Source: Candidatus Altimarinota bacterium
GTDB taxonomy: Bacteria; Patescibacteriota; Gracilibacteria; BD1-5; UBA2023
Reading direction: 5' to 3'
DNA: 64,000 nt
Assembly: GCA_028714815.1 (NCBI GenBank)
Contig: JAQTLR010000003.1
Coordinates: 5,099 to 69,098, forward strand
In this document: piece after piece, positions 1-64,000 of the stretch
Layout: each line of letters begins with the position of its first letter
Position numbering within the stretch: the stretch's first letter is position 1
Notes under the pieces: generated by a model
What the model saw: the letters and a program-made list of their open reading frames with translations, nothing else
Databases searched by the model: none
What the model was told of the DNA's origin: nothing
Position numbers and translations under genes: made by a program

Positions 1-425
1 GAACGATCGGGATACTCCTTGCCGACCGTTTCGAACACGTATATAGTGTGGAACTTGTCGCGGAAGCGAGCAGAGACGGAGCAAAAAATGCTCAGAAAAA
101 CGGAGTGACCAATATCACCTTCATCAATGAGAAAACCGAGAAATTCCTACCAAGATTCCTGGAGGAGAATATGGATATTAAAAATACATCTCTCATAATA
201 GACCCTCCGAGGGATGGAATGCATCCCGATGCCCTACCGGATATCCTGAAATTCAACGCGAAGGAGATCATCTATGTGAGCTGCAATCCTGCGACTCTTG
301 CTCGCGACCTCGACTATATCCTGGCGAATTCCGACTACCGACTCACGGATATCGTTCCGGTGGACATGTTCCCTCATACGCACCACATAGAAACCGTGGT
401 GAGATTGGAGAAAAATATACGATAA
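1..425 (+). CDS. RNA uracil-C5 methyltransferase, TrmA/RlmD family (5'-truncated)
   Basis: Only the last 141 residues are in the window; the frame is open to the left edge. It carries the SAM-domain signature of the m5U methyltransferases: a TIGILLAD-like loop, DPPRDGMH (motif IV), VSCNPATLARDL containing the catalytic cysteine, and the C-terminal DMFPHTHHIETVV with the conserved Glu. The family methylates a uridine of tRNA (TrmA) or 23S rRNA (RlmCD). Which one cannot be told without the N-terminal TRAM and Fe-S region. It ends at TAA, 10 nt before the next gene, so the two are probably co-transcribed. Confidence 0.9.
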   Translation, partial: TIGILLADRFEHVYSVELVAEASRDGAKNAQKNGVTNITFINEKTEKFLPRFLEENMDIKNTSLIIDPPRDGMHPDALPDILKFNAKEIIYVSCNPATLARDLDYILANSDYRLTDIVPVDMFPHTHHIETVVRLEKNIR

Positions 426-435
426 TCATCGCACC

Positions 436-798
436 ATGCTCGACAAAAATTCGATCCGATCTTTTTCGGATACAGGCATCCATTCTGTCTTCATCTCATT
501 CGTGCAAAGCGGATGTGCCGGAACGAAGGTTTCGATACAGACCGAGTTTAGCGAAACAGGACTCGTGAGCTCCCCTATAACCCGGGAACTCACCGCTTTT
601 TATCGGGAAGAAGAGAAGGAAGCGCTGGAACAAGGACAGATCACCTTCGCGAAGGGGAAATGGATATTTTCGAGCAAGAAAGTGCAGAGCCGGTGCGGTT
701 GTGGCGAAAGCTTCTCTTTCGAGAAAAAACTCATCGATCCGAAGAAGCTTGCAAAACTTCAGGGGATCTTCGGGAAAAAGAAGGGGATCCATGAGTAA
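436..798 (+). CDS. IscA/HesB-like A-type Fe-S carrier protein
   Basis: A 120-residue protein with the A-type carrier cysteine pattern: one Cys in SGCAGTKV near residue 27 and the C-terminal pair in SRCGCGESF. These three cysteines bind a [2Fe-2S] or [4Fe-4S] cluster for delivery to apo-proteins. The middle part (residues 45-75) is poorly conserved and the spacing between the first Cys and the CGC pair is long, so it is a divergent member. It lies 10 nt after the methyltransferase; TrmA/RlmD-type enzymes often carry an Fe-S cluster, but a functional link is only inference. Confidence 0.75.
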   Translation: MLDKNSIRSFSDTGIHSVFISFVQSGCAGTKVSIQTEFSETGLVSSPITRELTAFYREEEKEALEQGQITFAKGKWIFSSKKVQSRCGCGESFSFEKKLIDPKKLAKLQGIFGKKKGIHE

Positions 799-812
799 AA
801 CATAGCAAGCAT

Positions 813-840
813 TTGACAATAATTACAATATAGTTATATT
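813..840 (+). promoter_or_regulatory. Promoter of the 871 gene
   Basis: TTGACA at 813-818, a 16-bp spacer, and TATATT at 835-840. The -10 box ends 30 nt before the ATG at 871, the distance seen at most promoters in this window. Confidence 0.65.
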
Positions 841-870
841 GATAACATATAGCTCGGTAATGCTTTCACT

Positions 871-1236
871 ATGACCACCCTCCTACGATACAATGAATGC
901 CCCGGTTGCAGATGCGGACGCGCTACTCTTCTGGAAGGAAATTCGGGCGGAATGGGATATCCAGCCGCCTCCCTTGTCGGACAAACCCTTAGCAATCTGG
1001 AACGAACCATCCGATCCACCAGAAATGCGACCGAATTTGTGGAAATATTGGAGAAGACGAAAAGGGAATATGGCATTTCCGTTTTGGTATGGCCAGACCA
1101 TATGATCCAGATACGATGAACTTCCGGACTCTGCAAGAGAACCCGGAAAAGACTCCAGGAAGCTCTTGACGGAATAGATCAAGACATCCTGGAAAATGCC
1201 CTTGCAATCACCGGACCGGGAGAAGAGGCTGAATAG
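871..1236 (+). CDS. Hypothetical protein with Cys-rich N-terminus (one UGA-Gly)
   Basis: Read with UGA as Gly (codon at 1117) this is a 121-residue protein ending in TAG. I do not recognise it. The N-terminus has three close cysteines (ECPGCRCG, residues 9-16), which could bind a metal; the second half is charged and helical (KRTRKRLQEALDGID). A well-placed promoter points to the ATG at 871, and codon use (GGA, CTC, ATC, CGG) matches the neighbours. A second open frame starts at 893 and runs to about 1177, but it would hold seven Trp in 94 residues, so I prefer 871. A strong hairpin terminator follows. Confidence 0.55.
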
Positions 1237-1259
1237 CGTATTTCCGGGAACTTCCTAAC

Positions 1260-1288
1260 AAAAAACTCAACCGCGGTTGAGTTTTTTT
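1260..1288. terminator. Bidirectional terminator between the 871 gene and ftsK
   Basis: Perfect 28-nt palindrome with A-run on the left and T-run on the right (core CTCAACCGCGGTTGAG), placed between two convergent genes. Confidence 0.85.
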
Positions 1289-1292
1289 GTCT

Positions 1293-3515
1293 TTATAGCA
1301 CATCTCTCGGTCTGCTTCCATCCGCAGGACCGACGATCCCCATATCTTCGAGGATATCAATCACCCGTGCGGCACGCGCGTACCCGAGCTTCATGCGACG
1401 TTGGAGCATGGAGGTGGATGCTTTTCATTCCGCACGAACCACCTGTATCGCCTCTTCGATGACTTTCGGATCTTCATCGAAGTCTTTGCTTCCATCGCTC
1501 ATGCTTCCCTCGAAATTCCCTCGATCCCCATCCACGATCGAAGCATCGTAGATATCTTCGAGCATAGCCGGATCGATGGTCCGTTTGATATGGTTCACGA
1601 CCGCTTCCACTTCCTCGGTACTGACGTACACCCCCTGGATACGTTCCGGAGCACTCGAACCTACAGGAGAATAGAGGAGATCCCCGTTCCCGAGCAGATC
1701 CTCCGCTCCCATAGTATCCAGGATTGTCCGGCTATCGATCTGAGAAGCGACTGTAAAGGCGATACGGGAAGGGATATTCGCCTTGATAAGTCCGGTGATG
1801 ATATCCACCGATGGACGCTGGGTCGCGACGATCAGGTGCATACCGACCGCTCGGGCCATCTGAGCGATACGCGCGATAGCGCTTTCAACTTCTTTCTTGT
1901 TCCCGCTCATCATGAGATCGGCAAGCTCATCGATGATGATCACGATATGTGGCATCTTGTCCTTCCGTCCGACTTTCTCGTTGTATTCGCCGAGGTTACG
2001 GGCTCTCGCCACCTGAAGCACATCGTAGCGTCGGAGCATCTCCGCCACCGACCATTTGAGCGAATTGAGGGCCTTTTCCGGATCGTTGATGACCGGCGTC
2101 AAGAGATGAGGAATCCCATTATACATCCCGAGTTCGACCCGTTTCGGATCGATCATGATCATCCGGAGCATATCGGGCGAGTTCTTGTAGAGCAGACTCA
2201 AGATAAACCCGTTCATCCCGACCGATTTCCCGGATCCGGTCTGCCCGGCTATGAGCAAGTGGGGCATCTTCCCCATATCGGCGACGATGTATTCCCCGTT
2301 GATATCTTTTCCGACCGCCATCGCGAGATTCGATTTATGTCCGGCAAATACGGGATTTTCGAGAACTTCCCGGATACCGACCATATCACGCCGATCATTC
2401 GGCACCTCGATACCCACGAGTCCCACTCCGGGAATCGGAGCTTGGATACGGATAGATTTGGCTTTGAGAGAAAGAGCGAGGTCCTTCTTGAGATTCTCGA
2501 TACGGTTCAATTTCACCCCCTCGGCGGGTTTGAGACGGTACTGCACCACTGTCGGTCCCACTTTCTCCCCGATCATCGTCACATCGATCTTGAAATGCAA
2601 CAGGGTTTTCTGGATCTCAAGGGATTTCTGTTCCACTTCCTTGGCGTCGATGACATTTTCATGGGAAACATTATCCAGGAGCTTCGTGCTCGGGAATTCC
2701 CACTGACCGAAATCCGGTTTGTTCACCTCTTTTTTCGCTATATCCGCAACGCTCAGCTGTTTCGCCTGAGAGATAGGCTCTTTGGAAGATTCATCGGACG
2801 GACCGAAAAATCCGGCGAGAATCCCTTTGCTTTCCTTCTTCTCGATAGGAATATGTTTCGGGGATTCTTTTACGGGTTTCTCCAGAGCCCCGCGGGATTT
2901 CTTCAGGAGATTGATCTGGTCTTCGAGCTCTTTCGCCTTATCCTTATAGAAAGCGTCGTCTTTCCCTTCCTTCATCTCGTCCTGTATCGCTTTGCTCGTA
3001 TCTTTTATCGTCTGTTTCACGCTGTGGATGGACGGGATGGATGGGAGATTCTGGTGGATGGTCCCGAAAATCTTCCGGTAGGAGATGCGGAGCGTCAAAT
3101 AGAGCGAAACCAAAAATCCGCCGATCAGGAAAACGAGAGCCGGCGTGTACCCGAGAAAAGAGACGAAAAAACCTCCGAAATCGAAAAGCCCTGCCTCGAA
3201 AGGATGGGAGAAGATGTTTTCGAGCGATACGACCGAGATCCAGAACATGAACAGTCCGACCAGTCGTACCATGCTCCAGGAGAGCTTGTTGATGACGATG
3301 AGTATCCCCAGTATCGTGATGATCGGAGCGAAAATGAACCGGTAATCGGATCCGAAGATGGTCGTTCCTATACTCGCGACGATGGAGCCCATGGTCGAAC
3401 CGGTATCCCCAGCGAGCACCAGAACCCCGAGAAACAAGAGTACCCATCCGACAATCGTATTACGGAGCTCATAATTCCAGGTCGGTCGCGATTTTTTTGT
3501 CTTTTTTTTGGCCAT
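1293..3515 (-). CDS. ftsK: DNA translocase FtsK/SpoIIIE
   Basis: 740-residue membrane-anchored ATPase that pumps chromosomal DNA through the division septum. Residues 20-160 hold about four transmembrane segments; a charged linker follows; the motor domain has P-loop GQTGSGKS near residue 424, Walker [11 protein letters not shown], and ATQRPS. Reading the UGA at 1425-1427 as Gly697 adds the complete winged-helix gamma domain ([29 protein letters not shown]), which recognises the KOPS/SRS polarity sequences. Under the standard code this domain would be lost, so the join is strong evidence for recoding. Possible promoter TTGCTT-15-TATAAT at 3583-3557. Confidence 0.97.
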
Positions 3516-3647
3516 GTGAGGAAAAAATCTTTAGAAGAAGGTGTGATAATGCTCTGATTATAGGGAAAAATAGGAAAAAGCAAGAAAAGGATTTGGTAGA
3601 ATAAGGATTTTCATATAATCAAGAGCGATCCCTTATCATACCATTCT

Positions 3648-4877
3648 ATGAACACTCTCATCCTCACTCTTCTCATCATCCTCATTCTCTCCATCGGATA
3701 TGCGATTTTTCTTCTTCGCCAAAAGCAGGAATGAGGAAGTTCGAGCGAGAAGCTCCTGCTCCTCGAACGGGATAAGACCCGTCTCACCGAGAGTAAGATC
3801 CGGCTCGAGACCGAACTGGAAAGAAAATCCGAAGAGCTCGGTGGAATAAGAGAAGAGGTGAAAAAAATCGCCAAAGAACGGGACGAACTTGGAGGAAAAC
3901 ATGAAACCTTGACGCTCGAGAAAACAGAACTCCAGTCCACTCGCAAATACCTGGAAAAGGAACTCGGGGAAACCAAAGACATGCTCGCTCGCCATGCAGC
4001 GGAAGAGATTCGGAAACAGAAGGAATTCGAGGAACGGATCCATAAACTTGCAAATGCTGAGAAGGCGCTCGAAGACGAGCGGCAGCGCATCCGCCGGGAA
4101 GATGAGTTGAAGCAAGCGAATATCTTTGAAGAACAGACCCGTATCTGGAACGATCATGAACAGATGGTCCTTTCCCGTCTGCGGGAAGCCTGCCAGAAAC
4201 CCGCTATCGGTTTCACCCTCCATGATAACGTGAACCTTCCGTCTCTTTTCACCAAGCTCAGGCCTGATGCGATCATCCCGTTTCTCGGGCAATACGTCGT
4301 ATTCGATGCGAAGAAATCCAAAAGCATCCGAACCTATATCCCGGAGCAAGTGAAATCCACCGCCCGGAAATACAAGGATATTCCCGAGATATATCCGACC
4401 ATATTTTTCGTCGTTCCGACTCAAGAACTCCAGGAGCTAAAAATCCTCAGTTTCATCGAGGATGGGTTCTTGTTTTATATCATCTCTCCCGAATCTATCG
4501 AACCGATCCTTGCGAGTCTCCGGAAGATCTCCGAGTACGATACGATCGCCGAATTCGATCCGCAGGACCGTGAAACGATCGTGAATCTGATCGCCAACTA
4601 CGACCGACATATTTCCCTCCAGAATGCCGCGAATATCCTCTTTACCCGGGAATCCCTCGGGCTCATGAACTCTAAGGAGGGACTCCATCCGGAGATTCAG
4701 AAAGAGATCACTAACCGGAAGGAAGGGATGCGTACCAAGAAACTCGATGAAGGAGAACTCAAAAGAATCGCCCAGAATATGAGCGAACAAGAACGGGAAG
4801 TGAACGAGCTCCTGACACCGAAAGCGGCGATAGGCAGGAACGAACGGGAGGAAGTTCAGGAAGTTCTGAAAAACTAA
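3648..4877 (+). CDS. rmuC: RmuC-family DNA recombination protein
   Basis: 409 residues: an N-terminal transmembrane anchor (residues 2-23), a coiled coil (about 35-150), then the nuclease-like RmuC core (TLHDNVNLPSLFTKLRPDAI region, YVVFDAKK, with Asp/Lys of a PD-(D/E)XK-like fold). The family limits recombination at inverted repeats; its biochemistry is not settled. The ATG at 3648 is only reached by reading UGA (3732-3734) as Gly29; without recoding, the membrane anchor is lost. The stop overlaps the stop of the convergent transporter gene by 3 nt. Confidence 0.9.
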
Positions 4878-6166
4878 ACTTTTTCCACCCGTACACTCTC
4901 GATTTTCCCATCCTCGATATCCTCTACTGTCAATAGAAGGGATTTCTTCGGTCATTTGAGCATGATGGATTCTCCGTTCTTCGGAAACCGCTCCAGAAGA
5001 GAAAGGATCAGATAGCTGATGGTTTCCCCGATATATTCTTCATCGATATCGGCACTCTCGCTCGTAAGCCCGTATTCTTCCAGAACATCCTCGACCAGAA
5101 CGCTTCCTTGCACGATAATCGCCCCATTAGAGGTTTTCCGGATGTACTCTTCCTCTCGATCCTTCTCGTCTTTGATATCCCCGAACACTTCCTCGATGAT
5201 ATCCTCGAGGGTGATGACCCCATCGACTCCCCCATGCTCATCGAGCACGAGCGCGATGTGCTTATGCGACTTTTGGAAAATAGTGAATATGCGGTCGATC
5301 GGCTGGGTTGAAGGAACCTTGATGATCTTTTCGAGATCAAGTTCCTGAAGTTTCTTATCCCCGAATCCTTCTTCTTTCCATATGAAAGCTTCCCGAAGCG
5401 TGACGACATAATCGATATCGTCCGGAGTTTCGGCATACACGGGAATACGGGAATGGCTGGAAGAGAGGAAAAAAATGCAAAGTTCATCCACAGTCATATC
5501 TTCGGAGACGAAATCCACCGAGACCCGTGGAGTCATGACCGATGAAGCCTCCGTCTCGGAAAGATCGAGGATATTCTTGATCTTCTTATGCTCATGGGAT
5601 TCCACCGCTCATTTCTCGTGAGAGATATCAATGAATGCCTCGAATTCCTCTGAAGTCATTCTCTTACTGTGCAGATTAGCCTGAGCCCCCGTCAAAAAAC
5701 TGATGAATCGGACAAAATATTCGATGAGCCAGTTGAGCGGAAAAAGGAGAAACATGAGCACCCGATAGACCGGAGCGACGATAAGCGCGACCTGATCGGA
5801 AAACCGTACCCCAAGGATTTTCGGTGCGATCTCCCCGACCAGGAGAATGATAGTGGAAACCGTAAGCAGAGAGAGAGTCAGACCCCACTGTTCGGAAAGG
5901 GAAAATTGACGGGAAGCATCCAATGCCACGATAGTGGAGAAACTCGAAATAGCGATCGTGACGGCAGTCGTTCCGACCAGATTCGTCATCAGGAGACGTT
6001 CGTTTTGAGTCTTGATGGACTGAAGCGTCACCGCACCGAACCGACGTTTTTTCACCGCGGATACGATGACATGATCGGAGATGGACATGAGAGGGATCTC
6101 GGTTCCTGCGAAAAATATAAGAAGGAGGAGGAGTGTAAAAAATATACTCAGCGACGCGGGATCCAT
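4874..6166 (-). CDS. CNNM/CorC-type transporter with CBS domains
   Basis: 430 residues. The N-terminal half is a DUF21 membrane domain with several hydrophobic helices (residues 5-165, including VGEIAPKILGVRFSD); then two CBS domains (about 205-320, VMTPR and DEHGGVDGVITLEDIIEEV); then a CorC_HlyC domain (about 345-430). The family acts in Mg2+/Co2+ efflux or homeostasis and is often mislabelled hemolysin. Two UGA codons (Gly186, Gly405) join three fragments, and the CBS half would have no good start without the first. TAG stop. Confidence 0.92.
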
Positions 6167-6357
6167 AACAAGGGAAAAATAATAGAATGGAAAGTATTAT
6201 AGAGATTTCCGGGAATTTGCAAGTTTTTCGGAAATGGGACAGGGTATGTTTTTCGGAAATCCTTCCCGTACTATATATGACCCACACCTAATATGACCCA
6301 CACCTAATATCCGAATGAATGAATACACAGAATATCATGGATTATCCGATAATCCTA

Positions 6358-6385
6358 TTGATTTCATATTTTTTTCATGTATACT
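6358..6385 (+). promoter_or_regulatory. Promoter of the type IV prepilin gene
   Basis: TTGATT at 6358-6363, 16-bp spacer, TATACT at 6380-6385. It lies 29 nt before the ATG at 6415 and rules out the upstream ATG at 6319 as start. Confidence 0.6.
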
Positions 6386-6414
6386 CCCGTTATCTTTATA
6401 TCTTTCCTCTATCT

Positions 6415-7338
6415 ATGACCTCATCGCCACAAAAACAGATCCGGAAAATCCTTACCCCACTTTCCGGTTTCACCCTCGTCGAACTCATTGTGTCCATCAG
6501 CATTCTTGCAATTCTCGGGACTATCGCCTTCATCTCGATCAGCGGGTATATAAGCAATTCCCGAGACTCCAAGCGTATCGCGAATGCGAGTCTCATCGCG
6601 AAAGGATTCGACATAACACTCACCACAGGAACACCGATCAATACTTCCAAGACAGCCACCGGATACAATATAGCGATCGTCTGATCCGGACTGACGATGA
6701 CCGGATATTATGGAGTGGTCAACGATGCACTTCTCGAATCCATCAAGGTAAGCGGAAAAGATACGGTCGCTTATGACGGATTTCAAGAATACCGGTATAG
6801 CTACTTCCCGAATGAGAAAAAATATCAGATTCTCGCGACACTGGAGAATCCGGAAAATACACGATCCGTCTTCCATATCCCTTCGATTATCGATCAAGCG
6901 TTCGCTGCAAGCGGATCAGTAGGCTATGCTTTCGTGAAGGGAAACTATACCGCAACGGGCGGTATCGATAATATCATAGTCGATGGGGCTACTTGGAATG
7001 GGAAAACGGCGGTCAATGGAATAGAAACCTTTTCCGGAAGTGAGACGATCGTCATCGGAAATGCACTGACCCTCGTACCGGCAACCAATGTTCCTTCGGA
7101 CGGAATATGTGGAACTCCCGGACCTACCACGACTGCGCCGACATCCCTCCTTTGTGCAAATGGAAGCCCTACCATAGTAACCGATAATGGTTGAGTGACC
7201 GGTAGGTGGACTTGGGGCTGTTCCTGAGTGAATGGAGGCAATGCCACCGCTGCCAATAGCTGTAGCTCAAACTTCGATACCAACGTGAATTGCGTATTCG
7301 ACACCGGAAACTTCGATCAATGCACTTTCGCTCCATAA
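6415..7338 (+). CDS. Type IV prepilin-like surface protein
   Basis: 307 residues. A short basic leader ends in the prepilin peptidase site SG|FTLVELIV, followed by the hydrophobic N-terminal helix (residues 20-41) with the conserved Glu5 of the mature protein. The body is a Ser/Thr/Gly-rich globular region; the C-terminus is Cys-rich (WTWGCSG, NSCSS, NVNC, DQC), probably disulphide-bonded outside the cell. Three UGA-Gly codons (around 6682, 7192, 7228) split it under the standard code. It resembles the larger prepilin at 39833-41446 in the N-terminal 50 residues. Major or minor pilin cannot be told. Confidence 0.85.
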
Positions 7339-7357
7339 AACCTCTTTCCATCATATC

Positions 7358-7392
7358 AAAACGCTCCCGCGAATATTCGCGGGAGCGTTTTT
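7358..7392 (+). terminator. Terminator after the prepilin gene
   Basis: Perfect inverted repeat AACGCTCCCGCGAA / TTCGCGGGAGCGTT followed by five T. Confidence 0.9.
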
Positions 7393-7421
7393 GTGTATTT
7401 CTGAACATCCTCGGATACGCC

Positions 7422-7506
7422 GTTGTAACCTCATTTGTATTCCCTTTCAGCGGTAATCGGGAATCCATAAGGGATTCTCGTGAGGGAATAGCACGGAAGG
7501 TACAAC
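7422..7506. other. Nested inverted-repeat structure, possible RNA
   Basis: Outer arms GTTGTAACCT / AAGGTACAAC (one bulge), middle arms TATTCCCT / AGGGAATA (7438-7445, 7483-7490), inner stem GGGAATCC / GGATTCTC (7459-7466, 7472-7479). The three stems nest and could form one extended hairpin. It lies 30 nt after a terminator, with no clear promoter. Confidence 0.35.
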
Positions 7507-7667
7507 AGACCATACCATTCTAAACTACTCCCGGAAAGCGTACAAAATTGTAGAGAAAAAATCGAGGCAGATGCACGAGCAAAACAAGATGTGCTCGCAT
7601 TATAGGGATTTTATTTGAAAATCAAAAGTAAACTTCAAAACCCCTCCCGAGCCTCCTATTTGAATCT

Positions 7668-7748
7668 AATAACCCCCTTAGTCCCCCTTGTCAGGGGGAA
7701 ATCAAATTAACTCCTCCCTTGACAAGGGGAGGCTGAGTAGGGTTTATT
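7668..7748. repeat. REP-like palindromic repeat, family A variant
   Basis: Two palindromic arms (CCCCCTTGTCAGGGGG and CTCCCTTGACAAGGGGAG) inside short terminal inverted repeats (AATAACCC / GGGTTTATT). The layout, paired arms between inverted ends, matches the elements at 9477-9568 and 39172-39252, though the sequence differs. Confidence 0.6.
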
Positions 7749-7762
7749 AAACCACAAGGGGA

Positions 7763-8983
7763 TTATTTCCCTTCCCGTTTCCCGGAACGGCTCAGCCGTA
7801 TATCGTGTGCGATCGCCTCCTTGGTACCATCCTTGGTTTCGTGGAAAAGAGTATGTGCATGGGCGATTTTAGTGACGAAATGGTCGAAATCCTTGAGCAC
7901 ATCGATAAGGATGTAGAAAAGAGGAACCCCGATCAAGAGTCCGACGAATCCGAAGATATGTTCGGAAACGAGGAGTATCAAAAACGTCAGGAATACAGGG
8001 AGCTCCATATAGGCGGAGACGATCTTCGGATTAAGGTAGTAGGCTTCTACCGCATGTATGAAGGCGACCATACCGAGAATCGCCATGATAACGCTCATTC
8101 CGCCATAATTATACCCGATGATGAGAGTGGGGATCGAAGAGAGGAACGTTCCGAGGATCGGAACGAATCCGAAGATGAAGACGATGACCCCGAGCGTGAT
8201 GATATATGGAAAAGGCTCTCCTCAATGGAAAAAACTGATGATCAATAGCCCGACTACCGTGAGTACCGCATTCACGAATGCGATAATGGCCTGTGCTTTG
8301 AAGATAAGCCCGAATCCTTTTGTGATCTTTCCGAAAATGATACGGTATTCCTCGTAGAGGAATGAGAAATTCCCCCCTTTTATCGTCTCGAGATAATCGG
8401 CTATCTTTCCCCTATCGATCAGGAATACGTAGCTCAAGATAAGCGCGATGAAAAACTTGGTCAGGAAAATCCCGATATTTTTGATATTTTCGAATGTTCC
8501 CTTCACGATATCCTGAACCGATGCAGGATTGAAGATATTATTGAGTGCTTTATTGATACCGAGATCCATATTCACAGCGCTTTCCAGATGGGCGATAGCC
8601 CCCTGGATCTGATTGGTGATGACCGGCGCGTCGTGGATAAGCCCTTTTCATTCTTCCAAGAGATGCGGGATCAGCGTATAGAAAAGCGAAACCACTACCG
8701 CGATGAAGGTGATATAAACGAATGTGATGACGATCGGAAGAGAAGAACCTGTCCGGAAAAATTTCCGGACAATCCTGTGGGACATATGATCGCTGAATTG
8801 CACCATCTTGAGGCTTATAGCCTTTGCCACATCGAGGAAGAGATAGGAAAAAAGAAAGGCGATCAGAAAGATAGCGAGAAAAGACTCGAGAAAATAGATC
8901 CCGGCAAAGAGAAGCGCTATCGCGAAGAGCTTCTGGAAGAAATACCGGTTGAAGATGAGTTTGAAGAGGAAAGGGAGACGCAT
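7763..8983 (-). CDS. AI-2E family (PerM/YdiK-like) membrane transporter
   Basis: 406 residues with about eight transmembrane helices. The C-terminal half has the family signature: FVPILGTFLSSIPTLII, the EAYYLNPKIV segment, and HIFGFVGLLIGVPL. Some relatives export AI-2 or Na+/H+, but the substrate of most members is unknown, so no substrate is claimed. Two UGA-Gly codons (8648-8650 and 8222-8224) join three fragments of one frame. The stop is TAA, just after a palindromic repeat. Confidence 0.88.
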
Positions 8984-9056
8984 AGTAGAAATTACCAGTT
9001 ATAAATTATAGATTAGAATCTCCTGAAAAATGATGGAATTCGAGTAAAAACTACGT

Positions 9057-9097
9057 ACCGGAGTGAACCGTACGACTGTACGGAGAACGAGGAAACG
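9057..9097 (+). repeat. Intergenic hairpin repeat, family B copy 1
   Basis: A 41-bp block identical to 28244-28284, with core hairpin CCGTACgactGTACGG, followed by ACGAGGAAACG. It lies between the permease and dnaX. A diverged third copy is at 29321-29360. Confidence 0.8.
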
Positions 9098-9134
9098 TAA
9101 AGTTTGAACGCGAAGTTCGCATTTTACAGAGATT

Positions 9135-10646
9135 CTAGAATATATCCATTGCTTCATCCGCCAGTGATGGCGTTGCTTTTTGTGGCTGCTTCCCGGTACC
9201 TCATCGACGGATATCGATCCGGTACCCGGCTCCGAAAAGGGTATCGAGCGTTTCCTGGAGAAAGAGCCGCACATCGGCGGAGTCGAGTTTCTTGTGGTTG
9301 AAATCGTTATCCGGATGTATCACGATCGTATCCCCTTCTTCGCTGTAGGTCGATACCCGAAGTCCGAGTCAGACGAAAGAGCGTTTCGGAACCGTGCGGA
9401 TATGTTCGATGAATCGGCTGAAATCGAAGGAATTGGCTGGTTTCTGGGAAGAGAGAGTCTTTTCTTCAGGTACTTCCACCTCATCCCCGTCCCTTCTCCT
9501 AGAAGGAGAAGGGGGATTTTTCTCACTTTTTGTTCCCTCTCCTTCTAGGAGAGGGTTAGGGAGAGGTGTATTAGGGGAGACGTGCAGAGTTTTTACTGCC
9601 TTCTTTTCCAATACGTGAGTTTCTACAGAAAAAGCGGACTGAGCAGCAATGCACCGGAAAGCGCTCGTCTCAAGGAGCAGGAACGGATCCGGAGAGAATT
9701 TCAGCCGCCCGTATACCCCTTCGAAGAGTTCGAAGAGTTCGGCATAGGCACTGAATTCCGCCTTTTTCAGAGAATCTTTCATACGATCCCGGAGAAAAAA
9801 GAGGAGCTGCTCCAGAAAGAGCCGTACATCCAGGCTCTTTTCACGGAGAAAAGTGAGATTTTTGAGCGTTTTTTCGCTGTCTTTCACGACAAGCGATTCG
9901 GTGAAATCCGAAAGGAAATCTTCTCCGATGAGTTCCAGGTTCTCTTCGATATACTTCCGCTTCAGAACTCCTCCGACGCTATATTGTTCGAAGAGTGTGA
10001 TAGCATCGCGGAGCCCCCCTTTGGCAAGTCTCGCGATAAGCTCCAATGCGGATTCTTCCACCTGGATCTTCTCTGCATGCGCGATGAAGTGCAACCGCTC
10101 GATGATATCCTCAGCCTTGATCCGCTTGAAATCATAACGCTGCGAACGGGATATGATCGTATCGGGGATCTTGTGGATCTCGGTCGTCGCGAGGATGAAC
10201 TTCACGTGCTTCGGCGGTTCTTCGAGGGTTTTCAGAAGGGCGTTGAAAGCCCCTTTCGAGAGCATGTGCACCTCATCGATGATATAGACTTTGTATGGCG
10301 CCTGGGTCGGCTGGAACTGAGCACGTTCGATCATGTCCCGGATATTATCCACTCCCGTATTGGAGGCAGCATCGATCTCGATGATATCGAGGAGGCTTCC
10401 GTTTTCCGCATCGCGACAGTTCTGGCACTCCCCACACGGGTTCCCGTCGGAGGTGAGCGAGAGACAGTTTACCCCCTTCGCGAGAATCCGCGCCACGGTC
10501 GTCTTCCCGGTCCCCCGTGATCCATGGAACAGGTATGCTCCGACGGTACGATTCTGGAGAAGGGCATTCTGCAAAACCTCCCGGACAAAGGTTTGTCCGA
10601 AAAGAGAATGGAAATCTTTGGGTCGATAAGTCTGGTACAGCGCCAT
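9135..10646 (-). CDS. dnaX: DNA polymerase III subunit gamma/tau
   Basis: 503-residue clamp-loader ATPase. Motifs: P-loop HGSRGTGKTT (about 43-52), zinc-binding CGECQNC cluster (about 76-82), Walker B IIDEVHML, sensor-1 ATTEIHKIPDTI, then the three-domain clamp-loader body. Two UGA-Gly codons (Gly426, Gly482) add the last 80 residues. Residues about 360-390 (PLPNPLLEGEG...PSPSRRRDG) are encoded by a palindromic repeat that has inserted in frame into the flexible linker. The stop is TAG at 9135. Confidence 0.95.
9477..9568. repeat. REP-like palindromic repeat, family A, inside dnaX
   Basis: Terminal CACCTCA / AGAGGTG and inner arms CCCTTCTCCTAGAAGGAGAAGG and its relative around 9534-9555. It is clearly homologous to the intergenic copy at 39172-39252 but lies wholly inside the dnaX reading frame. 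Confidence 0.85.
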
Positions 10647-10810
10647 TACGAGAGGGGGAAATGGGAAAATATATAGAATCAGTATACGGATGATGGGGGA
10701 AAAACAAAATTTAACCGAAAGTTTTTTTATAACTCCATTGCTTTTTCAGAAAAAATCATTATATATAATCTCTGTCAAGATACATAAAGACTCTTTCAAA
10801 AGAATTAAAA

Positions 10811-12607
10811 ATGAAAAAAAACCTTCAAACAATCCTTTTTGCCGGAAGTCTCGCCCTTTTGGGTGGAGATATTGTCACGTGATCGAAAGACCACGAAGTA
10901 ATTCTTGAATCCACCCCATCTACAAAAACCACTATCGCAACAACGAAAGACAAGATATATGCCCTAACAAGCACGAATCTTTGGGCAGATACCCCGGAAA
11001 AGGAAAAACAAAAAATAAGGAATATTTTTTTACAGGAAATGGGACGTGATATAAATGAAGAAGATATAGGAAAACTTACCACGCTTCTACAAAAAAAAGA
11101 AGTCAAAGATGAGCTCTATTCCATCCTCAAGGAAGATCAAAGATGGGCCATGGGCCGTCTCATATTAGCGCTCCTTCTTGGAATCGGTTATGGATATGCC
11201 TATCTGGCGCAGATCGTAGGACAAATCAAGGAAGGGAAGGAAGTGAATGTCAAAAGCTTTCTCACTTTTTGATCCATCAGCGGTGCTATGATGATCTTGA
11301 ACGGTTTTGATCCTTGATCCCTTGTGTATTTCGAATCCTTTGTGCTTGCATTCGTGAGCGTCGCTATCGATAAATACAACTCGAAACATGGACGCCATCA
11401 TAAAAACAATCTCTTCAAACAATTCATCGCAAATGTTCCGCTCCCCATGTCACAATATACCAATGAAGGATTCCCTCTCGAGTGGAACCCGAAAATGGAA
11501 GAAGAAACAGGGTTTTCCCATACGGAAATAATAGCCCATTATAACAAGAAGAAACTGGAACTCCCTCCTGAAAGATGGTTGTACATCATCATGGAACTTC
11601 TTTACAAGGGAGAAAACCTCAAAAAAGTGGAAAGGTATTTAGAAAGGAAATCGGAGGGATATACTAATGTCGCCTTTACGATGGATACAAAATTTGGAGA
11701 AAGGACATTCTCTTGGTCCATATTCCCCGATAAAGCCAGTGGCGGCGATATACGCATCGCCAAACATCTGACAGATGCCGGAGAGATCAGAGCGGAACTG
11801 AAAAAAACAGAAGAACTTCTCATAGCAGAACTGGAGAAAACAAAAAAAGAACTCTCCGAAGAAGAAAGGCTTCGTCGGGAAATAGAAGAACAATCCAAAA
11901 AGGATAGCCTTACAGGAGTATACAATATAAAGGCATTTGATGAGGATATAAACCGTATCCTCAAAGAATATACCGAACGGAGTATGGTAATGGCTAAGAT
12001 CGATATCGATGATTTCAAGGCCTTTAATGACAGATATGGACATGAATTATGATGAGATATGGTTCTGCGGAAACTCGCTGAATTCATACAGGCGAATCTC
12101 TACCGAAAAGGCGATACACTCTATAGGGTCGGAGGAGACGAATTCATCATTCTCATGGAAAGCGACGATTTCGATGGTGTTGTAAACAAACTCAATAACA
12201 TACGACACAAACTTTCTCAAGAAGCCATTGTTATCAATGGAAAGGATATACCGCTTAGAATCGGAAGCAGCTGGGGAATTACGAAATTCAAAACAGGAAG
12301 ATATTCTCCGGAAGAATCCATAAAAAATATCATCATCGAACTCAAGTCCCAATCAGACGAATACATGTATGTAGTGAAACACTATAAAAAATACCTCGGG
12401 ACAGAACTCCTTATGCAACGGAAAATACTGGAAAATGCCACGGAAAAAAATGGTATCGCGCGAGCGGTATACGACTGAGACGGAAGCATCGTTGGGGTGG
12501 AAGTGTTCAACGAATACGGAAATTTCACCATCACCCAAAGGGAATTTGAAGTCATACGGGAAAAACAAAGAAATGATCTTGATGCAGGGAGACGTTCAGA
12601 CATATAA
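10811..12607 (+). CDS. Membrane-bound diguanylate cyclase (GGDEF)
   Basis: 598 residues read through six UGA-Gly codons. N-terminal hydrophobic segment (1-20), an extracytoplasmic region, a second membrane segment (RLILALLLGIGYGYAYLAQI, about 118-137) and probably a third, a soluble part with a coiled coil (about 330-365), then a GGDEF domain. The domain starts at DSLTGVYN and has KIDIDDFKAFND, GHE-LGGD and the intact active site RVGGDEF (439-445). RKGD at 432-435 fits the inhibitory RxxD site five residues upstream. It should make cyclic di-GMP. The LGGD turn is coded by tandem UGA UGA at 12050-12055. A hairpin terminator follows. Confidence 0.88.
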
Positions 12608-12629
12608 AAAGTGCCCGAGGGCACTTTTT
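12607..12629 (+). terminator. Terminator after the GGDEF gene
   Basis: Stem AAAAGTGCCC / GGGCACTTTT with a 2-nt centre, starting inside the TAA stop codon; the T-run serves the plus strand and the A-run may also serve the convergent PAS gene. Confidence 0.85.
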
Positions 12630-12633
12630 ATGT

Positions 12634-13776
12634 TTATAATCCCTGACTCTTAAACCAATCTTGCAATTCTTTTTCTCCTTCGATCTCTTGAGCACTGGCT
12701 ATCATGCTTCCGATACGGACTGTCGCCATCGGGTCAGTATCCAAACTACTGATACGAAATGTATCCCAAGAAGCGTTCGTTGAGGTTCCATCCTTTCTGC
12801 GCATACGAAATGTATCATGATAGTGGGTTCTTTCTTGGTAGAATTCATCATTATCTTCATTTTTCTTCTGTAAACTCATGATCCGTGCATTTACCTGATC
12901 ATTTTGATCTGCATAATACAGTTTAGGGTTCTTTTCCAGTTCTTCAAGCGAGTATCCGGTTGCCGCAACATAGTTCTGATTGACGCTTATATATCTATCC
13001 CCCTCTTTTACAACAACAAAAAATGGTCATTTATCCACAATAATATCAGCAACCTGAGAGAGTTTCTGTAATTCTGCTAAAGGTATTTTCATGTCTGTCG
13101 GAAGAGGTATAATGATTTTTTCAATACGGGCCTTGAATTTCTCTGCAGATTGAGCAAAGAGAAATGGAATATTGTCAACAGCATCAAGTGAAAGAGGAGC
13201 AGGGATATCTTCTTCCCTTACGCCGCTTACATCTTCAGCAACACGCACATTCCCACCAAGTTCTCCAGTCGAAAGACTGGTCCATCGAGCAGCCTTTCCA
13301 TTCTTAAGAGGAAATATCTTTCCTTTATATCATCCTGTCGCATCAATACTTGCAACAAACGCTCGAACTTCTTTCGCTGTCTCTGCCGTATATATATAAT
13401 CTACAAGTTTTCCTTGTCGAACGAGCTCTTTTGCCTGATCGCCTGACTCAATCCCAACGAGCTTCAGGTAGGTCTCATTTACAAGCTCCAGCTCACCTTT
13501 ATCATTATATAAACAAATACTTGGGCCATTTCGCCGTATCTCATTTTCCTCTATCGGAGGAGTATTGAAAATCCTATCAAATGCTTTTGCATACATTCTC
13601 GCTTGGGAAGCTGCATCGATAAGATATTCTCACTGTCTCTTTGCCTCATCTGGAGCATGTGAATATTTATTCAGAATAAGATCAAAAACTATCTTTTCTA
13701 TTCTATTTATAAGTACTTCTGTTTGCAATAAATCACCATGAAAACGATTTAGATAAGGCTTAGGAATATTTTTCAT
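12634..13776 (-). CDS. PAS-domain sensory protein, no output domain
   Basis: 380 residues, one frame across three UGA-Gly codons (13630, 13330, 13027). Helical N-terminus (1-75), a PAS domain (about 80-160: GPSICLYNDKGELELVNETYLKLVGI), a linker region resembling a PAS C-terminal beta hairpin, and a second PAS domain (about 250-340: GPFFVVVKEGDRYISVNQNY, ATGYSLEELEKNP) followed by a PAC-like FRMRRKDGT. No kinase, GGDEF or DNA-binding domain is visible, so it may work by protein contact. It is convergent with the GGDEF gene. The promoter at 13832-13805 fixes the ATG start. Confidence 0.82.
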
Positions 13777-13804
13777 AAAAAAACTTTAAGTAATATTTTC
13801 CTGA

Positions 13805-13832
13805 ACTATACCGATAATCCTCCATATGACAA
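13805..13832 (-). promoter_or_regulatory. Promoter of the PAS gene
   Basis: On the minus strand TTGTCA (13832-13827), 16-bp spacer, TATAGT (13810-13805), 28 nt before the ATG. Confidence 0.5.
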
Positions 13833-13878
13833 GTTTTTACCCGATAGTTTCGCTTGACAATGTTTTATTTGGTTTTTT

Positions 13879-13913
13879 AAATATCCCTCAAGATTTATTC
13901 TTGAGGGATATTT
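13879..13913. terminator. Hairpin, probable terminator of the htpX operon
   Basis: 14-bp perfect stem AAATATCCCTCAAG / CTTGAGGGATATTT with a 7-nt loop, directly after the stop of the amidohydrolase gene. Confidence 0.7.
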
Positions 13914-13915
13914 TC

Positions 13916-14980
13916 TTAAATAATGTTCGGATATACTCTCTTCTTGCCGCTTTCTACCCTCCCCCTCGTTCCGGAAAAGAGGCGTTCGGCGTTATTGATA
14001 CAGATGTTCTGCCTGGTTTCCTCGCTCAAGCATTCGAGGAAGACATCGTACCGATGGTTGATGACCCCGATCTTATGAAAATTCCCAATCACATCCGATC
14101 CGATGAGGATCCTTGTGGAGAACCGTTCCGTGAGCTCGATCCATTCCGGATCAGGGATTCCGCCTTTACAGATAATCTCATCGAAGATGATCCAAGAATA
14201 ATCGATATGGAGGCCAGGATATTGGAGCAGGAGCCGCTCGATCATCTTCTTATAGAACGGAGCGTACACCCGACGGGAGATCCCGCAGTGGCAGAATATC
14301 ATCTTCACACGGGGGAATTCCCGCAGGATCTCCTCCAGTTCGTGGAGGTATTTCGGACGATCCGCAATCCATGTGGTGGATATGTTCTGATGGATGGAAA
14401 TCGGGAGATCGTAGGCATCCGCGAATTGGAAAATCGGGTAGAGGGCCTTGTTGTTGATGCGTGGGACATCCCCATTCGTCAAGAGAGTCAGGTCATCGTG
14501 CCGGAGAAGGATCTCTCCGATACCGCTCCAGACATCCGGATACAACGCATACATGCGTTCTATATGTTTGATGGCATGCTTGTCGGCAGGATTGAACCCG
14601 CACATCAGGGGATAGAGCCGTTTCTGGCTCTCGGGATCAAGCTTCTTATATTCTTCCGCTACGATCGTATCGGTGGCGCTGTAATAATAACACTCGCTAT
14701 CGTCATCGAGATAGTATTCCGGAGCTTCCCGCTCATACTCGGACCATTGCTTGGTCACCGGGAGTCAGAATACGACGGATTTCTGTATATTCGCCTGATC
14801 CATATGGACGATCAGATTCCGGAACCCCGGCGTTTCCTGAAGGAAATTCACCGCATGGACATGTGCATCGATCATAGGATATTTGGATCCGCCGAGAGAC
14901 TCGAGCGCCGAATTTCCGGACTGGACAATCTCTTGTATCCGGGATTCCTGGAGCCCTAAGAAGTGTTGTTTTTCGAGCAT
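13916..14980 (-). CDS. Amidohydrolase-family TIM-barrel metalloenzyme
   Basis: 354 residues. MIDAHVHAVNF (about 36-46) supplies the metal-binding HxH, then ISIHQN, MIFCHCG with a His, and LIGSDV with the catalytic Asp: the order expected for the amidohydrolase-2 family. One UGA-Gly (14765-14767, about residue 72) joins the metal-binding N-terminus to the barrel. The substrate is unknown. It is the last gene of a tight operon behind htpX and a helical protein, with only 3 nt between genes. Confidence 0.8.
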
Positions 14981-14983
14981 GTA

Positions 14984-15745
14984 TTACGATTGGATATATT
15001 GTAAAAGCGTCTGTTCCTTTTCTTTGGTGATTTTCGGAAGAAAATGATGGAGTGTCTCGTTCTTTCCGATGATCTTCCGTATCTCCTCAGGGCTGAAGGT
15101 CGGGATGAATTCCCGTACTTTCCCATTGCTCAATGCTTTCAACACATAGAAAAAATCTTCCGCTGTATAGATGCGCGACTTCATGAAAGGGAACGTGAGC
15201 ATCTCTGCGAGAATATCCTTATTTTCATCGGAGAGGAAGTGGAATACTTTATATATATCCGTCCCGTAGGCAAAAAGCGGCTCCAGGAAATCTTTTCCGA
15301 GCATCTCGAAGACTATCCTTTCCCCTTCTCCGAAAATCCATTCCATGATATTGCCGAGGTCATCCGGCGTATGGATCATCTGGATAAGCCCTTTGGCACG
15401 GATGCTTTTGATGATACGGATCTTATCTACCTCTTCTGGGATACCAGCAAGGATGCTCCCGAGATGTGCCGATTTCTCGACAACACGGGAAAGCGTATCT
15501 CCGATCTTTACCAGGAGGAGGAACCGGTTTTTGAATTCCATATGCTTCATGCAGAGAAGGAGCCCTTTATATGAGAGGATAATATCCATCAGGCGCTCGT
15601 CGAGGCTCATGATAAGATGCCTATGGAGTTCATAAACGTCTGATGAGGAAGCAAGAAGCTCTATAATCAGAGCGAGTTCCTCCTCATTATGGATAGTGTA
15701 TCGTTTTTCTCCGAGCGAGAAAATAGGGGCGGTCTTTGTTGTCAT
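14984..15745 (-). CDS. Hypothetical all-helical protein
   Basis: 253 residues, not recognised. The sequence is almost wholly amphipathic helices with HEAT-like or Mg-chaperone-like texture (repeated hydrophobic pairs such as LHRHLIMSLDERLMDIILSYKGL), no signal peptide, no membrane segment and no catalytic motif I can name. It starts 3 nt after the htpX stop and ends 3 nt before the amidohydrolase start, so it is translated in the same operon. Confidence 0.8.
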   Translation of the reverse strand: MTTKTAPIFSLGEKRYTIHNEEELALIIELLASSSDVYELHRHLIMSLDERLMDIILSYKGLLLCMKHMEFKNRFLLLVKIGDTLSRVVEKSAHLGSILAGIPEEVDKIRIIKSIRAKGLIQMIHTPDDLGNIMEWIFGEGERIVFEMLGKDFLEPLFAYGTDIYKVFHFLSDENKDILAEMLTFPFMKSRIYTAEDFFYVLKALSNGKVREFIPTFSPEEIRKIIGKNETLHHFLPKITKEKEQTLLQYIQS

Positions 15746-15748
15746 ACA

Positions 15749-16663
15749 TTAGAGTTGATAATTATTCTCCAGATTTTTTATACGGTCATCTAAACTTGGG
15801 TGGGACATGAAGAGATGGAGGAATCCTTTTTCGGAATGGATCTTGAACGTAGCAAGCTTCCCATCGTCCACGATCTCTCGGCTCGCAACGACATGCTGCA
15901 ACCGCTTCAGAGCGAGAATCATCTTGTCTTTCCCGACGAGACGGGAACTCCCCTCATCGGCACGGTATTCCCGATGACGAGAAAAGGCCATGAGCACGAG
16001 GGAGGCGAGGATACCGAGAACCATTTCCATCACCATGACGGAGATGAAATATCCCCATCCGTGCCCCTCGTCATTCTTCAGGATCGTTTTATCGATGATC
16101 TCACCGATAATGCGGGCGAAAAATATCACGAAAGTATTGAGAACCCCTTGCAATAAAGTCATGGTAACCATATCACCATTCAATATATGGCTCATCTCAT
16201 GGGCGATCACCCCTTCGACTTCGGAAGAGGTCATACTCGTGAGGAGTCCAGTCGAAACCGCGACGAGAGAACGGTTCTTCGACGGTCCTGTCGCGAAAGC
16301 GTTCGGATCTTCGCTCATATATACCCCCACTTCCGGCATAACGATGCCGTTTTGTTTCGCAAGACCCGCAACGGTGGTATAGAAGAGCTGTGTTTTCTGG
16401 TCATAGTCCATAAGCCGGCTCTCGGAGAGGAGTTTGATATCATACGCCCTTTTCGCCATCCATCGGGAAATCGCGAGACTCAGGAAGGACCCGGCAAACC
16501 CGAATATGAGCGCAAAAAGGAAAAGCCCTTGATATCCGTTGGAAATATTCGGGGTTATTTGAATACCGAAATACCGTTCCAAAACAAATATGATGGCCGT
16601 TATCACGAGGATGATCGCGATATTCGTAAGGAGGAAAAGGAAGATCCGTTTAAAGAAGTTCAT
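15749..16663 (-). CDS. htpX: Protease HtpX
   Basis: 304-residue membrane zinc metalloprotease for quality control of membrane proteins. Two N-terminal transmembrane helices (7-28 and 45-65), the zinc site HEMSHILNGD (HExxH) around residue 153, two further hydrophobic segments, and the distal Glu ligand in SRHREYRADEGS. The length is usual for the family. No internal UGA. It is first in an operon with an unknown helical protein and an amidohydrolase. Confidence 0.96.
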   Translation of the reverse strand: MNFFKRIFLFLLTNIAIILVITAIIFVLERYFGIQITPNISNGYQGLFLFALIFGFAGSFLSLAISRWMAKRAYDIKLLSESRLMDYDQKTQLFYTTVAGLAKQNGIVMPEVGVYMSEDPNAFATGPSKNRSLVAVSTGLLTSMTSSEVEGVIAHEMSHILNGDMVTMTLLQGVLNTFVIFFARIIGEIIDKTILKNDEGHGWGYFISVMVMEMVLGILASLVLMAFSRHREYRADEGSSRLVGKDKMILALKRLQHVVASREIVDDGKLATFKIHSEKGFLHLFMSHPSLDDRIKNLENNYQL

Positions 16664-16692
16664 ACTGGAAAATGGTGAATTTATAGAAAAGA

Positions 16693-16720
16693 AGTATATG
16701 GAAAATCATCCGAAAATCAA
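16693..16720 (-). promoter_or_regulatory. Promoter of the htpX operon
   Basis: On the minus strand TTGATT (16720-16715), 16-bp spacer, TATACT (16698-16693), 29 nt before the htpX ATG. Confidence 0.6.
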
Positions 16721-16724
16721 TACC

Positions 16725-18008
16725 CTAGAGAAAATGTTCCAATACCGTTATCTTTTCCTCCGGAATCTCTCCGATGTCTCGAATATATGGGACAAGAAAC
16801 TGGGATGGAACGATATGGATATGTATTTTCTGTAAAGATTTTCTCAAAATAGAAACCTGAAAATATTTGCAACACGTTGCAATATACAGAATCGGATTCT
16901 TTGAATATATGACATCAAGGAAGGATCTGAGGCTCGGTGTTTTTGGAATCATACCTTCACTCTCTACCTTGGAGGGGAATGGGGAAATAAGTCAGAGGTC
17001 GTGGTACGTCACCATGGAAAAAATACCGGATTTATTCACCTCACGGACCACAAGCGGTCCGAGGAATCGACTCACGCTATGGAGCCAGATAACATCAGGG
17101 GTATTGCCCCCCTGAGAAGGGGGGTTGGGGGGTTGGATTTTTTTCCGGATCCCGAAGGTGGAAGTGATATTGCAGAGAGAATACGGAAGCCCCATGAGCC
17201 GAAGGATCCTAGTCCACTTCCCTTTGGGGAGATCCCATCCGAAAATCTCGACCTCGTATCCGTGTTTCCGGAGGGTTCGCGCGATGGTCTGCACATGGGT
17301 TTCGATCCCACCGAGGAGGGTCGTATAGTCGCTTACGAGAAGTATTTTCCCGGTACCAGCCGGAAGCATCTCCCGAACCTGCCGCATCCATCGCCCCTCG
17401 GTATAGCTATCCGCGATACGCCTCGATTCATGGGAAAGGGTATCCCAGTCGGACCCCTCTTCTCCCAGAAGAGCAGGAAGGGAAGAATATTTCTCCGCAA
17501 CCTCCACGATTTTACTGGAAAGAGCTTCGATATTCTCCCCATCATCCGAGGAGAAAGGAACAGCGAGATCCTTCGGGATGAAGGGGATAAGCCCCCCTTT
17601 CTGGAAGCCTATGACGGGAACCCCCTCGGAGAGAGATTCGAGCGCAGCGAGACCGAAGGTCTCGAGGAATCGCGACGGCATAAGGGAAAAATGGGAGACC
17701 TCCAGAACGCCCCGTATCGTGGAGAGCGATTGCCATCCGAAAAAGTAGATTTTGAAATCTTCTCACTCTTCTGAAATACCCAGAAGTTCCATCTTTTCCA
17801 GTATCTCCTCTCCCGAGAGACGGGAACAATCCTCGAAAAATGGGGTTCCGGAAAATTTTCAGAAAAGATCCCCCTGAAGATCCCCTTCCCCGAACAGGAA
17901 GAAATTCCCGGGCAATTCCCCGGTTTTATGCACGATATTTTCGAGAGAACGGACGAGCAGATCGAATCCCTTCTCTTTTGCGAGCCGTCAGAAAAATATG
18001 AAGTTCAT
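16725..18008 (-). CDS. GT4-like glycosyltransferase with circularly permuted GT-B halves
   Basis: 427 residues across four UGA-Gly codons. It begins directly with what is normally the C-terminal, nucleotide-sugar-binding half: FIFFGRLAKEKGFDLLV, FLFGEGDL, and the EX7E motif ETFGLAALE (E116, E124) with GVPVIG. After a linker (about 205-219) the normal N-terminal acceptor half follows: GKILLVSDY, LGGIETHVQTIARTLRKHGYEV, a DVIWLHS strand, and PSQFLVPYIRD...EKITVLEHFL, exactly where the domain usually hands over to the C-terminal half. Then TAG. Residues 293-301 (PPNPPSQGG) come from a G/C-rich palindrome. It follows the O-antigen-ligase-like gene by 21 nt. Alternative: a fusion of two partial genes. 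Confidence 0.8.
17106..17135. repeat. G/C-run palindrome inside the glycosyltransferase gene
   Basis: CCCCCC TGAGAA GGGGGG followed by TTGGGGGG TTGG. It resembles one arm of the family A repeats and encodes a low-complexity PPNPPSQGG loop. Confidence 0.45.
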
Positions 18009-18029
18009 GATACTACCGAATTATGGGTA

Positions 18030-19304
18030 TTAAACTTTTTTCTTCCTCTTCCCGATAAACAACCCCAATACTAAGAACAATATGAGCGATATGTACACGG
18101 ATTCGAAACTATGTAAGAACAGGTTCATCGTCAGAACCGCCACGAACGAGGCGAAGAAGGTCGGCGAAAGCGGAAGTATCATCCAAGCGATAGTGGCCAT
18201 GATGGCACAGAATAAGACAAAACCGATAATCCCTCATTCCACGAGCTGTTGGATGTACCAGCTCTCTGGAATATAGTAGTCTTCGGTATGTTCGATCGCC
18301 CCTCCATAAATCGGGCTATCGGAGAGTTTCATTACATACCGGTAGGCAGGTCAGGCTGTTCCAAGTCCTTGCCCCATCGGATGTTCCCGGAACCGTTTAA
18401 GTCCCGTTATGGCCCGGTCGAAATGCCCTTCCGAAGACCCTGACCGTATGATGATCTGACTGATGGTTCCTTCATACCGGAGATAGAAGAGTCCGGAAAT
18501 GACCGTGAGGAATACCACTATATATACGCTCTCCTTTTTGTATTTCCGCCAGATCGTCCCGAGAGAGAATACAACCAATGCAAGACACCCGACCACAAGC
18601 CCTATGAGGGAGCTGCGTGAATACGTGAGGAATATGAGCCCGAGAAGGACGATGATCCAGAGTCCTACGAGGAAATGGTAGGATTTTTTGGATCGGAAAT
18701 GGTGCACCAGAAGCCCGATATAGACAAGGATGAAATACGCTGCCGGATTCGGACCGTCGAAAATCCCCTGGAACCGTTTCACGTTTGCCCGGTCGATCCC
18801 ATGGTAGATAGGAGGGGTTCCACCGAAGCTCCAGTTGGAGAGATTCGGGGAAAAACCGAAATGAAGGAGGATGGTCTCATGGAAAACGAAGCGCACCAAG
18901 AGCCCAGCAAAAAGGGCGAAACTTGCCGAGATGAGGAATATCCTCAGGTACCGGGAAACCGTTCCCGTAAGGAGCATGCTCCCATGCTTTGCGATCAGGA
19001 ACGCGACCAGGAATTCGAAATCGTATCGTCCGCCATAAACGAGCGACGCGATTCAGAGTCCGTTGTAAAGGGTGATGATCACCAGATATCCTATATATGA
19101 GGCGATCAGATAATCGAGGATGTCGAACTTCGGAAGTGTCCTCTTCTTCCAGAAATCCCATATGAGGAAACTGGCAAGGAGAACCAAAAAGATTTCTTTA
19201 AAGAAACTCACTCCGGGAATCCCGAGCTTGCTCCCGAAAAATACGGTTCCGAGAACGCTCCATGGAAGGATGGCAAGAAAGATGCGAAAAATACGGTCGA
19301 ACAT
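18030..19304 (-). CDS. O-antigen ligase / polymerase-like membrane protein
   Basis: 424 residues with about 10-12 transmembrane helices. A long central loop (NLSNWSFGGTPPIYHG...RANVKRFQGIFDGPNPAA) and the RAITGLKRFREHPMGQGLG segment are typical of the Wzy/WaaL/O-antigen ligase superfamily, which joins or polymerises lipid-linked glycans at the outer face of the membrane. Three UGA-Gly codons (19053, 18351, 18234) are bridged, one in GQGLGTAG. It shares an operon with the glycosyltransferase, which suggests a surface polysaccharide or glycoprotein pathway. Confidence 0.85.
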
Positions 19305-19331
19305 GAGAGGGAATTAGAGATTATTATTTTG

Positions 19332-19365
19332 TTGCGAATTGTATGAAAATCTATACAATACGCAA
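19332..19365. promoter_or_regulatory. Palindromic divergent promoter of the ferredoxin and ligase genes
   Basis: Plus strand: TTGCGA (19332-19337), 16 bp, TACAAT (19354-19359). Minus strand: TTGCGT (19365-19360), 16 bp, TACAAT (19343-19338). The two promoters lie on top of each other within one inverted repeat. The minus -10 is 33 nt from the ligase start; the plus -10 is 53 nt from the ferredoxin start. Confidence 0.6.
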
Positions 19366-19412
19366 ACGAAAAATCGTTTTTCGTTTTTTATCACTTTTCA
19401 TATCAAAGATTC

Positions 19413-19646
19413 ATGACACAGATTGACCCAATAAAGGTAGCCAGCGCTGCCACTGCCCTCAAAAGAAAACCTATCGTCTCCAATGCCTGCATTGGTTGCG
19501 GTGCTTGTGTCGCGATATCCGGAGACGTATTCGAACTCAATGACGATGGAATATCCATCGTCCTCGAACTTCCGGACTACGAAGGGAAAGATGTGGATGA
19601 CAGCATCATCGCCTGCCCTGTAAACGCGATCAGCTGGGAGAAATAA
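19413..19646 (+). CDS. Single-cluster ferredoxin
   Basis: 77-residue protein with the [4Fe-4S] pattern CIGCGACV (three Cys, about residues 27-33) and a distal CPVNAI that supplies the fourth ligand, as in Thermotoga-type monocluster ferredoxins. It is a soluble electron carrier; the partner is not visible here. It stands alone between a divergent promoter and a strong terminator. Confidence 0.93.
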   Translation: MTQIDPIKVASAATALKRKPIVSNACIGCGACVAISGDVFELNDDGISIVLELPDYEGKDVDDSIIACPVNAISWEK

Positions 19647-19650
19647 TGAT

Positions 19651-19689
19651 AAAATCCCCCGCCACACGATATGTGGGTGGGGGATTTTT
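19651..19689. terminator. Terminator after the ferredoxin gene
   Basis: AAAATCCCCCGCCACA / TGTGGGTGGGGGATTTTT stem with T-run. It also lies just downstream of the convergent helicase gene. Confidence 0.88.
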
Positions 19690-19705
19690 AAATTACTGAA
19701 TCAAT

Positions 19706-22700
19706 TTAAAGAAATGCGACTTCATTTTTTGTAATCAAATCCTTTTTTGTCTGAAATTCTTCTATTTTCGCCTGAAGCTCTTGGATTCGTGATTGAATTT
19801 TTTCAGGATCACTTGTTCCTTTTATCTCTTGATAAATAACTCCTGAGTAAACCTCTAGTGTATCAATAATATCTGTATACTCTTGAATTAATCGGAAGAG
19901 TCATCCATTCTCTCTCGTATATTTAAAGTCTTTTCCTATAAAAAATAACTGAAAAAGAATCTTATGCAGTCCCTTTCGTTCAGTAACCTGATCTCGAATT
20001 ATCTCTCTTGTAAACTCAAGAACCTTTCCTGAAACACTATGTTTATAGTAATTATCTTCAAAAAAGTTTCTGCAGAGAGTCTCAAGGCTCTCCTTTATTA
20101 TTCGTGCCATAGGTATATCTGATAGTTCCGTTTCAGCAACGAGTGATTCGATTTCTTTATCGAACTTAAGAATCTGGGCACTTACATCTATAATAATGTA
20201 TTCTAATTGAATAATACCTCGTTGACGCTTTCTTTTGTCTTTAGATTGGGCCAATCGTAATGTATTATAGTATCTATCTACATACTTTTCACTGACATCT
20301 TCTCAGAATTCATGAGAAAAAAGAAGTTGCAAGTCTATGTTTTTCTCCCCTCTAATAAGCCCTTTCATGGTTTGTACAACTTTTGAAAGAGTTTCTCTCT
20401 CGCGTCGTATCTTCCCGAGAGTTTTTGTCTTTCTTTCTACTCATTTAAGAGAAGTCATTATCCTCTTTACCGCTGGTAGGCTCATTTTTTCAATGTCTTG
20501 ATAAAGACTAACGATTGTCTTAAATTCTCATGAATACAAGTCTATATGAAGAAAATACTCCTTAAGAACCTCGGACTTAATTCTTTCCTCATCAACTTTT
20601 TTCATCTTCCACTTAATAGATCCGAGCAGTTTTGCATACTGATTTCTGAGTTCAGAAACCTCTTTATTTTCCCTTGGGCGCTCATTTGGTGATATTTGAG
20701 CAAGTAATTCTATTTCTTCTGATGGCAAAGTAATTCTTTTCCCCTTACGAAATGCCTGTATAAATGGATCCTCCGATTCGAGAAATTGATCGAGAATGGT
20801 TGTATCATGACGGAAACTTTTTTCAGTCTTGGCGATACTAGCCTTGCTCGTTATATTAATACGATGCGCCTCATCTTTCAAAAGAAAACGAACCAGTAAT
20901 TCTTTAAAAGTAAATATATCATCCTCAGTTTTATTCTCTAGGTACTTACGAATCCTCTGGTTGTGTTCAACCAGAAAATCGGGGAGACGATAGCGGAGAT
21001 AATACATTCTCGCATCTTCGTGTGTCTGGAAGAAATTATTATGACGTACTATTTTTGAAGCCTTCTCTATTGATCGAGCATAATCACGGATTACTTTTTC
21101 AGGATTGGACACAGTATCGTCTTCTTGAAAAATTGGTTCGTAAGAATCTTTTTTATGCGATAAATCGGACTGTTCCATACCGAACGATTCAATGCCTTTT
21201 TCCGTGTTCGATGTATTAGTGCTATCTACTGTAAAAGGTGATGTGATTTTATCTTGATCATGGGAAGCTCTTTTTCATTTGTTTCCCCCTGTCACTAAGC
21301 CTTCATGCTTCTCTTCCGTTGTTTTTGGACGAACGGGCGCAATAAAAGATCGAGTACTAAGTCTTGCATCATCAATGTGTCCTTCATCTATCTGTGTAAG
21401 GAATGTGAGAAGATTAAGATCTTGAGTATGTTCATTTCATCCAATGATAAATGGTTGTCCAATATAAAGATGATGATTTGTCGGTTCGACGAGTGTTACA
21501 TTTCCCGCTTTGAAATAAAGAGTATCCTTCCCGGTCTTATGTTCTCTATTCTGAAATTTTTTAGTCTTTGCATCGTACTTATATACATTATGAAGACTTC
21601 CTGAGGCGAAGCATATTTTTTTATCCGACATATTCGGAGAGGAGGTTATCTCTATTCCCGAATCGGTTAAACGTTCTCTTAAATCCATCACGAGTTCGTC
21701 GATTTCCTTTACCTTCTTGTTTTTAATCCCTATCGGAGCGAGATTTACAAGCTCATAGAGCTTGTATTCGCCTTGTCGATCGATGAAATCACGAAGTTCA
21801 TCACTATCAATCCCGAGTCAGATAAGAAGTTCTTTTTGTTTTTCTGAAATAGTTGTCGCAATAACAATCTTAAGGAGCTCGGTATACCCAAACAGATCAG
21901 AATCCTTTCCGCCTGACATTTTAATTTCTTTCCACTTTTCATCTTTAGAAACGAATCACTTTTTTTCAAGGATGGCAGTTGCGTATATCACGTCTTCTAC
22001 ACACTTTCGTTTGATAGCTTCCCGAAGCATCCGAGCATGGTATATATCAAGAGGAAGCTTCAAAAGGTCCCGTCCGAGCGGGGTAATGTTTCTCGTATGA
22101 TCTATTGCTCCAATTTGGGCGAGTCGGCGATAAGATATCTCCAGTAATTTCTTATCGAAGTTATGAAAAAATAGCTGTTGTCCTTTGCCTGATTCTTCTT
22201 CTTGGAGTTTTGTAATATCGATACCGTTTGCAAGGAGAATAAGGATATATTTATCAAGCATTTCACGTTCCAATGGTGCTCCAGGATATCTTGCAAGTTC
22301 ATCAAAAGAAGTATCATTTGCGCGAATATATACTCCGGGGTGGGTTCGTCCTGCTCGTCCTGCTCTCTGAAGACAGTTTGCCTGAGCGGTATTTTCGAGT
22401 CGGAGCTCTTGGATACCATGGCGATTGTAGCGAGCGACTTTATGGGTCCCGAGATCTACTACCATATCAATATAAGGGATGGTGATACTTTCCTCGGCAA
22501 CATTTGTACAAACGATAAGTCTCGGTTTATCAGTGGTTTTGACAAGAAGTTTTTGTTGTTCTTCTTTTGGTAAATCAGCATGAAGCGGAAATATTTCTGC
22601 TTCTTTCCCAAGTTTTGCTCTAAAAAGCTCAATATGATCTTCGATTTCTTTCTTTCCCGGAACGAAGAAAAGAATATTTTTTCCCTGTGTGTATGCTGTT

Positions 22701-23401
22701 GCGACAGATTCAATATAATTTTCTCACGGATTAAAATATTTCGTTACCGGGTGGGTTCTCCCAGGAATATTTATTACGGGTATATCGGAAGATCTATGTC
22801 CGTAGTATTCCTGAAAAACGTATGGATCCAGAGTTGCGGACATGATGATGATTTTTATATCCGTTCGATACTTCATAAGCATCGCTAAAATCTCCGTAGG
22901 GATAGCAAAGTTATGTACTTCATCGAGTACGAGGATATTTGGAATAAGATTCGAATAGGCAGTTCGCATGAGCTCCAACCCATCCGTATGAAATGAGAGC
23001 GGAGAGATGCGAGAAGAACTCACTCATCGTCCAGTCCTGTATCATACACCATGACCGAGTGAATAGTAAGGATTTCCTGTGTCTGCAAGGAGTTCCTTAG
23101 ATACACGGTCAGCATTACTCATGGCTGAGAGAACTCTTGGTTGAGTTACAACAATCTGTCTTTTTGAATCAAAAAGCATTTTTCCAATCTGAGTCGTTTT
23201 TCCGCTTCCGGTTTCTCCGTTGATGATTACAATGGAGTTCTCTTTTACAGCATGCTTTATATCATCAGCCATTCCCGTTGCGGGGAGTCACTCCACTTGC
23301 TCTATGATATTCAAACGTTCATCCACAGAGAGTATATTCCCATACATATCAATAATAGAACCATCTGGCTGTTCTCCGTGCGGGAGAATGATATCGGACA
23401 T
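19706..23401 (-). CDS. hrpA: DEVH-box ATP-dependent RNA helicase, HrpA family
   Basis: 1231 residues in one frame across eleven UGA-Gly codons; under the standard code it is a string of fragments. Helicase motifs: I GETGSGKT (62-69), II DEVH (in LVLDEVHNF, in place of the usual DEAH), III SAT, the TNVAEESITIP segment, VI QRAGRAGR. HA2 and winged-helix parts follow (EREMLDKYIL, ITPLGRDLLKLPLD). The region after about residue 650 is weakly conserved and charged. HrpA-type proteins act on mRNA and stalled ribosomes in E. coli. Length is close to E. coli HrpA. Promoter at 23460-23433. Confidence 0.88.
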
Positions 23402-23432
23402 AATTTATAAGTAAAGTAGTATAACTAAATTT

Positions 23433-23460
23433 GTTATACACATTATTTATAAATATGCAA
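23433..23460 (-). promoter_or_regulatory. Promoter of hrpA
   Basis: On the minus strand TTGCAT (23460-23455), 16-bp spacer, TATAAC (23438-23433), 31 nt before the ATG. Confidence 0.5.
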
Positions 23461-23506
23461 GTAGTTTTTTGAAAATCGCGGAAAAATCAGAAAAAATCCA
23501 TTCTTT

Positions 23507-23534
23507 TTGACAAACTCCTCCTTTTCCATACAAT
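23507..23534 (+). promoter_or_regulatory. Promoter of rpsU
   Basis: Consensus TTGACA (23507-23512), 16-bp spacer, TACAAT (23529-23534). Confidence 0.75.
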
Positions 23535-23556
23535 GGGCGCACTTTATTATTTATAC

Positions 23557-23562
23557 AGGAGA
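23557..23562 (+). promoter_or_regulatory. Shine-Dalgarno sequence of rpsU
   Basis: AGGAGA with AGGAG ending 7 nt before the ATG at 23569. It selects this start over the in-frame ATG at 23533. It is the only clear Shine-Dalgarno sequence I found next to a start codon in the window. Confidence 0.75.
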
Positions 23563-23568
23563 TCCATC

Positions 23569-23772
23569 ATGATTGTATACACTATCAAGAACGATTCCGA
23601 GTCAAACGAGAAGCTCATCCTTCGATACAAGAAGATGTTCTTCCAGACCCGTGTAGCGAATAAACTCCGGAATGGACGATACGCGACACGAGCTCTCTCG
23701 AGCCGAAAGATTCGGGAAAAGGCGATCATTCGCCAAGTGTACCGCGATATCAACGAAAAAGCACGAGCGTAG
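23569..23772 (+). CDS. rpsU: Ribosomal protein bS21
   Basis: 67 residues. An N-terminal beta strand (IVYTIKND) then basic helices (NEKLILRYKKMFFQTRV, REKAIIRQVYRDINEKAR), the layout of bS21, which sits on the 30S platform near the 16S rRNA 3' end and anti-Shine-Dalgarno. The sequence is divergent at the C-terminus. It is monocistronic with a consensus promoter, a Shine-Dalgarno sequence and a strong terminator. No UGA codons. Confidence 0.85.
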   Translation: MIVYTIKNDSESNEKLILRYKKMFFQTRVANKLRNGRYATRALSSRKIREKAIIRQVYRDINEKARA

Positions 23773-23780
23773 TCGCTCGC

Positions 23781-23818
23781 AAAAAAATCCCCTCTGCCAC
23801 GGCAGAGGGGATTTTTTT
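23781..23818 (+). terminator. Terminator of rpsU
   Basis: Stem AATCCCCTCTGCC / GGCAGAGGGGATT flanked by A and T runs. Confidence 0.92.
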
Positions 23819-23886
23819 GTAAAATATGCGATTATATGTTACACTACCGGGGACTATGACAAATATCTCTTTTTCTCTCGAAAAAT

Positions 23887-25062
23887 ATGCTCTCTCAGAA
23901 AATACGAAACAATGCTTCTATCTCCTATTTTTTTCTCGGGTGGCTCTTTCTTTTGGCGAAGAATAACCCTAATTTCGCGGATCCGTTCATCCGGCGACAT
24001 GCGAAAACCGCTACCAAGGGGCACATCCTTTTCTTTGTCGCCTATTTCTTTTACTCCCACTTTCTGAGCGGATTCCTCTCCTATCCGATTCCGGTCATCC
24101 AGATCACCATCGCTCATTGTGTCGATATCGCCTTCTTCGCGACGCTGACGCTTTTCATCATCCGGGGTGTATATGCGGGACAGAAAAACGGTTCCGAAGA
24201 AACGGCAGAAAACGGCGATGGGCTATTCTCGGCGGAAGGACGCACTTTCCGGTTCTCCGGGGCATCGGAAGCACAAAGGATCATACTCCTCCTTGCTCAT
24301 ATCCCTTTTTTCGGGATGATCATCGCAAAAAGATATCCCAATATCGTCACCGTCACCGGAGCGAGGGCATCTTCCGTTTTTTGATGCCTCTATCTCATGG
24401 TATTTACCAGCGGAGGTTTCGACTCGCTCTCCATGATCCTTCTTTTCATCGGGATACTTCTCCTGGTTTTTCTCGCTGCACGTTTCTTCATGCACGACGA
24501 TTATACCGTTCCGGGTTTTCTCGAACGCATACCGGGAATAGAGTCGGTCTACGGAATTGTCCGTTCCCTTCCTCCATATCTCATGGATATGGGGAAAATG
24601 GTATTCGGGAAAAAAGATGTCATATCCTTCCGGGATCATCTGAAGGATACGCAAGAAAAAGATCAGAATTTCCGTTCTTCCCTTCAGGGGTATTTCACCG
24701 ATGAAACACTTCCATTCCGGCCTTTTTGGATTTTTATCCCCTTTTTCAACCTGGTTTTTCTTCCAAAGCTCTTTATGAGCCGGACGACCCGGTATGTCCT
24801 TGCTATCGGGCAAGGCCTCATTATCACGTTTCTCGCCATTTGTATCGGGGTATTCCATTCTTTCGCTTCCCCCCTGGAATCATTTCTCCTCTTTCCGATA
24901 TTCTACGGGATCGCCTCTCTCGAGTCGGATGTCTTCATCCGGATACCTCTGGTATATGAGATATACGCTATGCTCAATGCTCTGAGCTTCGGGCTTCTCA
25001 AGAACACCAAACGGATACAAGCGGTACAAAAACAGGAAAAAACAGTAAGTTTTAAAGTATAA
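23887..25062 (+). CDS. Hypothetical polytopic membrane protein
   Basis: 391 residues, about 7-8 hydrophobic helices, with a soluble loop in the middle (about 190-270). Not recognised. One UGA-Gly (24382-24384) joins the halves. The start is unsure: an ATG at 23856 opens a different frame (MTNISFSLEKYALSENTK...) that meets this one at a run of seven T near 23927-23933. A one-base change there would give a longer, better-looking N-terminus, so a frameshift or sequencing error is possible. TAA stop. Confidence 0.65.
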
Positions 25063-25092
25063 TAACACATACATATTTGTCAATTCGCTTTT

Positions 25093-25121
25093 TTGACTCC
25101 AGAAAAAAAATAGGATAAGAT
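25093..25121 (+). promoter_or_regulatory. Promoter of the sortase gene
   Basis: TTGACT (25093-25098), 17-bp spacer, TAAGAT (25116-25121). It overlaps the region just before the ATG at 25126, so transcription would start at or after that codon; the ATG at 25168 is the likely start. Confidence 0.5.
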
Positions 25122-25167
25122 ATTCATGTCACACGCATATCACATCTATTTCATACAAAAACATATT

Positions 25168-26163
25168 ATGGATTTACAACAAATACCAGCTACCGACATC
25201 CTCGCTCTCCTTGATAAAGAAGAGACAGCGGTAAATAACGAGATACCTCTCGATACGGAAGATCCTCTCCGCCAGATCGAGGATCTTTCCATAGGGATCT
25301 CCGCAAATCACGAGAAGAAGGAGATTTCCCGCGAATCCCTCCTGACCCGTTTCCGTCGTGTCAGTGTTCCAAAAATTCAGTTTCTCTTCTATTATCTCGG
25401 TATTTCGGCTATCGTGTTCGTCATACTCCTCGCGACTACGAACTGGAATTCCTACTCCACCGTACTCTCCGCTTATTTGAATCCGCAGGGGCTCACGGAT
25501 TCCAAAAACAATATCATTTCCGTGCTCGATAAATCCCGGGTAACGGTATATGCGGACAATATGACAGATAGCGGAGCGAATGAAGAAGAACAGATGAATC
25601 TCAAAAAGAAACTGGAAGCAAGCAATACAACCATCCGAGAAGACCGATTCTCTCCGAAACGGCTCATTTCCGGGGAAGCAAAGGTCAATATCGATCTCGA
25701 TATCACCCCCTATGACAATCGTATCATCATCCCGAAAATCGGGAAAAATATCCCTCTCGTGGATGTGAAACTCGATTCGGGATTCGATTTCGACCACATC
25801 GAAAATATTTTCATGCAGGAACTCGAAAAAGGGGTAGTCCGATATCCAGGAACCGCCAAACCCGGAGAAGCGGGAAATGCCTTCATATTCGGACATAGTT
25901 CCAATTATCCATGGGTGAAGGGGGAATATAACAGTGTTTTCGCTCTTCTTGATGAGCTTTCCTTCGGGGATGAGATCATCGTCTACTACAACCAAAAAAA
26001 GTTCACCTACATCATCCGCGAGAAGAAGATCGTGAAGCCAGGAAACGTAAAGATTCTCGAGCGAGACGAAACCAAGAAAGAACTTTCCCTCATGACCTGC
26101 TGGCCGATCGGAACGACTCTCAACCGGCTTATCGTATTCGCAGAACTCCAAGAACAAAAGTAA
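25168..26163 (+). CDS. Sortase (class D/E-like transpeptidase)
   Basis: 331 residues from the ATG at 25168 (an in-frame ATG at 25126 is less likely because the promoter overlaps it). A cytoplasmic tail of about 75 residues, one transmembrane segment (LFYYLGISAIVFVILLA), a linker, then the sortase beta barrel: RIIIPKIG, AFIFGHSS with the catalytic His, LSLMTCWP with the catalytic Cys, and the Arg in TLNRLIV. It cleaves a C-terminal sorting signal and attaches proteins to the envelope. Its substrates are not obvious in the window. The long cytoplasmic tail is unusual. A small membrane protein follows in the same operon. Confidence 0.93.
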   Translation: MDLQQIPATDILALLDKEETAVNNEIPLDTEDPLRQIEDLSIGISANHEKKEISRESLLTRFRRVSVPKIQFLFYYLGISAIVFVILLATTNWNSYSTVLSAYLNPQGLTDSKNNIISVLDKSRVTVYADNMTDSGANEEEQMNLKKKLEASNTTIREDRFSPKRLISGEAKVNIDLDITPYDNRIIIPKIGKNIPLVDVKLDSGFDFDHIENIFMQELEKGVVRYPGTAKPGEAGNAFIFGHSSNYPWVKGEYNSVFALLDELSFGDEIIVYYNQKKFTYIIREKKIVKPGNVKILERDETKKELSLMTCWPIGTTLNRLIVFAELQEQK

Positions 26164-26190
26164 AAAATAATTTGTAACTTTTCGCTCTAT

Positions 26191-26496
26191 ATGCTTCCTA
26201 CCACGTATACATTCCAGTACAACCCGGAAAATCTCCACGCATTTTCCTATGTATTCAGCATGGATAGTCTTGCAGTGCCTCTTATAGTCCTCTGAACTAT
26301 CGCTCTATATGGATGCATCTATTTTCTCGCACCGCATATCTATAGCTTTCTCGTGAATCGCGAGAAAAAACAGGAAAAAGAAGCGAAGCGAAATGTTATC
26401 CGGGATCTGATCCTCATGAAGGAGGTACAGGGGGAACTCGAAAAAGAGATCGAGCAATCGCTCCTCAATATCACTCTTCAGTGAAAGGGTGCATAA
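26191..26496 (+). CDS. Small single-pass membrane protein downstream of sortase
   Basis: 101 residues, visible only with UGA as Gly (two codons, at 26293 and 26482). One transmembrane helix (SLAVPLIVLGTIALYGCIYFL, about 26-46, with Gly35 coded by UGA), then a highly charged cytoplasmic helix (NREKKQEKEAKRNVIRDLILMKEVQGELEKEIEQ). Not recognised. It starts 27 nt after the sortase stop and its TAA is part of a 20-bp terminator stem, so it is probably co-expressed with the sortase. Confidence 0.75.
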
Positions 26497-26536
26497 CTAA
26501 GAAAGCTCTCCAAATCTTTGGAGAGCTTTCTTAGTT
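26495..26536. terminator. Shared bidirectional terminator
   Basis: 20-bp perfect stem (AACTAAGAAAGCTCTCCAAA and its complement) with a 2-nt centre; it overlaps the TAA stops of both convergent genes. Confidence 0.92.
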
Positions 26537-27218
26537 ATAACTCTACATGCCACTCCTCCACCCTCCCCACCTGACATCCTATCTCCTGAAAATTTCCATA
26601 CACTATCTGTGAGAAAGTAGTAAGATTTATCTTCTCGGTATCCAAAAGTTCCTTTAAAAGTTGTTCTTCTTTTGTCGGATCATTCACACCAAGTGTCGAT
26701 ATCACTCCGGAGTTTATCGCTGCGAAAAGGGTTTTAACATGTCCCGGTTCGCGTGGAGGCGGGATAAAGCAGATACTCTCCCGTTTGGATTTATAATCCT
26801 TGGTGGAATACGCCAGATTCCGGATATTCACCCCTATGGTGATAGGAGCTTCGGAAAATGGCACCATAAAGCGGTTTTCTTTCGTATCGAAGTATCCAAG
26901 TCCATCATAGAGCTCGCGGATTATCTGCACTTCTTCGCGAAGGGTGCAATTGATGATATGGATCTTCCGGTTCTCTGCGAGCGCTTTTTCCGATATGTTC
27001 TGGAAGATCTCCAGTTCTTTCTCGCCAGGATAGACGTCGTTCCAAAGCTTGTAGTCGTTCCGGAACTCTACCCGGTCGTTCCGGAACTCTTTCAGAAGCT
27101 CCGCAAGATCGATGATGATGGGCGAAGCGATATCGGTCGCGATACGAAAAAGGTACCGGTTATCGAGCGGATCCGTATCAGGGATAAGCGTGATGGAATG
27201 GGAGAGAATTTGTTTCAT
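26535..27218 (-). CDS. Hypothetical cytoplasmic protein
   Basis: 227 residues (ATG at 27218; an ATG at 27227 is also in frame), not recognised. No signal peptide or membrane span. Mixed alpha/beta composition; a local tandem duplication EFRND-x2-EFRND at about residues 47-58 is coded by a direct repeat of about 16 nt at 27057-27092. Conspicuous segments are CFIPPPREPGHVKTLFAA and TLGVNDPTKEEQLL. No UGA codons. It is convergent with the sortase operon. Confidence 0.75.
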   Translation of the reverse strand: MKQILSHSITLIPDTDPLDNRYLFRIATDIASPIIIDLAELLKEFRNDRVEFRNDYKLWNDVYPGEKELEIFQNISEKALAENRKIHIINCTLREEVQIIRELYDGLGYFDTKENRFMVPFSEAPITIGVNIRNLAYSTKDYKSKRESICFIPPPREPGHVKTLFAAINSGVISTLGVNDPTKEEQLLKELLDTEKINLTTFSQIVYGNFQEIGCQVGRVEEWHVEL

Positions 27219-27241
27219 AAAGAACAAAGGTTTAATAATCT

Positions 27242-27342
27242 ATAAAAGCTTGGTATCTTTTCTCGCTTCCTGCGGAACTCGTCTCTTATATGATGACTCA
27301 AACAGTCCTCGGTGGCGCTCAAAAAATATATCAAGCTTTTAT
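27242..27342. repeat. 101-bp element with 11-bp terminal inverted repeats
   Basis: ATAAAAGCTTG at the left end and CAAGCTTTTAT at the right end, in the gap between the hypothetical gene and rlmH. The inside is G/C-richer than the flanks. Only one copy is seen in the window. Confidence 0.4.
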
Positions 27343-27360
27343 TCAGAAGTGTAGTATAGC

Positions 27361-27816
27361 CTATCCATGATGGTACCCGGTGTTCTTCCGGATCTGCTCG
27401 ACCCGATAGAGTTGTTCGAGCAAAACCAGGAAAGCGAGCGAATGCGGGAAGGTCATAGGAGAAAAAGAGATTCTTTTGTGGATATATGATGCGAGGATGA
27501 TCTCGTCTATTCCATATGCTCCTCCGATCACAAACACGATGTTCGGGTGGGTTATTTTCGATTTCTCGATCATATGCGCGAGCGATTCGGTGGAAAGGAT
27601 TTCGGATCCGATGTCGCAGTACACGACGAGCCCCTTCTGTTTCTCCAGGGATTCACGGATCCGTCCGCTCTCTTTCTGGCGTATCAGTGCCGGATTCTCC
27701 GATTTTTCCGGCTTAATGCTTTTCACCTCGACCATTCCCTTCAGACGGCGGAGATACTCCTCAACCGGTTCTCGGAAATGGGCATAGGAATCGGAGACGA
27801 CAATGATGGAGATCAT
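27361..27816 (-). CDS. rlmH: 23S rRNA pseudouridine1915 N3-methyltransferase RlmH
   Basis: 151-residue SPOUT methyltransferase. FVIGGAYGID forms the SAM-binding knot, and the C-terminal MTFPHSLAFLVLLEQLYR...YHH is the family signature. It methylates pseudouridine 1915 of helix 69 on assembled ribosomes. The length is usual. It sits downstream of rpmA, separated by a terminator. TAG stop. Confidence 0.96.
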   Translation of the reverse strand: MISIIVVSDSYAHFREPVEEYLRRLKGMVEVKSIKPEKSENPALIRQKESGRIRESLEKQKGLVVYCDIGSEILSTESLAHMIEKSKITHPNIVFVIGGAYGIDEIILASYIHKRISFSPMTFPHSLAFLVLLEQLYRVEQIRKNTGYHHG

Positions 27817-27832
27817 AAGAGGATTGATTACG

Positions 27833-27861
27833 AAAAACCCTCCGTTGGACGGAGGGTTTTT
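27833..27861. terminator. Terminator between rpmA and rlmH
   Basis: AAAAACCCTCCG / CGGAGGGTTTTT with a 5-nt loop; the A-run on the plus strand gives the U-run for the minus-strand rpmA transcript. Confidence 0.88.
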
Positions 27862-27865
27862 AAGA

Positions 27866-28138
27866 TTATTTAACGCTTACGAAGATATCTCGGTATACCC
27901 GTCCGTCAAAACGTACTTTACGTTTTTCCTGAAAAGAAACCTTTCCTTCTTTTGTAGCATAGAGCGTGAAATCATGTCCCTGCTCTACATTTTCACCAGG
28001 CCAGAACTTATTCCCTTTCTGTCGGATGATAATACCTCCAGCAAGTACTGGTTGTTCACCGTATACCTTCACTCCAAGTCGTTTTGCGACCGAATCTCGA
28101 CCATTGGCGGTCGAACCCATTGCCTTCTTATGAGCCAT
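27866..28138 (-). CDS. rpmA: Ribosomal protein bL27
   Basis: 90 residues: [16 protein letters not shown] start, [22 protein letters not shown] and [20 protein letters not shown], all diagnostic. bL27 reaches the peptidyl-transferase centre with its N-terminus. The Met of MAHKK at 28138 is chosen because mature bL27 begins there; the longer in-frame extension is not conserved. Its usual partner rplU (bL21) is not adjacent. Confidence 0.97.
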
Positions 28139-28243
28139 AATAGAAAAAATTAATGATAGTTTTTTTAGTTTATCTCTGCTTCTAAAATTTCTTAAAATCG
28201 AAGTAATCTTGCGAAGCAAGCAAGGTACGCGCGCAAATCGAGA

Positions 28244-28284
28244 ACCGGAGTGAACCGTACGACTGTACGGAGAACGAGGAAACG
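28244..28284 (+). repeat. Intergenic hairpin repeat, family B copy 2
   Basis: Identical over 41 bp to 9057-9097. It lies between rpmA and rpsG. Confidence 0.8.
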
Positions 28285-28321
28285 GAGATTTAAACTCGAA
28301 GGACCAGCTTTTCAGGAATTT

Positions 28322-28774
28322 CTATCGATTTGTTGCGAATCGAGCAAAAGCTTTATTCGCCTCAGCCATCTTGTAGGTTTCGAGTTTTTTCTTTACCGCA
28401 TTTCCTGTTTCCTGAGATGCTTCGATGAGTTCCTGAGCCAAGAAATTAGAGAATTCACCACCGCTCTTCGCTCGAGCAGAAGCAAGGATCCAACGAACCG
28501 CGAGTGCGAACTGTCGTTTTGGTTTCACTTCCTGAGGAACCTGGTAGATGGAACCACCCACACGTTTCGGACGAACCTCGATTCGTGGCATAACGTTCTC
28601 GAATGCTTTTTCGAAAACCTCTTCTGGGTTCTCATGACCTTTTTTCTTCATGGCCTCGAAAGTATTGGAGAGGATCTTCATAGCAAGGGTTTTCTTTCCT
28701 GCTTTCATGATGTAGTTCGCGAATTTCGCGATTCTCTCGTTCTTGACTGCGATGATGGTTCCTTTCGTACTCAT
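28322..28774 (-). CDS. rpsG: Ribosomal protein uS7
   Basis: 150 residues; primary 16S rRNA binder of the 30S head. GGSIYQVPQEV, RWILASAR and the C-terminal FARFATNR-like end are typical. It follows rpsL by 37 nt, the classical str-operon pair, but no fusA or tuf follows; instead a repeat and rpmA do. Confidence 0.97.
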   Translation of the reverse strand: MSTKGTIIAVKNERIAKFANYIMKAGKKTLAMKILSNTFEAMKKKGHENPEEVFEKAFENVMPRIEVRPKRVGGSIYQVPQEVKPKRQFALAVRWILASARAKSGGEFSNFLAQELIEASQETGNAVKKKLETYKMAEANKAFARFATNR

Positions 28775-28811
28775 AATGAATAGTTATTAGTTGTTAGTGA
28801 ATGGGATTATA

Positions 28812-29231
28812 TTATTTCTTCGCTTTTGGTTTCTTGGCACCGTATTGGGATCGGCTCTGAGCCCGTTTATCTACCCCTTGAGAATCGAGAACTCCACGAA
28901 CGATATGGTATCGAACCCCTGGTAAATCCTTAACACGACCTCCACGGATCATGACAACGGAGTGCTCTTGGAGATTGTGCCCCTCTCCTCCGATGTAGGA
29001 GATCACTTCATACCCGTTGGTCAAACGAATCTTCGCAACCTTCCGGAGCGCTGAGTTCGGTTTCTTTGGAGTCATGGTATATACTTTCGTACATACTCCT
29101 CGTTTCTGAGGACAAGCAAGATCAAGAGTTTTTCTCTTGATAGAGTTCTTGATTACCTGAAGAGCAGGAGACTTGCTCTTACGAGTCTTATCTCGACGAG
29201 GATTCTTTACCAATTGGCTAATAGTAGGCAT
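28812..29231 (-). CDS. rpsL: Ribosomal protein uS12
   Basis: 139 residues; 30S decoding-centre protein. [11 protein letters not shown] start, [19 protein letters not shown] with the Lys that contacts the decoding site (streptomycin region), and [20 protein letters not shown]. The C-terminal SQYGAKKPK end is normal. It is preceded by a diverged family B repeat that separates it from rpsI. Confidence 0.98.
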
Positions 29232-29320
29232 GGGGGAAGTGAATAATGAATAATTATGAAAAATATAGCAGAACCAATTCTTTGGAAGAATGTGATTAAT
29301 TCGAGGAAAGGTTGAGTATC

Positions 29321-29360
29321 GAAGCGAACTGTACGAAGTAGTACAGAGAGCGAGACACGG
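29321..29360 (+). repeat. Intergenic hairpin repeat, family B copy 3 (diverged)
   Basis: Core hairpin CTGTACgaagtaGTACAG. Compared with the other copies the second stem pair has changed from C-G to T-A on both sides. Flanking AGCGAGACACGG matches AACGAGGAAACG of the other copies. Confidence 0.65.
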
Positions 29361-29399
29361 AAAGCTTGACGAAGAAGTAATCCATTATTTCAGAGAATT

Positions 29400-29795
29400 T
29401 TAACGTTTCGACCATTGTGAGGCCTTGCGGGCCTTGTGCAGTCCTGGTTTCTTCCGTTCAACCGTTCGGGAATCCCGTTTCAAGAATCCTTCGTCCTTCA
29501 AGGATTTTCTGGCAGTTGCATTCTCGAGAACCAAAGCACGTGCGATACCGAGACGGATAGCTTCAGCCTGTGAGTGTTCTCCGGAACCTTCAACCGTTAC
29601 CTGGAAGTGGTACTTGTCCTGCACTCCAAGAGTTTTGAGAGGAGCAAGAAGCACCGCGAAAAGGTCACTTCGGTGAACGTATTCGTTCATCGGTTTTCCG
29701 TTGATCACCGATGCTCCCGCACCTGCAAAAAGACGAACTTGTGCTGTTGCTGTTTTTCTCCGTCCGATTGCGTAAACGTACTTTTTATCTGCCAT
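29400..29795 (-). CDS. rpsI: Ribosomal protein uS9
   Basis: 131 residues. YAIGRRKTATAQVRL start, GIARAL, and the basic C-terminus ERKKPGLHKARKASQWSKR whose last residues reach the P-site tRNA. It follows rplM with a 24-nt gap, the usual rplM-rpsI pair. Confidence 0.98.
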   Translation of the reverse strand: MADKKYVYAIGRRKTATAQVRLFAGAGASVINGKPMNEYVHRSDLFAVLLAPLKTLGVQDKYHFQVTVEGSGEHSQAEAIRLGIARALVLENATARKSLKDEGFLKRDSRTVERKKPGLHKARKASQWSKR

Positions 29796-29819
29796 AAAAG
29801 CTACTGATTAGATATATAA

Positions 29820-30251
29820 TTAAAGAGTGATAGTGGTAGGATTCTGAGACTCATAAGCATGAGTGGCTCCATCGACCAATTTCAATCGAAGCATCATACC
29901 CTGACGAAGACGATTCTTCGGAAGCATTCCAGAGATGGCATGTTCGATGATCTTGTTCGGTTTTTCTTCTCGGAGTTTTGAAAGCTTTACTTCTTTCAGA
30001 TGCCCCATGTGTCCGGAGTGCGTCCGGTAGAGTTTTGCTTCCTCTTTATTTCCGGTTACAGCGATCTCTTTCGTATTGAGAACGATGACATAGTCACCAT
30101 TGTCCATATGTGGAGAAAAATCAACACGGTTCTTTCCGGAAATGATAGTTGCGATTTTTGTACAGAGTCGCCCAAGAGTTTGACCTTTTGCGTCCACTAC
30201 GAACCATTTTCTGGAATCAAGAGGAATCTGTGTAGGAGTAAGAGTTTTCAT
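29820..30251 (-). CDS. rplM: Ribosomal protein uL13
   Basis: 143 residues. WFVVDAKGQTLGRL, GDYVIVLN and YRTHSGHMGHLKE are family motifs. It is an early 50S assembly protein. Fifth from the end of the alpha-operon-like minus-strand block, directly after rplQ. Confidence 0.98.
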   Translation of the reverse strand: MKTLTPTQIPLDSRKWFVVDAKGQTLGRLCTKIATIISGKNRVDFSPHMDNGDYVIVLNTKEIAVTGNKEEAKLYRTHSGHMGHLKEVKLSKLREEKPNKIIEHAISGMLPKNRLRQGMMLRLKLVDGATHAYESQNPTTITL

Positions 30252-30296
30252 AAAGAGTTTGAAACGAATTGTTAAAGTGAAAAGAGGGTACTATGA

Positions 30297-30695
30297 TTAT
30301 GCCGCTGTTGATGCTTCTTCCATTTTCCGGAGTTCCAGCTTCACGAGTTTTGCATTATCTCCGGTTCGGTACTTGATCGGAGTGATTCGAGTGAATCCCG
30401 AACTTTGTCCCTTGTATTTCGGAGCGACCTGCTCGAAAAGTGCGATGGAAGATTCCTTGGTGAAAAGGTATTCTCCAGCACGTCGGATGGCATTCATCTT
30501 ATCTTGTTCGCTTTCCACCGCGTTTACCACGTTGATGAGCTTATCGATGAAAGGGGTTACCGCTTCCGCTCGTTTCTCGGTCGTCATAAGAGACTTGTGA
30601 GTGAAGAGGCTCGTCATAAGACTGCGGAGCATCGAATTTCGGTGATCGACGTCCTTTTTCTTGAAGTGGAGATTTTTTCTAACGCGGTGTCGCAT
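30297..30695 (-). CDS. rplQ: Ribosomal protein bL17
   Basis: 132 residues. MRHRVRKNLHFKKKDVDHRNSMLRSL is the typical start, followed by TTEKRAEAV and the C-terminal FTRITPIKYRTGDNA. It follows rpoA, as in most bacteria, and binds near the exit tunnel. Confidence 0.98.
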   Translation of the reverse strand: MRHRVRKNLHFKKKDVDHRNSMLRSLMTSLFTHKSLMTTEKRAEAVTPFIDKLINVVNAVESEQDKMNAIRRAGEYLFTKESSIALFEQVAPKYKGQSSGFTRITPIKYRTGDNAKLVKLELRKMEEASTAA

Positions 30696-30741
30696 AATGG
30701 TGGATAGTTATTGATAGTAGCTTTTTTTGGGAAACCCGGAA

Positions 30742-31722
30742 TTAATCGTCTCCGAGAAGTTTGAACCCTCGTTCCCGAAGAGAATCCCGAACCTCTGTCA
30801 TCGCCTTTTTCCCGAATCCTTTTATGGAGGAGAGTTTCGCTTCGGTACATCGGGTGAGCTGTTCGATGGAGAGGATATCCCCGTTTACGAGTGCGTTCAA
30901 TGTCCGAGGAGAAAGTCCCATGATTTCGATCGGGGTATAGGTCTCTTTTTCGAGTTCCGATTTCACTTCCTGTTTCTCTTTTTCTATGATCTGCTTGATA
31001 TCTCCGATGAATTCCCCTTCGATCTGAAGCCCTTCCTCATTGAAGAGTCCGAAGTAGGAAGTGAGCATATCTCCCGAAAAACGAAGAACATCTTCCGGAC
31101 TCATCACTCCATTGGTCTTGACGATGATATCGAGAGAATCGAGGTTGGTCATCTCTCCGAAACGGATGCTGGATACTTCGTATTTTACACTCTGGACCGG
31201 AGAGAAGTTCGCATCGAGGAGAAGGACATGGACATCTTCTTCCCGTTTCTTGAGCTCTTCCATTCCCATGTATCCGACTCCTTTCTCGATACGGATACTC
31301 ATATTGAGTTCGAATCCATCTCGGTCGATCTCGGTGATAACGAGATCCGGATTGAGGATAGTGACTCCGGAACTGGTCTTGATATCTCCAGCGGTAACGA
31401 CTCCTGCTTTTGACTTCACGAGGTGTACCCATTCGATATCGGAATCTGTTTTCAGCGCTACGAGGTTTTTGAGATTGAGCATGACATCGAGGATACTATC
31501 CTTGATACCGGGAAGTGTTGCATATTCGTGAGTGATACCTTTGACCTTGATACCGGTAACACGAGCTCCTGGAATAGAGGAAAGCATTACACGGCGAAGG
31601 GAATTTCCGAGAGTGACACCATATCCGCTTGGAAGTGGTCCTACAGAGAAATGCGCTTCATTGGTGTCGATCGATTTTTTTATGATTTTGGGAACCCCGA
31701 TAGTGTGGTGGATTATGTGCAT
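30742..31722 (-). CDS. rpoA: RNA polymerase subunit alpha
   Basis: 326 residues. The N-terminal dimerisation domain has GYGVTLGNSLRRVMLSSIPG; a linker rich in Glu and Lys (about 235-255) leads to the C-terminal domain with LSPRTLNALVNGDILSIEQL and IKGFGKKAMTEVRDSL, which binds UP elements and activators. Both domains are complete. It lies between rpsD and rplQ, the conserved order. Confidence 0.98.
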   Translation of the reverse strand: MHIIHHTIGVPKIIKKSIDTNEAHFSVGPLPSGYGVTLGNSLRRVMLSSIPGARVTGIKVKGITHEYATLPGIKDSILDVMLNLKNLVALKTDSDIEWVHLVKSKAGVVTAGDIKTSSGVTILNPDLVITEIDRDGFELNMSIRIEKGVGYMGMEELKKREEDVHVLLLDANFSPVQSVKYEVSSIRFGEMTNLDSLDIIVKTNGVMSPEDVLRFSGDMLTSYFGLFNEEGLQIEGEFIGDIKQIIEKEKQEVKSELEKETYTPIEIMGLSPRTLNALVNGDILSIEQLTRCTEAKLSSIKGFGKKAMTEVRDSLRERGFKLLGDD

Positions 31723-31782
31723 ATAACGTTGGTTATATAAATAGCAAAAAATAGAAACGGGATTGTCGGACGGGTCCGACTA

Positions 31783-32409
31783 TTATTTTGAGTAGAACTC
31801 TATAATCTTCTGGATATCGATCACCTGATCGAAATCTTCTTTCCCAGGAAGCGCCTTTATAGTGATAGTGAGTTTGTTCGCATCCACTTCGAGCCATTTA
31901 GCGGTCGTGATGGTCCCTGCGGAATTTTTCTTCACGAATTCTCCGAATTCTTCCAAAAGCGTCTTGTAGAGAGGGGATTCTTTCATCTTTTCCCGAAGAG
32001 AAATGACATCTCCGACCTTTACGCTGTAGGATGGGATATTCACCTTCTTTCCGTTTATATGGAAATGTGCGTGTCCGACAAATTGACGGGCCTGCATGAT
32101 CGTTCGTGCAAAATTGGATTTGAAAATGACATTATCGAGACGGAGTTCGAGGAATTGGAGCATAGCATCTCCGGTAATCCCTTTCGTCTTGATGGCTCGA
32201 GCGTAGTAGGCAGCGAATTGCTTCTCGCTTACTCCGTACATCCGTTTCGCTGCTTGTTTCTTACGAAGCTGCACTCCGAATTCGGAAGTCTTTCCGAACT
32301 TTCCACCGAGAAGTTTCCGGTGATTTTGGGAGAGATCATATTTTTCAGAACCGAAGAGGTTGATACCTTCTCTTCGGCAGAGCTTCATCTTAGGACCAGT
32401 AAAACGCAT
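31783..32409 (-). CDS. rpsD: Ribosomal protein uS4
   Basis: 208 residues, with an S4 RNA-binding domain (LELRLDNVIFKSNFARTIMQARQFVGH, HINGKKVNIPSYSVKVGD). The N-terminus has a single Cys (KLCRREG) and lacks the four-Cys zinc finger of the C+ type. It nucleates 30S assembly. Confidence 0.97.
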   Translation of the reverse strand: MRFTGPKMKLCRREGINLFGSEKYDLSQNHRKLLGGKFGKTSEFGVQLRKKQAAKRMYGVSEKQFAAYYARAIKTKGITGDAMLQFLELRLDNVIFKSNFARTIMQARQFVGHAHFHINGKKVNIPSYSVKVGDVISLREKMKESPLYKTLLEEFGEFVKKNSAGTITTAKWLEVDANKLTITIKALPGKEDFDQVIDIQKIIEFYSK

Positions 32410-32441
32410 AATTTAAAAAAAGATTAAAGAAGTGGTGAGAA

Positions 32442-32831
32442 TTAGAGTTTTCGGACTTTTTTCTTTCGGCATCCATTGTGTGGAACCGGAGTGATGTCGT
32501 AGATGGCGGTAAGATCCACCCCTGAATTGATGATACCTCGGATAGCCTGTTCACGACCGGCACCGATTCCTTTCACATACACGACAGCCTTTTCAAGACC
32601 ATGGAGTGTTTTTGCCTTGGAAACCGCGCTTTCAGAAGTGATCTGAGCCGCATAGGGAGTCGCTTCACGAGCTCCTTTGAATCCGGCGCTTCCGCCAGTT
32701 GCCCAAGAAAGAACCTGTCCATCCTTGTCAGAAACGACGACGTGGGTATTATTCAGACTTGCATTAATAGAAACCACCCCTTCGGAGATATTTCTACGGG
32801 TTTTCTTGGAACGTTTCAAAACCTTTGCCAT
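32442..32831 (-). CDS. rpsK: Ribosomal protein uS11
   Basis: 129 residues. NNTHVVVSDKDGQVLSWATGGSAGFKG and the C-terminal ITPVPHNGCRKKKVRKL are diagnostic. It is a platform protein of the 30S subunit and lies between rpsM and rpsD. Confidence 0.98.
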   Translation of the reverse strand: MAKVLKRSKKTRRNISEGVVSINASLNNTHVVVSDKDGQVLSWATGGSAGFKGAREATPYAAQITSESAVSKAKTLHGLEKAVVYVKGIGAGREQAIRGIINSGVDLTAIYDITPVPHNGCRKKKVRKL

Positions 32832-32868
32832 AAAATAGAGTTATTAGTTATTAGTTTTTTAGTGATTT

Positions 32869-33234
32869 TTACTTCTTCTTCCCGGCAATAGCCACCGCCT
32901 TACCCTTACGTGTACGAGCATTCGTCTTGGTTCTCTGTCCTCGGACCGGAAGCCGCTTCTTGTGACGTTGTCCACGGTAACAATTGATTTCCTGGAACCG
33001 TTTGATGTTTTGGGAAACCTCTCGTCGAAGATCCCCCTCGATGATATACTTCTTGAGCTCATCACGGATCCTATCGAGATCCGCTTCAGAAAGAAGATCG
33101 ATCTTCGTAGTCTTCTCGATACCAAGGGCATCAAGGATAGTAATCGCAAGAGGTCGTCCTACTCCATAAAGGTACATAAGAGCGATATCAGCATGCTTTC
33201 CGTTCGGGAGATTGACTCCGGCTATTCGAACCAT
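32869..33234 (-). CDS. rpsM: Ribosomal protein uS13
   Basis: 121 residues. [24 protein letters not shown], then GLR-like [24 protein letters not shown], as expected. It contacts the P-site tRNA and the 50S bridge. It follows rpmJ by 40 nt. Confidence 0.98.
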
Positions 33235-33274
33235 AATAAAAAAGAAATATTGGAACTAAAAATAAAGAGAAGGA

Positions 33275-33391
33275 TTAATTTCCTTGCCGTTGTTTATGCT
33301 TCGGATTCTCGCAAATCACACGAACTACCCCCTTTCGGCGGATAACTGAGCAGTGATCACACATTTTTTTAACAGATGGACGAACTTTCAT
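33275..33391 (-). CDS. rpmJ: Ribosomal protein bL36
   Basis: 38 residues, too short for usual ORF cut-offs. [14 protein letters not shown] start, then [22 protein letters not shown]. Zinc ligands Cys11, Cys14, Cys27 and His32 are all present (C+ form). It sits in its normal place between infA and rpsM. Confidence 0.97.
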
Positions 33392-33439
33392 AGAGAAAAA
33401 AGATAGTAAATATTCGTGGACTCGGTATATGCGGTAGGT

Positions 33440-33700
33440 TTATTTCTTACGGAAAACGATTCGACCTCGAGAGAGATCATAGGGGGTAAGTTCTACAAGA
33501 ACCGTATCGCCTTCAATAAGATTGATGAAATTCTTTCGCATCTTACCGGATATATATGCTCGTATAATCATCCCTCCGCCCCCAAAATCATCCGGGAGCT
33601 TAACCTCAAAAATAGCGCCGGGGAGGGTCTTTACAATAGTTCCCTCGACTTCGATCTTATCTTCTTTTTGTTTTCTGGAGTCTTGGTCTTTACTTCCCAT
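33440..33700 (-). CDS. infA: Translation initiation factor IF-1
   Basis: 86 residues: an S1-like OB fold ([48 protein letters not shown]). The N-terminus is about 12 residues longer and more charged ([15 protein letters not shown]) than in E. coli. First gene of the ribosomal block, with its own promoter. Confidence 0.96.
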
Positions 33701-33744
33701 GGGGATAAGTCAAAAATGAAGAGAATTAAAAAATGAGCTCGCGT

Positions 33745-33772
33745 ATTGTATAAAAAAAAGTGATTATTGCAA
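33745..33772 (-). promoter_or_regulatory. Promoter of the infA ribosomal operon
   Basis: On the minus strand TTGCAA (33772-33767), 16-bp spacer, TACAAT (33750-33745), 44 nt before the infA start. Confidence 0.6.
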
Positions 33773-33821
33773 ATCTTTTTATAATTTTCTTTTCGAGGCT
33801 TCTTGCTGAAAAGAATTTCAT

Positions 33822-34229
33822 CTAGGAAACCTTTTTCCGTTCCATCATTATCTGAACGATCTTTTGGTATATCTCCGGGTGTTTTTTGGAAAGTTCCAAG
33901 ATAGCATAATCCATGATGATCAAAAGAAGCGAATCATCGACCGCCTTGACGCTTGCCATACGTTTCTTCGGAGCATCCGGATCAAAGAGCGCCATCTCTC
34001 CGGCAAGTTCCCCGATTCCGATATATCCGAGGAGTTTTTCTCCATCGGAGCGATCCTTATATGCCTTGAGTGATCCGGATTTCACTATATAAAGCGCTAT
34101 CGCATCGTCTCACTCGTTGAAAAGCACTTCTCCGGATCGGATCAATCTTTCTTGGCAAAAGAGCGAGAGGGTTTCCCGTTCGTTATTGCTCAGAGAATCG
34201 AAAAATTCTATAGGATCAAGAATAGACAT
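33822..34229 (-). CDS. Cyclic-nucleotide-binding domain protein
   Basis: 135 residues, essentially one CRP-like cNMP-binding domain: GEVLFNEGDDAIALYIVKSG, GYIGIGELAGEMALF (phosphate-binding cassette region) and RMASVKAVDD with the Arg that usually holds the phosphate. There is no helix-turn-helix or other output domain; the last 25 residues form one helix. The UGA at 34110-34112 codes Gly40 in NEGDD, an invariant glycine turn of the fold. It may be a stand-alone sensor. Promoter at 34289-34262. Confidence 0.88.
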
Positions 34230-34261
34230 AGAGAAAAGTTATGAAGTAAACAATACTGTGG

Positions 34262-34289
34262 ATTATATCGAATTCGAAGGGAATGCAAA
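34262..34289 (-). promoter_or_regulatory. Promoter of the cNMP-binding gene
   Basis: On the minus strand TTTGCA (34289-34284), 16-bp spacer, TATAAT (34267-34262), 32 nt before the ATG at 34229. Confidence 0.5.
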
Positions 34290-34295
34290 AGTATT

Positions 34296-34619
34296 TTATC
34301 GTGACAGGTATCTGACGACGACCGAAAATGCGAGAAGTATTCCAAGAAGCACCATGAAAAAATCCAGAATATGGACCCGGAGAATATAAGGAAGAACCGT
34401 TACTATGGTATTGTTTTTCTTGTATCAGGTAGAGATATCCGCATATACCTTATCGCATTTCCTAAAAACGGCATGGAAGGTGCTTTCCATTGAAACAAGC
34501 GTCGGATACATGGCTGTCTTTGCGATGCCTTCGGCGGAAGTTACTTGGAATACGCTGAAAAAAAGCGCTCCATACACGATAGCTCCGATCATCTTATGAT
34601 AGAAAGAATGGAAATCCAT
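34296..34619 (-). CDS. Small membrane protein, unknown
   Basis: 107 residues across one UGA-Gly (34425-34427). A first hydrophobic segment with a possible signal-type VTSA end (10-29), a soluble loop of about 45 residues with one Cys, and a C-terminal transmembrane helix (FFMVLLGILLAFSVVV). Not recognised. It lies 9 nt after the alaS stop and is probably co-transcribed. Confidence 0.6.
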
Positions 34620-34628
34620 AGATCCGTA

Positions 34629-36455
34629 TTATTTGATAAGCACCGCTTTGATCCTCCGCACCCCAGCACCGGACGCTTCTTCTTTCTGTATCTTGAATAC
34701 CCCCATCCCGGTGGTCGTCTCGATATGCGGACCTCCGCAGAGCTCACGGGTATAGACTGCTCCGTCGGTTCCGGTCATGGTATACACCTTCACGATATCC
34801 GGATACTTTTCCCAGAAACTTCCGACCACTCCGGAAGATTTCGCTTCTTCTTTCGGAACTTCCTTCATGGTCATCGTAGCGTTTGCACGGATAGCATCAT
34901 TCACATACTCCTCGACCGCCTTCAATTGCTCGGGAGTCACCTTCTCTCCATGCGTGAAGTCGAACCGGAGACGTTCGGTCGTTATATTGGAACCTGCCTG
35001 CATGACATGGTCCCCGAGGATTTTCCGGAGTCCAGCCAATAGAAGGTGTGTCGCGGTATGGAGTTCGGTCGTTTCCGTTCCGGAATCCGCGAGCCCCCCC
35101 TTGAACTTCCCTTCGGAAGCGGTTCGGGAAAGTTCCTGATGTTTTTCGAATGCAGTATCGAATCCTTCTTTATCCACTGAAAGCCCCGCTTCACGAGCCA
35201 GCTCTTCGGTCATCTCGATCGGGAATCCGTACGTATCGTAGAGACGGAAGGCTTTTTCTCCAGAAATGATCGTCACCTTCTGTCCACTCCGTTCGAAAGC
35301 GATCGCGAATCCACGAACCAATTTCTCGAATTCTTTGATCCCGTCTTTAAGCGTTTTTCCGAATCTTCCTTCTTCTTGAGCAAGTTCTTCGAGAATCTTT
35401 GCTTTATTTACCCGCACGCTGTCGTAGATTCCCTCGAACTGGGCGATATACATGTGTGCGATATCTGCGAGGATCGGTTGTTCATACCCCATCTTGTAGG
35501 CCTCGCGGATCGCTCGGCGGATGAGCCGGCGGAGAATGTACCCTTGGTCGACATTCTTCGGAACGACTCCGTCCGCGATCATCTGCGTGGCGGCACGAGT
35601 GTGGTCGGCGATGATACGGGCGGATTTTTCAGTATAATTTTCAGCCCCGACAATCTCTTTGATCCGGGCAATGACTGGAGCGAAAAGATCGGTTTCGTAG
35701 ACCGACTTCATATGATTGAGCGTCACCGTGCATCGTTCGAGCCCCATCCCGGTATCGACGCACGGTGCTGGAAGCTTATCGAGCGTATTCGCATCGACGC
35801 GGTTGTATTGCATGAAAACATTGTTCCAGATTTCCATCCACATTTTGGAATCGGTTCCTTTGTTGGAGCCTTTTGGCGGAAGCCCTTCTCCCATGTAGTA
35901 GAATATCTCGGTATCCGGTCCGCACGGTCCGGTCGGTCCTGCCGCCCACCAGTTATCCTCGGCCGGAAGCCTCGCGATCCGTTCGTCAGAGAAATCGAGT
36001 CCGTTTTTCTTCCAAACATCTTTCCAGATAGCAATACTCTCTTCGTCGAGCGGAGCGTTCTCGTCCCCTTCGAATACGGTTACGGATATCATACGCGGAT
36101 CGAGCCCGAGCCACTTCGGGTCCGTCAAGAATTCCCATGACCAAGCGATGGAATCCGTCTTGAAATAATCCCCGAGCGACCAGTTCCCGAGCATCTCGAA
36201 GAAAGTGAGGTGCGTATTATCCCCAACATCGTCGATATCTCCGGTCCGCACGCATTTCTGCACGTCGGCGATACGTTTCCCGAGCGGATGACGTTCTCCG
36301 AGAAGATACGGAACGAGCGGTTGCATCCCGGCGGTATTGAAGAGAACCGATGGATCGTTCTCCGGCACGAGCGAGGAGGACGGAATGATGGCATGAGCCT
36401 TGGATTTAAAAAAATCCAGATACTTGGAACGGATTTCGGTGGAGGTGATATGCAT
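34629..36455 (-). CDS. alaS: Alanyl-tRNA synthetase, short form
   Basis: 608 residues. Aminoacylation domain (FFEMLGNWSLGDYFK, PTGPCGPDTEI, GMGLER), tRNA-recognition domain with RLIRRAIREAYKMG, and an editing domain with the zinc/catalytic HTATHLLLAGL and CGGPH. The C-Ala oligomerisation domain (about 200 residues in E. coli) is missing, so it may act as a monomer. No UGA codons. Confidence 0.96.
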   Translation of the reverse strand: MHITSTEIRSKYLDFFKSKAHAIIPSSSLVPENDPSVLFNTAGMQPLVPYLLGERHPLGKRIADVQKCVRTGDIDDVGDNTHLTFFEMLGNWSLGDYFKTDSIAWSWEFLTDPKWLGLDPRMISVTVFEGDENAPLDEESIAIWKDVWKKNGLDFSDERIARLPAEDNWWAAGPTGPCGPDTEIFYYMGEGLPPKGSNKGTDSKMWMEIWNNVFMQYNRVDANTLDKLPAPCVDTGMGLERCTVTLNHMKSVYETDLFAPVIARIKEIVGAENYTEKSARIIADHTRAATQMIADGVVPKNVDQGYILRRLIRRAIREAYKMGYEQPILADIAHMYIAQFEGIYDSVRVNKAKILEELAQEEGRFGKTLKDGIKEFEKLVRGFAIAFERSGQKVTIISGEKAFRLYDTYGFPIEMTEELAREAGLSVDKEGFDTAFEKHQELSRTASEGKFKGGLADSGTETTELHTATHLLLAGLRKILGDHVMQAGSNITTERLRFDFTHGEKVTPEQLKAVEEYVNDAIRANATMTMKEVPKEEAKSSGVVGSFWEKYPDIVKVYTMTGTDGAVYTRELCGGPHIETTTGMGVFKIQKEEASGAGVRRIKAVLIK

Positions 36456-36485
36456 AGAAACGGGAGATATTATTATTTTATAAAT

Positions 36486-36827
36486 TTAGACACTCTGTCG
36501 TGTGAGAGGAATTTCCGGAATATCGAGATCGAGAAACGCATTATCTCTCCTTACTTCTTCTGACAATGCTCCTATAACCTTCTTATATGCCTCTTGGGAA
36601 ACTTTCTCATCGACGGGGCATGTCTTAAGGATTCGCTCAAAAAGATTCGGATTATCGGATACGATATCCTCGATCTTCATCTTCCTCCGTGTTATGCGAC
36701 CCATAAGAATATGTCGCACCATCCGAGCATCCCCATGGAATTTCTCGCATCCCGGGCCGGCATTTTCATCCCGAAGCTCAGCGAAGATGAGATCCGGTCC
36801 GTATTCTTTCAAATCCAATGAGGGCAT
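36486..36827 (-). CDS. Hypothetical small cytoplasmic protein
   Basis: 113 residues, unrecognised. Soluble, acidic-basic mix, with two Cys and no motif I can name (HGDARMVRHILMGRITRRK is the most basic part). It starts 43 nt after ruvC ends and stops 30 nt before alaS, in the same orientation, so ruvC, this gene, alaS and the small membrane protein may form one transcription unit. Confidence 0.65.
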   Translation of the reverse strand: MPSLDLKEYGPDLIFAELRDENAGPGCEKFHGDARMVRHILMGRITRRKMKIEDIVSDNPNLFERILKTCPVDEKVSQEAYKKVIGALSEEVRRDNAFLDLDIPEIPLTRQSV

Positions 36828-36870
36828 ATGTGTGGGGTATTAAAAAATATTGGCATGATGATATGGAAAA

Positions 36871-37344
36871 TTAGATTTTTTGCAAGCTCGCGAGATAGGC
36901 AATCGCTATCGCATCGGCGGCATCGTCGGGTTTCGGGATCGAATCGAGCTTGAATAGGAGTTTCAGGGCGTTCTGCACCTGCTCCTTTTTGGCGGTTCCG
37001 TTCCCGGAAATCCCACGCTTTACCTGAAGCGGGGTAAATTCATGAATGAGTATCCCTTTCTTTTGGAGCGTGAGAAGTATGGCACCACGAGCCTGAGCCA
37101 CATCGATCCCGGTTTTCTGATTACCCGAAAAGAAAAGTTTCTCGACCCCGCAAACGGTCGGATGATAGGTGTCTATGAGGTCTTCGAGGTCTTTCGCGAT
37201 ATCGAGGAGTTTCAGTGCGATACCGATTTTGGGCGGAGTGGTGATGACTCCATAATTGAGGATAGATACCGATCTCCCATTTTTCTCGATGACAGCGAAG
37301 CCGACGGTGGTCGTCCCGGGATCGATACCTAAAATTATTGACAT
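36871..37344 (-). CDS. ruvC: Holliday junction resolvase RuvC
   Basis: 157-residue RNase H-fold nuclease. Catalytic acids: Asp8 in GIDPGTTTVG, Glu in VEKLFF, and the C-terminal DDAADAIAIAY pair. It resolves Holliday junctions with RuvAB. KRGISGNGTAKKEQV fits the DNA-binding loop. No UGA codons. Confidence 0.96.
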   Translation of the reverse strand: MSIILGIDPGTTTVGFAVIEKNGRSVSILNYGVITTPPKIGIALKLLDIAKDLEDLIDTYHPTVCGVEKLFFSGNQKTGIDVAQARGAILLTLQKKGILIHEFTPLQVKRGISGNGTAKKEQVQNALKLLFKLDSIPKPDDAADAIAIAYLASLQKI

Positions 37345-37424
37345 ATTCGATATTTTATGTTTTAATAGATTTTACAGATTCGGAAAGAAATGAAATTTAC
37401 TCAACCGATTAAAAAATCCCCATC

Positions 37425-37568
37425 ATGATATATACCCTTATAGAAACCGACATCGAATCCAAAATCCGCACATCGGAAACACTCAAGCCCGAAGAGAAGA
37501 ACCATTTCCTCCACCTCCTGTCATATTTCACTCCAGGAGAGCTCGATGAATTGCGGTTGTTGTTGTAG
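37425..37568 (+). CDS. Small acidic protein of 47 residues
   Basis: MIYTLIETDIESKI start and a C-terminal LSYFTPGELDELRLLL helix. No homologue recognised; the amphipathic pattern and codon use look coding. TAG stop at 37566-37568, then a short ATGCC-GT-GGCAT hairpin. It is divergent from ruvC. Confidence 0.45.
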   Translation: MIYTLIETDIESKIRTSETLKPEEKNHFLHLLSYFTPGELDELRLLL

Positions 37569-37614
37569 AGACATGCCGTGGCATGCCTATACGAACAATA
37601 ACACCTCTCTGCGA

Positions 37615-38397
37615 TTAGTATAATACCGCCTGCGATTCCAACACCTGATACATAAGCCCGTTCTTATCCGTAAAATCACCCACGACCCATTTGCGGGTGT
37701 TTTTTGTATCGGAAAGAGAAATACTCCCTTGGTGACGTTTCCCGCCGAAAACATCGCTTTCTATGACCTTCTCGAAGAGGAGAAAGAAACGATCGGAGAG
37801 AAGCATATCACGAAGATCCGGATACTTGTCGAGGTACTGGGAGAAAACCTGTCCGAAATCATAGAGTTTCTCGCCGTTCCGGATCATACGGAGGAGTCCG
37901 AAAAGACGTCCCAAAGAGAGGATGAATCTCTTGGTGATGACGGAATGGAGTGCTTTTTCCATCGGATCATTGACGCGCAGTATCGTCGCCCCTTTTTTCT
38001 GGGCAAACTTCCGGAACTGGTTCACGATCATCTGTTCTACCCAGACATCGAGGATCTTATGATACGACCCGATGACGGAAAAACCGTCAAGGGAAGGGTT
38101 TTTAGAGAGGTTATAGAAACTGATCTCCGAACTCACCAGGTATTCGATCGTCTCTTTTGGGGCATTGAGCAGGAGCAGATCCCCGAAATAATCCTGGATG
38201 CGCTTGGAGATGATCGCCTCCTGATTTTCCCGGAGAAAATCATCCCGACCCGTTTCGGTCATCTTATTCACCTTCCGCTTCGATATCTTATGGACCGATT
38301 CCTCCACTTCACGCCGCATCCATCGGACGCATACCTCGAGCTGATGCTGGAGTTTCTCGTTTTCCTGTTCGAGTTCTTGAAGGGTTTTCTGTGACAT
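37615..38397 (-). CDS. Hypothetical protein with N-terminal coiled coil
   Basis: 260 residues from the Met of MSQKTLQ. Residues 5-60 form a coiled coil (LQELEQENEKLQHQLEV); the rest is mostly helical and basic (RFAQKKGATILRV, HSVITKRFILSLGRLFGLLRMI). The last 40 residues look like a small beta domain (HQGSISLSDTKNTRKWVVGDFTD). No known domain seen. It lies downstream of ung on the same strand. Confidence 0.7.
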   Translation of the reverse strand: MSQKTLQELEQENEKLQHQLEVCVRWMRREVEESVHKISKRKVNKMTETGRDDFLRENQEAIISKRIQDYFGDLLLLNAPKETIEYLVSSEISFYNLSKNPSLDGFSVIGSYHKILDVWVEQMIVNQFRKFAQKKGATILRVNDPMEKALHSVITKRFILSLGRLFGLLRMIRNGEKLYDFGQVFSQYLDKYPDLRDMLLSDRFFLLFEKVIESDVFGGKRHQGSISLSDTKNTRKWVVGDFTDKNGLMYQVLESQAVLY

Positions 38398-38465
38398 GAT
38401 GCGGATAGGAAAGTAATAGTATAGGAAAGATAGGAAAATATGTAGAGAAGTCAAGGAAAAGTGAA

Positions 38466-39125
38466 TTACCACGCTATTTCCTCCATCCCCCACTTCTTCA
38501 GATACTCGTTTGCCTTCGAGAACGGACGGCTCCCGAAAAAGCTTTTACGAGCAGAAAACGGGGATGGATGCGAAGAGGTGATCACCAGGTGTTTATTCCC
38601 GTCTATAAGCGACTGTTTAGTTATGGCATAATTCCCCCAAAGGATGAACACGAGATGTTCCCGTTTCTCGGAGAGGAGCCGAATGACTTCATCGGTGAAC
38701 ATCTCCCATCATTTTTCATAATGGGATCCCGCAGCATGGGCACGGACCGTGAGGACGCAATTCAGAAGGAGGACTCATTGTTCCGCCCAATCAGCCAGAT
38801 CCGCCTTTGTTCTTGATATGCCAATATCGCTCTTTATTTCCTTGAATATGTTTTTAATGCTCGGAGGCACTTTCGTCCCGTCCGGAACGGAAAAACACAT
38901 CCCGGTAGCAATGCCCGGCGTATGATAGGGATCCTGCCCGAGGATGACGACTTTGACGGATCCGAACGGAGTCACGTCAAAAGCGCGAAAGATATCCCCC
39001 TGCTTCGGAAAGCACTCGTTTTTTGAGTATTCTTCCCTCACAAAAGAAACGAGTTCTTGCCAATAGGGCTTCTCGAATTCATCTGCGAGAACCGCTTGCC
39101 AGGAAGGATGGATTTTGACGGACAT
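38466..39125 (-). CDS. ung: Uracil-DNA glycosylase
   Basis: 219-residue family 1 UDG that removes uracil from DNA. Water-activating loop GQDPYHTPG (Asp65), GVLLLN, the LTVRAHAAGSH intercalation region, and the SSHPSP catalytic His loop. Gly117 (in EQGVLLLN) and Gly139 (in EKGWEMFTD) are coded by UGA, and both are near-invariant glycines in UDGs. This gene is one of the clearest proofs of UGA as Gly here. Confidence 0.97.
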
Positions 39126-39171
39126 GGTAAATAACTACAGATTACAGACAAATAAAACTATCACCCATTTT

Positions 39172-39252
39172 CACCTCATCCCCAGCCCTTCTCCTAGGAG
39201 GAGAAGGGAGATATTATTCCCTCTCCTCCTAGGAGAGGGTTAGGGTGAGGTG
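39172..39252. repeat. REP-like palindromic repeat, family A, intergenic copy
   Basis: 81 bp with ends CACCTCA / TGAGGTG and inner arms CCCTTCTCCTAGGAGGAGAAGG and CCCTCTCCTCCTAGGAGAGGG. It lies between ung and the stop of def and is homologous to the copy inside dnaX. Confidence 0.85.
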
Positions 39253-39254
39253 GA

Positions 39255-39752
39255 TTAATTTTGAGAGAGTACCTTTTCTCATTTCTTCACCCGATCCGTG
39301 AAAAGGATGCCGTCGAGATGGTCCACCTCGTGTTGGACGATTCGGGCAGCCAGCCCGGAAAGGAGCATGGACTGCGGACGCAGGGAACTATCGATATAAG
39401 AAACCTTGATCCGTTTCCACCGATCCACATCGCCATGCTCCCCAGGGACACTCAGACACCCTTCATTATCACACTCTGTTTCCTCGGTATGATCGACGAT
39501 CTCGGGATTTATCATGGCGATAGTCCGGTAATTCTCGTCATCCCCATCACGCAAAAGGCTCACGGCGATGATCCGCTTACTCACCCCGATCTGAGGCGCG
39601 GCAAGGCCCACTCCGCCATTCTCCGGATTCTTGATATACCGTACCATATCATCGGCAAGTCGAGTGTATTTCCTGAGTTCGGCGGAAGTGACATTTTCGC
39701 TTTTTGTCCTGAGGATGTCATTGGTTTTGCCGGTTTGGATCGTGAAACGCAT
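39255..39752 (-). CDS. def: Peptide deformylase
   Basis: 165 residues from the Met of MRFTIQTG. Motifs I GVGLAAPQIG, II EGCLSVPG with the metal Cys, and III QHEVDHLDGILF with the two metal His and the catalytic Glu. It removes the formyl group from nascent chains. One UGA-Gly (39279-39281) adds a short C-terminal tail GEKVLSQN before TAA. Confidence 0.96.
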
Positions 39753-39832
39753 AAAATATAGATGGAAGTAATACTGAATCGGGGTGGAAAATTCAAAAGG
39801 GATAGTATGATCGAGTTTTATAAGATATTCTC

Positions 39833-41446
39833 CTAATTCTTGAGGCAACGGACAGAAAAACCACTCGCCTTAGTAGTAGTACCACGATTTGACTGCGTAG
39901 GGTAGGTAAGAAAGATGAATTCGAGCCATGCATCAGTAGGAGAAAGATCGAGAGAAGACCAGATATACTCATTCCCGGTACGACCATAGAATGTACCCGT
40001 TGCGTCGTTAGTGCGATAACCTGTATATAACCGTGTCCATCCGGTCGTATTTCCGAGCCAAGTACTATCACTCACGGGATCTGGCCAATAGGCACTGGAA
40101 GTCGTGGAGAAGTCAGCTTTAGTCGGAAGTCCCCAACCACTTGGACAGATTCATTGGGTTCTGGCAGTTTGATTGTTGTTCGATACTCCTCCTGCCATAG
40201 CAGCAGACCATTGGTAGAGATACCCGAGTGTGGATACGAGACTGCAATCCGCAGTGGTTGTGGAGTTATTCCCGGGACAGGAATAGTATCATAGGTCTGT
40301 AGTTGCCCAGGTATTACTTCCAGTATATCCCATAGCCGGAGGATAGGCGAGGTTTTGGTTGAACCACCATTTTCCAGCAATTTTGAGGAGGTTGTAGGTT
40401 TTGTTGTGAGTTGCTCCTCCTTGCATGGCGTAGGTTCTATTATCGATACAACTTGAGGTGTTTCCGTCAGTTCCGAGTGTATTATCCACTGCGGTACAGT
40501 CTCCTCCTCCAGCAACGGTCCATGATGCTGCCGGAGGCGGAGGCGGCGGAGTTCCTCCCGTAGTTCCTCCGAGCCAGTTCGTCACAGCACTTCCTCCGAG
40601 ACTCGCAAGAGTGGTAGCGTTGACGGGGCTAATCGCAGCGATGAAGGGTTGGATATTCGCTTGAGTGGCAAGGATCGTTCCAGAATAAGCGTTCGCTACA
40701 CCGCTTGCAAAGAGGATTCGTTCTGAATCATTGGATGGGAGAGCTCCGGAAGAGAATACGAGTTTTGGAGTAAAGAGAACTCAACCGGAATTGGTTTGTC
40801 ATTGGAGATAGAATCCTGTAGCTGTTGTTGGGAGAATAACCGTTCCTGAACCTGTATTCAGAAAGAGACTTGGTACAGCGACTAAATATATCACATTTCC
40901 TGTCTGGGTCTTTGTCACGACTCCGTTGTAGTTTCCTTTGATATAGGTAATAGTAGGGTTACCTGATGTGGCCAGAGCAATATCGATACCAGGAATAGAT
41001 GGTCGAAACGATACACTATCCCCTTCATAATCCGCTTTAAGTTGATAGGCAGCACCGAATGCAAGAGTGGAATAGGTGTATTCCTTAGTTGGAGTAAGTG
41101 GGTCGGTGGGTTTTTTGTTCATCTTGGCTCCATTGGCATTGATGATATTCATGACACTGTCCCCTATAGTTCATTGATACCAAAGGACTCCTCCGGAATA
41201 GGTCACCGAGAAAGTATTGTCGGGAGTCGGATAGGAACCCCCACGGATATTATACAGGTCGAGAGATTGAGAGAGATTCGTAAGGTCGGATACCCGGGAA
41301 GAATCCCGGGCATTCCCGGAGTATCCGGAGAGGCTCATGAAGGCGATAGTACCGAGAATGACGAGGATGGTGATGACGACGATGAGTTCGACGAGGGTGA
41401 AACCGGAAGGAATTTTCTTACGAAACTTATTCTGGGCCTGTTGCAT
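39833..41446 (-). CDS. Large type IV prepilin with C-terminal FISUMP-like domain
   Basis: 537 residues. Leader MQQAQNKFRKKIPSG, then SG|FTLVELIVVITILVILG as prepilin cleavage site and helix. A pilin-like body (about 60-260), a Pro-rich linker (TPPPPPPAA, near residue 308), then a C-terminal domain with YAMQGGATHNKTYNLLKIAGKWW-type strands, SGWGLPTKADF, and the ending KASGFSVRCLKN. These match the fibro-slime / Fib_succ_major (FISUMP) adhesin-like domain. Five UGA-Gly codons (41168, 40796, 40781, 40286, 40151) are read through. It may be a pilus-tip or adhesive minor pilin. Promoter at 41526-41499. Confidence 0.85.
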
Positions 41447-41498
41447 GAGACAAGAAGTAAGAGATAAAATCTGAAAAGAGGACGCCAATATTTCCGCT

Positions 41499-41526
41499 AA
41501 TTATAAAGAAAATCCGGAAAATGCAA
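41499..41526 (-). promoter_or_regulatory. Promoter of the large prepilin gene
   Basis: On the minus strand TTGCAT (41526-41521), 16-bp spacer, TATAAT (41504-41499), 52 nt before the ATG at 41446. Confidence 0.55.
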
Positions 41527-41544
41527 GAACTGAAAGGATTTCTT

Positions 41545-41572
41545 TTGACTTTTCCCCCTTTTTTTGTAGCAT
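41545..41572 (+). promoter_or_regulatory. Promoter of lysS
   Basis: TTGACT (41545-41550), 16-bp spacer, TAGCAT (41567-41572), 37 nt before the ATG. Confidence 0.5.
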
Positions 41573-41609
41573 ACGCTCCGATTATTTCCTATTTTAGACC
41601 CCAGATTTT

Positions 41610-43175
41610 ATGACAACTCACGCTGACGAAGTACAGACCCGTATCGCGAAAACAGAACGGATGAAAACCCTCGGTATCGTTCCCTATGCCGCTTCTTTCG
41701 ACAAAAAAGATTCCATTGCTTCGCTTGCAGACTTCGATGCGAGCCGGTTCCGGGAAATCGAAACCATCATCGCCTCTCCGATCAACAACGTAAAAACCGC
41801 CGGTCGGGTCACCCTCTACCGGAGTTTCGGGAAAATCTCGTTCGCGAAGATCCAGGATGCCACGGGAGAAATCCAGATCATGTTCTCTCGGGAGAATTGT
41901 TCCATTGTAACTCCGGATGATCTTAAGACCCAACTTTCCGAGGAAGTTTCCGCGTATAAGTTTATGGAAAAACTGGTCGACATGGGCGATTTCATCGGAG
42001 TGGAAGGAGAACTTTTTCTGACCCACAAAGGAGAATTGACGGTATTCGTTTCGGCGTTCACCTTCCTTTCCAAAGCGATCCGTCCCCTTCCGGAGAAATT
42101 CCATGGAGTGAAGGACGAGGAAACCCTCTACCGGCAACGATACCTCGATTTGATCACCAACAACGACACCTATAACCGGTTCCTCCTCCGATCCCGATTC
42201 ATCAAAGTGATGCGTGATTTCTACGAAGAAGAAGGATTCATCGAACTCGAGACGCCGATTCTCGGAAATGCCGCTTCCGGAGCTGCTGCCGCACCGTTCG
42301 TGACCCACCACAACGACTATGATCTGGACGTATTTCTCCGGATCTCCCCGGAAACCGCCCTCAAAAAGGCGACCGTCGGCCGATTCGAGCGGGTATTCGA
42401 GATCGCCCGCGATTTCCGGAATGAGGGATCGGATCCGTCCCATCTGCAGGAATTCACCATGGTCGAGCACTATGCCGCGTATTGGAATTACGAGGATAAT
42501 ATGCGGTTCATCGAACGGATGATCAATAGCCTCTTCGAACGGCTCGGACTCGGGAAAACCGTGCAGATCAAAGACCGTGACGGAGTGATCCAGAACGTGG
42601 ATTTCGGAGCAGAATGGGAACGGATCGATTATATGAAACGTATCCAGGAAGTGACCGGAGTGGATATCGGGCAGTACGGACCAGGAGATGAGGAAGTATT
42701 CCGGAAGATCCTCCAGGATCGGGAAATCGTCATCGAAGGGATGGAGAAGATGGGACTCACGACACTCATCGACTACTTCTACAAGAAGCTCGTCCGACCG
42801 AAGATCGTCGGACCCGCATTCCTCTATAACTACCCGAAATACATGCAACCCCTCGCTCGCATATCGGACAAGGATCCAGGAATCGTGGAACAGTTCCAGG
42901 TACTTGTGAACGGATGGGAAATCATCAAATCCTACAGCGAACTCGTGGACCCTATCGACCAAAGAGCAAGGTTCGAAGACCAGGCCAAAGCGGCTGCCGC
43001 CGGGGACGAGGAAGCGACCTCTGCCGACTACGATTTCGTGCTCGCCATGGAATATGCCATGCCTCCGCAATCCGGTCTCGGATTCGGGATCGACCGGTTC
43101 CTGACGCTCATCATGGGACAAGAGAATCTCCGAGATGTCGTACTCTTCCCTCTCGTGAAACCGAAAAGCGAATAA
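41610..43175 (+). CDS. lysS: Lysyl-tRNA synthetase, class II
   Basis: 521 residues. N-terminal OB-fold anticodon domain (VKTAGRVTLYRSFGKISFAKI), then the class II core: motif 1 (RDFYEEEGFIELETPIL), motif 2 (FRNEGSDPSHLQEFT), motif 3 (GLGFGIDRFLTLI). Inside the core, a PFVTHHND segment replaces the more usual PFITHHN. No UGA codons. It has its own promoter and no Shine-Dalgarno sequence. Confidence 0.96.
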   Translation: MTTHADEVQTRIAKTERMKTLGIVPYAASFDKKDSIASLADFDASRFREIETIIASPINNVKTAGRVTLYRSFGKISFAKIQDATGEIQIMFSRENCSIVTPDDLKTQLSEEVSAYKFMEKLVDMGDFIGVEGELFLTHKGELTVFVSAFTFLSKAIRPLPEKFHGVKDEETLYRQRYLDLITNNDTYNRFLLRSRFIKVMRDFYEEEGFIELETPILGNAASGAAAAPFVTHHNDYDLDVFLRISPETALKKATVGRFERVFEIARDFRNEGSDPSHLQEFTMVEHYAAYWNYEDNMRFIERMINSLFERLGLGKTVQIKDRDGVIQNVDFGAEWERIDYMKRIQEVTGVDIGQYGPGDEEVFRKILQDREIVIEGMEKMGLTTLIDYFYKKLVRPKIVGPAFLYNYPKYMQPLARISDKDPGIVEQFQVLVNGWEIIKSYSELVDPIDQRARFEDQAKAAAAGDEEATSADYDFVLAMEYAMPPQSGLGFGIDRFLTLIMGQENLRDVVLFPLVKPKSE

Positions 43176-43257
43176 AATGCATATTTTGTATACAAACAGA
43201 AAGAATTCCATATAATGGTTCGTTGTTTGCTTCTGTACTTTTTCAGTATACCTCCCT

Positions 43258-44373
43258 ATGGATAAGAAACAATTTTTCGAAAGCCTCGTATCCCTTCTGC
43301 CCGATAATTCCGGGCAGAGGATCCATGCCTTCGAAAAAATCCGGGATATATTCGATTCCCTGAAATCCCATCTCTCCAATACCAGCCTTCAGCATGAATT
43401 CGAGCAGATCGAGCGGGAGATACTTTTCCATGTCTGGATGTTTGAACGGATCTGCAATGGAGAAACCCCTTCTTGAGAAAACGAAGATACCGAACCGCGC
43501 CCCCTCATCATCATATCCGTCTCAGGAGAAATCCTCTTTGCAAACAGGGAATACTGCAGACTCAGCGGCCTCTCGCCCGCAGAGATCCGATCTCTTGAGA
43601 GCACCGGAACCTTGTATAATGAAGTATATGGCTGATCCGAAGTGCACCAGGCCCAGGAAGCAGTCTCTCGGCTTCAGGCAGGAAAAGGGTATAAACATCT
43701 GGAGCTTTCCATGAAACATTCCGGCCGAAAAATCTCCTGGAATTCCTACGGATGAGTCGGAGAATCCATGGAAATCCGTTCCGGCAGAGAACTATCCCAA
43801 GAAAATGACCAGGAGAAAGAACGCGATCGATTCTATCGTGGAGGGATCATGAACAGCACAAGGCTCATCGAAAATCTCTATCAGGTCGGTGTACATGGTG
43901 CCCTTTCCGAGGAGGATGAACAGAAGCTTGCATGGATACAGGAATTCCTCTCCATGTTTGATTTCCTCTGGAATCACAGCGGATTATTCATGGAAATAAT
44001 CGATGTCCCTACCATCCAGGAAGGGAAAATCTACGGATTCTACAATACCGTATATGCCCAATTCCTCAGGCATTCGTTCGATGAACAAAAGAAATTCAAG
44101 GATATCCTCTCCATAGCCCATGGAAGCACCTTCCTGAAATTCATGGAAGCCAGGAAATTTCAGAACACCCTCTCCGCCGGGGAATATACCTTCCATGAAT
44201 TCAATAAATGTCCCATCGCCAGAGTGTATTGGAGATATTCGACGTATCCGCACGAAGTGCTTCCCGGGTATGAAAGAATGTTCAGCCTCGGGATGCTCAT
44301 CCGGAAACTTCCCAGAAAAAACATGATCGTCCGCTTCTTCCAGGGACTCTTCAAAAAAACGACACACCAGTAA
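43258..44373 (+). CDS. PAS-domain protein, no output domain
   Basis: 371 residues across three UGA-Gly codons (43474, 43633, 43753). A helical N-terminus (1-70), a PAS domain (about 82-165: LIIISVSGEILFANREYCRLSGLSPAEI) with a PAC-like SGRKISWNS, then about 190 residues of helical sequence without a domain I can name. Like the PAS gene at 12634-13776 it has no kinase or DNA-binding part. It precedes murE by 24 nt, so the two may be co-expressed. A TATAAT lies at 43211-43216. Confidence 0.75.
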
Positions 44374-44397
44374 ATAATCCTTCATCCGTCACCTTCC

Positions 44398-45714
44398 ATG
44401 CACTTCCTTCGCTCGCTCATCGCCCTCGATTCGCCTCTCCGGATATTTTACCACTATATCCGAGGGGTTATAGCTCTTCGCTTTTATGGGAATCCTGCCC
44501 GCGACATGGTTGTCATAGGTATTACAGGGAGCAAAGGAAAGACCACCGTCACCAATCTCGTAGCTCGAGGGCTCGAACATGCCGGAAAAAAGGTTTTCAT
44601 GTTCTCGACAGCCAACTATTCGATCAACGGGCAATGGTCGGAAAACAACATGAAAATGACTTCCCCTTCTCCGTTTGTACTGCAAAGACTCCTCAAAGAA
44701 GCAAAGGAGGCGGGGTGCGAATATGCGGTCATCGAGACCTCCAGCCACTCGATTTTCTATAACCGGAACTATGGGATCGACTATGATGTGGCGGTTCTTA
44801 CGAATATCTCCCAGGACCACCTCGATCTTCATAAGACCATGGACAATTATGCGGCAACGAAACTCCGGTTCTTCAAGAATCTTGTTGAATACCGCAGGAA
44901 ACCGGGAGTAAAAAAAGTGGCTATCGTCAATATCGACTCCGATTACGCCAATATGTTCCTTTCCGAGACGACCCCCGATGTCATGTATACCTATGGGATG
45001 TCAACGAATGCACAGATCCGTCCTCAAAATATTCGGTACCTGAAGGAAGGGACCGAATTCGAGATCAAGATGCCTTCTAATATCATCGCCCTGAAAACAA
45101 AGCTCCGCGGAAGTTTCAATGTGAGCAATATCCTTGCTGCCGCAAGCGTCCTTGTATCGCAAAAGATCGATATTCCGACGATTGTCGATGCCATCGAGTC
45201 GGTAGAGGTCATCCCGGGAAGACTCGAAGAAATAGAGAACAGCCGTGGACTTACCATTTTTGTCGACTATGCCCATACGGAAGACAGTCTCCGGAACGTG
45301 CTTGAAACCATACAACAGATGGAGGGGATCGGACGGATCATCACGGTATTCGGTGCGACCGGCGATCGCGACACTATCAAGCGGCCGAAGATGTGACGGG
45401 TAGCCGATACCCTGAGCGACGTGGTCATTCTCACCGAGGACGATAACTACACGGAGAATAGCCTGAAAATCATCAAGGAGGTATCCATGGGAATCAAACG
45501 GAAGGAAGGGGAAGGATTCTGGATCGTGCCATCACGGATGGATGCCATCCGTACTGCGCTTATCATGGCAGAAAAAGAGGATGTGGTCATCATCGCCGGA
45601 AAGTGAGCGGAGACAAGCCAGGTAACCAACGCTGGATCCATTGCCTGGGATGATCGGGTGATGACCCGGAAAATACTCCGGGAAATCGACGAGAACGAGA
45701 TCGTGATGGGATAA
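44398..45714 (+). CDS. murE: UDP-MurNAc-tripeptide synthetase (MurE-like Mur ligase)
   Basis: 438 residues. The UDP-binding N-terminal domain is much reduced, as in several CPR Mur ligases. ATP loop GITGSKGKTTV, then SSHS, the NISQDHLDLH carbamyl-Lys region, the central-to-C-terminal hinge GRLEEIEN and VDYAHTEDSL. Gly333 (KRPKMGR) and Gly403 (IAGKGAET) are UGA-coded and match conserved MurE glycines. The DNPR motif that reads the third amino acid is replaced by DDNY (in LTEDDNYTEN), so the incoming residue cannot be predicted. It should build the peptidoglycan stem peptide in the cytoplasm. Confidence 0.88.
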
Positions 45715-46119
45715 TTATTTCCCCCCTTTTTCTATATCAGAAAATATCGCATCGATATCTTTGGTGATATCTTGGATTTCCGGATCTTTTTCTATATCGC
45801 CGGTTTTTGGGGCCGGAATCTTTGTTCCTGTTCCCACCGATACTCCGTTTTTTCGGATTGTCCCGGTATTATCGCGAGAAACTACATTCACCCCATCCTC
45901 ATTTGCGGATATGTTTCCTGATTCACTCCCCACAAGAACTCCGGAATCGACATCGACAGAAACGCTCCCGCTCGAAACAGAAGCTCCGGAATCGGAAATC
46001 TGCACCTCTCCGACACTGATAGCCGGAACGGCGTTCTTGCTCGGATTCTCGCGAAGGGGATTCGATAGCGAACAGGAAGTGAGCCCGAGAACGAGAAAAG
46101 AAAAGAAAATATATTTCAT
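45715..46119 (-). CDS. Putative lipoprotein
   Basis: 134 residues from the ATG at 46119 (a GTG six bases upstream is also in frame). Signal peptide MKYIFFSFLVLGLTSC with lipobox LTSC, so the mature Cys would be lipidated. The rest is Ser/Val/Asp-rich and of low complexity (VSSGSVSVDVDSGVLVGSESG), probably extended. Function unknown. Its TAA directly abuts the TAA of the convergent murE. Confidence 0.8.
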   Translation of the reverse strand: MKYIFFSFLVLGLTSCSLSNPLRENPSKNAVPAISVGEVQISDSGASVSSGSVSVDVDSGVLVGSESGNISANEDGVNVVSRDNTGTIRKNGVSVGTGTKIPAPKTGDIEKDPEIQDITKDIDAIFSDIEKGGK

Positions 46120-46151
46120 AGACACGGTGTATTATAAAATAGATAGAAGAA

Positions 46152-46179
46152 AGTATAGGAACTTTCCCCCATAAATCAA
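46152..46179 (-). promoter_or_regulatory. Promoter of the lipoprotein gene
   Basis: On the minus strand TTGATT (46179-46174), 16-bp spacer, TATACT (46157-46152), 32 nt before the ATG at 46119; this favours that start. Confidence 0.55.
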
Positions 46180-46187
46180 AAAATCTT

Positions 46188-46215
46188 TTGACTTTACTAT
46201 TTTCATCCCTATCCT
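46188..46215 (+). promoter_or_regulatory. Promoter of topA
   Basis: TTGACT (46188-46193), 16-bp spacer, TATCCT (46210-46215), 31 nt before the ATG. Confidence 0.55.
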
Positions 46216-46246
46216 CGGAGCTAAATTATCCCATTTCACCCGCTTC

Positions 46247-48454
46247 ATGAAAAATCTTGTCATCGTCGAATCTCCTGCTAAAGGGAAAACCATCGAGAAG
46301 TTCCTTGGAAAGGATTTCATCGTGAAGGCCTCTTTCGGACATATCCGCGATCTCGCGAAGAAAGACCTCGGTATCGACATCGAGAATAGATTTGCTCCGA
46401 CCTATGTCGTCTCCGACGAAAAAAAGAAAACAGTGACCGAGCTCAAGAAATTGGTGAAAGAAGCGGAGAAAGTATGGATAGCGACGGATGAGGACCGCGA
46501 AGGGGAGGCCATCGGATGGCACCTCTGCGAAGCGCTTGGAGTGGATGCAAAAACCGTTTCCCGCATCGTGTTCCACGAGATCACCAAAACCGCCATCGAC
46601 GAAGCGATCGCCCACCCTCGGCATATCGATATGGATCTCGTAAATGCCCAACAGGCCCGACGGATCCTCGATCGGCTCGTGGGGTTCAAGGTCTCTCCGG
46701 TCCTCTGGCAGAAGATCCGTACCGGACTCTCCGCCGGACGGGTGCAATCCGTTGCGGTAAAGCTCATCGTGGAACGGGAACGCGAGATACAGAATTTCAA
46801 GCCCGAGGAAAGCTGGAAACTCCGAGTCGAAGCGGAAGCGAAGGGGGTCAAGTTCGGGATCGATTTCGCCCGGATCTCCGGAAAAGCCAAGAAGCTCAAG
46901 AATACCGAAGATATCCAGAAGATGCTCGCCACGCTCGGTTTCAATGTAGATTCCCTTGTAGAAAAAGCGGACAAGAAAGGGAATAAATTCTACGAATCGG
47001 CAACCAATCTCGAATTCACGCTCGCGGATGCGGACAAGAAAAACACCACCCGGCTTCCAGGAGCCCCATTCACGACTTCTACCCTCCAACAAGAGGCTTC
47101 CCGTAAGCTCGGATTTTCGGTTTCCCAGACCATGACCGTAGCACAGAACCTCTACCAGAACGGGTTCATCACCTATATGCGTACCGATTCCGTAAATCTC
47201 TCCACGCTCGCTATGGATGCGTGCCGAAGCTATATCGACACCACTTTCGGGAAAGAATATTCCATCGCATGAGGACGGAAATACAAGACCAAACAAGCCA
47301 ACGCCCAAGAGGCGCATGAAGCGATCCGTCCTGCCTACGTCGACAAAACTCCCGATACTATCGGGCTCGAGGGCGGAGACCTCCGTCTCTACCGGCTCAT
47401 CTGGGAACGGACCGTCGCATCCCAGATGCAGGAAGCAAAGATAGAAACCACCACTTTCACCTTCTCCCCGACCGTCGCACCGGATCAGGAATGGATCTCC
47501 AAGGGAGAAGTCATCAAATTCCCCGGATTCATGAAACTCTATATCGAAGGGAATGACGAAGAAGAAGGCGAGGAAGGGGCCGGACCGACCACCCTTCCGG
47601 ACCTCAAGGTCGGAGAAACAGCGCAAGCGACGAAACTCCTCGGTTCCCAGACTTTCTCCCGCCCCCCTTCCCGGTATACGGAAGCCATGCTCGTCAAGAA
47701 ACTCGAATCCGAGGGGATCGGGCGACCTTCGACCTATGCACCGACTATCGGAACCATCGTAGAGCGCGGATATGTCGAGAAGATCGATAAGAAACTCGCT
47801 CCGACCGATATCGCCTTCACCGTCAACGACTTCCTCGAGACCCGGTTCCCGGAACTCATGGATTATAAATTCACGGCGAAGGTTGAGGAGGAGTTCGACA
47901 CGGTCGCGACCGGAGAACTCGAATGGACGAATATGCTCGATATATTCTACAAGAAATTTAGCACTTATCTCATTGCTGCCATGGAAGAAAAAGGAAAGGT
48001 TCAGGAAAAAGTCGGAAAAGAATGTCCGAAATGCGGATCGGAACTCGTATACAAGTTCTCGAAGAATGGACGATTCATCGGGTGTTCCAACTATCCGACC
48101 TGTGAATACCTCGAAAATATCACCAACCCGGGACAAGAAGAGCAGCTTGCTGAACTTAAAGCGGAATACGAGGGGAAACCATGTCCGGCCGGCGGAACCA
48201 TCGTCGTGAAAACCGGTCGATTCGGACCGTTCCTTTCGAGCTCCCTCTATCCGGAAGTCAAATGGATCGGGAAAATCCCAGATAAGAAACTCGAAGCACT
48301 CGAGGAAAAATTCGGAGGAGGAACCTGCGACAAGTGCGGAGAAGGAATCATGCACGTCAAGAACTCCAAACGCGGACCATTCCTTGCCTGCTCTGCGTAC
48401 CCAGAGTGTAAAAATGCGAAGAATCTCCCGAAAGAGGAACCGGGAGAGGAATAG
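46247..48454 (+). CDS. topA: DNA topoisomerase I
   Basis: 735-residue type IA enzyme that relaxes negative supercoils. Toprim domain (VIVESPAKGKT, ATDEDREGEAIGWH), active-site Tyr310 in FITYMRTDSV, then LPGAPFTTSTLQQ and the PSRYTEAMLVKKLE-GIGRPSTYA segment. The UGA at 47270-47272 codes Gly342. The C-terminus has three zinc-ribbon units: CPKCG...CSNYPTC and CDKCG...CSAYPEC are complete, while the middle one (CPAGGTI) has lost ligands. TAG stop. Confidence 0.97.
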
Positions 48455-48478
48455 GATTCCGTACCCAGCCACCCCCTC

Positions 48479-50290
48479 TTATGCCAACTGCAATTTAAGT
48501 TTCGTGATCTTGAAAATTGCGTCAAGGGTATTTTCGTCGAGGATGTTCCATGGCAAGAGAAATACCTCTTCAGATCCGATCGCATTACTGAAAACAAGCC
48601 GCATTTTCCATGTCCCTACCTTTTTTATACGGAGGAGCACATTGTCTTTTTTCGGATTTTTTGCCTCACTATCGCCCTTGAGATATATGGATTCCTTTTG
48701 GGCTGCATATCGTATCGTATCGAGACAAGAAAGATAGTTCATCGTTTCCTGTGCCCAATCCTCCATTCCCTCGCGGGTGAGACGTTTTCCATGTTTTTTT
48801 GTCGTGGTAAAAAACGCCCCTGAGTTATTCCCGTTATAGGAAACCCAGACCTTGAATTTCTCGCGGGAAATTTCCTGCACACGCACTTCCATACCAGGAA
48901 TATTGAGTTTCTCTTGTACATCTTGGGTCAGTTTCTTGATTTGCTTGTAGGAAATATCCGGTATTTTCTTGAAGCTCTTGCTCTCTGCTTTTGTCGATAG
49001 TCCCTCTTTTTTTATGAAAGAGTCCGCCTTCTTGTCGGTATTACTCTTGTCGGTCCGAACAGTGAGAAGTCTTCATCCTGAGGCTCCATTTTTTTGCTTC
49101 GCCATATCTCCTGAAGCAAGAACCATATTCTCATTCGGTTTACGTGAAATAGGATCCTTGTCTTTGGAAACAGGGAGAGCGAATTCCGGTCGCATACGAG
49201 ATGTTCATTGCCATTCCTCTTTGTATTCTCCGGAAAGACTTTTCCTTTTTCTTTCTGGTGCTCCTCCCTTCTTTTTCTGTATTGTTGCCGGTTTTTCCAA
49301 ATCGGACACGATACTCCAATCCGTTTTGGAAGGAGATGGCTTTTGCTGCTCGAGAATCCCGACAAGCACCTCCGCTCCCCCGGGGGAATTCTGTTGTAAA
49401 AAACTTCAAGCCCGCACAGGAGAACCCTCCCCCTCCCGTACTGTCTGGATACTTCCTTCCCTACGGTTTTTAAGAGAAAATTCCGGTAAAGGGTTGACCT
49501 TGGATAATTCTTCCTCCAGCAGAGGAACCCCCCATCATGGAAATAGACGGTCCCCCGATTCATCTTTCTGTATAGGAGAGCTAGTCGTAACAACAATACT
49601 CGCAATGGGCGGAAGTTCTTTTTTTGACAAGGAAACCTTTTCTCCTTCGCTTATAGGAGAATCATGTGTGGGCTGCATTTGCGGATCCGCACTCACAGGT
49701 TTTATCGAGGATTCAAGCATGGCCAATCGCTTAGTCAAAGCGATATTTTCCTGTTTCAACTGCACGATTTCGGCACGATCTTTACGAATGGCGGCATTCT
49801 TCAGGAAAAGCGATTTCCGTATTTCTCCTATGGTATCGCGGAACTTTGCAATCTGGATCCTATTTGCCGAATCTTCCCTGAAAATTCATTCGTACTTCTT
49901 CTTCCATGAGTCGATCGTAGCATTAGCCGTCTGTATCGTGTTATCGGCAAGTATCTTCTGATCCTTCTTCTCCCCCTCTAAAACCGATACCCTCTCTTGA
50001 GCTTCATTATAGGAATCCAAAGCGGATTTTTTTCCTAACGAACGAACCACCTTCGAAGAAATATCATTGATCAATGAAGCGGTCTCATACTGGGAGTGCA
50101 CCGCACCTCAGAGATACGCTGCCGAAGATAGGACCAAAGCGCCCAATAGCATCCTGACCTTAGCGGAATACTTACCCACAACCCCATAAGGAGGATTTTC
50201 CACCGATCCTGAAACATCGGAATCTCGGATATCCGTTTCATTCCCTCGATTAAACCACGATCTGATGTCCGATGTGAGAGCAGGAGGCAT
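48479..50290 (-). CDS. Membrane-anchored coiled-coil protein, unknown
   Basis: 603 residues, one frame through six UGA-Gly codons (50108, 49886, 49535, 49406, 49205, 49073). A cytoplasmic N-terminus (1-50), one transmembrane helix (MLLGALVLSSAAYLGG, about 50-66), a coiled coil (about 90-185: EIVQLKQENIALTKRL), a long disordered Ser/Pro/Lys-rich region (190-450), and a folded C-terminal domain of about 140 residues (VRVQEISREKFKVWVSYNGN...WNILDENTLDAIF). Not recognised. It is nearly invisible without recoding. Promoter at 50383-50357. Confidence 0.8.
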
Positions 50291-50356
50291 ATGCAAAAAG
50301 ATTAAAGGATATATAATAGGTTGTATCTCAAATAGTATTTTTTCGGGAAACCTTCC

Positions 50357-50383
50357 ATTATATTCCGAAGTAAAAAATGTCAA
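50357..50383 (-). promoter_or_regulatory. Promoter of the coiled-coil protein gene
   Basis: On the minus strand a perfect TTGACA (50383-50378) and TATAAT (50362-50357), with a 15-bp spacer; 66 nt before the ATG at 50290. Confidence 0.6.
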
Positions 50384-50464
50384 CTTCTTTTATAGGGAGA
50401 TTTTTCCATCAAACGCTTTCTATTCAATTCTTTGGCATTACTAAGGCAATACTGTCATAATTTC

Positions 50465-50492
50465 TTGCCTTTTTGGCGCCAATCCCTATACT
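50465..50492 (+). promoter_or_regulatory. Promoter of trpS
   Basis: TTGCCT (50465-50470), 16-bp spacer, TATACT (50487-50492), 31 nt before the ATG. Confidence 0.55.
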
Positions 50493-50523
50493 ACTGGGAA
50501 ATACCCACTTTCCTGACTTTTTT

Positions 50524-51492
50524 ATGAAAAAAATACTGACCGGAGTCAAACCGACCGGAGACCAGATGCACCTCGGGAATCTCCTCGGAGCAGTGCTCCC
50601 CTTCAAATGAATAGCCGAGAAAAACGATGCGGCGATTTTCATCGCGGATCTCCACGCCCTGACCTCGGTCAAAAGTGCGGAAAACTTGAGACGGAATACC
50701 CATGAAATGGCACTTACCTACTTTTCCATATTCGGAATCGATACGCCAGTGCATATCTTCCGCCAATCCGACATCCCGCTCATCCCGAAGCTCAACTGGA
50801 TCCTCAATAACGTGACGCCGTATTCGCTCATGCTTCGGGCACATAGTTTTAAGGATTCCGAAGCAAAATGACTAGATCTCAACATGGGAGTCTTCAACTA
50901 CCCGATCCTGATGGCCGCTGATATTTTGGCCTATGACACGGATATCGTCCCAGTCGGGGCTGATCAACGCCAACACCTCGAGATGACCCGGGATATCGCC
51001 AAGGCGTTCAATAAGACCTATAAAGCCGATATTTTCAAACTTCCGGTCGAATATATAGAACCAAGCGTTGCGACCCTTCCTGGGATCGATGGACGCAAGA
51101 TGAGCAAATCCTATGGGAATTTCATCGGGCTCTTCGATGATGATAAGACACTGAAGAAGAAAGTGATGTCCATCGTGACCGATTCCAAAGGAGTAGATGA
51201 CGTCAAGAACCCCGATGAATGCAATGTTTTCGCGCTCATCCAGACCTTCGCCACCTCCGACAGGACCGAGTCGATCCGGGCGAAGTATCTGTCTCCCGGG
51301 TACGGGTATGGTCATGCCAAATTGGAACTCCTGGATATTCTCACCGAATATCTGAAACCCTACCATGAAAATCGAGCCATGCTCGAAAGGAATCCTGAGC
51401 TCATCGAGGCCAGACTCCAGGAAGGAGCCCGGATCATGAATGCGAGAATCGAAGCGAAAATGGAGGAAGTGAAGAAAGTGGTGGGATTATAA
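50524..51492 (+). CDS. trpS: Tryptophanyl-tRNA synthetase
   Basis: 322 residues, class I. GVKPTGDQMHLGNLLGAV carries the HIGH-like motif (HLGN), FIADLHALT and YPILMAADILAYDTDIVPVG-D-Q bind Trp, and DGRKMSKSYGN is the KMSKS loop. Two UGA codons give Gly29 (LPFKGIAEK) and Gly116 (EAKGLDLN); under the standard code the catalytic half would be cut off. No Shine-Dalgarno sequence. Confidence 0.97.
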
Positions 51493-51620
51493 TACTATTC
51501 TTCGACAGCGAGTTGACGAAGCTCTTATTTCGCAGTTCATATAGCTTGATAAGTGTGAATTTTTCTTCTGCTTTATATGGACAAGAAATAAGAATTCGTC
51601 AACGAGTTACATCCATTGCC

Positions 51621-51648
51621 TTTACTTTTTACTCATTTTCCATACTAT
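51621..51648 (+). promoter_or_regulatory. Promoter of the 51681 membrane gene
   Basis: TTTACT (51621-51626), 16-bp spacer, TACTAT (51643-51648), 32 nt before the ATG at 51681. Confidence 0.45.
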
Positions 51649-51680
51649 ACCAGCGTTTTATATCTTACCCAACAATCTCT

Positions 51681-52202
51681 ATGTTCAAGCTCGTCGAATT
51701 CTTCCAGAAACGTCCATCGGATCGCACGATCCTTTTCGGACGCATGTTTTTCGGTCTGATAATCGCTATTCTTTTAGGCCTCAATCTCGACAATATCACA
51801 CTCCATCTTCCAGAGACATTAAAATCCTATGAAACAGGGATCATATATGGACTCTTCATCTTTGCGATCGTCCCGTTTCTGATGGGGGCGACGAATATCT
51901 GCATCACAAAACGCAAGTACGTTAAAATGATTCAGATAGCCTTCGGATTCGCGCTCATCCTCTCGGGAAACCTTCTTATCGATACGAAAACGTCCGTACC
52001 TCAAAATCCTACGGCTGCTACCCAGAGCGGTTCGCTCGACTACGGAACCATCGCTCAGTCCAAGAGCTCCGCCAAACCCATCGATGTCGGATTCTGGATC
52101 GCTCTTCTCGGTATCCTCCCTCTCCTTGCCGGAGTCACAGGGAAATGCATCACGAAGAAATGTCTGAAATATGGCGAAGTGATCAAAAAAATACGGGTAT
52201 AA
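51681..52202 (+). CDS. Small polytopic membrane protein, unknown
   Basis: 173 residues from the Met of MFKLVEFF, with four hydrophobic segments (about 22-38, 52-75, 84-100, 145-162). Two similar short motifs (NICITKRK and KCITKKC) follow the second and fourth helices, suggesting an internal duplication of a two-helix unit. It resembles small YgaP/DUF2892-like membrane proteins in layout only; no firm family. The start is chosen by the promoter. Confidence 0.65.
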   Translation: MFKLVEFFQKRPSDRTILFGRMFFGLIIAILLGLNLDNITLHLPETLKSYETGIIYGLFIFAIVPFLMGATNICITKRKYVKMIQIAFGFALILSGNLLIDTKTSVPQNPTAATQSGSLDYGTIAQSKSSAKPIDVGFWIALLGILPLLAGVTGKCITKKCLKYGEVIKKIRV

Positions 52203-52208
52203 AAAAAC

Positions 52209-52239
52209 AAAAAACTTCCGGGATTCCGGAAGTTTTTTT
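52209..52239. terminator. Terminator between the membrane gene and the S4 gene
   Basis: AAAACTTCCGG gatt CCGGAAGTTTT with T-run; placed between convergent genes. Confidence 0.9.
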
Positions 52240-52241
52240 AT

Positions 52242-52448
52242 TTATACGATCTCCACTTCTACTCCGTCAAAATCCACTTTATCGCCCTTTCGGAGTTTCC
52301 GGCGAAGCCGGAGTTCTGTCTCTCCATTCACGAGGACGAGCCCCTGGGAGATGGCGATCTTCGCCTGTCCACCAGTCTCAGTCAGTTGCAAGAGCTTCAT
52401 GAGCTTGTTCATTTCGACGTATTCGGTATTGAGTGTAAAAGTTTTCAT
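52242..52448 (-). CDS. S4-domain RNA-binding protein (YbcJ-like)
   Basis: 68 residues, a stand-alone S4 domain: EMNKLMKLLQLTETGGQAKIAI then GLVLVNGETELRLRRKLRKGDKV. It matches the YbcJ/YaaA family, small RNA binders probably linked to ribosomes. It lies 19 nt after the VirB4-like gene on the same strand and may share its transcript. Confidence 0.9.
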   Translation of the reverse strand: MKTFTLNTEYVEMNKLMKLLQLTETGGQAKIAISQGLVLVNGETELRLRRKLRKGDKVDFDGVEVEIV

Positions 52449-52467
52449 GGAAAAATTGAGTGAGTAA

Positions 52468-54417
52468 TTATTTATTCGGATTTGTCGTGATCACCTGTTC
52501 TTCGAAGTAACTCGCAAGAACTTGGATCCCGACGTGCTCGGTTCCGGCGAAGAAGAGCCCCTGTCCGACGGCGGAGTTGAGGAGGATATATTTCTCTTGT
52601 TCCGTCAGTTTGAAAACGTTCTGGAGGACGTCAATGGAGGCAGGGGATTGTTTCAGGAGAAGCTGGATCGAGGAGTTCGTCACGATCGCTTTCCCCTCAG
52701 AACTTCCCATGAAATCCTCGACATCCTGGGTGATGGTCGTGACCCCGAGTCCATATTTACGAGCTCGCTTTACAAGACCGAAGAGGAATTTCGCACTATC
52801 TTCGTGCTGCATGATATTCCAAGCCTCGTCTACCACGAGAACCCGCTTACGAAGTGAGCTTCGTGTCACGTTCCAGACGTACCCGAGGAGCATGTACATG
52901 GCGATCGGACGGAGGATATCGTCGAGGTCTCGAACCGAGAATACCACCAATCCATCCGTCAGATTGATATTGGTCGGTTCAGAGAATACTCCGGAGAATA
53001 TTCCGGTTACATACTTCTCGAGCCGTTCGCAGATCCCTTTCGCGCCGTCCATCGTCTCAAGCACCGAATAGAGATCCTTCATGATCGGAGTTTCTTTCCC
53101 GCCGATATCATCATCGGTCATAGTGATCCCTTTCAGGGAATAGGTCGTGATGATAGCTTTCTCGAGGATGGCCGACTCGGACGGAGTGCATTTCCCGAGC
53201 ATCAAATTCATAAGCCCAAGCAGGTTGATGACCGCCCCACGGAGCAGGTCCCCCGGTTTCGTTTCCGCATCCTTCAATGCCCGAGGAAGATCGAACGGAT
53301 TGATCCGCTCGTTGGAGTTGAGGTTGATATTGACGTACGTTCCACCGACTGTATCCACAAGCGTCTTGTACTCGTTCTCCGGATCGAGAACGATGACATC
53401 GGTCCCAAGCATGAGCGAACGGAGGATCTCCAGTTTCACGGCAAACGACTTTCCTCATCCGGACTTGGCGAATACGACCATGTTGGCATTTTCCGTACGG
53501 AACCGGTCGAAGATGATGAGGGAATTGTTGTGGGTATTGATTCCGTAGAGGATTCCATCATCCTGTGAGAGAGAATTCGAGGTGAATGGGAATGTGGTCG
53601 AAAGTCCCTTGGTGGAGATATTGCGGTACACTCCTACCTCGTCCCGGGCAAACGGTCCGGTCGCGACAAATCCCTGCTCCGATCGGAGAAAGGCCTGTTT
53701 CGTGAGGATATTTCGTCCCGAAAGCAGGGTATCGAGGGTATTGGAAAGCTTCTTGATCTGCTCCTCGGACTCGGAATAGATGCTGATATAGATGGAGAAA
53801 TGGAAGTATCGTTCCTGACCACGCGTAAGACTCGCACGGAGTTCTTCCACATCCTGCACCTGTGCATCGAGCGCCGGATCGTTGATGAGACCTCTATCGG
53901 CATTGAGAGAGCGTTCCGAATTCAATTCCGTCAAACGCTTGCGGAGGTATTTCATGATGTATGCCGACTCGATCGGATAGATGAACATGGACATATCGAA
54001 CTTCACATCCCAATTGATGAGCGGTCCGAGCCAATTCCCTTCGAGGAAATCCGGATAGGCATACGTGAAGAAGGTCCGGATATACGTATCGCCGATCTGG
54101 AGTTTGGATGCGTCGATCTTCATCATGGAGGGTGCGATCGCATCCTTTACGAAGGCAAGTGCTTCACGGTATTCCTTTTCTCCCTGACGGATCTCATCCG
54201 CCTCCTGTTTGGTGAGTTTCTTGGAGGAATCCCCCTGAACAGGAACAACTTCGGCAGGAGAGATCGATTCCTCCGGCACACTCGGTGGAATGGCAACAGA
54301 GGTCGTCATTTCAGCAACAGATGAAGCATCCTGTCGTTTCAAAAGATCCTGTTCGTATCATTGAGCATCGCCGGTGTAGTTTTTTGCGATGAGTTCGAGA
54401 AGTGCTTGATTTGCCAT
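52468..54417 (-). CDS. VirB4/TraC-like type IV secretion ATPase
   Basis: 649 residues. N-terminal VirB4-type domain (about 90-300), then P-loop AKSGGGKSF in which the middle Gly (Gly321) is coded by UGA (53455-53457), Walker B VLVVDEAWNIM, and ARKYGLGVTTITQD. A second UGA lies at residue 20. It is the motor that powers assembly of conjugative or secretion pili, and CPR genomes often keep it with a coupling ATPase. No relaxase is seen here. Possible promoter TTGTAA-15-TATAAT at 54479-54453. Confidence 0.9.
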
Positions 54418-54473
54418 GATGATAAAAGAAGTGTTTTCTAAAAATAGAGTGTATTATACGGAAAAATGGATTT

Positions 54474-55670
54474 TTACAAGACAGATTCTCCTCTCCAGTT
54501 CCATTCGGTTATGAACTGAGGAGGGATATCCGGGGAAACATCGTTTTCAATGATCCTATCCCCCTTGTAGTGCATGGTTATAAGGGTGATATCATCGAAC
54601 TGCCGATGCCCGTATCCCATGAATTTCGAAAGCTCTATCGTGATTGCATTGAAGGTCCCCTGTGCGGTTTTTACCGGCGCATTCTCGATAATCCCCATGA
54701 GCCGATCGATTCCGAGCATCATATCGCTCTCGCTTTTCCCGTTCCGGGCCTCGGTGATCCCGTCTGTATAGAGCACGATGATATCGTCTTTCTCTATGGA
54801 AATCTGTGTTTCTTTCAGGATTTTCGAAATATTCTTCGTCATACCGAGCGCCACTCCTCCGGATTTGATCTTGAATGCTTTCTTTTGCAAGGCCTTATAG
54901 ACAATGAGATATTCATGTCCAGCTCCCGTCATATACATCCTCTTCTCACGCTCATTCCAGCGGATCATCAGGAGAGTCATGAGGATATTGGACTTTACCC
55001 GAGGCTTCACGATTTCATTGGTCCTCGCGAGAATATCGGCAGAACTCTCGACGATCTTGGAGAATCCGGATATGAGAGCATTGACGATCATCATAACGAA
55101 TCCGGAAGCGACTCCGTGCCCGGTCACATCGCCGATATAAACATAGTAATTGTCCCCTTGTCCGATAATATCATAGCTATCCCCTCCCACCTCGGTAGCG
55201 GATTTCGTGTCGGCAACGATATCGATGGACGGAACAATGACGGTTCGTTTTTTCAGAACATGTCGTTGTATTTCCGAAGCGAATTCCACCTCGGATTTCA
55301 GGATACGCCCCGCTTTGAATTCCTCCTTGAAGTTCTTCAGAATCTCCAAGCTCTTATTGAAGAAGTTGATGACGAACCGCACATCCGGATTCATATTCCC
55401 CACTTTGAGCGACCCTCCTTGTTTGGAACCGGTAAGAAAAAAAGCGATCTCCTTCTTGAGGCTCCGGACCGGTTTGATAGAAGTGAAATATGCAAGACCA
55501 GCAAGGACCAGAACTTCCAGCATGGCGATGGCAGGAGCATAGGCGATGTATGCTTGTGCGAGGATATATGATTCCGGGCTTAGAAGAGTGTCACCGAAAA
55601 GAAGGACTCCGTTTATGACCAGAAAAAGGAATACGAAAATGAAGAAAAGATTGCGAAGGAGAAAATTCAT
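54474..55670 (-). CDS. PP2C-family (SpoIIE/RsbU-like) serine phosphatase
   Basis: 398 residues from the Met of MNFLLRN. Two N-terminal transmembrane helices (5-25 and 40-62), a HAMP-like or linker helix, then the SpoIIE phosphatase domain: GGDSYDII and YIGDVTGHGVASGFVMM (metal Asp), GAGHEYLIVY, VLYTDGITEARN, and FDDITLITMHY. It should dephosphorylate Ser/Thr proteins, typically an anti-sigma antagonist; no partner is visible nearby. No UGA codons. Confidence 0.92.
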   Translation of the reverse strand: MNFLLRNLFFIFVFLFLVINGVLLFGDTLLSPESYILAQAYIAYAPAIAMLEVLVLAGLAYFTSIKPVRSLKKEIAFFLTGSKQGGSLKVGNMNPDVRFVINFFNKSLEILKNFKEEFKAGRILKSEVEFASEIQRHVLKKRTVIVPSIDIVADTKSATEVGGDSYDIIGQGDNYYVYIGDVTGHGVASGFVMMIVNALISGFSKIVESSADILARTNEIVKPRVKSNILMTLLMIRWNEREKRMYMTGAGHEYLIVYKALQKKAFKIKSGGVALGMTKNISKILKETQISIEKDDIIVLYTDGITEARNGKSESDMMLGIDRLMGIIENAPVKTAQGTFNAITIELSKFMGYGHRQFDDITLITMHYKGDRIIENDVSPDIPPQFITEWNWRGESVL

Positions 55671-55740
55671 AGACCAAGTTGAAGATAGATACTTTGTACA
55701 GGATATCATATATCGCTCCTATAAGCAAAAATAAGCATAT

Positions 55741-55768
55741 AAAAACGGGTTGACAACAACCCGTTTTT
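55741..55768. terminator. Terminator of rpmE
   Basis: AAAAACGGGTTG acaa CAACCCGTTTTT; the left A-run serves the minus-strand rpmE transcript. Confidence 0.88.
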
Positions 55769-55788
55769 AATAAGAACTCTTCAAGAAA

Positions 55789-56004
55789 TTATTTTGCGAT
55801 GGATTCCGATTTCTTCTGACGAGCGTAGAATTTATCCACGGAACTGGTCTTCAGAATACGTTTTTCTCCGGTATAGAACGGATGGCATTTGCTGCAGGAT
55901 TCCACTTTGATTTCAGTAGTGATGGTACTTCCGGTAGTGAATGTATTTCCACAAGAACAAAGAACCTTTGTTTCAGCGGAGAATTTTGGGTGAATATCTT
56001 TCAT
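55789..56004 (-). CDS. rpmE: Ribosomal protein bL31
   Basis: 71 residues from MKDIHPKF. Cys pairs in VLCSCGNTF and [11 protein letters not shown] mark the zinc-binding (C+) form. The later in-frame Met is chosen because MKDIHPK is the normal start. It bridges the ribosomal subunits. Promoter at 56070-56043. Confidence 0.96.
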
Positions 56005-56042
56005 AGGAACAAAAAAATGAGTAAAATGGGTATTTGGGCGGT

Positions 56043-56070
56043 AGTATATGGATAAATTCGTTTTTTGCAA
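56043..56070 (-). promoter_or_regulatory. Promoter of rpmE
   Basis: On the minus strand TTGCAA (56070-56065), 16-bp spacer, TATACT (56048-56043), 38 nt before the ATG. Confidence 0.6.
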
Positions 56071-56088
56071 CTTTTTCCGGAAGTTTTT

Positions 56089-57414
56089 TTATAGTATCTT
56101 CGAAAGTTCCCCTATATGCCCCACTTCCACGAGTTCTGCAGAAACCCCTTTTCTCACCTTCACTCCCGAGTTTTTCGGGAGGATGATCTCGGTAAATCCA
56201 AGCTTCACCGCTTCGTCGACGCGTTTCTGGAGACCGAATATATTCTTTATGATTCCGGTCAGGGATATCTCTCCGAGGAATATCCGTCTCCCGAGGGGTT
56301 TGTTCTTCTTGGAAGAGATGATCGCCGCAACCGTCGCGAGATCGATCCCCGGTTCAGATATGGAAAGCCCTCGCGCGACATTCACATAGACATCGTAGCT
56401 CTCGAGTTTGGTATCGCTCCACTTGGAGAGGACTGCGATGAGGAGATCGACTTTCCCGTTCGGGATACCGCGAGCGGACCGTTTCGGATAACCGAATTTC
56501 GTATAGGTCGAAAGAGCTTCTATCTCGATGACGATCGGACGATTCCCTTCGAGCGTGATACCGAGTGCCGAACCGGAAAGGTGTTCGTTTTCTTGGTCGA
56601 CGAACTCGAGTCCCGGATTCGCTATATCGACCAATCCGTTTTCCGCCATCCGGAAAAGCCCGATCTCATCGGTCGGACCGAAACGGTTCTTGAGCGCCCG
56701 AAGGATGCGATAATCCTCATATTTGCTCCCTTCGAGGAACAGGACCGTATCCACCAGATGTTCGAGAATCTTCGGACCGGAGATGGTTCCTTCCTTCGTC
56801 ACATGCCCGATGAGGATGATCGAACGCCCTGTGCGCTTGGAGAATTCCATGAATATCTCCGTCACATACCGGATCTGCGTGATGCTCCCCGATTGCGAGC
56901 TGACATCAAGCGAAGATATCATGCTCACAGAGTCTATGACAATGAGTCCGGAACTGTCCTTTTCGAGCGTTTCGAGGATGTCCTCCAGAGTATGCGCGGT
57001 AAAAATCCGGATATGTTCGTTCGCGATGCCCAGACGGTGTGCCCGATCGGATATCTGGTGGATATTTTCTTCGGCACTCACATATACGGCAGTATTCCCC
57101 TTGTTGCTGTACCAATCGGTAATCTGTAGTGCTAACGTCGATTTCCCGATTCCGGGTTCCCCGGATAGGAGGATGAGACTTCCGGGCGTAAGCCCGTCCC
57201 CGAGAACCGTGTTGAGTTCATTGCTCCGGAGCTGCACTTTCGTGATGGATTCACGGGAAGGGAGGATCTGAAATACTTCCTGTGTTTTTCCACTCGCTTG
57301 TTTTTTACTCTTGGAAACCGGAGTTTCCTCATCCAGAGTACTCCATTCCCCGCAGGTCGGACATTTCCCCTGCCATTTCTGGCTCGTGGCTCCACATTCA
57401 CGGCATCGAAACAT
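56089..57414 (-). CDS. radA: DNA repair protein RadA
   Basis: 441 residues. N-terminal zinc finger CRECG...CPTCGEW, RecA-like core with P-loop GEPGIGKST and the RadA-specific KNRFGPTDEIG, and a C-terminal Lon-like domain (GLSISEPGIDLATVAAI, LGEISLTG). It is a helicase that promotes branch migration in recombination and transformation. The length is usual. It begins 11 nt after the polytopic membrane gene ends, so may belong to the same unit. No UGA codons. Confidence 0.96.
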   Translation of the reverse strand: MFRCRECGATSQKWQGKCPTCGEWSTLDEETPVSKSKKQASGKTQEVFQILPSRESITKVQLRSNELNTVLGDGLTPGSLILLSGEPGIGKSTLALQITDWYSNKGNTAVYVSAEENIHQISDRAHRLGIANEHIRIFTAHTLEDILETLEKDSSGLIVIDSVSMISSLDVSSQSGSITQIRYVTEIFMEFSKRTGRSIILIGHVTKEGTISGPKILEHLVDTVLFLEGSKYEDYRILRALKNRFGPTDEIGLFRMAENGLVDIANPGLEFVDQENEHLSGSALGITLEGNRPIVIEIEALSTYTKFGYPKRSARGIPNGKVDLLIAVLSKWSDTKLESYDVYVNVARGLSISEPGIDLATVAAIISSKKNKPLGRRIFLGEISLTGIIKNIFGLQKRVDEAVKLGFTEIILPKNSGVKVRKGVSAELVEVGHIGELSKIL

Positions 57415-57425
57415 ACGAAAAAAGA

Positions 57426-58364
57426 TTAGCCCTTGAGGACAAAGAAATTAAAGAGTGCATAGCTTGCCACCAAGAGGAAAATACCGATGAGTGCGTACTT
57501 GATGATGGACTTCGCTTTTTTGAGTTTCTCATCATCCCCCGCACCCGTGAGCACCAGGAATCCGGCATAGATGATCAAAATCACCGTGATGAGTCCGATG
57601 AACCCGTTGAAATAATTGATAGCTTTGGTCATGATCTGGACTGTGGCGCTCAGATCGGGAGAGGTGATTTTACAAACCCCGAAGAGCCCGCTATCACACT
57701 GCGCTTTCCCATAGATGCTCTCCACCAGCGTACGTGGTACCTTCAGGAGAATGAATCCTATGAGAGCGAAAAGAATGGTCTGTTTCCCTTTTTTCGCTTT
57801 ATCATCGGCTCCTCCGGCAGTGATGATCAGATAGAAAGCATAGATTGCCATCGCAAGGAAAGCGAATGATGCCAAAAGCTCCAGCATCCGTATGAACGGA
57901 TAGATGATCTTCTCCAGAAAATCGAAAGCGGTCACTCCCGTCACCTGCCGATCATACAGCGTAGATATGAGAACATAAGCTATCTGCATGATGATGATAC
58001 CGAGCGATGCCCCGATGATCCCCTCACGCCATTTCTTGACATCCTCCTCGCTCCCGTGGGAGAAGAGGAGTTTCAGGACCATGATGAAGAGGTAGACGAT
58101 CGCAAGGAGTATCACAACGTTCTTCAGGTCCCGGGCGATCGTTATCATGAGGTATTTCGCCCCTTTCTCCCCCGTCAGATCCCCACCGAAAAAATAGGAT
58201 CCGAATCCTCATTGGAAGGAATCTATGTATCCTTCCCTCGTGGTTCCGTTTCGAGCGTCATAATTCACATTGAGGTCACGTGTGGTCGGTTCCGCAAAAG
58301 CGGTACTGAAAAGACCGATGGCAAAAAGAGAGACCAGAAGGAGAATCCTTAGTTTTTTATACAT
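57426..58364 (-). CDS. Polytopic membrane protein of the type IV secretion-like cluster
   Basis: 312 residues from MYKKLRI. A signal peptide (LLLVSLFAIGLFSTAFA|EP), a short exposed part with UGA-Gly (58209-58211), then two similar modules each with paired transmembrane helices and a KKGKQTILFALIGF / KKAKSIIKYALIGI loop, the texture of TrbC/VirB2-like pilins repeated in tandem. It lies just downstream of the coupling ATPase, so a role as membrane channel or pilin of that system is likely but inferred. Confidence 0.72.
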
Positions 58365-58403
58365 AATGCTCAGATAAAAATAGTATTGTTTCCGAGTATA
58401 TAC

Positions 58404-58438
58404 AAAAATCACCCCCAATCAAGTCGGGGGTGATTTTT
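58404..58438. terminator. Terminator after the coupling ATPase
   Basis: AAAAATCACCCCC / GGGGGTGATTTTT stem with a 9-nt loop; the left A-run serves the minus-strand transcript. Confidence 0.85.
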
Positions 58439-58440
58439 AT

Positions 58441-61350
58441 TTACTTTACAATCCCGAGACGTGCCTCGATCTCCATATCCACATACTCTTTCTTCCGTCC
58501 GTACATCTTTCGGGAATACTCCTTGATGACCTTCGCGACTTCCGGATTCTTGTAGTGATTGTCCCAGATGGTCTTCATGTCGAACGGACGGGTGGTCGCG
58601 TTGTCGATATTGAGCTTGCAGTAGGTGGTGAAATTGGCGATCCCGATGATATCCTGTTGAGAGAGGAGCGGAGCATACTCCTTTTCGAGGTATTCCGCAT
58701 CTTCCGCACCGACCTTGAAGGACATGATGGTTCCGGCATTCCCGAATACCGCGTCTTTTATGGACGGCTTTCCGTCCTTGGACTTGGATCCTCCGATCTG
58801 TGCGATATACTGGTGCGCCATAATGAGCGCCAGGTGGTATTTTCGGGCTTCGGAGAGGATCTCCCCGAAGGTGTCGGTGGCGAAGTTCTGGAACTCGTCG
58901 ACATAGAGGAAGAAATCCTTTCGTTCGTCCTCGGGCGTGTCAGCACGGCTCATGGCCGCCATGTTGATTTTGGAGACGAATATGAGACCCAGAAGTTGGG
59001 CATTGAGGTCTCCGATCATACCCTTGGAAAGATTGACCATGAGGACTTTCTGATCATCCATGACGCGACGGAGATTGAACGCGGACTTCGGCTGCCCGAT
59101 GATATTACGGATGGTCGTATTGGTGATGAACGGACCGAATTTCGAACTGAAATACGGGATCATCTCCTGTTTCTCACGATCCCCGGTATTGGCGTACTCG
59201 TGTTCCCAGAAAGCTTTTACGACGGGGTTCTTGACCTTGGAAGTCTTATATTTCATGAATGCGTCATCCACGAAGAGCCGTGGCACGTCGATGAGAGTTC
59301 CTCCTTCATCATCGTCATCCATGAGCGTCAGACACCCGTTCCGGAAATAGTGTTGGATCCGCGGACCGAAGATCTCTTCGTTGAATATCTTGATGAAGAT
59401 CGAAGTCGCATCGAGTGCGGCACGATCTTTTTCGATGGCCCGGAGGGCTGGATCAGTGGCGATAATCTCAAGCATGTTGAGCCCCATCGGACGCTCGTGA
59501 TCGGCGGGATTGAAGACGATGACATCCTTCGCCCGCTCCTTCGGCGTGAATGCGATAACGTCCTCCACCAGATCCCCATGCGGGTCGATGATACAGAGTC
59601 CGTCTCCATTCCAGAGATCCTGACGTGCCATATATCCGACGAACACCGACTTTCCTCATCCGGATTTACCGATGATATAATGGTGACGTCCTCGGTCTTT
59701 CCGGGTGAAATAGATTGGAGTTTTGTTGTTGCGGTACTCGTTCCATCCCATGAGAACCCCATCGGTATAGATCGGGAATCCGGCGATCCGGCGCTGCTGG
59801 AGTTCCTGTTTCGGAGTCTTTCCTTCGTCCACCGGCTTCCCTTTATTGTCGCCATCTGCATGTACCGTGACAACCTCCCCGGCCGTCGTCATGAAATTAC
59901 GCGCGGCATCCCGAACCAGATTCCAGTTTTCGTCGACCTTCAGATAGCTTCCATCCAGAGTCAGGACATTTCCGTGCTTATCCCGGATATAATCCATGAG
60001 CATGGTCGGATTCTTGGGAGTCCGGAGATTGTTCGGTGGAGTGAGCATCTTGTACTCCAACCATTTGATGATGGGGGATTTATTGTAGTTGATATCGGGG
60101 AAATGATAGAGTGTCGAAAGCTCATCGGTCGAGAACATGCTTTTGATCTGCAAAAGCCCCACCAGACGGAGCCGGAAAGCGAGATACCGGATCGGCGTAA
60201 AAAAGAATGCAAACATACTTTCTATAATCTGCGGATTATCGAGCTTATTGTTGTACTCGTCGGTATAGATATTCATTGCAGATACCAGATTATAGAGCCC
60301 ATCTTCCGCACTTTTTGGAGTATCCGAAGCGACCAGTATGCGCACGGAAGCCTGGAAGCCCGGCTGTCCTGCCGATTCTCCGACCATCTTCTGCGCTTCC
60401 TGTTCCGCCTGGTTGAATATCTTATAGGAATCCCCGGAAGAAGCCCCCGGAGCTCCCGAATCGCCCGAAACCGGTTCGTTGTTTATGAGACGTTGCGCAA
60501 TCCAGTAAATCGGGGAAAGTATGGATTGGAGGATGGTGACAAGGAGCCCTCATTTGAGTCCTTTTTTATACGATCCTTTTGCCACCTCGCTCGCCGCTTT
60601 CTTTGCCCGACGGTTCCAAGAAGACCCGACCGGCTTGATGATGAGTTGGAATACCGCGTGGTCCGTTTTCTTCAGATTCCCGATATTATTCGTGAGACTC
60701 GAAAGTGGATCGTCCTCGAAATACTTATAGGTCTTGATCGGATAGATATCGTCGTTCGCTTTATAGATGGAAGCGGCACGGAGAGTGTATCCCACCGGTT
60801 TTATATCACCGTATTCCTCACGGGAGATGATCTTTACTTCCGCATCCGGATAGTTCGAAGTGATCTGCTGAGATATGAGGGATACATAGTTGTCATACGT
60901 TACCACATAAAAAGACACCTGTCCCTTGTCATAGACGATTTCCAGGGAGATCTTCGCATGATCGAAGATGAGATCGAGAAAGGTTTCCAAAAGGGTCGCC
61001 TCGGAAATCTTATGGATCCCCTTATAAAAGATGGACATGATCCCCGTCTTCTCCTTGAAATCCTTCTTGGTCTCCTTCTCCTTGTCGAGCTTGGAATCGG
61101 CACGAGGAAGCGTCACGCGCATATAGACAAGCTTACGGGCCGCGTAGATCTCATACGCCAATCGGATGAGCTTCAGGAAGAGGAAGAATACGATGATGAA
61201 AAGCAAAGCATCTCCCACATACGAGAAGAACATGCCGAATCCGCCTGGAGCACTGCTTCCTGTTGCAGCTGCTGTAGCCGTTTCTTTCGGAACCGATCCG
61301 ATGGCAATCTTCGCGAATGCGGTCGGGATGAGGGAAAAATCAAGATTCAT
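58441..61350 (-). CDS. TraD/VirD4-like type IV coupling ATPase with long N-terminal domain
   Basis: 969 residues, one frame through two UGA-Gly codons. One transmembrane helix (ALLFIIVFFLFLKLIRLA, about 47-64), a large soluble region of about 480 residues without a domain I can name, then the motor: P-loop GKSGGGKS with UGA-coded Gly568, LCIIDPHGD, Walker B VDEFQNFA (Asp818), and IMAHQYIAQ. The motor end fits TraG/TraD (DUF87/TraM-recognition type). It would feed DNA or protein into a secretion channel together with the VirB4-like ATPase 4 kb away. Confidence 0.9.
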
Positions 61351-61491
61351 GATATATAGGGAAAAGAGAAATACTGGCACTTTCGAGCAATAGTACCAGA
61401 TTTCTCCCGAAAACGCAAACAAGAGAGTGATTTCCGTGTTTACAAAAGAGCGAAATATGGGGGAATAGAGGGTTTTATAGTATATTTTATT

Positions 61492-62316
61492 CTAGTCAGC
61501 CGGATAGGTTCCAGCGAAAGAAACATAGGTAAAAGCATTATTATTATATACACTCATAGCTCCTCATACAGTGATATACACGAGACAAGGACTATTTGTA
61601 GTGGCGTTCGACCAACAGATTCCAGAAATATAATTTATATTGATCGCCGGCCAACAGTTTGATGGAAGATTCGGCAATACCACTGGCCACCCCGATGTGT
61701 TTGTTCCAGCGGTAACATTGGCATATCCATTGAACTGAAGAAAACTTCCCATGCGCCTACATGATAATCCGGAAGTCCATGTCGCATTGCCCGGAACTGC
61801 TGTCCAAACGGTCGAGGTGGTAAATTTTGTCGCTGTAACCCCACCACTAACAGTAAGGACATCTGCTGGATTTGTTGTCCCGATTCCGACGTTGCCAACG
61901 GCAGCTATGGTTATTCCAGGGATAGTTTGCCCCCCTAAATACATATTACGTACAGTTGTTCCATCTGTATCATAAACAGCTAATTGATCTCGTCCGATAG
62001 TTATTGTTCGAGCATTATCAATCGTTTTAATTATTTGTGTGTTTATGCCAATTGCTGCAACCGTTAAAAGTTTATCGGGATTCACCATCCCGACCCCAAC
62101 CTTCCCTCCCGTAACGGTCAGTACTTCCGTCTCTTGTTTCACCGCTTTGTTCGCATAGTTCACGAGATTGTTCCAATTCGCGGAAGTGAGGGTGCTTCCG
62201 GATGAGGCAGCCGGAAGATCTGTATAATAAGTGGTCGCTGCATAAACGAACGATAAAACCACTAAAGTCCCGAAGAAAACAAGAGCGGAGTAGAGAGGTT
62301 TTTTGAAGGGGGACAT
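61492..62316 (-). CDS. Secreted fibre-like protein A
   Basis: 274 residues. A signal peptide or anchor (SALVFFGTLVVLSFVYAA), then STLTSANWNNLVNYANKAV and repeats of the type VGVGMVNPDKLLTV / VGIGTTNPADVLTV, short beta-helix units seen in phage and bacterial fibres. The C-terminal 110 residues are Cys- and Trp-containing and unlike protein B. One UGA-Gly (61564-61566) adds the last residues before TAG. The N-terminal 85 residues are near-identical to fibre protein B, a clear duplication. Confidence 0.82.
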
Positions 62317-62350
62317 AAAAATAGAAGATTGGGAAATAATGATTATCGGA

Positions 62351-63193
62351 TTATTTGCAGATTTCTGCTGTCGGATGATCGAGGCAGAGGAGGGATCTGA
62401 TTTCTTGGTTTTCTTTCTTGAGGGAATCGTTTTCTTTCTTAAGTTCCTTCACTGATTCGATAAGGGGTGCGACCAGATTTCCGTATGCAACGGATTTCAT
62501 GCCTTTTTCATCAGTAGCCACTGCTTCCGGAAAGACTTTTTCCACGTCCTGGGCGATCACTCCGATCTGACGATTGAAACCCCTTGCAGAATCTTTCCAA
62601 AAATAAGTGACTCCACTGAGTTTAGAAACCTTCTCCAAAGGACTTTCTATCGGAGCGATTCATTTCTTGAGACGGATATCGGAATTCTGGGTAAGGGTTC
62701 CGGCAAGCGTTGCATTACCTACATTCGTAATACGGAAACGTTCTTGGTATCACCCGCCATAATAGGTATACATCTGAATGGTCTGAGCTGAACGTAATAC
62801 TATAGAATTGGTGGCTCCTGCGGCAGTGATCGTCAAATCGCGGGAGGAAGGATCTCATCCCTGATTGGTGGTATTCAAGTATGTACCGCCGGCTGACGCT
62901 CCAACGACAACGGTTGTCGCCCGTGCATTACCATTCACAGTAAATAACTGATCTGGACTCGTCGTCCCGATTCCGACATTCCCTCCCGTTACCGTCAGCA
63001 CCTCCGTCTCTTGTTTTACGGCTTTGTTCGCATAATTCACGAGACTGTTCCAATTCGCGGAAGTGAGAGTACTTCCGGATGAGGCAGTCGGAAGGTCCAT
63101 ATAGTAGGTAGTCGCTGCATAGACGAACGACAAGACCACTAAAGTGCTGAAAAATACGAGAGCAGAGTAGAAGGGTTTTTTGAAAGGAGTCAT
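62351..63193 (-). CDS. Secreted fibre-like protein B with S74 intramolecular chaperone
   Basis: 280 residues across three UGA-Gly codons (62855, 62747, 62660). Same anchor and ANWNSLVNYANKAV module as protein A, a VGIGTTSPDQLFTV repeat, then a C-terminal peptidase S74 / endosialidase chaperone: SDIRLKKGIAPI, IGVIAQDVEKVFPEAV, and VAYGNLVAPLIESVKELKKEN coiled coil. Such domains trimerise a fibre and then cut themselves off. The Gly in RLKKG is UGA-coded. Promoter at 63254-63227. Confidence 0.88.
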
Positions 63194-63226
63194 GAGAGGG
63201 GGCTGGGAAGTAAAATACTACTCCAT

Positions 63227-63254
63227 ATAATATCGTATTCTTCCATCAAAGCAA
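63227..63254 (-). promoter_or_regulatory. Promoter of fibre protein B
   Basis: On the minus strand TTGCTT (63254-63249), 16-bp spacer, TATTAT (63232-63227), 33 nt before the ATG. Confidence 0.5.
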
Positions 63255-63372
63255 ATTTTTGTGAAACCCATGGCACGAATCGCTGCCATCTGTGATTTTT
63301 CTCTACTTTTTCTTTTTTTTCATGACGATATTCCGTATAGTCCAGGATATTACTTCATATCCCCCTAATATC

Positions 63373-64000
63373 ATGTTCTCAAAGGTTTTCTCCGTATCGG
63401 TCAATGGACTCTCATGAAGTAAGATAGACGTAGAGCTCGATGTCAGTAACGGGATGCCGGCCTTCAATATCGTCGGACTTCCCGATACAGCGATCCAAGA
63501 AAGCAAGGAACGGGTGCGGAGCGCTCTCAAGAATTCCGGATTCGCTTTTCCGTCGACCCGGATCACGGTCAATCTCGCCCCTGCGGATGTACGGAAAAAA
63601 GGACCGAGTTTCGATCTCCCGATCGCGATCGGGATACTCTGTCGTGAGCACGATTTCTTGGAAGAATACATGGAGAATAGCCTCTTTGTCGGCGAACTTG
63701 CACTTGATGGAAAACTCCGAGGGGTGAATGCGATCCTTCCATCCGTGATTTTCGCCAAAGAAAATGGCATAAAGCATATGTTCCTTCCCCTGGAAAATCT
63801 CGAGGAGGCCTCGCTCATCCCGGATGTGCATCTGATCGGGGTTGCGGATCTCGCTTCGCTCATCCGGATCCTCTCCGGAGAGGATCCGCTTCCCGCACAT
63901 ACGCCCATCGATCCGAAAACATATATGAAGAAGTACAGATCCGGAGTGAAGAATACTGGATTCGAGCACGTCATCGGACAAGAACACGCCAAGCGAGCCC
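63373..64000 (+). CDS. ComM/YifB-type Mg-chelatase-like ATPase (3'-truncated)
   Basis: First 209 residues of a larger protein cut by the window edge. SVNGLSGSKIDVELDVSNGMPAF, IVGLPDTAIQESKERVRSAL and ITVNLAPADVRKKGPSFDLPIA are the ComM/YifB N-terminal domain; HVIGQEHAKRA starts the AAA+ part. A UGA gives Gly15. In Vibrio and Haemophilus ComM is a branch-migration helicase for natural transformation. The prepilins and radA in this window fit DNA uptake, but that is inference. Confidence 0.92.

Follow-up and report, generated by a model that had tools for sequence, protein, structure and literature searches.

A bacterial GT4-type glycosyltransferase with swapped GT-B domains, probably the product of a circular permutation at the inter-domain hinge

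Few sugar-transferring enzymes are as common as those of the GT-B type, which normally carry the N domain first and the C domain second. Canonical members of family GT4 (PF13439 plus PF00534; BshA, MshA, PimB', GlgA) share both domains, the GRLxxKG and EX7E motifs, the Gly-Gly loop and the His-Asp motif with the enzyme that we describe here, which differs in having the domains in reverse order, with the chain opened at the hinge and linked across the old termini. A reverse-order fusion of GT-B domains has been described for Alg13 and Alg14 of Amoebozoa (Entamoeba, Dictyostelium), with a proposed origin from split genes (PMC8993221). As in our case, the C domain is encoded before the N domain and split genes occur in the same group; in contrast, Alg13-Alg14 is GT28/MurG-like and eukaryotic, whereas the enzyme studied here is a bacterial GT4 whose permuted form is predominant and apparently old. 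The GT28 domains PF03033 and PF04101 have no match among the families listed for 20 members of the permuted group. The GH70 glucansucrases, with a circularly permuted GH13 barrel (PMC11046441), are another naturally permuted group of carbohydrate-active enzymes, although their fold and reaction are unrelated. Among the open-access papers that we searched for permuted GT-B or GT4 enzymes, which may miss earlier reports, we found only Alg13-Alg14 and unrelated permuted proteins. A swapped GT-B enzyme is thus already known from another family in Amoebozoa, and in the open literature we came across no previous description of one in GT4 or in bacteria.

The gene lies in a window of 64,000 nucleotides, the whole stretch of DNA that was analysed, from a genome of the Gracilibacteria type, in which TGA is reassigned to glycine. 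Reading TGA as Gly is required for the frame to be open, with four in-frame TGA codons at residues 7, 50, 82 and 339. The coordinates in the initial annotation were right; the coding strand is the minus strand (Table 1). Its start codon at 18008 follows the end of the ligase-like ORF at 18030 with a gap of 21 nt, and htpX begins 61 nt downstream of its end. As that annotation had also stated, there is no further GT half on either side; elsewhere in the same genome, the search for a second half returned only two canonical GT4s, with weak similarity in the C domain.

Table 1 Features of the permuted GT4 locus, in window coordinates.
Feature	Coordinates	Strand	Remarks
Permuted GT4 glycosyltransferase gene	16725..18008	-	427 aa, code 25 (TGA=Gly), stop codon included
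Wzy_C (O-antigen ligase/polymerase-like) gene, directly upstream	18030..19304	-	conserved neighbour in family f1
htpX protease gene, downstream neighbour	15749..16663	-	adjoins permuted GT4 gene only within same genus
C-half, nucleotide-sugar-binding Rossmann domain, first	17352..18008	-	aa 1-219; Pfam PF00534/PF13692
N-half, acceptor-side Rossmann domain, second	16728..17351	-	aa 220-427; Pfam aa 233-423, profile A4
New junction, old C-terminal helix to old N-terminal strand (..REMLPAGT/GKILLVSDY..)	17349..17366	-	34 members compared
GRLxxEKG motif	17967..17990	-	aa 7-14; R8, K13 invariant
EX7E motif (ETFGLAALE)	17637..17663	-	aa 116-124
Gly-Gly loop of N domain	17307..17312	-	aa 233-234
His-Asp of N domain	16998..17003	-	aa 336-337; active-site His by homology
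New C-terminus EKITVLEHFL	16728..16757	-	inter-domain hinge of canonical relatives

The proposal that the GT-B halves of a GT4 enzyme are swapped is borne out by the domain assignments. The C domain (Glycos_transf_1/Glyco_trans_1_4, PF00534/PF13692) occupies aa 3-174, scoring 38.7 and 40.4 bits against curated cut-offs of 26.4 and 27, and the N domain (Glyco_transf_4, PF13439/PF13579) follows at aa 233-423, also above the curated cut-offs (37.7 bits against 28.5 for PF13439); this is the reverse of the canonical order, in which N precedes C. Both GT4 domain families are matched in all 20 members of alignment A1, which comprises the permuted GT4 proteins of the source family, f1. Residues invariant in A1 include R8, E12, K13, G14, E116, F118, G119, G233, G234, H336 and D337, and most of the invariant residues also hold in the wider half alignments of 34 sequences. 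From PimA/MshA-type enzymes, we take the EX7E motif, the Arg/Lys pair, the Gly-Gly loop and the His to be markers of the GT4 active site.

The start, linker and stop were said to sit at domain borders, and both borders are indeed clean. At the junction, no more than a few residues connect the old C-terminal helix to the old N-terminal strand. At the other border, the permuted protein ends in EKITVLEHFL, while in the canonical relative L084 the corresponding EKIVVLPHFL stands before the C domain. The C-terminus of some members retains an apparent remnant of the old linker (PHSVDTQIFYP in L019, PHSFDKEVFYP in L020). The protein therefore has the arrangement of a circular permutant, with new termini at a domain border and the old termini joined.

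We also noted several insertions. A GC-rich, partly palindromic insert at window positions 17100-17132 is in frame and encodes PPNPPSQGG, and the relatives L033 and L034 carry like inserts at other sites (PPTPLYQGG and others). A similar stretch occurs near 9507-9550, in a dnaX-like gene (9135-10919); these inserts resemble a repeat family tolerated inside genes. In the same-genus copy in L035 (6001-7401), the N-half is lengthened ahead of the HD motif by a charged insertion of about 45 aa.

For structure prediction, we built an AF2 model of a same-genus relative, L036, from seven sequences. It reached a mean pLDDT of 71 and a pTM of 0.57, with the N-half weak in parts; for the window protein itself the pLDDT was 59, with a poor N-half. 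Residues 1-210 of the L036 model align to the C domains of canonical GT4 structures with Z scores of 14-16. The N-half shows strand-helix alternation, and the structure match lists (Foldseek/VIA) are filled by the C domain, which is why we did not read the missing N-domain matches as a new fold. A sequence search of the N-half profile against the PDB returned no glycosyltransferase at a meaningful E-value. The two Rossmann domains would be expected to pack into the usual GT-B cleft.

Homologues with the same order, which the initial annotation had suggested looking for, are widespread. Among 59 relatives searched, collinear C-then-N matches share 70-78% identity within the genus and 31-38% in other genera of f1. 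In a class-wide profile search the order recurs in a second recoded family, f13, which from its recoding and class we guess to be Absconditabacteria (SR1). Altogether, translated loci contain the C-then-N order as a single ORF in 49 genomes of these two families (20 in f1, 29 in f13). Exactly one N-half match is present in 23 of 27 f1 genomes, and a strong one in 45 of 49 f13 genomes. The permuted GT4 is absent from families f2 and f3, which belong to the same order as f1 and are also recoded; two f2 genomes (G564, G044) have a canonical N-then-C relative. Viral contigs, searched for more relatives, contained none with the N-half. In most same-genus pairs with unsaturated synonymous sites, dN/dS is about 0.1 in each half (range 0.08-0.28). 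Both halves are under purifying selection.

We think it likely that this gene encodes a working, retaining GT4-type glycosyltransferase, probably serving glycan assembly, and that an ancestor of the lineage acquired it by circular permutation at the inter-domain hinge. That it could instead be an assembly artefact or a decayed pseudogene gains something from a frameshifted same-genus relative (L037) and from an f1 relative with an in-frame TAG between the halves (L025), but the recurrence across those genomes, the invariant motifs and the low dN/dS in both halves leave this next to no credence, and we rejected both misassembly and pseudogene on the independence of the genomes and on selection. 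In particular, a misassembly at the junction, named in advance as a way for the claim to fail, is excluded by dozens of independent genomes. A chimaera, in which the C-half of one GT4 was fused to the N-half of a different GT4 to give a new specificity, deserves somewhat more thought: tandem GT4 genes are common, and the C-half, being similar throughout the GT4s, is not decisive by itself. We ran profiles of both halves against 287 genomes of the phylum, and 11 of the 18 best N-half ORFs were also among the best C-half matches (for example G388:C78, G402:C109, G315:C3 and G314:C6); these shared canonical top matches had the N-then-C order in all that were read. The permuted proteins form one clade in the C-half tree and one in the N-half tree, where they adjoin this shared canonical GT4 group. 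When the C-half tree was constrained to the sister group of the N-half tree, it came out 4 log units above the free search, and the two half-trees are compatible (AU p 0.58). The canonical genes common to both profiles and the compatible half-trees argue against the chimaera, which we regard as improbable. Because both halves point to one canonical group and the protein now ends in the former hinge motif, permutation of one parent is indicated rather than fusion of unlike enzymes; an origin of both halves from one parent subfamily is best supported by these sequence comparisons, though not proven.

How the permutation arose is a closer question, given the variety of layouts in f13. In G104 (L149), a gene for the C-half is followed after 14 nt by a separate gene for the N-half; in G207 (L146/L147), the halves are two genes on different contigs; and in the incomplete genome G246 (L148), we found the N-half alone. 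G193 (L145, 431-1666) carries a canonical N-then-C fusion inside the permuted clade, which either survives from before the permutation or has reverted to the original order. These forms bear on a different route, in which the parent was split into N-domain and C-domain genes acting as a heterodimer and was later re-fused in reverse, with the enzyme working in the same way; the Alg13-Alg14 case is a precedent (PMC8993221). We rooted a careful concatenated tree on canonical GT4s; in it, the permuted, split and canonical-order proteins together form one clade (100/100). Its basal division lies between two groups of permuted proteins, and the f13 clade (98/92) contains the split forms, so splitting looks secondary. 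Two other topologies were not rejected by the AU test: one in which the permuted proteins form a clade that excludes the odd forms (p 0.136), and one in which G193 branches outside a group of permuted and split forms (p 0.302). Of the suggestion that separate genes were ancestral, then, the split and canonical forms and these unrejected placements stand in its favour, whereas the late splits in the best tree speak against it, and we consider this route unlikely. The best tree favours an old permutation, later splits and one return to canonical order. Tentatively, one orthologous GT-B enzyme may even exist in four layouts in a single bacterial clade: fused C-N (ancestral there), adjacent genes, distant genes, and the fused N-C form of G193, its permutation reversed by splitting and re-fusing.

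The neighbouring genes offer hints about the role of the permuted enzyme. In nearly all f1 loci that reach far enough upstream, a Wzy_C-type gene precedes the permuted GT4, and in most f1 loci it overlaps the GT4 start by 8-32 nt. Restriction-methylase-type genes stand between the two in L035 and L036, both of the same genus, and FtsW/RodA lies further upstream in two loci. Around the f13 copies, trmD and other housekeeping genes are frequent; an MraY/WecA-like gene or a MurG gene occurs in single cases, the MurG, in canonical order, adjoining one copy. Surface glycan assembly is suggested by the f1 gene following, and mostly overlapping, an O-antigen-ligase-like gene. This neighbour was not found in f13, and the pathway suggestion therefore rests on f1. 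The likeliest role would be a step in the assembly of a lipid-linked or surface glycan.

In the mechanism that we favour, an ancestral GT4 gene of the lineage would have undergone circular permutation with the hinge between the domains as its breakpoint, so that a short linker joins the old termini and the old hinge becomes the two chain ends. The first half would bind the nucleotide sugar through R8, K13 and the EX7E motif, and the second, with its Gly-Gly loop and His-Asp motif, would bind the acceptor, the halves packing as in other GT-B enzymes. Retaining transfer would then place a sugar on a glycan, lipid-linked or at the surface, that the adjacent Wzy_C-type enzyme uses. Packing, catalysis, substrate and pathway are what we infer here.

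In a common fold such as GT-B, evolution can alter the order of the domains without releasing the gene from selection, and the case warns that annotation expecting one domain order, or the standard code, misses such genes. The interest lies in the age and breadth of the permutant and in the alternative layouts beside it. If one enzyme does occur in all four layouts, the order of the domains could vary freely, and each half would function as a chain of its own. Together with the split and canonical forms in sister genomes, the permutant offers a direct test of whether a covalent hinge is needed for closure and catalysis, and a way to test how circular permutations arise in nature.
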